Source: Mogibacterium sp. (GTDB lineage Bacteria; Bacillota; Clostridia; Peptostreptococcales; Anaerovoracaceae). Taken from it: 33,761 nt of DNA. Below the pieces are notes generated by a model. It did not search any database. It saw only the letters and a program-made list of their open reading frames with translations, and had not been told where the DNA came from. Both the position numbers and the translations under genes were made by a program. Shown here in pieces: positions 1-33,761 of the stretch. The stretch spans positions 1 through 33,761 of the forward strand of contig JAFWFU010000013.1 in the NCBI GenBank assembly GCA_017515425.1. Reading direction: 5' to 3'. Each line of letters begins with the position of its first letter. Within the stretch, counting starts at the first letter, position 1.

Positions 1-15
1 AGATATTTGGGTTAA

Positions 16-137
16 AGATCCTAAATGCTTTCACTGATTATACGGCGTTGCCGAAATGTAGAAAGCATTGATCTACGGAGGCTGAGCTCCTTCGATAGCG
101 ACTACGCAGCGCTTCGCTCAGGATGACAATCAGCGCT
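16..137. repeat. Dispersed hairpin repeat, copy 1
   Basis: A stem is formed by AATGCTTTC (24-32) and GAAAGCATT (61-69). It is extended outward by AGATC (16-20) and GATCT (70-74) with a 3-nt bulge. The loop holds GATTATACGGCGTTGCCGA (36-54), which contains its own small hairpin CGGC-gtt-GCCG. A second copy at about 30714-30790 has 18 of 19 loop-core bases but a different stem sequence that is also self-complementary. The downstream flank (TTGAtCTaCG..GGCT..GCTCCTTCG) is also related between copies, and copy 1 continues into a segment ending CTTCGCTCAGGATGACA. No gene is visible in 1-242. Function is unknown; it could be a MITE/REP-like element or a structured RNA. Confidence 0.6.
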
Positions 138-242
138 TAGGGTGACATTTTTTTGTGTAAAATGATGTCTTCATATGGTAGTATTTGATTGCGGTCGTGG
201 AGCGGGAAATGCTTTTGACGGCGAGACGAAAGGAGTGCTTAA

Positions 243-608
243 ATGAATCATAATGAGTCTATAGAAAACTATCTGGAAAGCATACTGATACTGAGCGAGA
301 AAAAGCCCGTGGTAAGAAGCGTGGACATAGCGAATGAGCTCGGCTTTAAGAAGCCGAGTATCAGCGTGGCTGTAAAGAATATGAAGGAAAAAGAGTATAT
401 CGAAGTCTCGCCTGAGGGCTATATCAGTCTGACAAGAGAAGGGAAGAGGATAGCCAAGAGCGTCTATGACAGGCATAAGTTTTTCAGAGATTGGCTGAAA
501 GATATTGGCGTTGATGATAAGACCGCCGAGGAGGACGCATGCAGCATGGAGCATGTAATCAGCGAGAAAACATTTAAGGCGATAAGAAAATATGTAAAAG
601 GAGAGTAG
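243..608 (+). CDS. DtxR/MntR-family metal-dependent transcriptional repressor
   Basis: This is a 121-residue regulator with an N-terminal winged helix-turn-helix (about residues 5-70) followed by a metal-binding/dimerisation helix pair. It matches the short MntR-like form lacking the SH3 domain. Candidate metal ligands are E12, H78, C100, E103 and H104. The stretch around DACSMEHVIS resembles DtxR/IdeR, which has Cys where Bacillus MntR has Glu, so iron rather than manganese sensing is plausible; the first-helix ligand position (Asp in MntR, Met in DtxR) appears to be N9. Such proteins bind operator DNA when loaded with metal and repress uptake genes. An AAAGGAG site lies just upstream of the ATG. 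A hairpin terminator follows, so the gene is probably monocistronic. Targets are not evident; the zinc-type transporter at 4985-7578 is a possible but unproven one. Confidence 0.85.
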   Translation: MNHNESIENYLESILILSEKKPVVRSVDIANELGFKKPSISVAVKNMKEKEYIEVSPEGYISLTREGKRIAKSVYDRHKFFRDWLKDIGVDDKTAEEDACSMEHVISEKTFKAIRKYVKGE

Positions 609-634
609 GTTTTCAACTCTGCTGCGAAACATTT

Positions 635-660
635 AAAGGCTCCCGTGCGGGGAGCCTTTT
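635..660 (+). terminator. Rho-independent terminator after the DtxR-family gene
   Basis: AAAGGCTCCC (635-644) pairs with GGGAGCCTTT (650-659) around a 5-nt loop, and the stem runs into a T tract. It ends transcription from 243-608. Confidence 0.85.
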
Positions 661-673
661 AGAATGATATGCC

Positions 674-722
674 CTGATGAGGAGTAGTTCATTCAGGAGC
701 AGCTCATTCAGGAGCTGTTCAT
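674..722. repeat. 15-bp degenerate tandem repeat downstream of the beta-propeller stop
   Basis: About three units of roughly 15 bp are visible, read on the plus strand as agTTCATTCAGGAGC, agCTCATTCAGGAGC and tgTTCATTCAGaac. On the minus strand, the transcribed strand of the gene ending at 745, each unit contains TGAATGA, that is two in-register stop codons. It lies just beyond the tandem TAA TAA stop of that gene. Confidence 0.75.
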
Positions 723-744
723 TCAGAACAAACGCGCTCTGTTA

Positions 745-2820
745 TTATTGCTTTTCGAATTTGAAGCCCGTTACTCCAGCCTCATCGCTTATGGCGTAGA
801 TATAGTCGCCTATATAAACGCTTCGCTTGATTATCCTACTGTCAATCTTATGCTTATCATAGACTTCTATCTTGCCTTTCTCGTCGCCCTCGACTCCGAA
901 AACGAGCACACCTGACTCATCTTCGATTCTTTCTCCGTCTTCGTACTCAGATTCGTCATCGTCCTCGTCATAATCATAATAATAGTAGCCTGGGACTTCG
1001 TATGGAATCGCATAATATCCGGCAGCTTTGTTTACAACCAACGCGAGATGTGTTGACTGCGCAGGACTCTCCATATTCTCGAACTCCATGCTTTCAAGCA
1101 CCTTTGGCTCAGACGGATTTGAGACGTCGAAGAGCGCGAGCTTGAGCCCCTCATCATATATTCCGCCGTAGCCGTTGTCGCCTGTGGCATAGCCTATGCC
1201 GAGAAGCCTGTCCTTGCCGATTGGAACCAGCAGACTCGAGAAGCCGTCAATCTTGACCTCGCCTTCTATGCGCGGGTTCTCAGGCTCCGACAAATCCATG
1301 ACGAAGAGAGGGTCTATGGACTCATATGTAATCATATATGCTTTCTTTCCCATAAAGCGTACCGCTTTAATGCTCTCATCTCTGGCAAATCCTTTAATCG
1401 CTCCGACTTCTTTCAGCTTATCATCGAGCACGAAGAGATTGTTTACATTCATGCCCTCTCTGTCTGATGTGGTGGCGATACGGAAATATCCGTCATCTTC
1501 ATCCATTGAGAATTGGTTGATTATATAGCCGCTCACTGTGGCAGTTCGGTCAAATTTCACATTCAGACCGTCAAGGGCAGCTCTTACTATCCTGGTGACA
1601 GATTCGCCGCTTTCCCATTCTTCGACTGCAATATAGAGGTTTTGATTATTGCAGTATATGGTATCCGACGCTCCGAAAACCGCCTTGCTCTTTGACTTCC
1701 CAGCCTTTCCTGAGGCAATATCCACGGCGCTTAGCACGGTAAAGGAAGCTTCTTTCGGATTAGGTACGCAGGAAATATCGCAGGCGTCCATCTCCCTGTA
1801 TTCGCCGTCAATCGTGCATTTTGGAATGCTGAATTCACCATGGTACATATAGGTGCTGGTTACGATATATACATAGTCGCCAATCATGCGGCTTGAGATT
1901 ATGCTGTCTCCGCTCTGGCGGAATTGATTTATGAGTGTCGGCTTGCTCCTATCCGTAATATCATAGCTGACTACTGCGATATAGGACTCCTTATTCTCAT
2001 ATACACGCCCTATGGAGACGAGTGTATCGCCTTTGAGGAAGATATTGCTTATATAGTTTTCAATGCCGTTATTGCCTATGGTGGAAAGCCTTTTCACCTC
2101 ACCCTTGGCAGCTTCATATATGGCGACTTCCCTTTTATCAGTGACGCAGTAAATATAGCGACTGTCGACCTTGACAATATCAGCTTCGTCGATTTCCGCA
2201 ACCTGTAAATATGTGGTGCTATGTTCGGCTCCAAGCTCCATGTCTGCAGTCTTCTCGGTAGAATATACCCCGTAGGAAGTATCGTCTGCGTAATCCGCCT
2301 CATATTCCGTTGCGGCTTCCTCAACGCTGTCGCCGGCGCCAAAAGACGGACCGCTAGAGGAAAATCCATTTCTGCCCCGGCCGGGCGAAAGATGATCTAT
2401 CTTACCTCTGACATGCTCAATTTCCTGACTGCTGGTAAATGTATACAGTTCGCCGTCTTGCACAGAGGTGTCAGGCATAAAAAGGTCTGAGTAATAAATG
2501 CTGGGGAGAGCTGCAATCGCGAGCACCATGCAGGCAGCGGCGGCGAAAAACTTAAACTTAGGGGTCTTTGCCATAGTTTTAAAATTATCCCATGACTTCT
2601 TTTGCTCTGATTCCGAAACGGGATCGGCATTTATCTCTATCTCAGCTTCGAAGGCCTCAAGCATGGACAGCATTTTATCCTCCGACAAGGATTCAGGAGC
2701 CCTGATGTCGTCATCATCAAATAGGCTTTTGATATATTCTTCATTGCTTAATTTATCAAATCGGCTTTTGGCAGATTTTGAATTGTTCGTCCTGTTTTTA
2801 TTCATCTTATCTTTATTCAT
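745..2820 (-). CDS. Membrane-anchored beta-propeller domain protein, candidate anti-sigma/sensor
   Basis: A 691-residue protein. The first ~85 residues are hydrophilic and acidic (LSNEEYIKSLFDDDD...), followed by one membrane segment around residues 91-111 and a large extracytoplasmic part. That part resembles the secreted C-terminal beta-propeller family (Beta_propel type), with repeated blade-like segments such as ADIVKVDSRYIYCV and AYMITYESIDPLFVMDL. An acidic Asp/Glu/Tyr-rich loop near residues 620-645 may bind cations. The ATG at 2820 has GGAG upstream; M6 is an alternative start. The gene lies 47 nt behind an ECF sigma gene in the same direction. In that arrangement the cytosolic N-terminus could hold the sigma factor while the propeller senses an envelope signal. 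The fold is fairly sure; the anti-sigma role is inference from layout, since no zinc-finger anti-sigma motif is visible. Confidence 0.8.
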   Translation of the reverse strand: MNKDKMNKNRTNNSKSAKSRFDKLSNEEYIKSLFDDDDIRAPESLSEDKMLSMLEAFEAEIEINADPVSESEQKKSWDNFKTMAKTPKFKFFAAAACMVLAIAALPSIYYSDLFMPDTSVQDGELYTFTSSQEIEHVRGKIDHLSPGRGRNGFSSSGPSFGAGDSVEEAATEYEADYADDTSYGVYSTEKTADMELGAEHSTTYLQVAEIDEADIVKVDSRYIYCVTDKREVAIYEAAKGEVKRLSTIGNNGIENYISNIFLKGDTLVSIGRVYENKESYIAVVSYDITDRSKPTLINQFRQSGDSIISSRMIGDYVYIVTSTYMYHGEFSIPKCTIDGEYREMDACDISCVPNPKEASFTVLSAVDIASGKAGKSKSKAVFGASDTIYCNNQNLYIAVEEWESGESVTRIVRAALDGLNVKFDRTATVSGYIINQFSMDEDDGYFRIATTSDREGMNVNNLFVLDDKLKEVGAIKGFARDESIKAVRFMGKKAYMITYESIDPLFVMDLSEPENPRIEGEVKIDGFSSLLVPIGKDRLLGIGYATGDNGYGGIYDEGLKLALFDVSNPSEPKVLESMEFENMESPAQSTHLALVVNKAAGYYAIPYEVPGYYYYDYDEDDDESEYEDGERIEDESGVLVFGVEGDEKGKIEVYDKHKIDSRIIKRSVYIGDYIYAISDEAGVTGFKFEKQ

Positions 2821-2867
2821 CTTATTATCTCCATAATCATTGAGAACCGGCGATTGACTCTCTGTCT

Positions 2868-3371
2868 CTAGGATAGATATTCTCTCATCTTGGCGAGGCT
2901 GCGGGACAGTTTGGACCTGACGGCGCCTGCGGTCAGATCGAAGTTCTCCGAGATTTCCCTGCTGTTCATGCCGCCTAGGACTGAGAGGAGAACAATGCTT
3001 CGCTCTTCGTCATTCAGTATGGACAGAGCCTCTGCGAGTTCGCTTGAAAGCGAGCCTGACGTATTCGAATTTCCCGATAATTCACCGAGAGTCTCCGCTG
3101 ATACCTTTGCTTTTTCAAGCTTCTCCCGATTTTTAATCGTCTTTTTGATATATGAATTGCATATGCGGGCTAGTATGCTGTATATCCAGGAATTGAAAGC
3201 CTCGGTATTGCGCAGCTTACCTATGCCCTGCCATGCTGCAAGCACAGTATCAGATACGGCGTCCTCAGCGTCTTCGCTATTGCCCAGGCGGTAGAGAGCG
3301 TATCTATACAGACCGTCTTTAATCTGCCCGTACTTATTGCAGAATTCTTCTTTTGTAATATTATTCTTCAC
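2868..3371 (-). CDS. ECF-type RNA polymerase sigma factor (sigma-70 family)
   Basis: A 167-residue protein with region 2 at about residues 10-75 (RYALYRLGNSEDAEDAVSDT, then NSWIYSILARI) and region 4 at about 110-160, where an HTH of the form SREISENFDLTAGAVRSKLSR is clear. There is no region 3, so this is a group-4 extracytoplasmic-function factor directing RNA polymerase to a small regulon. The start is GTG at 3371 with AGAGG eight bases upstream; the nearest upstream ATG is out of frame. It is the first gene of a two-gene operon with the beta-propeller protein at 745-2820. A candidate self-recognised promoter lies at 3421-3448. Confidence 0.92.
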   Translation of the reverse strand: MKNNITKEEFCNKYGQIKDGLYRYALYRLGNSEDAEDAVSDTVLAAWQGIGKLRNTEAFNSWIYSILARICNSYIKKTIKNREKLEKAKVSAETLGELSGNSNTSGSLSSELAEALSILNDEERSIVLLSVLGGMNSREISENFDLTAGAVRSKLSRSLAKMREYLS

Positions 3372-3390
3372 CTTTATTACCTCTTGTCAT

Positions 3391-3402
3391 TTCACATGTG
3401 AA
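3391..3402. promoter_or_regulatory. Perfect 12-bp palindrome upstream of the sigma gene
   Basis: TTCACATGTGAA lies 20-31 bases upstream of the GTG start, between the candidate promoter and the start codon. It may be an operator; no regulator is assigned. Confidence 0.35.
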
Positions 3403-3420
3403 GAGTGCACTCATATATAT

Positions 3421-3448
3421 AGTATCTCAAAACCCTAAAACTGTTGCA
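3421..3448 (-). promoter_or_regulatory. Candidate ECF-type promoter for the sigma/beta-propeller operon
   Basis: On the minus strand TGCAAC (3448-3443) is followed after 16 bases by GATACT (3426-3421). An AAC-containing -35 box is typical of ECF promoters, and these operons are often autoregulated. The -10 part is less typical, so this is tentative. Confidence 0.4.
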
Positions 3449-3507
3449 CGAGATTTCAGTTTTATTTAAAATTTAGAAGGTCGCTATGAAGATAGCGCGG
3501 AAGGGAT

Positions 3508-4404
3508 ATGAAAGATATGTCGACTCGAGACAGCGAATACAGACAAGGTGTGATATATGTGCTTTTCTGCCAGATAATGTGGGGATTTCTGCCCATATAT
3601 TGGCAGTCGCTAGTGCCAATAGAGTCATGGATGATTATTCTATACAGGATATTTACGATATTCATCTGTGCGTATGTTTTTGCGAGATTTAAATACAGCA
3701 GGGCGGAGATATTGGCTCCGCTAAAAGACAGAAAGACGGTATTGATTTCGCTTGCCGCAGGGCTCCTTCTGACCCTGAATTGGAATATATATATTTGGGC
3801 GATGACGACCGCGCATTTCGTTCAAAGCGCTATCGGCTATTATATAGAGCCGCTCGTTATCTGCGCTTTCGGAATCATTCTTTTCCATGAGAAGCTGACG
3901 AAGTATAATCTCACGGCAATGGCTTTCGCCGTCATGGCTATAGTGATTATTCTGATTCACTATGCGCAGCTCCCTACGGTGGCTTTGGGATTGGCTTTCA
4001 CATGGGCTGTATATTCTGCGATAAAGAAGGCGTCAAATCTGCCGCCTGTCATAGCCTTGGTGTATGAGACCGCACCATTCGCCTTTATATCCCTCTTTGC
4101 GATTCTCTTTATCGAGATAAAGGGAATAGGCGCGCTCAGCGTCGGAGCGCCGAGGGAATACGCTCTGATGTGGATGAGCGGTCTGATGACCTTCATTCCG
4201 ATTTCGCTCTTCGGCTATGCAGCCAAGAAAACAACCCTGCTGGTGATTGGACTTTCGCAGTATATAAGTCCCAGCATAACTCTCATGCTCGGAATCTTCC
4301 TCTACCGCGAGCCGATCGATATGGTGCAGATAATCGCATTCGGCATAATATGGATTGGGCTTGTGATATTCACCATCGGAGAATTCAAGAGGCATTACGA
4401 ATAA
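3508..4404 (+). CDS. rarD: RarD-like EamA/DMT-family permease
   Basis: A 298-residue protein with about ten hydrophobic membrane segments and the RarD hallmarks: QGVIYVLFCQIMWGFLPIYW near the N-terminus, NWNIYIWAM, SAIGYYIEPL, and in the second repeat SQYISPSITLMLG. RarD belongs to the drug/metabolite transporter superfamily; its substrate is not firmly known (the name comes from chloramphenicol sensitivity). The GGAAGGG ribosome site at 3499-3505 is too close to the ATG at 3508 but well spaced (11 nt) for the ATG at 3517, so the protein may begin MSTRDSEYR. It is divergent from the ECF sigma gene. The stop is followed by a degenerate tandem repeat that duplicates the last codons. Confidence 0.88.
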   Translation: MKDMSTRDSEYRQGVIYVLFCQIMWGFLPIYWQSLVPIESWMIILYRIFTIFICAYVFARFKYSRAEILAPLKDRKTVLISLAAGLLLTLNWNIYIWAMTTAHFVQSAIGYYIEPLVICAFGIILFHEKLTKYNLTAMAFAVMAIVIILIHYAQLPTVALGLAFTWAVYSAIKKASNLPPVIALVYETAPFAFISLFAILFIEIKGIGALSVGAPREYALMWMSGLMTFIPISLFGYAAKKTTLLVIGLSQYISPSITLMLGIFLYREPIDMVQIIAFGIIWIGLVIFTIGEFKRHYE

Positions 4405-4473
4405 GGCTTGCGAATGGGGATTACGAATAGTGTTTACGAATAGAGATTATCAATGGGGTTTAGGAATAGGGAT
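4394..4473 (+). repeat. Degenerate tandem repeat duplicating the rarD C-terminal codons and stop
   Basis: The gene ends TAC GAA TAA. In the next 70 bases the motif recurs as ATTACGAATAG, TTTACGAATAG and a weaker TTTAGGAATAG, separated by stretches such as AATGGGGATT. The spacer thus looks like repeated duplication of the gene's own end, each copy carrying a stop codon. Confidence 0.7.
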
Positions 4474-4475
4474 TG

Positions 4476-4504
4476 TTGACATCAGCATATCTATTATGCA
4501 CAAT
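4476..4504 (+). promoter_or_regulatory. Sigma-70-type promoter of the zinc-transport cluster
   Basis: A perfect -35 TTGACA (4476-4481) is followed after 17 bases by CACAAT (4499-4504, 4/6 to consensus). It lies 53 nt upstream of the proposed TTG start at 4557. I saw no clear Zur- or MntR-type operator overlapping it. Confidence 0.6.
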
Positions 4505-4556
4505 AAAAATGATTTCAGTATACAAAGCTCAGACTTTTGATGAAGGAGAAAAAGAA

Positions 4557-4865
4557 TTGAAGGAGAGAGTCGGATTAAGAAAAAGGATTATTGCCGCCAT
4601 TATTATGACGGTATTTTTCCTTATAGTGCTGCTCTCTTCGTTTTTCGTTGCTGCCGAGGCTGAGCACGATTGCAGCGGAGATGACTGTCCGATTTGCGAC
4701 TATATCCATATATGTGAAAATCTTTTACATCAAACCTCTGCGGGCTCGCCCATGGACGCCTCATCAATAATTCCTGATGTCTTTGTATTTCTTTCGGTGC
4801 TCCTGATAGCATATGATTTGCTGAGGGAAACACCCGTCTCAAGAAAAGTCCGAATGAATAATTAA
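4557..4865 (+). CDS. Small Cys-rich membrane protein leading a zinc-transport cluster
   Basis: About 102 residues from the TTG at 4557. An N-terminal membrane segment (RIIAAIIMTVFFLIVLLSSF) is followed by an outside loop with HDCSGDDCPICDYIHICENL, then a second hydrophobic segment (PDVFVFLSVLLIAYDLL) and a basic tail. The four cysteines and two histidines look like a metal-binding module. An in-frame TTG at 4473 overlaps the -35 box and the ATG at 4509 has no ribosome site, whereas TTG at 4557 has AAGGAG eight bases upstream, so I prefer it. The gene stands directly before the zinc-type ABC genes, which suggests a role in metal capture or sensing at the membrane; this is inference. I know no assigned function. 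Confidence 0.7.
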   Translation: MKERVGLRKRIIAAIIMTVFFLIVLLSSFFVAAEAEHDCSGDDCPICDYIHICENLLHQTSAGSPMDASSIIPDVFVFLSVLLIAYDLLRETPVSRKVRMNN

Positions 4866-4912
4866 ATCTCTATGGAAAGGCTGACTGCTCTTTTAAGGTT
4901 GAACGCATTTTG

Positions 4913-4929
4913 AAAGCGAACTGCGCTTT
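4913..4929 (+). other. Short hairpin in the leader of the substrate-binding protein gene
   Basis: AAAGCG (4913-4918) and CGCTTT (4924-4929) flank a 5-nt loop and run into TTTTA. It could be a weak terminator or attenuator between the small membrane protein and the binding-protein gene. Confidence 0.3.
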
Positions 4930-4984
4930 TATGAGCATAGGCTTTCCGAAAAAATTTTCATTAAAATATAAGGAGTTTTTAATT

Positions 4985-6013
4985 ATGAGAAAAATACTAT
5001 CGCTTTTGATTGCCACCATTTTGGTGGTGAGCGGTCTTTCCGCGTGCGGCACTGAGAAGGAGCAGGGGAAAGAAGCGGATGATAAGATACAAATCGTTAC
5101 GACTATATTCCCGATATATGATTGGGTAAACAATATCCTCGGAGATAATCCCGCGAATATTGAGACGACTATGCTGCTTGACAGTGGCGTCGATCTGCAT
5201 AGCTTCCAGCCTTCAGCGGATGATATTCAAAAAATAGCTAACTGCGATATATTCGTCTATGTTGGAGGTGAGTCTGACGGGTGGACAGAGGATGCATTGA
5301 AGGAGATTTCGAGTAAGAACGCTGTTGTTTTGAACCTAATGGATTTGCTCGGCGACTCGGTAAAGGAAGAGGAAATTATTGAAGGTATGCAAGAGGAAGC
5401 GCATGAGCATGGAGAGGACGGTGAGCACGAGGCTGACGAGCACGGTGAGCATGACGAGGACAGCGAGCACGAGGCTGAGACTGACGAGCATATATGGCTC
5501 TCGCTTAGAAATGCCTCTGTGCTTACAAAGAGCATTTCCGAAGCTGTGGAAGCCCTAGACCCCGAAAACGCGGAAGTTTATAAGAGCAATTCCGCGGGCT
5601 ATATCGCAGAGCTGGAGGCTCTCGATAAGGAGTATCAGGCGGCGGTGTCGGAAACGCCTAAGAAAACGCTGCTCTTCGGAGACAGATTCCCGCTTCGCTA
5701 TCTCACTGACGACTACGGGCTCTCCTACTATGCGGCTTTTCCCGGCTGCTCGGCGGAATGTGAGGCGAGCTTCGAGACGATAAGCTTCCTCGCACAGAAG
5801 GTTGACGAGCTGGAACTCAATGCGGTTATGACGATTGAGAAATCAGATAAGAGAATCGCTGAGACGATTATCGAAAATACAAATAGGAAGGATAGGCAGA
5901 TTCTTTCAATGGACTCCATGCAGTCCGTGACGGCAAAAGATGTCCAAAACGGCGCGAGCTATCTATCCGTTATGAAGGACAATCTGACTGTTTTAAAGGA
6001 AGCATTGAAATAG
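4985..6013 (+). CDS. Zinc/manganese ABC transporter substrate-binding lipoprotein (ZnuA/AdcA-like)
   Basis: 342 residues from the ATG at 4985, which has AAGGAG upstream; further upstream in-frame starts lack a ribosome site. The signal peptide ends in a lipobox (GLSAC, Cys21), so the protein is tethered outside the membrane. It is a cluster A-I metal-binding protein: residues 35-120 form the first lobe with H72 (DLHSF), then a His/Glu/Asp-rich loop at 140-168, and H169 (DEHIW). The position where ZnuA usually has a third His appears as D233 (FGDRFP), and GCSAECEASF follows at about 254-263. This looks like the FGDRFP variant subfamily. It hands metal to the ATPase/permease pair encoded directly downstream. 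Zinc is the likeliest ligand because of the His loop. Confidence 0.9.
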   Translation: MRKILSLLIATILVVSGLSACGTEKEQGKEADDKIQIVTTIFPIYDWVNNILGDNPANIETTMLLDSGVDLHSFQPSADDIQKIANCDIFVYVGGESDGWTEDALKEISSKNAVVLNLMDLLGDSVKEEEIIEGMQEEAHEHGEDGEHEADEHGEHDEDSEHEAETDEHIWLSLRNASVLTKSISEAVEALDPENAEVYKSNSAGYIAELEALDKEYQAAVSETPKKTLLFGDRFPLRYLTDDYGLSYYAAFPGCSAECEASFETISFLAQKVDELELNAVMTIEKSDKRIAETIIENTNRKDRQILSMDSMQSVTAKDVQNGASYLSVMKDNLTVLKEALK

Positions 6014-6022
6014 GAGAAAGAC

Positions 6023-6736
6023 ATGGCATTACTTACTGCCCGAAATATATCGCTCGGATATGATTCAATCCCCGTTGCGGAGGGGTTGAATTTCCATGTG
6101 GACAGCGGAGACTATCTCGCTGTTGTGGGAGAGAATGGCTCTGGGAAAACGACCCTTATCAGGACTCTCTTGCAGCTTCAAAACCCGCTTGGCGGAGAGA
6201 TAGTTCTTGATGATGGACTCAGAAAGAACGAAATAGGACACTTGCCGCAGCAGACCGCAATCCAAAAGGATTTTCCGGCTTCCGTGAGAGAAATAGTCAT
6301 ATCGGGCTGCCAGGGGCGTGCGGGTCTGAGACCCTTCTATACACGAGAGGAGAAGGAGCTTGCCGAGGAGAGCATGGAGCTCATGGATATATCGGAGCTT
6401 GCCGTAAAATGCTATAGGGAGCTTTCAGGCGGGCAGCAGCAAAGGGTGCTGCTCGCAAGGGCTCTATGCGCTGCGCGCAAAATCTTGCTCCTTGATGAGC
6501 CCGCGTCGGGACTTGATCCGAGCGCAGCCGCCCGCATGTATGATTTGATTGAGAAAATGAACGGGAAGGGGATCGCCATAATAATGGTTTCCCATGATAT
6601 TACTGCTGCGGTCAATTATGCCAAGCATATACTCCATATCGGGGACAATATATTCTATGGTACGAAGGAAGAATATATAAAGAGCGAAATCGGCAGGGCG
6701 TTTATCAAAGAACATAGAGGGGGTGAGACTGCATAA
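6023..6736 (+). CDS. Metal ABC transporter ATP-binding protein (ZnuC-like)
   Basis: A 237-residue ABC ATPase with Walker A GENGSGKT (36-43), Q-loop region around HLPQQT (73-78), signature LSGGQ (134-138), Walker B ILLLDEP (154-160) and switch His191. Length and the pattern AVVGENGSGKTTLIRTLLQL fit the ZnuC/AdcC/MntB group. It supplies the energy for import through the permease at 6736-7578. AGGAG precedes the ATG, nine bases after the binding-protein stop. The stop TAA shares its last A with the permease ATG (TAATG), pointing to coupled translation. Confidence 0.95.
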   Translation: MALLTARNISLGYDSIPVAEGLNFHVDSGDYLAVVGENGSGKTTLIRTLLQLQNPLGGEIVLDDGLRKNEIGHLPQQTAIQKDFPASVREIVISGCQGRAGLRPFYTREEKELAEESMELMDISELAVKCYRELSGGQQQRVLLARALCAARKILLLDEPASGLDPSAAARMYDLIEKMNGKGIAIIMVSHDITAAVNYAKHILHIGDNIFYGTKEEYIKSEIGRAFIKEHRGGETA

Positions 6737-7578
6737 TGGATAAAATCATCATATATATGCAATATCCCTTCGTGCAGAATGCGCTCATTGTTGGAATCCT
6801 CATAGCCTTATGCTCGTCCCTCTTCGGCGCAACTCTCGTGCTGAAAAGGCTGTCCTTTATCGGTGACGGGCTCTCTCATGTGGCTTTTGGAGCGACGGCT
6901 GTCGCTGCGGTGATGAGCTTTGCGGACGATATGCTGCTGGCTCTGCCCGTCACAACGGTCTCTGCAATCCTGCTACTGAAATCAGGGCAGAATGCGAAGA
7001 TTAGAGGTGATGCGGCGATAGCCATGATTTCAGCAGGGGCTCTGGCATTCGGGTATCTCATTATGAATATTTTTTCCGCTTCGTCCAACCTATCGGGGGA
7101 TGTATGCAGCACCTTGTTCGGCTCGACGTCGATACTTACCTTGGACAGAAAGGATGTCTGGCTTTGCGTCCTGCTCTCGGTTTTCGTCCTGACGGTCTTT
7201 GTGCTCATGTATAACAAAATATTCGCCATTACTTTTGACGAGGACTTTGCAAAGGCAACAGGCGTGAGGGCGGACGAATACAATCTGATAATCGCGGTTG
7301 TCATAGCGATTATAATAGTGCTCGCCATGAACCTCGTGGGTGCATTGCTCGTATCTGCGCTTATCGTATTTCCGGCGCTCTCCGCTATGAGGCTGCTAAG
7401 CGGCTTCAAGCAGGTGATGATATGCTCCGCCTCGCTCTCCGTGGTTTGCGCCCTGTCGGGAATTCTTATTTCTATCTTGGCGGGCACTCCTGTCGGCGCA
7501 ACGATAGTGGCTGTGGACGCAGTCGCCTTTGGAATTGCCTGCTTTATCGGAAGAGCCAGCCGAGGCGCGCGGAAGTGA
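6736..7578 (+). CDS. Metal ABC transporter permease (ZnuB-like, ABC-3 family)
   Basis: A 280-residue integral membrane protein with about eight hydrophobic segments. Family features include ALIVGILIALCSSLFGATLV and RLSFIGDGLSHVAFGA near the N-terminus (GDGLSH corresponds to the usual GD.LSHA motif), and LLVSALIVFPALSAM in the second half. It forms the channel of the zinc/manganese importer with the ATPase and lipoprotein encoded before it. The start overlaps the preceding stop by one base. The stop is followed by a repeat-like spacer. Confidence 0.93.
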   Translation: MDKIIIYMQYPFVQNALIVGILIALCSSLFGATLVLKRLSFIGDGLSHVAFGATAVAAVMSFADDMLLALPVTTVSAILLLKSGQNAKIRGDAAIAMISAGALAFGYLIMNIFSASSNLSGDVCSTLFGSTSILTLDRKDVWLCVLLSVFVLTVFVLMYNKIFAITFDEDFAKATGVRADEYNLIIAVVIAIIIVLAMNLVGALLVSALIVFPALSAMRLLSGFKQVMICSASLSVVCALSGILISILAGTPVGATIVAVDAVAFGIACFIGRASRGARK

Positions 7579-7654
7579 GTGAAAGCGAAGGGTAGATTGC
7601 GAAGGCGAAAGCTGGCGTATGAAATGAGAAGATAGATTGCGAAGGTGAATAGAG
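7575..7654 (+). repeat. Degenerate repeat spacer after the permease gene
   Basis: AGATTGCGAAGGCGAA and AGATTGCGAAGGTGAA occur about 40 bases apart, with related pieces (GAAAGCGAAGGGTAGA, GAAAGCTGG) between them. Stops occur repeatedly (TGA, TAG). This is the same style as the spacers at 674-722, 4394-4473 and 19637-19675. Confidence 0.55.
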
Positions 7655-8170
7655 ATGAAGGGTGAATTGATTAAGGAAAAAGTTAAATCATATCAGTTAA
7701 TGCTTCTGTTAATATGCCTGCTCGCCATGCTTTTGATTGCGGGCTGCGGCTTTGGCGGCAAAGGGGGAAGCGCGGGCAGCTCTCAGAGCGGCGAGGCTGG
7801 AGGAACTGAACTGCCTGCAAGTGCAGAGGCTGTGGACGTGGATTTGACAGAGCTTTCGAGCACCATGGTCTACGGAGAAGTTTATAATATGATGACCGAG
7901 CCGAAGCAGTATCTCGGAAAGAAGATAAGAATGCAGGGCGATTTTTATGTTTTCCATGATGAAGCAGATGACGAGTATTATTTTGCCTGCATAATTGAGG
8001 ACGCGACCGCCTGCTGCGCGCAGGGGATTGAATTTCAAATGGGAGGGGAGTACAAATTCCCTGATGATTTCCCCGAGGAAGGCGAGGAGATTTGCGTAGT
8101 CGGGACATTCGACTATAACGGCGATGAGAACGGCTCATACTACATATTAAGGGACGCGAAGCTGCAATAG
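7655..8170 (+). CDS. Lipoprotein with CCAQGIEF motif, zinc-cluster partner
   Basis: 171 residues with a signal peptide ending in a lipobox (LLIAGC, Cys31), then a Gly/Ser-rich linker to about residue 55 and a compact domain (YGEVYNMMTEPKQYLGKKIRM ... GEEICVVGTFDYN). The pattern 'x-gk-v-r-m-x-G' resembles small OB-like folds. ATACCAQGIEF (118-127) offers two adjacent cysteines as possible metal ligands. The ATG at 7655 lies after a repeat-like spacer with only a weak GAGA ribosome site. Position directly behind the zinc importer suggests a part in extracellular metal handling. The function is not known to me. Confidence 0.7.
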   Translation: MKGELIKEKVKSYQLMLLLICLLAMLLIAGCGFGGKGGSAGSSQSGEAGGTELPASAEAVDVDLTELSSTMVYGEVYNMMTEPKQYLGKKIRMQGDFYVFHDEADDEYYFACIIEDATACCAQGIEFQMGGEYKFPDDFPEEGEEICVVGTFDYNGDENGSYYILRDAKLQ

Positions 8171-8186
8171 CAATGCAGCTTTTTTA
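8159..8186 (+). terminator. Rho-independent terminator of the zinc cluster
   Basis: AAGCTGCA (8159-8166) and TGCAGCTT (8174-8181) flank a 7-nt loop and are followed by a T run. The stop codon (8168-8170) lies in the loop. Confidence 0.85.
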
Positions 8187-8198
8187 TTATTGAAATGC

Positions 8199-8227
8199 TG
8201 GAAATACTATATCTTGTGGAGTATAAT
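8199..8227 (+). promoter_or_regulatory. Promoter of the ftsEX cluster
   Basis: TGGAAA (8199-8204), 17 bases, then a perfect TATAAT (8222-8227), about 70 nt before ftsE and just after the upstream terminator. Confidence 0.55.
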
Positions 8228-8299
8228 AACTGTGTATGTGTATATATAGATTTACATTGAGGCTAGGGATATATATATGCAGAGAGGAAGTCATAGAAA

Positions 8300-9376
8300 A
8301 TGATTGAATTCAGAAATGTAAGCAAGAGATATGGGCGAAATCACGCGCTTGAGGATGTCTCGGTGCATATCAATAAAGGGGATTTCGTATTCCTCGTAGG
8401 TCCGTCTGGCGCGGGAAAGACCACCTTTATAAAACTCATACTCAAGGAAATCGACCCCGACAGAGGAAGGATATTACTAGCAGGTCAGGATATAACCAAG
8501 CTGAAACGCCGCAAAATACCTGAGGTCAGACAAAAGGTTGGCATGGTATTTCAGGATTTCAGGCTTTTGGAGAAAAAGACAGTCTATGAAAATGTGGCTT
8601 TCGCCATGGAAGTTCTGCATAAGAGCAGGAAGGAAATCAGGGAGCGAGTTCCCTATGTGCTAGAGCTCGTTGACATACTCGACAAGAAGGACAGATACCC
8701 TGAGGAGCTGTCCGCCGGGGAGCAGCAGAGGGTCGGCATAGCAAGGGCGTTGGCAAATCAGCCGAGGGTGCTAATCTGCGACGAGCCCACGGGCAATCTC
8801 GACCCCGTGACTGCCATGGAAATCATGGCGCTTTTGGAGCTCATAAATATAAGGGGCACGACAGTCGTCATGGTAACTCATGCCAAGGATATAGTCGATG
8901 CCATGAATAAGAGGGTCGTTGCAATCAACGAGGGAAAGATAATCGCGGATAAGTCCGGCGGCTATGTATTTCACGATTTTGACACAGCGAGAGGCGGCGA
9001 GGACTATATTCCTGGCGCTTTTACGGCAAGCCGCGCGAGAAATCTGCCTAAGTCTGAAACGAATTCAATGACTAGGACTGAGACGAACTCCCTTACCAGG
9101 GCTGAGAAGAAGGCTTTGGCGAAGGCAGAGAAGAAGGCGGCAAAGGAAGCTGCAAAGGCGGCACGGACTGCCAAGAAAGAAGGGAATTCAGAGGCTCAAA
9201 GCTTAAGGGCTTCTGAGGCGAGGCGCACGATTACAAATCTTTCCAGGCAGACCTTGTCGGGACTCCAGACGGGAAAGAGCCTGTCCAATCTGAATCAGCC
9301 CGCAGAGGTCTCGGACGCTGAGGTCGATAAAATGCTCAGCGAATATCTGAGCGGAGGTGAGAGCGACTATGAGTAG
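8300..9376 (+). CDS. ftsE: Cell-division ABC ATPase FtsE with a long C-terminal tail
   Basis: 358 residues, against about 225-230 for usual FtsE. The first ~228 are canonical: Walker A GPSGAGKT (34-41), VFQDFRLL (83-90, typical of FtsE), signature LSAGEQ (138-143), Walker B VLICDEP (157-163) and switch His194. Residues ~245-358 are an added tail: first KSETNSMTRTETNSLTRAEK, a short internal duplication, then a Lys/Ala-rich probable helix (about 268-294) and a Ser/Leu-rich end. FtsE with FtsX transmits a cytosolic signal that activates a murein hydrolase outside, here probably the M23 protein at 10285. AGAGGAAG precedes the ATG. The gene overlaps ftsX by 8 nt. FtsE identity is sure; the tail's role is unknown. 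Confidence 0.95.
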   Translation: MIEFRNVSKRYGRNHALEDVSVHINKGDFVFLVGPSGAGKTTFIKLILKEIDPDRGRILLAGQDITKLKRRKIPEVRQKVGMVFQDFRLLEKKTVYENVAFAMEVLHKSRKEIRERVPYVLELVDILDKKDRYPEELSAGEQQRVGIARALANQPRVLICDEPTGNLDPVTAMEIMALLELINIRGTTVVMVTHAKDIVDAMNKRVVAINEGKIIADKSGGYVFHDFDTARGGEDYIPGAFTASRARNLPKSETNSMTRTETNSLTRAEKKALAKAEKKAAKEAAKAARTAKKEGNSEAQSLRASEARRTITNLSRQTLSGLQTGKSLSNLNQPAEVSDAEVDKMLSEYLSGGESDYE

Positions 9377-10259
9377 GTTCTTCTATAATCTCAAGCAGTC
9401 CTTCATTCAGATGGGAAGAAACAAGGGTATGTATTTTACGACTATCATGGCTATTACTGCTATGATGCTCATTCTCGGGCTCTTCTTCGTTTCTCTGGTA
9501 AATGTAAATCTCCTCGCGCGTTCAATCGAAAAGGACTATAACGTATTACAGATATATATAAAGGACGGGACGAGCCAGCAGGACGTCGAAGCTGTCGGCA
9601 AAGAGCTAGAAGCCATGCAGGGCGTGGAGAAGGCGGAGTTTGTGAGCAAGGCGGATGCGCTCCTCACGCTGAGGGAGAAATGGGGAGAGAATGCTTATCT
9701 TCTCGACAGCCTTCCTGAGAACCCCTTGCCGGATTCCTATAATATCTATGTCAGCGACAAGGACGCGGCAAGCAGGGTGGCGGCTGATGCGGAGGCAATG
9801 GAGCAGATTGAGGATGTCGTCTATTATCAGGAGACGCTCGAAAAACTCGCGAAGGCTTCGAGATTTATAGAAATCGGTTCGCTCATAGCCATGGCTTTTC
9901 TCGTAGTCGTATCTACGGTTATCGTTGCCAATACGATTAAGCTCACCGTATTCAACAGAGAGAAGGAAATCGGAATAATGAAATACCTCGGTGCGACAGA
10001 CAGCTTTGTAAGAGCACCATTTATATGGGGCGGAATCATAGTCGGACTGCTCTCGGCTTGCCTGGCGACGGGGCTGACCTATATCATCTATGATAAGGTC
10101 ATGGAGATTATAGAAAGCGATATTACGAGAATCTTTTCCATGAATATAGTGCCGTCCGAGCAGCTCGTGCAGATACTGCTGTGCATGTTCACGGGAATCG
10201 GCGTAGTCATCGGTGCGGCGGGAAGCATGATTTCCATAAGAAGGTTTTTGAATAAATGA
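9369..10259 (+). CDS. ftsX: Cell-division ABC permease FtsX
   Basis: 296 residues from the ATG at 9369, eight bases after GGAGGTGA; an in-frame GTG at 9357 sits inside that ribosome site and is rejected. Topology fits FtsX: one membrane segment (about 22-48), an extracellular loop of ~115 residues (NVLQIYIKDGTSQQDVE...), then three membrane segments (about 168-190, 220-242, 264-286). The cytosolic stretch NREKEIGIMKYLGATDSFVRAPF is a family signature. FtsX couples FtsE ATP hydrolysis to an external peptidoglycan hydrolase. The start overlaps the ftsE stop, implying translational coupling. Confidence 0.95.
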   Translation: MSRFFYNLKQSFIQMGRNKGMYFTTIMAITAMMLILGLFFVSLVNVNLLARSIEKDYNVLQIYIKDGTSQQDVEAVGKELEAMQGVEKAEFVSKADALLTLREKWGENAYLLDSLPENPLPDSYNIYVSDKDAASRVAADAEAMEQIEDVVYYQETLEKLAKASRFIEIGSLIAMAFLVVVSTVIVANTIKLTVFNREKEIGIMKYLGATDSFVRAPFIWGGIIVGLLSACLATGLTYIIYDKVMEIIESDITRIFSMNIVPSEQLVQILLCMFTGIGVVIGAAGSMISIRRFLNK

Positions 10260-10284
10260 TTGATGAAAAGTAAAAATCGCGAGA

Positions 10285-11565
10285 ATGCAGGGAAGCGGCG
10301 AGAGAAACATCAATAGCGATATGAGTGGGAATAGAAACAGCGATATGAACAAAAACAGAAGCAGGTGCAAGGGCAGGCGAAACTTACTTTTGATCTTCAT
10401 GCTGATAGTGGCTCTCCTTGTAGGCGCCTTCACGTCCGCCTATGCCGTAACCGAAGAAGAAAAGGCTGCCGCTGAGGAGAAGGCTAAGGAAGCGGCGGAG
10501 CTGGCTGAGGCGAAGGAACAGGAGGCAAAGGAGACAGGAAAGAAAAGGGCGGCTGCGGTTAAGAATGTCGAGGAAGCTGAGAAGAAGCTCGGCAGCATTC
10601 AGAATGAGCAGGCGAAAACAGAGGCTGAGATTAAGATAATTCAGGGCAATATCGAGGCTACAAAGGGCGAGATAAGTCTGACTGAGAAGAAGATTAGGAA
10701 AAAAGAAAAGGATATAGAAAAGCAGAATGAGGCGCTCGGAAAGAGGCTTACGGCAATGTATAAGACAGGCTCGGCGGGGCTTGTAGATGTGCTGCTGAGT
10801 TCGGACAGCGTGGAGAGCCTCCTTATAAATTGGGGAACCGTCCACAGGATTTTAAAGAGCGACCAGAACCTTTTAAAGAAATTGGAGAGCGATTATAAAG
10901 AGCTTGAGGAGATCAAGACTCAGTTTGAGGAGCAACAAGCGAATCTTGAATATCAGGAGATAGGACTTGAGGAAGAGCAGCTCAAGCTGGCGGGACAGCA
11001 GGCTGAGACGGAAGAATTAAAAAAGAAGTATCAGGAAGAGGCTGACAGGCTTCATGCATTGCAGGAACAGATGATTGCTGAGGCTGCGGCAATGGCTGCC
11101 GAGGCTGCGGCTTTGCAGGAAGAAGCCGAGAAGATGATTGTCGACGCCGGAGGCGATATTGAGCTTACAATCGGAGAATATGCTTGGCCCACCAATAGTA
11201 ATTGGGTGCAGACTTCAAATTACGGCTGGAGGATATGTCCCTTCCACGGCAAGGAATTCCACAATGGCTTGGATATTTGCCTCAAGAGCGGAACTTACGG
11301 CTCTCCCGTATATGCTATAGCGGACGGAATGGTGACGAGGGCTTCATGGTATGGCGGCTATGGCAACTGCGTTACCTATGCGATAGGCGGCGGCTACAGC
11401 GTGCTCTGCGGTCATCTCAAAGGCTATAATTGCAGCAAAGGGCAGGTTATTAAAAAAGGAGACATCATAGGCTATATAGGAAGCACGGGGAATTCGACGG
11501 GGCCTCATCTGCATTTCAGCGTATTTAAGGACGGGGACAGCATAAATCCCTATTCGCTGTACTGA
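10285..11565 (+). CDS. Coiled-coil M23 murein endopeptidase, probable FtsEX-activated hydrolase
   Basis: 426 residues: a cytosolic Asn/Ser/Arg-rich start (1-32), a signal-anchor (33-54), a long coiled coil (about 57-285), and a C-terminal LytM/M23 domain (about 297-426). Zinc/catalytic residues are visible as H326...D330 (HNGLD), H377 (GHL) and H408/H410 (GPHLHF), so the enzyme should be active, unlike degenerate EnvC-type activators. Such proteins (EnvC/CwlO/PcsB-like roles) cut peptide cross-links and are switched by FtsEX, and ftsE-ftsX lie directly upstream. The first residues hold a short duplication (NINSDMSGNRNSDMNKNRS). The ribosome site at 10285 is weak; ATGs at 10321 and 10345 are alternatives. 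Confidence 0.9.
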   Translation: MQGSGERNINSDMSGNRNSDMNKNRSRCKGRRNLLLIFMLIVALLVGAFTSAYAVTEEEKAAAEEKAKEAAELAEAKEQEAKETGKKRAAAVKNVEEAEKKLGSIQNEQAKTEAEIKIIQGNIEATKGEISLTEKKIRKKEKDIEKQNEALGKRLTAMYKTGSAGLVDVLLSSDSVESLLINWGTVHRILKSDQNLLKKLESDYKELEEIKTQFEEQQANLEYQEIGLEEEQLKLAGQQAETEELKKKYQEEADRLHALQEQMIAEAAAMAAEAAALQEEAEKMIVDAGGDIELTIGEYAWPTNSNWVQTSNYGWRICPFHGKEFHNGLDICLKSGTYGSPVYAIADGMVTRASWYGGYGNCVTYAIGGGYSVLCGHLKGYNCSKGQVIKKGDIIGYIGSTGNSTGPHLHFSVFKDGDSINPYSLY

Positions 11566-11657
11566 TGAGCGGCGACTGATAAAGATTGATAATATAAGGA
11601 AGGCTGATAATTTAGCAGATTAAGGCTGAATGCCGGTGATGGAATTAGCGGTGACTA
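11562..11657 (+). repeat. Stop-rich degenerate spacer before recJ
   Basis: After the M23 stop the motif CTGATGA / CTGATAA / TTGATAA / CTGATAA recurs, then GATTAAGGCTGAATG and GGTGATGG...GGTGACTAATGG. There is no gene; it is another short-duplication spacer with many stop codons. Confidence 0.5.
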
Positions 11658-13319
11658 ATGGCGGATAATATCAGAGTACCGGAAAAAATTCTGGAGATAA
11701 TAAAATCAAGGGGGATAGCGGAAGAGGCTCTGGAAGAATTCCTCTCCGCAAGACCGAGGCTTGCCTACGACCCATTTCTCCTGGCGAATATGAGTGAAGG
11801 AGTCGAGCTTCTTCTCAGCGCCATAGACAGCGGAAAGCGCATATTCATCTATGGAGACTATGACGTCGACGGGATTACCTCAACCTCTCTTATGATGAAG
11901 GTTTTGTCCTGTCTGACGGATAATCTGAGATACTATATACCTTCGAGAATTGATGAGGGCTACGGGCTTCACCGCGACGCTATCGACCGCATAAAGTCTG
12001 AGGGCGGCGAGTTCATAGTGACGGTGGACTGCGGCTCGGTCTCGAGAGACGAGACTGCATATGCTCATTCGCTCGGAATCGAAACGTTGGTGACCGATCA
12101 TCATAATATCTCCGAAAAAATAGCGGAGGGATTGGTAATCAATCCAAAGCTTCCAGATGACGACTATCCCTTCAAGGGGCTCGCAGGCGTCGGAGTTGCT
12201 TACAAGCTTGCGCTTGCGATAGCAAGAAAGAGGGAAATCCCCAAGGCTGTCATGGCTGAGATTATAGAGCTGGCGACCGTCGGCACTATAGCAGACATCA
12301 TGCCTATGCTGGACGAAAACAGGACTCTCGTAAAATGCGGGCTCAGGAGCATTCACCTCGGTTGCAGAAACAAAGGGCTGAGAGAGCTTATTGACAGATC
12401 TTCGCTCGACTACAGGACTATAAAGGCGTCCGATATATCTTATGGAATTGCGCCAAAGATAAATGCGTCGGGCAGGCTTGGAGACGCGACCATAGGCGTG
12501 AGGCTTCTTATCTCCGAGGACGAGAACGAGATTAGGGAATGCTGCGAGGCGCTGATAAATGCGAATAAAGAAAGGCGGCGCATTCAGGACGAAGCCTTCG
12601 ACAAGGGTTCGCTAATGCTGGACGAGGAAATGGAAAAGGGCGACTTTCTGATACTCGAGATTAGTGATTCGCATGAGGGCGTGCTGGGGATAGTGGCAGG
12701 AAAGCTGAGAGAAAAGGTCAATCGCCCCGTGGTGGTAATATCCAAGGGCGAGGGAATATATAAGGGCACGGGAAGGTCGATACCGGGCGTGGATTTATTC
12801 TCAATGCTCGACAAATACAGAGAGGAGTTTCTAAGCTTCGGCGGACATAGCGCTGCCTGCGGCTTTACCATTGCTGAAACCAAGATTGAAGAACTGAGAA
12901 AAGCCTTGAACGAAGATATGGCTGCCATGCTCGAGGAAGAAGAGGGGCTCTTTGAGCTTTGCTACGACTATGATGTGGAGATCTCGGCTGATGATGTGGA
13001 TATAGAGCTCGCCCGCTCGCTATATCTCCTAGAGCCATGCGGCAAGGGGAACGAGCTGCCGACCTTCCTTATAAGGTCCGCAGAGGTCACAAATTGGAAA
13101 TATCTGAAAAACGAGGATAAAATGGCGAGGTTTTCCATAAGGACGGAGAACGGCGGCATTGCCGATGCGATAATATTCAGCGATGCGGCGGAGGCGTTTG
13201 AGGCAGTATGCAGCGGCGCGGTGGATATATACGGAAATATCGAAATCAATACATGGAGAGATGAGGAGAGGGTGCAGTTTATCGCGAGGAGCGTAGTCCC
13301 AAGCGGAAATATGAACTGA
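11658..13319 (+). CDS. recJ: Single-stranded-DNA-specific exonuclease RecJ
   Basis: 553 residues, near the usual 560-580 of RecJ. DHH phosphoesterase motifs are intact: GDYDVDGITS (66-75), VDCGS (123-127), TDHHN (146-150) and the GVGVAYKLA region (177-185), which bind the two manganese ions. The DHHA1 part follows with GIVAGKLREK, then FGGHSAACGFTI, and a C-terminal OB-like domain (ATIF-like segment around MARFSIRTENGGIADAIIF). RecJ degrades single-stranded DNA 5' to 3' in recombination and mismatch/base-excision repair. The ribosome site (GCGGTGA) is weak. Position is unusual: it sits between the M23 peptidase and the S41 protease, which are often adjacent in Bacillota. Confidence 0.95.
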   Translation: MADNIRVPEKILEIIKSRGIAEEALEEFLSARPRLAYDPFLLANMSEGVELLLSAIDSGKRIFIYGDYDVDGITSTSLMMKVLSCLTDNLRYYIPSRIDEGYGLHRDAIDRIKSEGGEFIVTVDCGSVSRDETAYAHSLGIETLVTDHHNISEKIAEGLVINPKLPDDDYPFKGLAGVGVAYKLALAIARKREIPKAVMAEIIELATVGTIADIMPMLDENRTLVKCGLRSIHLGCRNKGLRELIDRSSLDYRTIKASDISYGIAPKINASGRLGDATIGVRLLISEDENEIRECCEALINANKERRRIQDEAFDKGSLMLDEEMEKGDFLILEISDSHEGVLGIVAGKLREKVNRPVVVISKGEGIYKGTGRSIPGVDLFSMLDKYREEFLSFGGHSAACGFTIAETKIEELRKALNEDMAAMLEEEEGLFELCYDYDVEISADDVDIELARSLYLLEPCGKGNELPTFLIRSAEVTNWKYLKNEDKMARFSIRTENGGIADAIIFSDAAEAFEAVCSGAVDIYGNIEINTWRDEERVQFIARSVVPSGNMN

Positions 13320-13327
13320 CATAGGAT

Positions 13328-14644
13328 ATGAAGGATTACGGGGAGCAGAATGATATAAGGGAAAATATCGACGATTATACGTTTGACGCAGAGGCTGTGA
13401 ATAAAGATATATCTGAGATTAAAGATGTATCTGCGGATAATGATGTATCTGCGATTAAAGATGTAAATGCGATTGAAGATATGTCTTCGGATAAAGAATT
13501 TGCGCCTAAGACCAAGAAGCGTATTTTCTTCGTGCTTGGATTTTTGTGCTGTCTCTCAATTATGGGAATCATATATGTGGCTCAGGGCTTCATTAAATTC
13601 GTTCCCGAGAGCAAATATGAATACTATAAGGAGCTGGAGAAGAATTACGGAAAATACAACGAAATTCTACGCATGATAGGAGATGACCCCATTGCGACGA
13701 CTCAGTCGGGTGAGATTGACGACGCCAAGCTCAAGGAGCTCGTGGCGGGAATTGGAGATCCATACGCTCAGTATTTTACGGCGGAGGAGTATAAGGAATT
13801 CGAAAAAGCCTATTCAGGGGAGTATGTCGGAATTGGGATCGGCGTCTTGGACGAGGACGGCAAAATAGTAATCAAGACCGTAATGGAAGGCGGCCCCGCT
13901 GAGGACGCGGGTATGCAGGTCGGCGATATAATAACGAATGTGGACGGCAGCAAGCCTAAGGATAGCGGCGAGGCTGTCAGCATGATTACGGGAGAGTCAG
14001 GCACTTCCGTCACTGTCAAGGTGGACAGGGCGGGGGAGGAGATTGAGTTCAAGATGAACAGGACTAAGATTGAACAGGACTCTGTAAGCTATGAGGAGCT
14101 CGAGGACGCGGAAGGCATTGGATATATCGAGATAAGGTCATTTATCAAAGATACGGCGAAGGACTTCAAACATGCGGTTAAGGATTTGAAGAATACGGGC
14201 TGCGACAGGTTTATTATCGATCTTAGAAATAACGGCGGCGGGCTTACGGCTGAGAGCATAGAGATAGCCGACTATCTCCTGCCTGCCTGCAAGATAATGA
14301 CCGAGAAAACAAAGGATGGAAAGGAAACGGTCTACAACTCAAAATCCAGCTCCGCAAACCTCGATTTCGTCATGCTGACGAGCGAAAATACAGCCAGCGC
14401 GTCTGAAATTCTGGCGGGCGCGATACAGGATAATAAGGCTGGTCTGATAATAGGCGAAAAGACATATGGGAAGGGTGTCACTCAGATGACGAAGAAGTTT
14501 AAGGACGGGACTGCCGTGAAGATTACCATAACCGAATATTTCAGACCGAGCGGCAAGACTGTAAACGGCGAGGGAATCGCACCTGATATAGATGTGGCTG
14601 CGGCGGATGCCGTTGACGCAGCTATAGAGGAGCTTGGAAGGTGA
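13328..14644 (+). CDS. C-terminal processing protease (S41, CtpA/CtpB-like)
   Basis: 438 residues: an unusual cytosolic N-terminus (1-62) with five near-repeats of six residues (NKDISE, IKDVSA, DNDVSA, IKDVNA, IEDMSS), a membrane anchor (65-88), an S41 N-terminal helical part, a PDZ domain (about 160-245, GIGIGV ... GGPAEDAGMQVGD), and the S41 core. The catalytic Ser is probably S357 (TASASEI) and the Lys K382 (YGKG), 25 residues apart as in E. coli Prc. The enzyme trims C-terminal tails of extracytoplasmic proteins. The start follows the recJ stop by 8 nt. The stop TGA overlaps the next gene's GTG start (GTGA). Confidence 0.94.
   Translation: MKDYGEQNDIRENIDDYTFDAEAVNKDISEIKDVSADNDVSAIKDVNAIEDMSSDKEFAPKTKKRIFFVLGFLCCLSIMGIIYVAQGFIKFVPESKYEYYKELEKNYGKYNEILRMIGDDPIATTQSGEIDDAKLKELVAGIGDPYAQYFTAEEYKEFEKAYSGEYVGIGIGVLDEDGKIVIKTVMEGGPAEDAGMQVGDIITNVDGSKPKDSGEAVSMITGESGTSVTVKVDRAGEEIEFKMNRTKIEQDSVSYEELEDAEGIGYIEIRSFIKDTAKDFKHAVKDLKNTGCDRFIIDLRNNGGGLTAESIEIADYLLPACKIMTEKTKDGKETVYNSKSSSANLDFVMLTSENTASASEILAGAIQDNKAGLIIGEKTYGKGVTQMTKKFKDGTAVKITITEYFRPSGKTVNGEGIAPDIDVAAADAVDAAIEELGR
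13400..13489 (+). repeat. 18-bp tandem repeat inside the S41 protease gene
   Basis: Five consecutive 18-nt units related to ATTAAAGATGTATCTGCG (13400-13417, 13418-13435, 13436-13453, 13454-13471, 13472-13489), encoding six-residue repeats in the cytosolic N-terminus. The unit length keeps the frame, so copy number could vary without breaking the gene. Confidence 0.85.
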
Positions 14645-15384
14645 TTATTTACTATACGCATAAATATAAGGAGCTTGGCTGCGAGAGCCATGAGCTTTTG
14701 GAAATCGCCATAGGCGACTATCTGGGGGATTTAGAGCGGGCGAAGGAGCTTGCCTCTTCAATGAAGAGGGGAAGGCGGAGTGAATCGCTAGGCTTGCATG
14801 ATGAGCTAAACCTGCAAGGTAAGTGCGACCAAGAAGCTGCGAGCGATATGCAAGGTGCGCAGGAACTGTACGGTAGGCATGGTATGCAAGATTTGCACGA
14901 TCATCACAATCATAATAGTCTTGGCGGCAAGCCCTATATTGAAGGCTTCGATAAATTCTCCATATCGCATAGCGAGGGCAGTTGGGCTGTGCTGATCGAC
15001 AGGAGAGAATGCGGTCTCGATATTCAGCATGAGAGGATTTGCGATTTTGCTGCAATTTCAAGGAGGTTTTTCCATGAAGAGGATGCGGCAGTTGTCAGCG
15101 GAGAGTTTTCTGAAAATGGCATATCCAAGGCTGAGGCGAGAGCTGAGTTTTTCAGGATTTGGACGAAGAGAGAGGCTTTCATCAAGGCGATAGGCTCATC
15201 AGTGGTCTACGAGGGATTTCCGCCAATGGCTAATCATAAGAGCGCGGAGCATGAGGGCAGACGCTATTATATCGGAAATATTGAATTCCCTGACGCGTTC
15301 GGGCTCTATGCGGCGATTTGCCTTGAGGCGGGCGAGCCTATAAATGAGAGACTCATATACAAGGAGATATATGTCAGCAGATAA
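14641..15384 (+). CDS. Sfp-type 4'-phosphopantetheinyl transferase with a His-rich insertion
   Basis: 247 residues from a GTG that overlaps the protease stop by 4 nt. Family motifs are clear: KFSISHSEG (105-113), GLDIQ (125-129, D127 a magnesium ligand; Sfp has Glu where this has Gln129) and RIWTKREAFIKAIG (172-185, E178). The enzyme moves the phosphopantetheine arm of coenzyme A to a carrier-protein serine. Between the first strand and the conserved part lies an atypical stretch (about 50-95) with short duplications and HDHHNHN. No carrier protein or biosynthetic cluster is nearby, so it may serve fatty-acid ACP or a distant pathway. It is followed by recX, overlapping by 14 nt. Confidence 0.88.
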   Translation: MIIYYTHKYKELGCESHELLEIAIGDYLGDLERAKELASSMKRGRRSESLGLHDELNLQGKCDQEAASDMQGAQELYGRHGMQDLHDHHNHNSLGGKPYIEGFDKFSISHSEGSWAVLIDRRECGLDIQHERICDFAAISRRFFHEEDAAVVSGEFSENGISKAEARAEFFRIWTKREAFIKAIGSSVVYEGFPPMANHKSAEHEGRRYYIGNIEFPDAFGLYAAICLEAGEPINERLIYKEIYVSR

Positions 15385-15832
15385 AAAGACGGCTTTGGAG
15401 ATAGCGAGCGCATATTTGGCGAATAGAATGAGAACGTCGGACGAGGTGAGGAAGCGGCTCGAGGAGAAGGGCTTTCGGGAAGACGAGAGCGAGTCTGCGA
15501 TTGAGGAACTCGAAGGGCTTGGATATTTGGACGATTACGAATACGCCCTCAGATATTTTGAATACAATAGGGAAAAGAAGCGCGGCAGCGAAAGAGCTGC
15601 GAGAGAGCTGGCGGAGAAGGGCGTTGATGAGGGGATTATCAAAAATGCCCGCGAGGATTTCCTATATGAGAACAAGGTTGATGAATATCAGGACGCGCTT
15701 GAAATAGCACTCAGGGATATAGAAGGAAAAAGCATTGATGAAAGAATGAGGGCGAAGGTGGCTAGAAGGCTTGAGGGCAAAGGCTTTGCAAGCGGAGATA
15801 TAATAAAGGTGCTGGAAGTAATAAAGAAGTAA
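15371..15832 (+). CDS. recX: Regulatory protein RecX
   Basis: 153 residues from the ATG at 15371, four bases after AAGGAG (15361-15366); the in-frame ATG at 15344 has no such site. It is all-helical with three RecX-type repeats: ALEIASAYLANRMRTSDEVRKRL, then GYLDDYEYALRYFEYNREKKRGSERAARELAEKGV, then ALRDIEGKSIDERMRAKVARRLEGKGF. RecX binds RecA filaments and limits their activity. The gene overlaps the end of the transferase by 14 nt. After the stop, TAATAAAATAG...AAATAAATAATGG continues the stop-rich spacer style. Confidence 0.9.
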   Translation: MSADKKTALEIASAYLANRMRTSDEVRKRLEEKGFREDESESAIEELEGLGYLDDYEYALRYFEYNREKKRGSERAARELAEKGVDEGIIKNAREDFLYENKVDEYQDALEIALRDIEGKSIDERMRAKVARRLEGKGFASGDIIKVLEVIKK

Positions 15833-15852
15833 TAAAATAGAAGAAATAAATA

Positions 15853-16536
15853 ATGGAAAAGGAAAACAGATACTCGAGGACGTTGAAACTTTTAGGCGCG
15901 GAGGCATTGGAGAGGCTTCAAAATGCCCGCATTATAGTGATAGGCTGCGGCGGGGTGGGCTCCTATGCGGCGGAAGCCCTGGCGAGAATTGGCATAGGAC
16001 ATATAAGCCTCATGGACGGTGATGTGGTGGTCGAAAGCAATATGAACAGGCAGCTCGTGGCGCTTTCATCTACGCTCGGGCGAAACAAGGCTGAGGTGAT
16101 GGCTGAGAGGGTAAGGGATATAAACCCCGAGGCTGAGGTTAGGGCAATCCCGTCTTTCTATAAGAAAAAGGAAGACTTGAATCTTGGCGACTATGATTGG
16201 GTGGTGGACGCCATAGATGATGTGGACGGCAAGACAGAACTCATAAAAAATGCGGTTTCGGGCGACACTAAGATTGTGTCCTCAATGGGAGCGGCGGGAA
16301 AATTCGCAACTCATTTTCGCAGCGCGGATATTTCGGAGACTTCGGTTTGTCCCCTGGCTCGCGTTATGAGAAAGAGGCTCAGAGAGCTTGGGATAGAGCA
16401 TTTACCCGTGGTCTACTCCGAGGAAAAGCCTCAGCCGAGAGATGGTGTTCTCGGAACGGTAAGCTATGTGCCGGGAAGCGCGGGGCTTGAGCTTGCGGGC
16501 TATGTTATCCGGCAGATTGCCATGAGTGAAGGTTAA
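15853..16536 (+). CDS. tcdA: tRNA threonylcarbamoyladenosine dehydratase (TcdA-like, ThiF/E1 family)
   Basis: 227 residues of the ThiF/HesA/MoeB adenylating fold: nucleotide loop GCGGVGSYAAEALARIG (31-47), LMDGDVVVESNMNRQLVA (53-70, with the Asp and NxNRQ adenylation motif), and DAIDDVDGKTEL. RFSRN-like N-terminus (NRYSRTLKLLG) and the tail EEKPQPRDGVLGTVSYVPGSAGLELAGYVI are typical of TcdA/CsdL. It uses ATP to cyclise the t6A modification at tRNA position 37 to ct6A. The ribosome site is weak. Confidence 0.9.
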   Translation: MEKENRYSRTLKLLGAEALERLQNARIIVIGCGGVGSYAAEALARIGIGHISLMDGDVVVESNMNRQLVALSSTLGRNKAEVMAERVRDINPEAEVRAIPSFYKKKEDLNLGDYDWVVDAIDDVDGKTELIKNAVSGDTKIVSSMGAAGKFATHFRSADISETSVCPLARVMRKRLRELGIEHLPVVYSEEKPQPRDGVLGTVSYVPGSAGLELAGYVIRQIAMSEG

Positions 16537-16636
16537 ATATTGGACATTGGAGCGCGGATAACTGATAGCTCTCAAGTGGCTGTTTAATCAGTGAAAGGTT
16601 TTTGAATACAAACAAGGCTAATTAAAGGTCAGGCAG

Positions 16637-17356
16637 ATGAAGATATTTGCAATAGGGGATTTACACCTCTCATTCAATGAAAATATAGACAAGCCCATGG
16701 ATAAATTCGGCATGGGCTGGGAAGGACATCCTTGGAGCCTTGAGGACGCTTGGAAGGAGGCGGTTTCGGACGAGGATATTGTTCTGCTCCCCGGGGATAT
16801 TTCTTGGGCACTCAAGCTTGATGACGCCATGGACGACTTCGAGTGGATTCATAATTTGCCGGGGCGCAAGATTATTTCCAAGGGCAATCACGATTTATGG
16901 TGGAGCAGGATTAACTATCTGAATTCGCTATATGAGGATATTGTTTTCCTTCAAAATGACTGTCATGCCGTAGACGAATGCGGCATAGTGATAGCGGCGT
17001 CGAGAGGCTGGCCCTATCCGGGTTCGGACGAGTATACCGACCATGATGAGAAGATTTACTCCAGAGAGCTGCAAAGAATGAGAATGGGGCTTGACGCGGC
17101 GTGTGCTGCGAGACCTGAGTCAAAGATAATAGCCTGCCTTCACTATCCGCCGAGCGCCTCTGACGGAAGGGAGACCGAGTTTACCAAGATACTTGAGGAA
17201 TACGGCGTTTGGAAGTGCATTTACGGACATCTTCACGGTATGCCTGCGTTCGAGCACGGCATAAAGGGGAATGTCAGGGGCGTGGAATATATGCTGGTAT
17301 CGCTCGACTATTTGGGCTCAAGACCTAAACTTATACATGACAGCGAGGAGAATTAG
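16637..17356 (+). CDS. Calcineurin-like metallophosphoesterase
   Basis: 239 residues with the full metallophosphoesterase metal set: GDLH (7-10), GDISW (53-57), GNHDLWW (83-89), LHYPP (168-172) and GHLHG (197-201). Size and the SW and DLWW variants resemble the predicted phosphohydrolase group COG1768. The substrate is unknown. The preceding 100 bp contain a possible hairpin (ACTGAT...ATCAGT) and no gene. A short gap (12 nt) leads into the lipid-kinase gene. Confidence 0.88.
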   Translation: MKIFAIGDLHLSFNENIDKPMDKFGMGWEGHPWSLEDAWKEAVSDEDIVLLPGDISWALKLDDAMDDFEWIHNLPGRKIISKGNHDLWWSRINYLNSLYEDIVFLQNDCHAVDECGIVIAASRGWPYPGSDEYTDHDEKIYSRELQRMRMGLDAACAARPESKIIACLHYPPSASDGRETEFTKILEEYGVWKCIYGHLHGMPAFEHGIKGNVRGVEYMLVSLDYLGSRPKLIHDSEEN

Positions 17357-17368
17357 AGAGGGAGTTTA

Positions 17369-18337
17369 ATGCGTTACGCTTTTATAGTCAATCCTGCCGC
17401 CGGAACCGGCGGACATGACAAGGGCATAGTGCGTAGGATTCAAGAGCTGATTTTTGAATGCAAAGATAAGGAAATCGGGCTCTATTATACTTCCGGCGCA
17501 GAGGAGTCAACCGCTCTCGCAGCCATGCTGGCAAAAGAGGCGAAGAAGGCGAATGATGAGATTGTCGTATTCGGCTGCGGCGGAGACGGCACCGTACATG
17601 AGGTGGCAAACGGCATTTACGGATATGAGAATGCCATACTCGGGATAGTGCCTATAGGGAGCGGAAACGATTTGGTGCGCGAACTTTCAAGAGATAGGGG
17701 AAATTTTAAGGATTATCTCAATATGAATATGCAGCTTGCGGGCTCCCCTGGCTCAGTAAGAGAGCTAGATGTAATGGAACTTAGCTGGGAAGATGAGGGG
17801 CAAATCAAAAGCTGCATAAGCGTGAACAATATCAATATTGGTTTCGACGGCAATACGGCGGTGCGAGCTTCTGAACTCAAAGAAAAGCCGCTTATATCGG
17901 GTTCGTTCGCATACCTTTTGGCTGTTTTTTCCACCCTCGTAAAGAAGGAAGGCCAGAGCCTCAGAATTACTGCTGACGGCGAGGATTTTCACGACGGAGA
18001 TTTACTTCTTACGACAATGGGTAACGGCGGGTACTGCGGCGGCGGCATAAGGAGCTGCCCCTTTGCCCTGATGGATGACGGTCTGATAGAGCTCATGGCG
18101 ATAAATGATGTTTCGAGAATGAGGTTTATCAGGCTGTTTCCGAGGTTCAGAGCAGGGCGGATATTCGAGACCGAAAATATCGAGAAACTTATCAAATACA
18201 GGCGTGCGAAGAGAATTACCATAGAGCCGCTTTTGGCGGATAAGATGAAATTTGTGACGGACGGAGAGGTATTAGAGACGGGAAAGCTGACTATTCAGAT
18301 TCAGCCGAGGAAGCTTAGGATATGGGAAATGCGGTAA
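17369..18337 (+). CDS. Diacylglycerol/lipid kinase family protein (YegS/DgkB-like)
   Basis: 322 residues. The catalytic domain has NPAAG (8-12), GCGGDGTVHEVANGI (69-83) and PIGSGNDLVREL (95-106); the C-terminal beta-rich domain carries NGGYCGGGIRSCPFALMDDGLIEL and a DGE motif (FVTDGEVLE). These enzymes phosphorylate diacylglycerol or a related lipid with ATP at the membrane, recycling lipid released by cell-wall polymer synthesis. GAGGGAG precedes the ATG by six bases. The end overlaps the carboxypeptidase start by 16 nt. Confidence 0.9.
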   Translation: MRYAFIVNPAAGTGGHDKGIVRRIQELIFECKDKEIGLYYTSGAEESTALAAMLAKEAKKANDEIVVFGCGGDGTVHEVANGIYGYENAILGIVPIGSGNDLVRELSRDRGNFKDYLNMNMQLAGSPGSVRELDVMELSWEDEGQIKSCISVNNINIGFDGNTAVRASELKEKPLISGSFAYLLAVFSTLVKKEGQSLRITADGEDFHDGDLLLTTMGNGGYCGGGIRSCPFALMDDGLIELMAINDVSRMRFIRLFPRFRAGRIFETENIEKLIKYRRAKRITIEPLLADKMKFVTDGEVLETGKLTIQIQPRKLRIWEMR

Positions 18338-19647
18338 AGAGGGGGAAAATGCGTGGTGTCGCTTTTAGAAGGGCGCTTTTCGGAGCGCTGCTTCTTATTA
18401 TGCCTCTTCTTATTTTTATGTCGCTGATTTTTCTTTCGGGACGCATAGATACCTCGTTTGACAGGGATATTATTCGAGCATACGGAGACCTAGAAGCTCC
18501 TGCGCCTAAGCTTCATGCGGAGGCGGCAGCTTTATACTCCCTGGATTTGGACTCTTCGGTATATGAGAAGAACGGGGATAAGAAAATCGACCCATATAGC
18601 ATTACAAAAATCCTAACCTGCTATCTGGCTCTGAATAATCTTGACCCGAAGCAAAAGGTTGTTATTTCAGCCAAGACGGACGAACAGGTATATGAGGACG
18701 GTGCATATCTTCTGCTCTTCGAGGGAGAGGAAATGACGGTAGACGACCTTCTGCACGGGACTATGCTCTCCTCCGCAAACGACGCAGCATATGCATTGGC
18801 AGAGCTTGTGGCTGGATCTGAGGAGGCGTTTGCCGAGATGATGAATGAGCAGGCGAGGGAATGGGGCTGCGAGAATACCAATTTCGTCAATTCTAACGGC
18901 TGGAAGCATAAGGATCACTATACGACGGCGCATGATATGGCTGTTATCGCCGCCAGATGTTTTGAGAATGAGGATTTGCGTAAGCTTTCCATGGAGGAGG
19001 AGTATAGCATTCCTGCCACCAATAAATTTGAGCAGAGGGATTTGTTCAGCGTTTTCAGAAAGAGCACAGCGAAGATTGACAATATAATTTGCGGAAAGAC
19101 GGGGAGCTGGGAAGATGATGATTGCAGCATTGCTCTTAAATTCAGCGAGGACAATCTGACTGCTGTAATAGTGCTGCTGCGAGACAGCCTCGACAAGAGA
19201 CCTTCTGATATAAAAAAGCTAAAGGAGTTCAGCCATAGGGTCACGCCGGGATTTATCGCAGCGGAAGAGGACGATAAAGTCTGCAAGGCGCGCGTTAAGG
19301 GCGGCAGCAAAACTGAGACGGAGCTCGCCATTGACAGCACGCTCTTCGCATATCCTAAGGATAGGAAAGCTGACAGCATAAAGGTTGAGGTCGAAAATGA
19401 GGGCATAGAGGCGCCTGTCAGGGCGGGGGATTCTGTCGGAACCTATATAGTCACCTGCGACGGGCGCGAGATAGGAAAAGGCAGCCTGATTGCGACGGAA
19501 GATATAGAAGAGGGCTGGCTGCTTTCGCAGTTCTATATATCCGATAGAGACAGCATTATGGGCGCCTCGGTAATCGCGCTGGTATTTTGTCTTTTGCTCA
19601 TAATAAAAGCGGCGGCTTCTCGTTCGAAGCACCGCCGCAAGAGTTAA
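18322..19647 (+). CDS. Serine-type D-Ala-D-Ala carboxypeptidase (S11)
   Basis: 441 residues. An N-terminal membrane segment (about 16-40) precedes the penicillin-binding domain with S93-I-T-K96, S151-A-N153 and K259-T-G261. The part after about 310 is the usual beta domain, and a C-terminal membrane segment with a basic tail (about 415-441, LVFCLLLIIKAAASRSKHRRKS) adds a second anchor, as in DacA/DacF relatives. The enzyme removes the terminal D-Ala from stem peptides and limits cross-linking. The ATG at 18322 overlaps the kinase gene; M10 (18349, GAGGGGG just upstream) is an alternative start. Expected position is outside the membrane. Confidence 0.92.
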   Translation: MGNAVKRGKMRGVAFRRALFGALLLIMPLLIFMSLIFLSGRIDTSFDRDIIRAYGDLEAPAPKLHAEAAALYSLDLDSSVYEKNGDKKIDPYSITKILTCYLALNNLDPKQKVVISAKTDEQVYEDGAYLLLFEGEEMTVDDLLHGTMLSSANDAAYALAELVAGSEEAFAEMMNEQAREWGCENTNFVNSNGWKHKDHYTTAHDMAVIAARCFENEDLRKLSMEEEYSIPATNKFEQRDLFSVFRKSTAKIDNIICGKTGSWEDDDCSIALKFSEDNLTAVIVLLRDSLDKRPSDIKKLKEFSHRVTPGFIAAEEDDKVCKARVKGGSKTETELAIDSTLFAYPKDRKADSIKVEVENEGIEAPVRAGDSVGTYIVTCDGREIGKGSLIATEDIEEGWLLSQFYISDRDSIMGASVIALVFCLLLIIKAAASRSKHRRKS

Positions 19648-19675
19648 ATATCAAGAGTTAAACAGGAGTTAAATA
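19637..19675 (+). repeat. Tandem GAGTTAAATAT repeat between convergent genes
   Basis: The carboxypeptidase ends with AAGAGTTAA. The end is repeated as AAGAGTTAAATAT, CAAGAGTTAAAC and AGGAGTTAAATAT, so the last codons and the TAA stop are present three times. Confidence 0.75.
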
Positions 19676-19676
19676 T

Positions 19677-20972
19677 TTATACGGGGATCTGAGTCATAAG
19701 CTCAGGCATGGCTGAGAGGTCTCCCACGAGGATTGCTCCTACCAATATATCCGGGTCGCTCTCGTCGTAATAGCGAGCCGAATATGTCCCGGCTGCCTCG
19801 TCCAGCTCGTACTCACATCTGAATGTTCTATCGGGGTCCTTGCCGTTTGTGCCGAGCGCGAATACTGCCGTCCCGAAAGCGTGCATTACGAGCGCACTTC
19901 CTATAGGCTCGTAAACGAGGTCGTCACCGGCAGCATTGGCGCCTGCGACGTATCCCGTCGCCTCAGCCTGTGCCCAGAACGCCTGAGGCTGCCCGTTAAA
20001 GACGGCGCAGTCGCCGGCAGCGTAGACGCTGCCCGCGCTCGTCCTCATATGTTCATCTACGACAACCCATCTATCCACCTCTATACCGGCATCCTCGGCA
20101 AGCTGGATATAAGGTCTCATGCCCGTGGACATAAGCACCAATTCAGCAGGGCAAGCCCTGCCGTCCTCTAATACAACAGCGTCTCCCGTAATCTCCTTAA
20201 TCTTGGCTTCTGTAATAATATTTACGCCTTTTGACTCGGCGATTTTTCTAAGCATCGACGAAGCCCTGTCGTCAAGCTGACGGTGCAGCAGCGCGCCTGA
20301 GGTCTCAAGCACCGTGACATTGAAGTCTTCGTCGTTCATGGTAGAGGCGCCTTCAAGTCCCATGACCCCGCCGCCTATGCAGACCACATTCCTGACGCCG
20401 CGTTCCTTTACAATCTCCCTTATCCTGACGGTGTCGGAGATATTTCTGACTGTCATCACATGCTCAAGCTCAGCGCCCTTGATAGGAGCGACGAAGCAGA
20501 ATGCGCCCGGCGCATATACGAGCTTATCATATACGGTAAGCCCCATGCTGCCGTCCGAAAGCTCAACCTTAACCTCTTTCGCAGTAGTATCTATCGAAAG
20601 AGCCTTGGTGCCTTTCATCACAAATATGCGATTCTTCTCATACCAATCAGCAGCTTCTATCGCCAAGGCATTATCTGAATGGTCTGCCAATAGAGCCTTA
20701 GTCAGCATAGGTCTGTTGTAGGGAAGCTCGTCCTCCATGGTGATAATTGTGATTACTGCTTCCTTGTTCCTCTCTCGTATGGCAGCCGCCGCGCTCCTTC
20801 CTGCGGGGCCTCCGCCGATAATAAGAAACTTCTCGTCCGTATCTTTGGCAAAATCCGAGTCAACAGTATCTACAGGCTCGAAGTTTTCGGGTCCGACTCC
20901 GCAGACGGGACAAACGTCCACTCCTTCTTCAAATACCGCCCCGCAGACGAGGCATTTTACTTTCTTTCCCAT
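19677..20972 (-). CDS. Rubredoxin-domain FAD/NADH oxidoreductase
   Basis: 431 residues from the ATG at 20972, seven bases after GGAGGG; an in-frame TTG at 20978 is less likely. Residues 1-34 form a rubredoxin-like knuckle pair (C7xxC10 ... C21PVC24G) that should bind one iron. The rest is a pyridine-nucleotide-disulfide-type reductase: FAD loop IIGGGPAGRSAAAAI (51-65), PYNRPMLTK, NAD loop CIGGGVMGLEGA, and AGDCAVFNG for flavin binding. It is related to NADH:rubredoxin oxidoreductases and NADH-dependent oxygen/peroxide-defence reductases of anaerobes. The built-in rubredoxin would allow electron transfer NADH-FAD-iron within one chain. It is encoded alone on the minus strand, convergent with the carboxypeptidase. 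Confidence 0.9.
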   Translation of the reverse strand: MGKKVKCLVCGAVFEEGVDVCPVCGVGPENFEPVDTVDSDFAKDTDEKFLIIGGGPAGRSAAAAIRERNKEAVITIITMEDELPYNRPMLTKALLADHSDNALAIEAADWYEKNRIFVMKGTKALSIDTTAKEVKVELSDGSMGLTVYDKLVYAPGAFCFVAPIKGAELEHVMTVRNISDTVRIREIVKERGVRNVVCIGGGVMGLEGASTMNDEDFNVTVLETSGALLHRQLDDRASSMLRKIAESKGVNIITEAKIKEITGDAVVLEDGRACPAELVLMSTGMRPYIQLAEDAGIEVDRWVVVDEHMRTSAGSVYAAGDCAVFNGQPQAFWAQAEATGYVAGANAAGDDLVYEPIGSALVMHAFGTAVFALGTNGKDPDRTFRCEYELDEAAGTYSARYYDESDPDILVGAILVGDLSAMPELMTQIPV

Positions 20973-21057
20973 ATTCAATCCCTCCGTTTCCAGCTCATCT
21001 TATATAATCATCTGCTCAGAAATCATTTGGTGATTTAACATATATTCTGTTATATAA

Positions 21058-21066
21058 ATTATAGCA
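21058..21066 (-). promoter_or_regulatory. Extended -10 promoter for the rubredoxin-reductase gene
   Basis: On the minus strand TGCTATAAT (21066-21058) is a perfect -10 with the TGn extension, 86 nt upstream of the ATG. No good -35 is visible. Confidence 0.5.
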
Positions 21067-21121
21067 TAAGTCAGTGGTAATAATAGTGAGCGGATCACAA
21101 AGAGAATAAGAGGCGAAAGCC

Positions 21122-21150
21122 TTGTAAAGCTCCGCCTTATGTGTTACTAT
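21122..21150 (+). promoter_or_regulatory. Promoter of tRNA-Ser
   Basis: TTGTAA (21122-21127), 17 bases, TACTAT (21145-21150), about 70 nt before the tRNA. Just before and overlapping it lies an imperfect hairpin (GGCG...CGCC, about 21111-21136). Confidence 0.5.
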
Positions 21151-21220
21151 ATTTTCCGCGCGTAATTAAGCATAAAAAGAGCAAATACGCCCAGCCCAAT
21201 ATTCTTAGTACTAAATATGT

Positions 21221-21312
21221 GGAGAGGTACCCAAGAGGCTGAAGGGACTGGCTTCGAATACCAGCAGGCGGTTAATAGCCGTGCGGGGGTTCAAATCCCC
21301 CTCTCTCCGCCA
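21221..21312 (+). tRNA. tRNA-Ser (anticodon CGA)
   Basis: A 92-nt class II tRNA with encoded CCA. The acceptor stem GGAGAGG (21221-21227) pairs with TCTCTCC (21302-21308), followed by G73 and CCA (21310-21312). The anticodon loop is TTCGAAT, anticodon CGA, reading UCG serine codons. It has a long variable arm (CAGGCGG...GCCG...) and T arm GGGGG-TTCAAAT-CCCCC. The anticodon stem CTGGC/ACCAG has a C-A mismatch at the loop-closing pair. It is the apparent integration target of the element that follows. Confidence 0.95.
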
Positions 21313-21420
21313 TTTAAGAGTCGTTCGAAAGAGCGGCTCTATTTCTTTGTAAGCGTTGTAATTAGTGGGTTTGAAAGATTTGATGAATTAGATGTATTCC
21401 CGCAGATGCATCCAATTCTA

Positions 21421-21450
21421 TGGATACACTTTGATGTTTTTTGGATACAC
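21421..21450 (+). repeat. Left-end direct repeats, candidate integrase arm sites
   Basis: TGGATACACT (21421-21430) and TGGATACAC (21442-21450), just beyond the integrase stop. The same motif occurs twice at 30619-30640. The pattern fits arm-type binding sites of a tyrosine integrase. Confidence 0.65.
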
Positions 21451-21464
21451 CTGCGTAGCATTGC

Positions 21465-22745
21465 TTAGGTCAGGGCCTTCACGAAATTATCGTATTTTTC
21501 AGCCTCGTCACTTCTGTCGTAATAGTAGTTGTTAAGAGTAGTTTTTTCGTCCATATGACCGGCGATTTGTCTCGCTGTATTAAGATTGAGACCGCCGTCT
21601 ATCATTGTAGAAATCATAGTCTTACGCACCTTATGGATGCTTTTTTCCTCGATGCCCAGTTCTCTGCAGTATTTGGTAATAGTTTTCTGCGATGCGGTAT
21701 AAGTCGCTACAGGCTTGTCGTTAGGACAAAAGATATAATTGTCGACGCTTAAGCCGAGAGCTTTTCTTCTTTCCGTAATCTTATCTATAATAGATTTTGC
21801 TGCAGGAGTTAACGGAACTTTTCTTGCACCATAGGTTCCTTTGGTGTGTTCGATTATCTCTCCGGTAGGGTAGCGGACCATCCTGTTTACGGTGAGACTG
21901 TTCTCATCGATGTCGCAATACTTCAAAGCAGACACTTCACCTATGCGTAGACCGGTATAAAACAGGAATGCTATAACAAGTGGCACAAAATGTTGCACAT
22001 AGTGCTCATCGCTATCGAAAGCCTCCATAGCTCTGGTAATAATCTGTTGCTCCTCTTCCTTGCTGAACACTTGAGTATGATCTTCTTTCTTCCGTGACGG
22101 TTCAAGAACTCTCTTTTTGTCAATCTTGACTTTAAGAAACTCATTGCTATCGACAATCTCACTGTCCACTGCATACTCAAGCATCTGCCTCAGTATTAGT
22201 GAGAAATTGCCGAACTTGTGACGATCCATCTTGTGCTCTCTAATCATCGTGTGGACCCACGAGTCCAGTTCCAGCTTTGTTAACTTAGCGATAGGTTTAT
22301 TGATGATAGGGGAGCCTTCATAATATCTGCGCCAATCCTTTTCAACTCGCATCACTGTTGTCTCGGCAACATGCACAGCTTTGTACTCAATCCAGAGGGG
22401 ATATAAATCCCTGAGCGTGCATGCTTCTTTGATTAAGTCAATGTTAATTGCTTCATAGTGCTGACATATGAGATCCACCAAGTCATCATAGGAAGTTTTT
22501 ACTATTAGCTTACGTCCTTCTTTTTTAGAATCATCCGGCAAATGAGTCCGCCAGCGTCCGTCGCTACCTTGATAGATTTTATATGGATGTTTCTTTAGTA
22601 TAGACTCCTTTCGTGCTTTTCTCATGTCGTCTTCGACGTCCCTCAAATTAATCTTACCATTCTTTTCGAGAAACGCCAGTGTTTCTTCAGGAGAGAACGA
22701 TGCCGAAGGGGCATTGTTCAGCTCATTTGTAATAGCGGTTGCCAT
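21465..22745 (-). CDS. int: Tyrosine-type site-specific integrase
   Basis: 426 residues: an N-terminal ~100-residue arm-binding region, a SAM-like core-binding domain (about 108-210, LRDLYPLWIEYKAVHVAETT) and a catalytic domain (about 225-426). Catalytic residues are visible as R267 (TGLRIGE), K302 or K309, H371-K-V-R374, H397 (AGHMDEKTT) and Y407 (NNYYYD). It inserts and excises the element at the neighbouring tRNA-Ser. The gene points toward the tRNA, the usual arrangement. The ATG at 22745 has a very strong AAAGGAGGTG site. A hairpin (22781-22799) separates it from the mobilisation genes. Confidence 0.96.
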   Translation of the reverse strand: MATAITNELNNAPSASFSPEETLAFLEKNGKINLRDVEDDMRKARKESILKKHPYKIYQGSDGRWRTHLPDDSKKEGRKLIVKTSYDDLVDLICQHYEAINIDLIKEACTLRDLYPLWIEYKAVHVAETTVMRVEKDWRRYYEGSPIINKPIAKLTKLELDSWVHTMIREHKMDRHKFGNFSLILRQMLEYAVDSEIVDSNEFLKVKIDKKRVLEPSRKKEDHTQVFSKEEEQQIITRAMEAFDSDEHYVQHFVPLVIAFLFYTGLRIGEVSALKYCDIDENSLTVNRMVRYPTGEIIEHTKGTYGARKVPLTPAAKSIIDKITERRKALGLSVDNYIFCPNDKPVATYTASQKTITKYCRELGIEEKSIHKVRKTMISTMIDGGLNLNTARQIAGHMDEKTTLNNYYYDRSDEAEKYDNFVKALT

Positions 22746-22774
22746 GCTCCGGCACCTCCTTTCTTCGCAATAAG

Positions 22775-22799
22775 AAAACAGGGCCGTGATTTACGGCCC
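22775..22799 (-). terminator. Terminator-like hairpin between the mobilisation genes and int
   Basis: GGGCCGT (22781-22787) and ACGGCCC (22793-22799) with a 5-nt loop. On the minus strand it is followed by TGTTTTCTT, fitting a Rho-independent terminator or attenuator ahead of int. Confidence 0.6.
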
Positions 22800-22801
22800 C
22801 G

Positions 22802-23050
22802 TCATACGGATAAATTATTAAGTTCATTAATCCGAACCTTCTCGGTCAGCTCCAGGTATTCCTGAAAAGCTGCCTCACGCTCTGCCTCTGTAGATGCAGT
22901 TTTGCTCATTGTGTAGAGTCTGCTTCTCTGAAGCGCCTGCATCTTTTCAACCAATGCTTCTTTTATCTCATCATGATTTATCTCATTTTCATAAACGAAA
23001 TAATCATAGAGCATAAAAAAGAGCGAGCGCTTGATCATATAACCTGTCAT
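22802..23050 (-). CDS. Small helical protein co-transcribed with the relaxase
   Basis: 82 residues, predicted mostly alpha-helical, with a possible coiled coil in the second half (EAEREAAFQEYLELTEKVRINEL). The ATG overlaps the relaxase stop as ATGA, which indicates coupled translation. I recognise no family. The position suggests an accessory mobilisation or integrase-control protein. GAGGTGCAAG upstream can serve as ribosome site. Confidence 0.7.
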   Translation of the reverse strand: MTGYMIKRSLFFMLYDYFVYENEINHDEIKEALVEKMQALQRSRLYTMSKTASTEAEREAAFQEYLELTEKVRINELNNLSV

Positions 23051-24015
23051 CTTGCACCTCGCTCTCTTTGTTTTCTATCCCTTAGAAGATTATCTTTCAC
23101 ATCTTCAGGAACCTTGTCCCAAAGCTTCTGAAACTTCCTTAGAATATGCTCAAGCTCATTAACCTTGCATTGCTCTTCAAATAGAGAAGCAGATACTTCA
23201 TCAATCTTATGATCTCTTCCTGCTATGATACGCTCATCCTGACTTACTCTTGACTCAAGAACCTTTATATAATCTTCTGTAGATTTGAGCATCGTCTCGA
23301 CGTTTGCAAGGTTATGTGCATAGCGCCCGAGCAGCTCGACAGCGTTCTCTTTTGCCTTAGCATTGCCTACCATGCCGATGTCGTTGATAGCACCTCGAAT
23401 CTCTTCGTAGTGCTTCAGAAGTGATGCTGCCTGTTTGTACATCTGCGAAGAAACATGACGCCTCTTTGTAATCTTCTTCGAAATGCCACGAGTCAAATCC
23501 GGATACTTCCGTGTCATGTGATTGTGGAAATCATCCTGTAGCTTTTCCATTCCTTTCGGACCACCCATGAGAGCCTTGGAAGATAATTTCCCATCCGGAG
23601 TAATCGGTACAAAGACCAGATGCATATGCGGATGCGCCTCATCCATATGCACAACCGCGGATATAATATTCTCTTTTCCGTAGCGATCTTTGATGAAATC
23701 GAAAGCATGATTGAAGTATTCCATTTGCTCAGGATATGACATAGCATCAATCCATTCCGGCGTTGCAGTGATCAAAACGTCCTGCATAACCACGCTGTCT
23801 TTCCTTCTTTTCGCTCCGACCTCATCAATTCTCTCGAGCACTTTTGGTCTGTACATACCATCGGGTTTTACCAGATGGTAGTTAAGATGAGTTCTTTCAG
23901 GATCAATATCTTCGTTACTCTTATACTTTTCTTTAAGTCTCTCATGATGATTACATATATGAGTAACGCTCCCAAGTTTCCTTTTTTCAATTCTTAAAAT
24001 TGCAAAATTTGGCAT
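23047..24015 (-). CDS. MobV-family relaxase (Mob_Pre)
   Basis: 322 residues from the ATG at 24015, which has AAAGGAAC nine bases upstream. An open frame continues 80 codons further, across the oriT region, but looks non-coding. The N-terminus matches pMV158 MobM: NHHERLKEKYKSNEDIDPER, where H23 aligns with the His that attacks DNA in MobM, then THLNYHL. The metal motif is H123xDExxPH130xH132 (VVHMDEAHPHMH). The C-terminal third is a coiled coil (about 225-290) for dimerisation. The enzyme nicks oriT and leads the strand into the recipient, using a helper's transfer channel. The candidate oriT lies 260-290 bp upstream of its start. Confidence 0.93.
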   Translation of the reverse strand: MPNFAILRIEKRKLGSVTHICNHHERLKEKYKSNEDIDPERTHLNYHLVKPDGMYRPKVLERIDEVGAKRRKDSVVMQDVLITATPEWIDAMSYPEQMEYFNHAFDFIKDRYGKENIISAVVHMDEAHPHMHLVFVPITPDGKLSSKALMGGPKGMEKLQDDFHNHMTRKYPDLTRGISKKITKRRHVSSQMYKQAASLLKHYEEIRGAINDIGMVGNAKAKENAVELLGRYAHNLANVETMLKSTEDYIKVLESRVSQDERIIAGRDHKIDEVSASLFEEQCKVNELEHILRKFQKLWDKVPEDVKDNLLRDRKQRERGAR

Positions 24016-24158
24016 TTTATTAGTTCCTTTCCGGCTTAAGAACAACCACGCAACAATGAATAGATATACCTCTTTTGCGGAGTAATTCTCATAGCCTAAT
24101 GCATAAATAACGATTTGCGAGGGAAGAAAAAATACACTGCCGGGATGCGATCCTCCTC

Positions 24159-24189
24159 GTGACAACAACGCAACATTTATGGTTGTCAC
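24159..24189. repeat. 8-bp stem hairpin in the origin region
   Basis: GTGACAAC (24159-24166) and GTTGTCAC (24182-24189) are perfectly complementary; the loop contains one ACGCAACA motif. Confidence 0.6.
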
Positions 24190-24276
24190 TGCGGAAAGGC
24201 AGGCTCCGAGATAGGACGCAACACATAAAAGTGATTTGCTGCGACCTATCATCAAAGCCTGCCTGCATCCCTTGCA

Positions 24277-24306
24277 GTGTAACCCACTACACCTTTCTTA
24301 AAGGTG
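24277..24306 (-). other. oriT: Candidate pMV158-type oriT with nick site
   Basis: Read on the minus strand: CACCTTT-aag-AAAGGTG-TA-GTGGGT-TACAC. The middle arm can pair either with the left arm (CACCTTT/AAAGGTG, 7 bp) or with the right arm (GTGTA/TACAC, 5 bp). This is the alternative-hairpin design of the pMV158 oriT. The putative nick sequence TAGTGGG/TTA differs from the pMV158 TAGTGTG/TTA at one base; cleavage would fall between 24283 and 24282. It sits upstream of a MobV relaxase, as expected. Confidence 0.75.
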
Positions 24307-24351
24307 CGTGGGCCAGACGTTCCCTCTGGACTCCCTTAGGCAACACACGCA

Positions 24352-25395
24352 TTAAAATGGTGACTCCGCAAAGGGGGTATCACCTTGTATTGTTGCGTGG
24401 TTGCCCTGGCCGTCGCTAAGTCTCCATACCGAGAGCGCACCGTCACGTACGCACTCTATCGGTAGCTTAGCTTTGGCCAGTTCGCAAGTGCGCTTGCTGA
24501 TGCCAAGCTCGTCCATTCTCTTCATGATCTCCTTCTGGTGCACAGGACCACCGGAGAGCATGGCAAGAAGCTCGCGACTTGCGACAGATTGTTTCGTCTC
24601 ACGAGGCTTGGCTGCCCCGACAGCCTTCACAATCTGATCAGCGGTAAGGTCGACCGTATCTATGAAGTCGACGACACCTCCGCTGAGTGAAAAGAGGATG
24701 GAGTCCCCAAGCGGTGACAGGTTAGACTTGCTGTGTGCCATGACCCTGTGGTCAGAGTTGTCATCATCAGGCGGCCTGCCTATGAGCAAGCTGCTCCTCG
24801 CTGCTGCAATGAAGTCTCCGGAACCACTAGCTCTGTTCTTTGCACTCATGCCTTCAGCCTTGTTGATGTGACCGACGACTATGATGGCGCAGCCCGTGTC
24901 TCTTGCAGCCTCGATCAGATACTCAAGTCTCGGTCTAACTTCGTTGCCGAGGTTCATCGATACATCTCCTCCGAGATATGAGACGAGTGGATCAAGTATG
25001 CAGACCTTCGCATGCGACTGAATGATTGCCTCTCTGATTCTTTTATCCGAAAAAGTGAGACGCTGCTTTTTCTCATTAATAAAAATGAGACGATTCCGAA
25101 CTCCATTCGCTTTTATAAAGCGTGGCACTACGGTATCGTCTGCATCATCTTCTGCATTGATATAGATCACGTTCATCGGACCGCTTGACGCTTCCGTAAA
25201 CGGAAGCGTGTCTCCTCTGGTGAGGATGGCGGCAAGGTTGAGTGCAAAGGTGCTCTTGCCGTCACCCGAGTCTCCCATCAGCATCGTTAGTTTGCCGAAC
25301 GGGATATACGGGTACCAGAGCCAGTTAATCTCTTTCGGCTCCACATGCGCTGCTGTGTACATTTCAAGCGGCGCTTCTCTTAAATTGTTTTCCAT
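24352..25395 (-). CDS. RepA-like hexameric helicase / RecA-fold ATPase
   Basis: 347 residues from the ATG at 25395 (AGAGG nine bases upstream; the ATG at 25401 is too close to it). It has a RecA-like core: WLWYPYIPFGKLTMLMGDSGDGKST (Walker A 41-49), INAEDD (79-84, catalytic Glu area), VCILDP (131-136, Walker B) and VVGHINK (173-179). The C-terminal part (about 265-335) looks like a winged helix (KRMDELGISKRTCELAKAKL). The family resembles RSF1010 RepA and phage/element helicases that unwind DNA at replication or transfer origins. The stop lies next to the oriT region. The last codons overlap one arm of the 15-bp inverted repeat. Confidence 0.88.
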   Translation of the reverse strand: MENNLREAPLEMYTAAHVEPKEINWLWYPYIPFGKLTMLMGDSGDGKSTFALNLAAILTRGDTLPFTEASSGPMNVIYINAEDDADDTVVPRFIKANGVRNRLIFINEKKQRLTFSDKRIREAIIQSHAKVCILDPLVSYLGGDVSMNLGNEVRPRLEYLIEAARDTGCAIIVVGHINKAEGMSAKNRASGSGDFIAAARSSLLIGRPPDDDNSDHRVMAHSKSNLSPLGDSILFSLSGGVVDFIDTVDLTADQIVKAVGAAKPRETKQSVASRELLAMLSGGPVHQKEIMKRMDELGISKRTCELAKAKLPIECVRDGALSVWRLSDGQGNHATIQGDTPFAESPF

Positions 25396-25400
25396 AAACA

Positions 25401-25574
25401 TTAACCTCTCTTTCTTCTTTTAGAACTGTACTCGGGACATAACAGGATAGTTGCACGAAAACTCTGCTTGCAGTCACGCTCGCATTTTCTGCACTGCTCT
25501 GCATAAGTTATCCGGCCTTTATCGTTTAGAAAGAATGCCCATTCTTGTTTATCTTTCTTCGACATCCTAGGCAT
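25401..25574 (-). CDS. Small Cys-rich basic element protein
   Basis: 57 residues from the ATG at 25574, which has GGAGG ten bases upstream; the longer open frame reaching 25754 has no ribosome site and reads through the control region. Sequence: an N-terminal basic helix, then CRKCERDCKQSF...LLCPEY, four cysteines that could bind zinc, and a basic tail SSKRRKRG. The end abuts the helicase start, so they are co-transcribed. I recognise no family; a DNA-binding or copy-control role is possible. Confidence 0.65.
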   Translation of the reverse strand: MPRMSKKDKQEWAFFLNDKGRITYAEQCRKCERDCKQSFRATILLCPEYSSKRRKRG

Positions 25575-25635
25575 ATTCACATCACCTCCAATCTTCATTT
25601 GATGTCTTAGCTTTGAAATAACGTGCAATATAAAT

Positions 25636-25690
25636 AGCGTCCGATGCCCTCGAAATAATGTATGATCTCGGGGCGAAAACGGACGCTTTT
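25636..25690. other. Long imperfect hairpin in the divergent control region
   Basis: AGCGTCCG (25636-25643) and CGGACGCT (25680-25687) are perfectly complementary, with an inner GCCC/GGGC (25646-25649, 25671-25674), and TTTTCTT follows on the plus strand. It could be the end of a small plus-strand RNA, or an operator overlapping the minus-strand promoter. The rest of 25575-25763 shows nothing else I can name. Confidence 0.4.
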
Positions 25691-25763
25691 CTTCGCTGCA
25701 ACGCATTCTTTTATGTGCAGTCGATAGCTGATACCTTACTGCCTTTAAAAGCAAAAATTATTA

Positions 25764-25792
25764 TTGAAATAGTTCGGGTCGGAGGTTATAAT
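25764..25792 (+). promoter_or_regulatory. Near-consensus promoter of the cargo operon
   Basis: TTGAAA (25764-25769), 17 bases, perfect TATAAT (25787-25792). Transcription should start near 25799, giving a leader of about 90 nt before the ATG at 25891. Confidence 0.8.
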
Positions 25793-25808
25793 TCTTGCAT
25801 ACAAGAAC

Positions 25809-25820
25809 ATGCGTTCGCAT
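25809..25820. promoter_or_regulatory. Palindromic operator candidate ATGCG-tt-CGCAT
   Basis: It lies about 10 bases after the expected transcription start of the cargo operon, with half-sites repeated around it (GCATAC at 25798-25803, GCATACGCAT at 25817-25826). A repressor bound here would block the strong promoter. Confidence 0.5.
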
Positions 25821-25890
25821 ACGCATATATCATCTCCCTCTACTAATAGGAGAAATCTGAGCACAAAAACGGAACTACTTTTCAGAAAAA

Positions 25891-26916
25891 ATGAAAAAAG
25901 ATTTTTCGCGCGATAATTGGCGCAATGAATACCTATATTTAATAGACGAAGAATTCGATGATGAGGATTATCTTCCGGAAGATGACTCGGATTATTCTGA
26001 TTTGGATTACATAGATTCAGATCTACTACTAGCCGAAGAAGAAGGAAGCAGTGAAGAAGGATATTGGTACAGCAATTCTCTTTCTGAACTGGATGCTATC
26101 CAAAGAGGTACACTCGTCATTGATGATGAGGATATAGAATCTCTGATTACAGGCTATGAAACAGACGAAGCACTGCTATCCTTGAGATACGGTTTTAAGG
26201 GCTATGCAGAATATGAAGCTGATGAGGATTATGAGGAAGAGTTATCTGCAGAACTTAGTGAAGACGATGATCCGGCAATTGGCTTCTTAAGACTCCGTGA
26301 CATAGAGATTCCTGATGATGCTTCTGAAGTAAAGAAATTGAAAAGAGACATCCGCATGGAAGCTCTTCGGCGACTGGAGGAATCTGCAAGAACACTCAGC
26401 GACTTCAAGAACTTGGTTAAGTGGTACGACGAGCTTGATGCCAACAAATTTAGAAGATGGCGCTACCATGAGATATACAGGAGCGGAGAAGATATGCCGC
26501 TTGAATCAGGAGAAGCAGAAGACGGTGCGATCTTTCCGACCTATATGAGCGATGTAATATCCAGGCAGTTAAGAAAAGGCGACTTTCTCGATTTCATATA
26601 CTGCAAGCCTGACACAATACATGAGCTTGTGACAACGGGCTATATAATTCGCTCTCTCAAGGCATTAAAGGGAAAAGATAAAGAACTGTTCTTCTTTAAA
26701 GTTTTGGAGTCGCTATCCTCGGTAGATGTAGCAGCAATGCGAGAGGTGTCAGACAGGTATATACGAAGAATATGGCGAAAGTTGATGGATGATATTCGCC
26801 GGGATAGTATGGAGGCCATCATTACTCTAAATGAATCCGAGCGTTCTTTGACCGGCCAAGAGCGCAAGTTCTTGACAACACATCACGACGAGTATGTGCT
26901 TCGGATGGAGGCATAG
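25891..26916 (+). CDS. Very acidic protein with C-terminal sigma region-4-like HTH
   Basis: 341 residues. About 46 of the first 130 are Asp or Glu, with many Tyr and few basic residues, a composition like DNA-mimic domains. The second half is different: RDIRMEALRRLEESARTLSDFKNLVKWYDEL (helical), then a segment TYMSDVISRQLRKGDFLDFIYCKPDTIHELV and KDKELFFFKVLESLSSVDVAAMREVSDRYIRRIWRKLMDDIRR, which reads like a sigma-70 region-4 helix-turn-helix. The ATG has no ribosome site within range: AGGAG at 25849-25853 is too far upstream. It is first in an operon with RhuM and a DUF6076-like protein. Possible roles are element control or a regulator of the two genes behind it. The gene is real by length and coding pattern; its function is unknown. 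Confidence 0.8.
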   Translation: MKKDFSRDNWRNEYLYLIDEEFDDEDYLPEDDSDYSDLDYIDSDLLLAEEEGSSEEGYWYSNSLSELDAIQRGTLVIDDEDIESLITGYETDEALLSLRYGFKGYAEYEADEDYEEELSAELSEDDDPAIGFLRLRDIEIPDDASEVKKLKRDIRMEALRRLEESARTLSDFKNLVKWYDELDANKFRRWRYHEIYRSGEDMPLESGEAEDGAIFPTYMSDVISRQLRKGDFLDFIYCKPDTIHELVTTGYIIRSLKALKGKDKELFFFKVLESLSSVDVAAMREVSDRYIRRIWRKLMDDIRRDSMEAIITLNESERSLTGQERKFLTTHHDEYVLRMEA

Positions 26917-26972
26917 ATTTATAGATGAGCAGAAGGACTTATGATAATATAACTGTTGGGAAAGGAGCGCCT

Positions 26973-27983
26973 ATGAAGGATAATCAAAAGCATGAGATAG
27001 TTTTATATCAGGTCGATGACGCAAATGTTTGTGTAAGCGTCATATTTAAGGATGAGACTTTTTGGCTGACAACAAAGTCTATGTCAGAGTTATTTGGTAT
27101 TAACACTCAAGGCATTACAAAACACCTTCAAAACATATATGAAGAAGAGGAACTGGTAAAAGAGGCAACTTGTTCCAAAATGGAACAAGTTCAAATCGAA
27201 GGCGATAGAAGCGTTTCGAGGATAGTCGACTATTATAATCTTGATGCTATCATTGCCGTTGGATATCGCGTCAATTCCAAAAAAGCTACAAGATTCCGTC
27301 AATGGGCAACTAAGACCTTAAAGGAATATATAACGAAAGGCTTTGTGCTTAACGATGAACTTCTAAAAAACGGAAAACCTTTCGGACGCGATTATTTTGA
27401 TGAACTCCTTGAACGCATACGTGAGATAAGAGCCAGTGAGCGCAGAGCTTATCAGAAGATTGCTGATGTGTTTGAGCAGTGTAGCTATGACTATGATAAG
27501 AACAGTGAAACCACAAAAGCCTTCTACGCTTTTGTGCAGAATAAGCTTCACTATGCAGTCACCGGACAAACAGCTGCAGAGATAATATATGATCGTGCTG
27601 ATGCCGAGAAGCCTACTATGGGTTTAACCACATGGAAAGGTGCTCCGGATGGCAAGATCCTAAAGCGTGACGTTACAATTGCGAAGAACTATCTGAATGA
27701 AAAAGAATTATCTAGACTAAACAGGCTTGTAACTATGTTTATAGATTACGCAGAGTTAATGGCAGAGGATGAGGTTCTTATGAGCATGCAGGACTGGCTA
27801 GATCAGACCAATCAGTTTCTGACGAACAACCGGAGGAAGGTGCTTGAGGATAGAGGAAAAGTATCTCACGAGGCAGCTACTCTAAAAGCAGAGAAGGAAT
27901 ACGAGACATTCCGTGTTCGCCAGGATCAAGAATATATATCAGAATTCGACAGACAAACAGAAAAGTATCTTAAGGGAGAATAA
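26973..27983 (+). CDS. rhuM: RhuM-family protein
   Basis: 336 residues from the ATG at 26973, five bases after AAAGGAG; an in-frame ATG at 26925 lacks a site. The N-terminus has the family pattern ETFWLTTKSMSELFGINTQGITKHLQNIY, a winged-helix-like domain, followed by YYNLDAIIAVGYRVNSKKATRFRQWATKTLKEYI and a helical C-terminus. RhuM was named from a Salmonella pathogenicity island, and relatives are common on mobile elements, often near restriction or other defence genes; no biochemical activity is established. It shares the operon with the acidic HTH protein, and its stop overlaps the next start by one base (TAATG). Confidence 0.88.
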   Translation: MKDNQKHEIVLYQVDDANVCVSVIFKDETFWLTTKSMSELFGINTQGITKHLQNIYEEEELVKEATCSKMEQVQIEGDRSVSRIVDYYNLDAIIAVGYRVNSKKATRFRQWATKTLKEYITKGFVLNDELLKNGKPFGRDYFDELLERIREIRASERRAYQKIADVFEQCSYDYDKNSETTKAFYAFVQNKLHYAVTGQTAAEIIYDRADAEKPTMGLTTWKGAPDGKILKRDVTIAKNYLNEKELSRLNRLVTMFIDYAELMAEDEVLMSMQDWLDQTNQFLTNNRRKVLEDRGKVSHEAATLKAEKEYETFRVRQDQEYISEFDRQTEKYLKGE

Positions 27984-28855
27984 TGAAGCAATTATTCGAG
28001 CATTCAAAATCATTCTGGGTAAGATATAGCGATTATGCCATTGTTGAGGATAGTAATGGCATAAAGTATCTTAAGGCGACGAAAGATGCCAAACCGGATA
28101 TATATGATCCTACAGATTCGTTGGAAGAAATCGTTGTAAAGGCACTTAATGTAGGTCGAGTTTGCATGGGGATCGATAGGCCGGAGGAAGAAAAAAACGA
28201 AGCCGTTTATCAATTCGTGAAAGAATACGGACTTCTAGGTCTTATGACCGCTCTTCCTACCACGCCGAGGTTTCTATCATGTGATAATGTCTTTCTCCCG
28301 ATAAATCACTTTATAAAACGCGAATCAATGGAAGTGTTTGAATATCTTCTGTACTTCTATCCATTTGAAAGACCCAGCATTAGAAAAAACGGCGTAGAAT
28401 ATAGTGTTGAAATTGAGGGAGACAATGATATGGTAGCTCTTGCAATGATGTCAGATGGAAGACCGGACGAAGTGCATCTGTCTTTTCAACGTGAGTACTC
28501 GGAAAGGCTTGATTGGCTCAGACAACAGTTTGTGGACTGGGCTTTTACCATGACAACAATATTCTTGTTTTATCATGACTATGACAGCATTTCTGATAAA
28601 GGAAAGGAATTCTATAGACCAAGCATGGCGGCATATGACGGAATAATGCCGACATATCATATAGAGCTGATGGATGACAGACCGATGCTTGTTTGGAACT
28701 TGAATTCACTTCTTCAAGGTATTCAGCTAATGGTATGCAAGATGCTGACCGATGATAGTAATCCTGTAAAAATGTGCCCGGGTTGTGGAAAAGCATTTAT
28801 AGCGAAAACACCAACGGAACTATTCTGTAGTCCGTCTTGTAAGACTTCCGAGTAA
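27983..28855 (+). CDS. DUF6076-like protein with C-terminal zinc ribbon
   Basis: 290 residues. The body is helical and hydrophobic-rich without clear membrane spans (DWLRQQFVDWAFTMTTIFLFYHDYD). The C-terminal ~27 residues CPGCGKAFIAKTPTELFCSPSCK form a CxxC...CxxxC ribbon like that closing DUF6076 and ABATE-type proteins. Some ABATE-type ribbons act in nucleic-acid binding. Translation is coupled to rhuM through a TAATG overlap, so the two probably work together. Assignment to DUF6076 is from memory of the pattern, not a search. Confidence 0.7.
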   Translation: MKQLFEHSKSFWVRYSDYAIVEDSNGIKYLKATKDAKPDIYDPTDSLEEIVVKALNVGRVCMGIDRPEEEKNEAVYQFVKEYGLLGLMTALPTTPRFLSCDNVFLPINHFIKRESMEVFEYLLYFYPFERPSIRKNGVEYSVEIEGDNDMVALAMMSDGRPDEVHLSFQREYSERLDWLRQQFVDWAFTMTTIFLFYHDYDSISDKGKEFYRPSMAAYDGIMPTYHIELMDDRPMLVWNLNSLLQGIQLMVCKMLTDDSNPVKMCPGCGKAFIAKTPTELFCSPSCKTSE

Positions 28856-28871
28856 TAACAAGAGAAATATA

Positions 28872-28926
28872 TTGACATTATCGATATACGATATTATACC
28901 CATGGTACAAATATCGCGTATCGATA
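28872..28926 (+). promoter_or_regulatory. PadR promoter with two inverted operators
   Basis: TTGACA (28872-28877), 17 bases, TATACC (28895-28900). Operator A TATCGATATACGATATT (28879-28895) fills the spacer. Operator B (28910-28926), read on the minus strand, is TATCGATACGCGATATT, 15 of 17 identical. B lies just after the -10. The layout indicates autorepression by the PadR protein encoded next. Confidence 0.75.
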
Positions 28927-28974
28927 TTTATTTGTGCAAATAGAAAAGGGACAGAGAAGAAAGAAGGGATATCA

Positions 28975-29283
28975 ATGGCCAAGAAATCTCTATATCCATT
29001 AACAGAGCCGATGTTTTATGTCCTCATGTGTTTCCACAGAGGAGATATGTGCGGTACTGAAATAGCGGAATATGTCAGAGGGCTTACTAACGGAAGAGTT
29101 AGCCTTGGACCCGGCACACTATATACCATTCTCAGCACATATCAGTCTGAGAAGGTAATTGAGAAAGTGTCATCCGAGGGGCGCAGAATCACATATAGCA
29201 TCACAGAGAAAGGTGAAAAACTATATGCCGATGAGGTAGCAAGACTCAGAAGTTGCCTGGTAGATGCGGAGGAGAATCAGTAA
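28975..29283 (+). CDS. PadR-family transcriptional regulator
   Basis: 102 residues with a PadR winged helix: LTEPMFYVLMCFHRGDMCGTEIAEYV, then the wing region LGPGTLYTILSTYQSEKVIEKVSSEGRRITYSITEKGEKLY. It is a short PadR (subfamily with only a small C-terminal helix). It probably represses its own operon through the paired operators at 28879-28926. GAAGGG precedes the ATG. The stop TAA shares a base with the next ATG. PadR with a DUF2812 membrane protein is a common two-gene unit in Bacillota; the signal is usually unknown. Confidence 0.93.
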   Translation: MAKKSLYPLTEPMFYVLMCFHRGDMCGTEIAEYVRGLTNGRVSLGPGTLYTILSTYQSEKVIEKVSSEGRRITYSITEKGEKLYADEVARLRSCLVDAEENQ

Positions 29284-30131
29284 TGGCAAGGAATACAGTC
29301 AGAAAAAGAGTAGAGATAAATGATATAAGGGATCCATACTTTTGCGTGTGGCTTCAGGAGATGGCTGAGAAAGGATTTCTCTACAAGCATAGAGATCTAT
29401 TTACCTGTGTATTTGAAAAGGCCTCACCTCAGAAGAGACGATATAGAGTGATAGAGAGAAAATGGCGCAAAATGAGCGAAGAGGAGAAGGCGCTGTATCA
29501 TGATGCCGGGTGGGCTGCGGTTGCTTCCTACAACGGAGTCACTGTTTTTACAACTACGGATCCGGATGCACCGGAGCTGTTTAGCGATGAGGACAGTCAC
29601 ATGAGATTGGTCAAGCGCCATAAAATTTCGTCTGCATTAACGATCGTGTTCGGATTTCTATTTATCCTGTACTGGATCAAAACAAACACTTCCGGCATAT
29701 ATAACAAAGAGATGGTTTATGAGCATGGAAGACTCTCCGCACTGGAATATGCATTATCGCCGCAGGCATTTATCGTTCCAATGATTATCTGGAGCTTAAT
29801 CATTCTTATTATTTGGGTAAGCTTGGTAACATATGAATTCAGATTTCTAAAGCTTTACAGCGGAAAGGAAGAGTTTGACTATGGTATACCTTATGACGAT
29901 AGAAGATATATAAAAACAAAAAACAGAACGAAACGACTAGAGTGCCTGGTTCTTGTAGCGATACTGGCATATCCGCTGTCGTTCTTCCTATTCGCACAGA
30001 CATTGAATGATGGAAGCAAGGCTCTGGCATACGATAAGAATCATCCTGTTCTATACCGGGAAATCGATCCATCCGCGTGGGAAGAAGTTGTGCCCTTAAT
30101 TGAATCAGGTGGCAAACAAGGTACAAGATAA
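29283..30131 (+). CDS. DUF2812 membrane protein, 5' part of a gene split by TAA
   Basis: 282 residues from the ATG at 29283 (GGAGGAG upstream, TAATG overlap with padR). The N-terminal ~115 residues carry the DUF2812 pattern (VIERKWRKMSEEEKALYHDAGW). Three membrane segments follow (about 116-134, 163-186, 222-240). An in-frame TAA at 30129-30131 ends it, but the frame stays open for 36 bases and runs straight into the 135-codon frame at 30168. Together they would make about 430 residues. I read this as one gene with a nonsense mutation, or two chains made from a formerly single gene. Confidence 0.8.
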   Translation: MARNTVRKRVEINDIRDPYFCVWLQEMAEKGFLYKHRDLFTCVFEKASPQKRRYRVIERKWRKMSEEEKALYHDAGWAAVASYNGVTVFTTTDPDAPELFSDEDSHMRLVKRHKISSALTIVFGFLFILYWIKTNTSGIYNKEMVYEHGRLSALEYALSPQAFIVPMIIWSLIILIIWVSLVTYEFRFLKLYSGKEEFDYGIPYDDRRYIKTKNRTKRLECLVLVAILAYPLSFFLFAQTLNDGSKALAYDKNHPVLYREIDPSAWEEVVPLIESGGKQGTR

Positions 30132-30167
30132 GTTGACTATTCAGCCGGAAAAAGAAGAGGAGGCTTA

Positions 30168-30575
30168 GTGCTAAAAGAGATATCTGAGGAGTGGCTCTGC
30201 GTGAGCGAACGTAGCGAAGATAAACCGGATGACTTCGATGTGATCCTTGACTATGATTCCGAATACATTAAAGTTCGCAAAGAAGATAATGCCGCTGAGT
30301 ACCTCGGAGAGAGAGCCGCAATCCATTTATATGAAAACGTAGGTGGTGATGACACATGGGCAAAAGCTCTTGACGATGTTCGTATTGATTGTGACGGTGT
30401 AGACTACGCAGGATATTACACTTACAAGGAAACCGGTTACCCGCAGCAGGACGGAAGGACTAATCAAATCTTGTATCTCAGAAAAGGCGCAGCGCTTCAG
30501 ATAATCCGTTACTATGGGACGGCGAATCTCAAAGATAAAATGGATCTCTTTGTGAAAGAATTTGAAGAAGATTAA
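30168..30575 (+). CDS. Probable C-terminal part of the DUF2812 protein, possible separate chain
   Basis: 135 residues from a GTG with AGGAGG upstream. It is in the same reading frame as the DUF2812 gene, separated by one TAA and 36 open bases. The acidic soluble domain (EEWLCVSERSEDKPDDFDVILDYDSEYIKV ... LYLRKGAALQIIRYYGTANLKDKMDLFVKEF) looks like the extracytoplasmic tail of such proteins. The apparent ribosome site may simply come from codons for Lys-Arg-Arg-Gly-Gly. It is either a pseudogene remnant or a re-initiated chain lacking its own signal peptide. Confidence 0.6.
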   Translation: MLKEISEEWLCVSERSEDKPDDFDVILDYDSEYIKVRKEDNAAEYLGERAAIHLYENVGGDDTWAKALDDVRIDCDGVDYAGYYTYKETGYPQQDGRTNQILYLRKGAALQIIRYYGTANLKDKMDLFVKEFEED

Positions 30576-30618
30576 GAGATATATTGGATATCAGTTCTCG
30601 ACTCAACGATTCTGAATT

Positions 30619-30640
30619 TGGATACACTTATGGATACACT
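30619..30640 (+). repeat. Right-end direct repeats, candidate integrase arm sites
   Basis: TGGATACACT at 30619-30628 and 30631-30640, same motif and direction as at 21421-21450. They lie 45-65 bases behind the last element gene and 13 bases before the candidate core TCTCTCC. Confidence 0.65.
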
Positions 30641-30713
30641 GGATGAGGGACGTCTCTCCTTTCCTTGAAATTTCAGCGTTTTCGGAAATGCTTATTTATT
30701 CGACTCCCACTAT

Positions 30714-30790
30714 AAGGTTCTCTTCGGATCATACGGCGTTGCCGATAGGAAGAGAACCTTGACCTTCGTCGGCTACGCTCCTTCGGTATC
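30714..30790. repeat. Dispersed hairpin repeat, copy 2
   Basis: A perfect 12-bp stem AAGGTTCTCTTC (30714-30725) / GAAGAGAACCTT (30749-30760) encloses the core GATCATACGGCGTTGCCGA (30727-30745). The flank TTGACCTTCG..GGCT..GCTCCTTCGGTATC follows. Compared with copy 1 at 16-137, the core is 18/19 identical, while the stem is different but still complementary. Confidence 0.7.
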
Positions 30791-30802
30791 AGCTCCACGA
30801 GT

Positions 30803-30834
30803 AATGGCTTCCGGTTATTTTGCCGGAAGCCATT
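30803..30834. terminator. Hairpin at the end of the TetR gene
   Basis: AATGGCTTCCGG (30803-30814) and CCGGAAGCCATT (30823-30834) form a perfect 12-bp stem with an 8-nt loop that contains the TetR stop codon. There is no long T run on either side, so termination is likely but not typical. Confidence 0.55.
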
Positions 30835-31393
30835 GTTTATAACAGTTTGCGATTATCAGATCGGCAACTCCCTTGCTTTGATGCAGGATCCTGTGCATAT
30901 CCTCGACATATTCATCTTTCATTCCGGTCGATATCCAGTCTGTCACAAGGCCAAAACAGGAGCATTTGAAATATCTTATTACCAGTTGCTTGTCATAGTC
31001 AGAAAGAGGGGCATCCGGAAAGACGGTGCTCAGATACTTTGTTACCACATATTCACATACTTTCCACAGCATATCTACATAAATGCTTCTGTTCCCTGAA
31101 TTGTATATATGCATAACAGCATTTTTCTTAAGTTTCATTACCTGTATGATCGCATCAAGACATTCTTCAAGCGAATTGAGCTCAGGATACATTTCCACTA
31201 TGTGATCGAAATCATTCTTGCACATCTCTTCAAGCAGCATAAGCATATCCTGGTAGTGGTAATAAAAAGTGTTGCGGTTGATCTCACATCTCTCTGAAAC
31301 ATCTTTGATAGTTATCTTTCCCAGAGGCTTCTCATTAAGTAGTTCAAGGAAAGCATTCTGTATGGCTCTCTTAGTTAAGTTTGAATTAGACAT
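30815..31393 (-). CDS. TetR-family transcriptional regulator
   Basis: 192 residues with an N-terminal TetR HTH (TKRAIQNAFLELLNEKPLGKITIKDVSERCEINRNTFYYHYQD, about 7-50) and a ligand-binding helical C-terminus. FYYHYQD is the usual recognition-helix end. It is divergent from the exporter operon starting at 31616 and likely represses it and itself. AGAGAGG lies seven bases before the ATG. Inverted repeats at 31419-31447 and 31570-31593 are operator candidates. Confidence 0.92.
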   Translation of the reverse strand: MSNSNLTKRAIQNAFLELLNEKPLGKITIKDVSERCEINRNTFYYHYQDMLMLLEEMCKNDFDHIVEMYPELNSLEECLDAIIQVMKLKKNAVMHIYNSGNRSIYVDMLWKVCEYVVTKYLSTVFPDAPLSDYDKQLVIRYFKCSCFGLVTDWISTGMKDEYVEDMHRILHQSKGVADLIIANCYKQWLPAK

Positions 31394-31418
31394 ACCGGAA
31401 CCTCTCTAGGCAATTTCC

Positions 31419-31447
31419 CTCTGCTGTCTGATTTATAGGCAGCAGAG
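31419..31447. promoter_or_regulatory. Inverted repeat in the TetR leader
   Basis: CTCTGCTG (31419-31426) and CAGCAGAG (31440-31447), perfect 8-bp arms 13 bases apart, 26 nt upstream of the TetR start. It may be an operator or a leader hairpin. Confidence 0.4.
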
Positions 31448-31516
31448 CCCTTTTCCCCATTTATGAAAAAACTTAGAAGAAATACTATACAGTCAGCCTG
31501 TTAAGTGCAACGGCAG

Positions 31517-31545
31517 TTGCCTGACGTGACTGATATGAATATTGT
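31517..31545 (+). promoter_or_regulatory. Possible promoter of the exporter operon
   Basis: TTGCCT (31517-31522), 17 bases, TATTGT (31540-31545), each 4/6 to consensus, about 70 nt before the GTG at 31616. Tentative. Confidence 0.35.
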
Positions 31546-31569
31546 AGCACTTTTTTAATGCCTAAAAAA

Positions 31570-31593
31570 CAGACATATCTGGCAGAATGTCTG
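31570..31593. promoter_or_regulatory. Candidate TetR operator
   Basis: CAGACAT (31570-31576) and ATGTCTG (31587-31593), perfect arms with a 10-bp spacer, placed between the likely promoter and the first exporter-operon gene. Confidence 0.5.
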
Positions 31594-31615
31594 ACTTTAA
31601 AAGGAGTTGATATAA

Positions 31616-32158
31616 GTGAGACGAAGAGTGCTGAATATAACCGTATATACGGTATTTTTCATTATTATGCTGCTCATATTCGGATATCTGGGAAGCGTAT
31701 TCAGTGAGCTGAATGCAATGGATCTGTATCATTGCTCTGCAAAAGAGGTAGGAGCAGCATATGCTGTACCGAGCGAGGATGAAACGTTTGCAGATCCTCC
31801 GGAAATCGAAATCGCCCGAATGACAAAAGGCTATATCACAAAAAGCATGGCTGACAGCGGGATACTGAACGATGTTGCGGTCGATTATGAGAACAAATGC
31901 ATTGTGTGCAGGATCTTTACAGACGGAATAACTCAGGCAGTACAAGATGGTAATGATGACAGATGGAGTGAAATATGTGATCTTGCATGCGACTGCAGTA
32001 AAGGATGGACAGAGGACATTCGCGAAGAAGGTCTTTCAGGCTGGAACTTCAGTATTGTGATCCTGAATGACTATTACCCGAAGAATGCGTTGGCAATATT
32101 CACTGCCGGAGAAATGGTATACAACTGCAGGATCGATTCAGAAAGTATAGCAGCGTGA
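31616..32158 (+). CDS. Membrane-anchored small protein before an MMPL exporter
   Basis: 180 residues from a GTG with AAGGAG nine bases upstream. One N-terminal membrane segment (ITVYTVFFIIMLLIFGYLGSVF, about 8-29) is followed by an extracytoplasmic domain containing five cysteines (HC, NKCIVC, DLACDC) and the segment GLSGWNFSIVILNDYYPKNALAIF. No family recognised. It is first in the operon with the exporter 34 nt downstream, so it may be an accessory subunit. Confidence 0.75.
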   Translation: MRRRVLNITVYTVFFIIMLLIFGYLGSVFSELNAMDLYHCSAKEVGAAYAVPSEDETFADPPEIEIARMTKGYITKSMADSGILNDVAVDYENKCIVCRIFTDGITQAVQDGNDDRWSEICDLACDCSKGWTEDIREEGLSGWNFSIVILNDYYPKNALAIFTAGEMVYNCRIDSESIAA

Positions 32159-32192
32159 ACTTGCTGCTATAGCAAGGTTACAGGAGAAGGAA

Positions 32193-33761
32193 ATGAAATT
32201 CGGAGATATTGTAGTCAAAAACAGAAGAATTATTATGATCACAGCCTTGATACTTCTGATTCCCTCTGTGCTGGGCATGATCGCTACCAGAATAAACTAT
32301 GATATGCTTTATTACCTTCCTGAAGATATAGAAACTGTCCGGGGCCAGAATGTCCTCCTGGATGAATTCGGAAAGGGAGGGTTTTCTATTGTAGTTGTCG
32401 AGGACATGAAATCTGATGATGTGTCATCAATGGCCGAAAAAATCAGCGGGATCGAACATGTCGACAGTGTGATCGATCTACAGAAAATATTGGATCCCTC
32501 CATACCTCGTGACATGCTGCCTGACATAGTGAATGACAGTATCAGTAATCCTGACGCATCTATGATCGTCGTATTCTTCGATTCTTCCACTTCGTCAGAG
32601 GAGACACTGAACGCGGTCTCAGACATAAGAGAAGTTCTTACTGAGACGTCCTATATTTCCGGAATGAGTTCACTCGTTCTGGATCTTAAGAACCTGTGCG
32701 AGAGAGAGGAGGCAAAGTATGTAACGGTCGCGGTCATAATGGCGCTTGCCGCGATGATGATCCTGATGGATTCATTTGCGATACCGGTTCTCTTCCTGAT
32801 CGGGATAGGAATGGCAATACTTTACAACATGGGCTCAAATTTATTATTCGGAGAGATATCGTTCATAACGATGGCTATCGCAGCTGTTCTGCAGCTTGCT
32901 GTTACCATGGATTATTCGATATTTCTGTGGCACCGGTATATAGAGAAGCTAGATGAAGCAGAGAAAATGAAAAGCGGGGGAGACGAAAAGGAGCTGGAGC
33001 GCAGGGCGATGGCAGAAGCTATCGATGATACACTGACTTCTGTTGCAGGCAGTTCGATTACCACAATCGCAGGGTTTCTGGCACTTTGCTTCATGACTTA
33101 CACGATGGGGCGCGACCTTGGCCTTGTAATGGCAAAGGGTGTTGTGTTCGGAGTGCTTGCAAGCGTTACCATTCTCCCGGTCATGATACTGAAATTCTCG
33201 GGACTTCTGAGAAGAACAAGACATAGGTCCATTATTCCGGATATGGGAAGATTCGCACATTTTCTCACGGGGCGGTACTGGGTATATATCCTTGTTTTTG
33301 CCATCATGCTGGTTCCGTCTGTCATTTTCTACAATCAGAAGAATGTAGTATATGATTTTACCAAGATGTTTTCGAGCAATGCCGAGAGCATGGCGGATGA
33401 AGACAAGCAGTTCATGATAGCTAACGATAAGCTTCGTGAGGACTTTGATATAGGGACATCTCACATCATAATCGCTGATGCAGACCTTCCTGCCAGGGAG
33501 GGAAGGGCAATGTGCAAAGAGATAGAGAATCTGGACGGCATAAAAAATGTTCTCGGGATCGATGCGCTTCTCGGAACGTCTGTACCCAGAAGCATGCTGC
33601 CCGATCAGGTAAGTGAAGCACTGATAGGAGATCAGCATCAGATGATCCTCGTCAACTGCGCTTATAGAGTATCGACTGAGGAATGCAATAACCAGATCGA
33701 CCGTATCAATGAGATCATGGACAAATATGATGCAAGCGCTGCTCTTATCGGAGAAGGTCCG
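32193..33761 (+). CDS. MMPL/RND-family exporter, 3' end outside the window
   Basis: Starts at the ATG at 32193 with AGGAGAAGG just before; 523 codons are present and the frame is still open at the edge. Layout: membrane segment 1 (about 13-33), a large outside loop (about 35-165), then a bundle of membrane segments (about 174-330) containing TMDYSIFLWHRY, the MMPL hallmark, and SVAGSSITTIAGFLALCFM. Next comes another segment (VYILVFAIMLVPSVIFY) and the second outside loop. Such proteins export lipids or drugs using the proton gradient. The divergent TetR gene suggests induction by a substrate. Ile is often ATC here, unlike the ATA-rich left region, so this block may have a different origin. 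Confidence 0.92.
   Translation, partial: MKFGDIVVKNRRIIMITALILLIPSVLGMIATRINYDMLYYLPEDIETVRGQNVLLDEFGKGGFSIVVVEDMKSDDVSSMAEKISGIEHVDSVIDLQKILDPSIPRDMLPDIVNDSISNPDASMIVVFFDSSTSSEETLNAVSDIREVLTETSYISGMSSLVLDLKNLCEREEAKYVTVAVIMALAAMMILMDSFAIPVLFLIGIGMAILYNMGSNLLFGEISFITMAIAAVLQLAVTMDYSIFLWHRYIEKLDEAEKMKSGGDEKELERRAMAEAIDDTLTSVAGSSITTIAGFLALCFMTYTMGRDLGLVMAKGVVFGVLASVTILPVMILKFSGLLRRTRHRSIIPDMGRFAHFLTGRYWVYILVFAIMLVPSVIFYNQKNVVYDFTKMFSSNAESMADEDKQFMIANDKLREDFDIGTSHIIIADADLPAREGRAMCKEIENLDGIKNVLGIDALLGTSVPRSMLPDQVSEALIGDQHQMILVNCAYRVSTEECNNQIDRINEIMDKYDASAALIGEGP

Follow-up and report, generated by a model that had tools for sequence, protein, structure and literature searches.

A predicted transfer origin of the pMV158 type and an adjoining predicted single-stranded fold in an integrative mobilizable element of a Mogibacterium-like genome

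Where does the transfer of an integrative element encoding a MobV relaxase begin, and what is the DNA on the far side of that point for? This question is raised by an intergenic region in a contig of a Mogibacterium-like genome, of which the whole stretch analysed (33,761 nucleotides) is called the window here. A sequence-only reading had placed a pMV158-like oriT on the minus strand upstream of a MobV gene. We hold with high confidence that positions 24133-24329 of the minus strand are a transfer origin (oriT) of the pMV158 type, of which the sequence is a new member. The predicted nick lies exactly between two abutting folds, with the inverted repeat IR3 on one side and a predicted three-way junction on the other.

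A mobilizable element at tRNA-Ser and its relaxase

The oriT-bearing element is an integrative mobilizable element (IME) at tRNA-Ser, as the window holds an integrase, an attachment site in a tRNA gene, a relaxase and an oriT. Its left border is the 3' end of tRNA-Ser(cga) (21221-21312), and a block of minus-strand genes comprises the tyrosine integrase, an ORF of 82 amino acids, the MobV relaxase and, beyond the oriT region, an AAA_25 ATPase (Table 1). The relative L039 is chromosome-like up to the tRNA end and then element-like from 21508 to 28808. Copies of the attachment core that lack the tRNA, found in L065, L061 and L060, are as would be expected of right ends or element junctions. In L001 (L060 is the place of L001), the same attachment core has other DNA in place of the tRNA body (reverse strand, left of the core), which suggests a neighbouring second element at the same tRNA-Ser site in L001 and L060.

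The right end of the element was not found in the contig. No copy of the core lies right of 21312 in the window when up to two mismatches are allowed, exact matches never exceed 9 bases, and the element's own genome holds one core copy. No mating-pore genes were recognised among the 11 window proteins scanned with Pfam and NCBIfam, the element's right end being missing from the contig. A helper was not found, and virus contigs gave no match to the window MobV protein (a profile search returned 18 loci).

Several further features of the element were observed. A RhuM-family protein is encoded at 26925-27983 (370.5 bits) in the likely cargo part, and both genes flanking it are without a Pfam or NCBIfam match. 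The product of a small Cys-rich gene (25401-25754) was judged by eye to resemble 'cysteine-rich VLP' proteins, and a regular expression found such a gene in 6 of 36 oriT loci. No conclusion is drawn about its co-occurrence with the junction described below, as the pattern matches the junction-less L025 and misses an annotated gene in L154. The whole oriT region is surrounded by a 41-nt inverted repeat (80%; 24043-24083 and 24363-24403), whose unit (GCAAAAGAGGTAT..TTGTTGCGTGGTTG), judged by eye, is conserved among close relatives and forms three tandem copies before mobV in L034. These units resemble iterons or binding sites, and may belong to a replication origin.

The gene 3' of the oriT encodes a MobV relaxase, as the sequence-only reading had said, with 172.9 bits against NCBIfam NF041497 (cut-off 100) and a Mob_Pre score of 193.8 bits against a Pfam cut-off of 25.5. 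An upstream TTG start given for mobV in the ORF list is a mechanical call, and the ATG at 24015 is preferred. In a sequence match against a structure library, the MobV profile matched the solved chain 4lvi, a 'plasmid recombination enzyme' (E 1.1e-38), which we take to be MobM. NHHER of the window protein aligns with KHNER of 4lvi, whose histidine is taken to be the MobM nucleophile H22, and the window protein has HMDEAHPHMH, which fits the HxDE...PHMH motif. MOBV relaxases occur widely among the mobile elements of Gram-positive bacteria (PMC5863519).

Table 1 Features of the element and of its predicted transfer origin.
Feature	Position	Strand	Basis
Left attachment core	21289..21312	+	3' end of tRNA-Ser(cga); same core without tRNA in L065, L061, L060
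Tyrosine integrase of element	21465..22745	-	Pfam Phage_integrase, 67.1 bits
82-aa ORF	22802..23050	-	no Pfam or NCBIfam match at E 0.01
mobV relaxase gene	23047..24015	-	ATG at 24015; Pfam Mob_Pre 193.8 bits; NCBIfam MobV
Predicted three-way junction, transferred strand	24133..24281	-	ssDNA fold; recurrence in relatives
P1 (predicted)	24281-24274/24140-24133 and 24271-24265/24148-24142	-	ssDNA fold
P3 hairpin GTGACAAC/GTTGTCAC (predicted)	24159..24189	-	fold
P2 long hairpin (predicted)	24197..24264	-	fold; compensatory changes in L003, L004, L005, L013
TACAC, IR2 right arm and start of P1	24277..24281	-	fold and IR2 scoring
Predicted MobV nick G24283/T24282	24282..24283	-	alignment to pMV158 GTGTG/TT (PMC5863519) and to relatives
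IR3 right arm GTGGG, ends at predicted nick	24283..24287	-	DNA fold and covariation
IR1 right arm AAAGGTG	24290..24296	-	overlaps IR2 left arm GTGTA (24288-24292)
IR1 left arm CACCTTT	24300..24306	-	sequence and DNA fold
IR3 left arm CCCAC	24308..24312	-	DNA fold; pairing with nick-site base
Upstream hairpin CCAGA/TCTGG inside GGAGTCCAGAGGGAACGTCTGGC	24313..24329 (CCAGA 24329-24325, TCTGG 24317-24313)	-	relatives, by eye
AAA_25 ATPase gene, upstream of oriT	24352..25401	-	Pfam, 95.4 bits

The oriT core and its covariation in relatives

Re-read on the minus strand, the arms, letters, coordinates and nick position given in the sequence-only reading all proved right. Its three arms are present and the middle one is able to pair with either neighbour, i.e., with the left arm over 7 bp (loop AAG) or, as GTGTA (24292-24288), with TACAC over 5 bp, in which case the loop GTGGGT contains the nick. 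Parts that go beyond that reading are the IR3 arm, the upstream hairpin and the three-way junction 3' of the nick. At the position of the upstream hairpin relatives have other letters, e.g., GAGGG/CCCTC in L016 and AAGGGG/CCCCTT in L014 (by eye). On the minus strand, TA (24289-24288) separates the IR1 and IR3 arms and T24282, the predicted 5' end of the transferred strand, follows GTGGG. The predicted nick lies 267 bases upstream of mobV.

At the nick site, TAGTGGGTTA differs from TAGTGTGTTA in one of ten bases, so that nine agree with pMV158 as had been claimed, and TAGTGNGTTA has a single exact occurrence in the window. When the intergenic region 24019-24351 was shuffled 20,000 times with dinucleotides preserved, the decamer alone (TAGTGNGTT followed by A or C) turned up in 94 shuffles, as a chance resemblance without any oriT would allow; together with an abutting 7-bp hairpin it turned up in none. 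Given the conservation, covariation and linkage to MobV set out below, we regard such a coincidence as extremely improbable.

Like the pMV158 oriT and its relaxase MobM (MOBV1), the region has three overlapping inverted repeats, IR1, IR2 and IR3, with a GTGNG/TT nick at the foot of IR3; the oriT precedes the relaxase gene and points the same way, and the relaxase domain gives a profile match. It differs from pMV158 in its arm sequences, in an IR2 of 5 bp instead of 9, and in the upstream hairpin, the three-way junction 3' of the nick and the chromosomal element that carries it. The mobM promoters lie in and beside the pMV158 oriT (PMC5863519), whereas here 267 bases separate nick and mobV.

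The sequence-only reading had made the second hairpin, IR2, with the nick in its loop, the key structure. Its assignment of a MOBV-type oriT is supported, and this IR2-centred account, as worded there, is not. Single-stranded 24325-24262 folds at z -4.0, and the predicted fold is IR3 around IR1. In pMV158, the IR3 hairpin is extruded before MobM acts and MobM shifts IR3 to IR1; footprinting detected no IR2 hairpin (PMC5863519). Complementarity within IR2 does lie above that of shuffled sequences over 31 distinct cores (sum 142, shuffled maximum 121), which would suit a nick presented in the IR2 loop with no further role for the right part of the region. However, IR2 pairing ends after 0-3 bp in 12 of these 31 cores and the structure goes on for about 150 nt, and we consider this explanation very unlikely.

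Next to MobV relatives the same core recurs at the equivalent position 5' of mobV, its arms differing in sequence, and TAGTGGG/TTACACTGC is identical in L002-L005, L013 and L015. A better nick match elsewhere upstream of mobV was looked for in related elements, and none was seen. The loci collected next to MobV relatives yielded 31 distinct cores with a hairpin of at least 6 bp, two of which (L049 and L109) were judged to be chance matches. For many MobV loci the flanking DNA examined contained no recognised core, and the distance between core and mobV is 2-7 kb in several genomes.

An IUPAC pattern for the core and the IR3 motif that did not specify either variable base was scanned over 391 genomes of the class and occurred in 22 of them, a reversed control pattern in 7. 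A MobV match was present in 17 of the 22 core-bearing genomes in comparison to 52 of 391 overall (hypergeometric 1.6e-12). The core-bearing genomes without a MobV match at E 0.001 were G125, G170, G200, G299 and G307. These cores possibly reflect a borrowed relaxase, a broken assembly or, for G125, a chance match. The locus from G200 (L181) has a clear junction. BLAST of 24262-24345 against plasmids returned three records.

To score IR3, the C-N-C-[A/G]-C motif nearest IR1 was taken regardless of N and compared with the variable base of GTGNG in 50 distinct 45-nt cores; cores from the pattern scan hold the IR3 motif by construction, with N free. The variable nick-site base was complementary to the IR3 left arm in all 42 scored cores (A/T 30, C/G 8, G/C 4). 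None of 100,000 permutations reached 42 (maximum 35), a figure that is not a true probability because the cores are related to one another. Separate MobV lineages share the C/G type (the window group and L103/L113/L114) and likewise the G/C type (L084 and L098/L138/L142). Eight of the 50 cores were unscored, either without the motif (L014 and L148 with GTGAG; L093, L094 and L139 with CACCG) or for want of an exact IR1 (L025, L092, L184). Visual inspection indicates concordance for L025 and L092 and discordance for L184 (GTGGG with CGCAC and CTCAC). The oriTs with a GTGAG nick (L014, L148, L152) have GCGAAC in place of the IR3 motif and belong to separate lineages, two Alphaproteobacterial plasmids among them.

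A predicted three-way junction 3' of the nick

Past the nick, the strand predicted to be transferred folds again in the model. Taken as single-stranded DNA, 24282-24120 reaches -44.2 kcal/mol, whereas its shuffles average -18.5 (z -9.2, 0 of 200 shuffles). P1 starts at the second base after the nick, where TACACTGC pairs with GCAGTGTA about 130 nt further on, followed by GGGATGC with GCATCCC; the hairpins P2 and P3 lie inside P1, and after P1 of the window comes TATTTTTTC. TACAC thereby has a second pairing option, GTGTA (24137-24133), as the base of the junction. We regard this modelled fold of the transferred strand as very likely real.

Recurrence was assessed with a P1 test that required a start at most 4 nt from the nick, a span of 80-165, at least two hairpins and at least 7 pairs. 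The first set comprised 36 hand-listed MobV-adjacent oriTs, with L002 standing in for the window and with near-copies, L049, L109, L143, L151 and L152 left out. Sixteen of them passed; in every one P1 starts at +2 or +3, and their z values range from -3.8 to -10.8. Among the 20 that failed, L069 folds strongly (z -5.9) and the other 19 have z of -3.4 to +1.9. The test is loose, with up to 13 of 100 shuffles passing per locus. A stricter test, demanding a perfect helix of at least 7 bp that starts at most 4 nt from the nick, was passed by 12 of the 36 oriTs (at random places, by 4 to 33 of 400 per locus). In a relaxase tree of 37 rows with midpoint root, the passing rows are all found on the same side of a branch supported at 100/99. 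That side holds 18 rows, of which 16 pass, L069 (hand-labelled) fails the P1 test and L034 is cut by the contig end; on the other side none of 19 rows passes.

A second set was collected by the core pattern only and gave 24 distinct cores, three of them with too little downstream DNA. Of the 21 that were folded, 20 had z of -3.2 or lower (L179, +0.9), and P1 lay at most 4 nt from the nick in 12. Of the 21, seven were already represented by the first set or by the window, leaving 14 further oriTs, in 6 of which P1 was found under the first settings. A wider test (start at most 6 nt from the nick, lengths 150 and 195), which was chosen after this first result, was passed by 10 of the 14; with identical settings, 63 of 560 stretches drawn at random from these loci passed. 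L177, L179, L184 and L188 failed. Kin among the 14 are L174/L187, L166/L170/L173 and L169/L183/L190, the last three having a P1 of 15 pairs from +2. A strong fold without P1 is seen in L069, L177 and L178, and no fold in L179.

The letters of P1 vary widely between families (TACACTGC/GCAGTGTA, TACTCATA/TATGAGTA, ATACCGCCCCG/CGGGGCGGTAT), and P2 and P3 are not visibly alignable between them. In four close relatives that could be aligned, both partners differ in 5 of 51 pairs and one sequence has lost the pairing in 5, counts that come from few sequences. Neither a sequence motif shared by the junctions nor a polymerase site was found. CGGCAGGAAAAC, located between P2 and P3, is common to L166, L170, L171, L173, L174 and L187 and is a possible candidate for a protein contact.

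Which molecule would fold was addressed by comparing strands in 27 hand-listed junction loci, including L177 and L188, which fail the P1 test, with L178 dropped as a duplicate. The transferred strand was more stable than its complement in 25 of 27 loci with DNA energies and in 26 of 27 with RNA energies, the mean gain being 7.1 and 12.4 kcal/mol, respectively. In a comparison set of 24, which itself contains three junction-type rows (L069, L176, L180), the difference was also negative, in favour of the transferred strand, in 20 with DNA energies (mean -1.5, against 7.1 kcal/mol in the junction loci) and in 12 with RNA energies (mean -0.8). Stem mismatches of the 1x1 type were G-T in 30 cases and A-C in one on the transferred strand, and A-C in 27 and G-T in one when the complement was folded; part of this G-T excess is due to the energy model and to the G-rich strand (G 1287, C 1031). 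Such a strand bias and mismatch pattern would not be expected of a duplex cruciform or of an opposite-strand RNA.

The main rival to a role in second-strand synthesis is that the junction forms part of nick control, extruding beside IR3 on supercoiled DNA, competing with IR2 for TACAC and keeping G/T unpaired for cutting or re-joining. Such control would fit a P1 that in 16 of 36 oriTs begins 1-2 bases past the nick, an IR3 that ends at the nick, and a TACAC with two alternative partners. However, the strand asymmetry argues against a duplex cruciform, since in a cruciform both strands fold, and the junction is missing from the MOBV oriTs outside the group (19 rows). On balance, we find nick control rather unlikely.

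The direction of the neighbouring genes bears on whether the fold acts as RNA. In the window group mobV is downstream and co-directional with the nick. The longest nearby ORF runs towards the nick in L007, L072, L073, L118, L133, L166, L169, L170, L174, L181, L183 and L190; these ORFs were called mechanically, and some shorter ones run the opposite way. The junction stays 3' of the nick under either direction of the next gene, and the strand preference is, if anything, larger in the relatives with an ORF towards the nick. The oriT module of L072-L074, L118-L124 and L136 points the other way from mobV and, in the three loci whose distance was measured (L072, L118, L136), still lies about 240-300 bp upstream of that gene, so that the polarity of transfer would be flipped with the junction still 3' of the nick.

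A mobV leader or attenuator, or a small RNA in the transferred-strand sense, would be in keeping with a fold located on the coding strand in the gap from the AAA gene to mobV, with TATTTTTTC after P1, with a z of -8.65 for 24345-24120 under RNA energies and with the tolerance of G-T pairs. Against this, ORFs running towards the nick in many relatives make an mRNA leader unlikely as a general role, as does the reversal of the oriT relative to mobV in L072/L073/L118. A simple consensus scan found no sigma-70-like promoter in 23950-24500, nor was a terminator-like site found there, in a scan that is blind to P1 because only loops of 3-8 were allowed. Rfam searches of 23900-24500 and of 8 loci gave no family at its gathering score. 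The Rfam candidates listed for 23900-24500 were sub-threshold eukaryotic miRNA and Listeria sRNA matches only, and were discarded. An RNA role thus appears improbable to us. As the fold is better on the transferred strand and independent of gene direction, the junction is probably a single-stranded-DNA element and not an mRNA leader.

A candidate second-strand origin at the leading end

To the computed arms, covariation, recurrence, strand preference and independence of gene direction we add an account of transfer in which cutting, the use of the histidine, the direction of transfer and the role in second-strand synthesis are what we infer. MobV would recognise the IR3/IR1 hairpin; IR3 would be extruded and MobV would open its base, by analogy with MobM in pMV158 (PMC5863519). 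The relaxase would then cut G24283/T24282, probably via the histidine, and stay on the 5' end, and the minus strand would leave 5' end first with mobV leading. The first ~150 bases, from one base after the cut, would fold into the single-stranded three-way junction. This junction would be a start of second-strand synthesis recognised by its structure, i.e., similar to a single-strand origin (sso), and may also protect the relaxase-bound 5' end.

We give the whole account, from the MobV cut to a leading-end junction serving as second-strand origin, about an even chance, and put the sso-type role of the junction slightly below even. Tentatively, and at somewhat less than even odds, we read the junction as an unnamed single-stranded-DNA element in a group of MOBV elements, in which a built-in second-strand origin or 5'-end guard keeps its structure and not its sequence and starts 1-2 bases 3' of the nick. 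The sso-like reading draws on structure without shared sequence, on strand specificity and on the constant place at the leading end; a strand-specific folded region is present by prediction only.

In F-like plasmids, single-stranded promoters of the Frpo type form a structure near the front of the strand that enters the recipient. The junction resembles them in being a structure in the leading part of the entering strand. It differs from them in that the relaxase is another one, no promoter-like sequence was recognised here and the fold adjoins the nick. The conserved loop motif of ssoA, TAGCG followed by A or T, is absent from the window and occurs in the fold set only in L035.

The function of an sso depends on structure and single-strandedness, and the sso of pBAA1 was replaced by a different sequence of the same structure (PMC4595007). 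The predicted junction resembles ssoA (about 160 nt), ssoU, ssoT, ssoW, ssoL and ICEBs1 sso1, origins that are active when single-stranded and in which structure can replace sequence (PMC4595007, PMC5703833). Unlike these classes, it has a fixed place 1-2 bases after the nick and the form of a three-way junction, and it lacks the ssoA motif, the only motif compared. IMESag-rpsI of Streptococcus agalactiae, with the relaxase MobSag, is likewise an IME with a MobV and a three-IR oriT, and its nick site GTGcG/TT was predicted and is reported as determined (PMC5090054). It carries a putative ssoA downstream of its relaxase gene (PMC5090054), whereas here the folded element abuts the nick. In the open-access literature we found no description of the junction or of the covariation between nick base and IR3, which may be in print elsewhere.

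How the second strand is made for the single strand of an IME in the recipient is little studied in the parts of the literature consulted, and identifying such origins in other integrative and conjugative elements (ICEs) will need structure as well as sequence (PMC4595007). A structure in a fixed place beside the nick offers a direct, testable candidate for a second-strand origin in many genomes. The pairing of the nick base with IR3 provides a rule by which MOBV oriTs may be located and the strand that would move first predicted.
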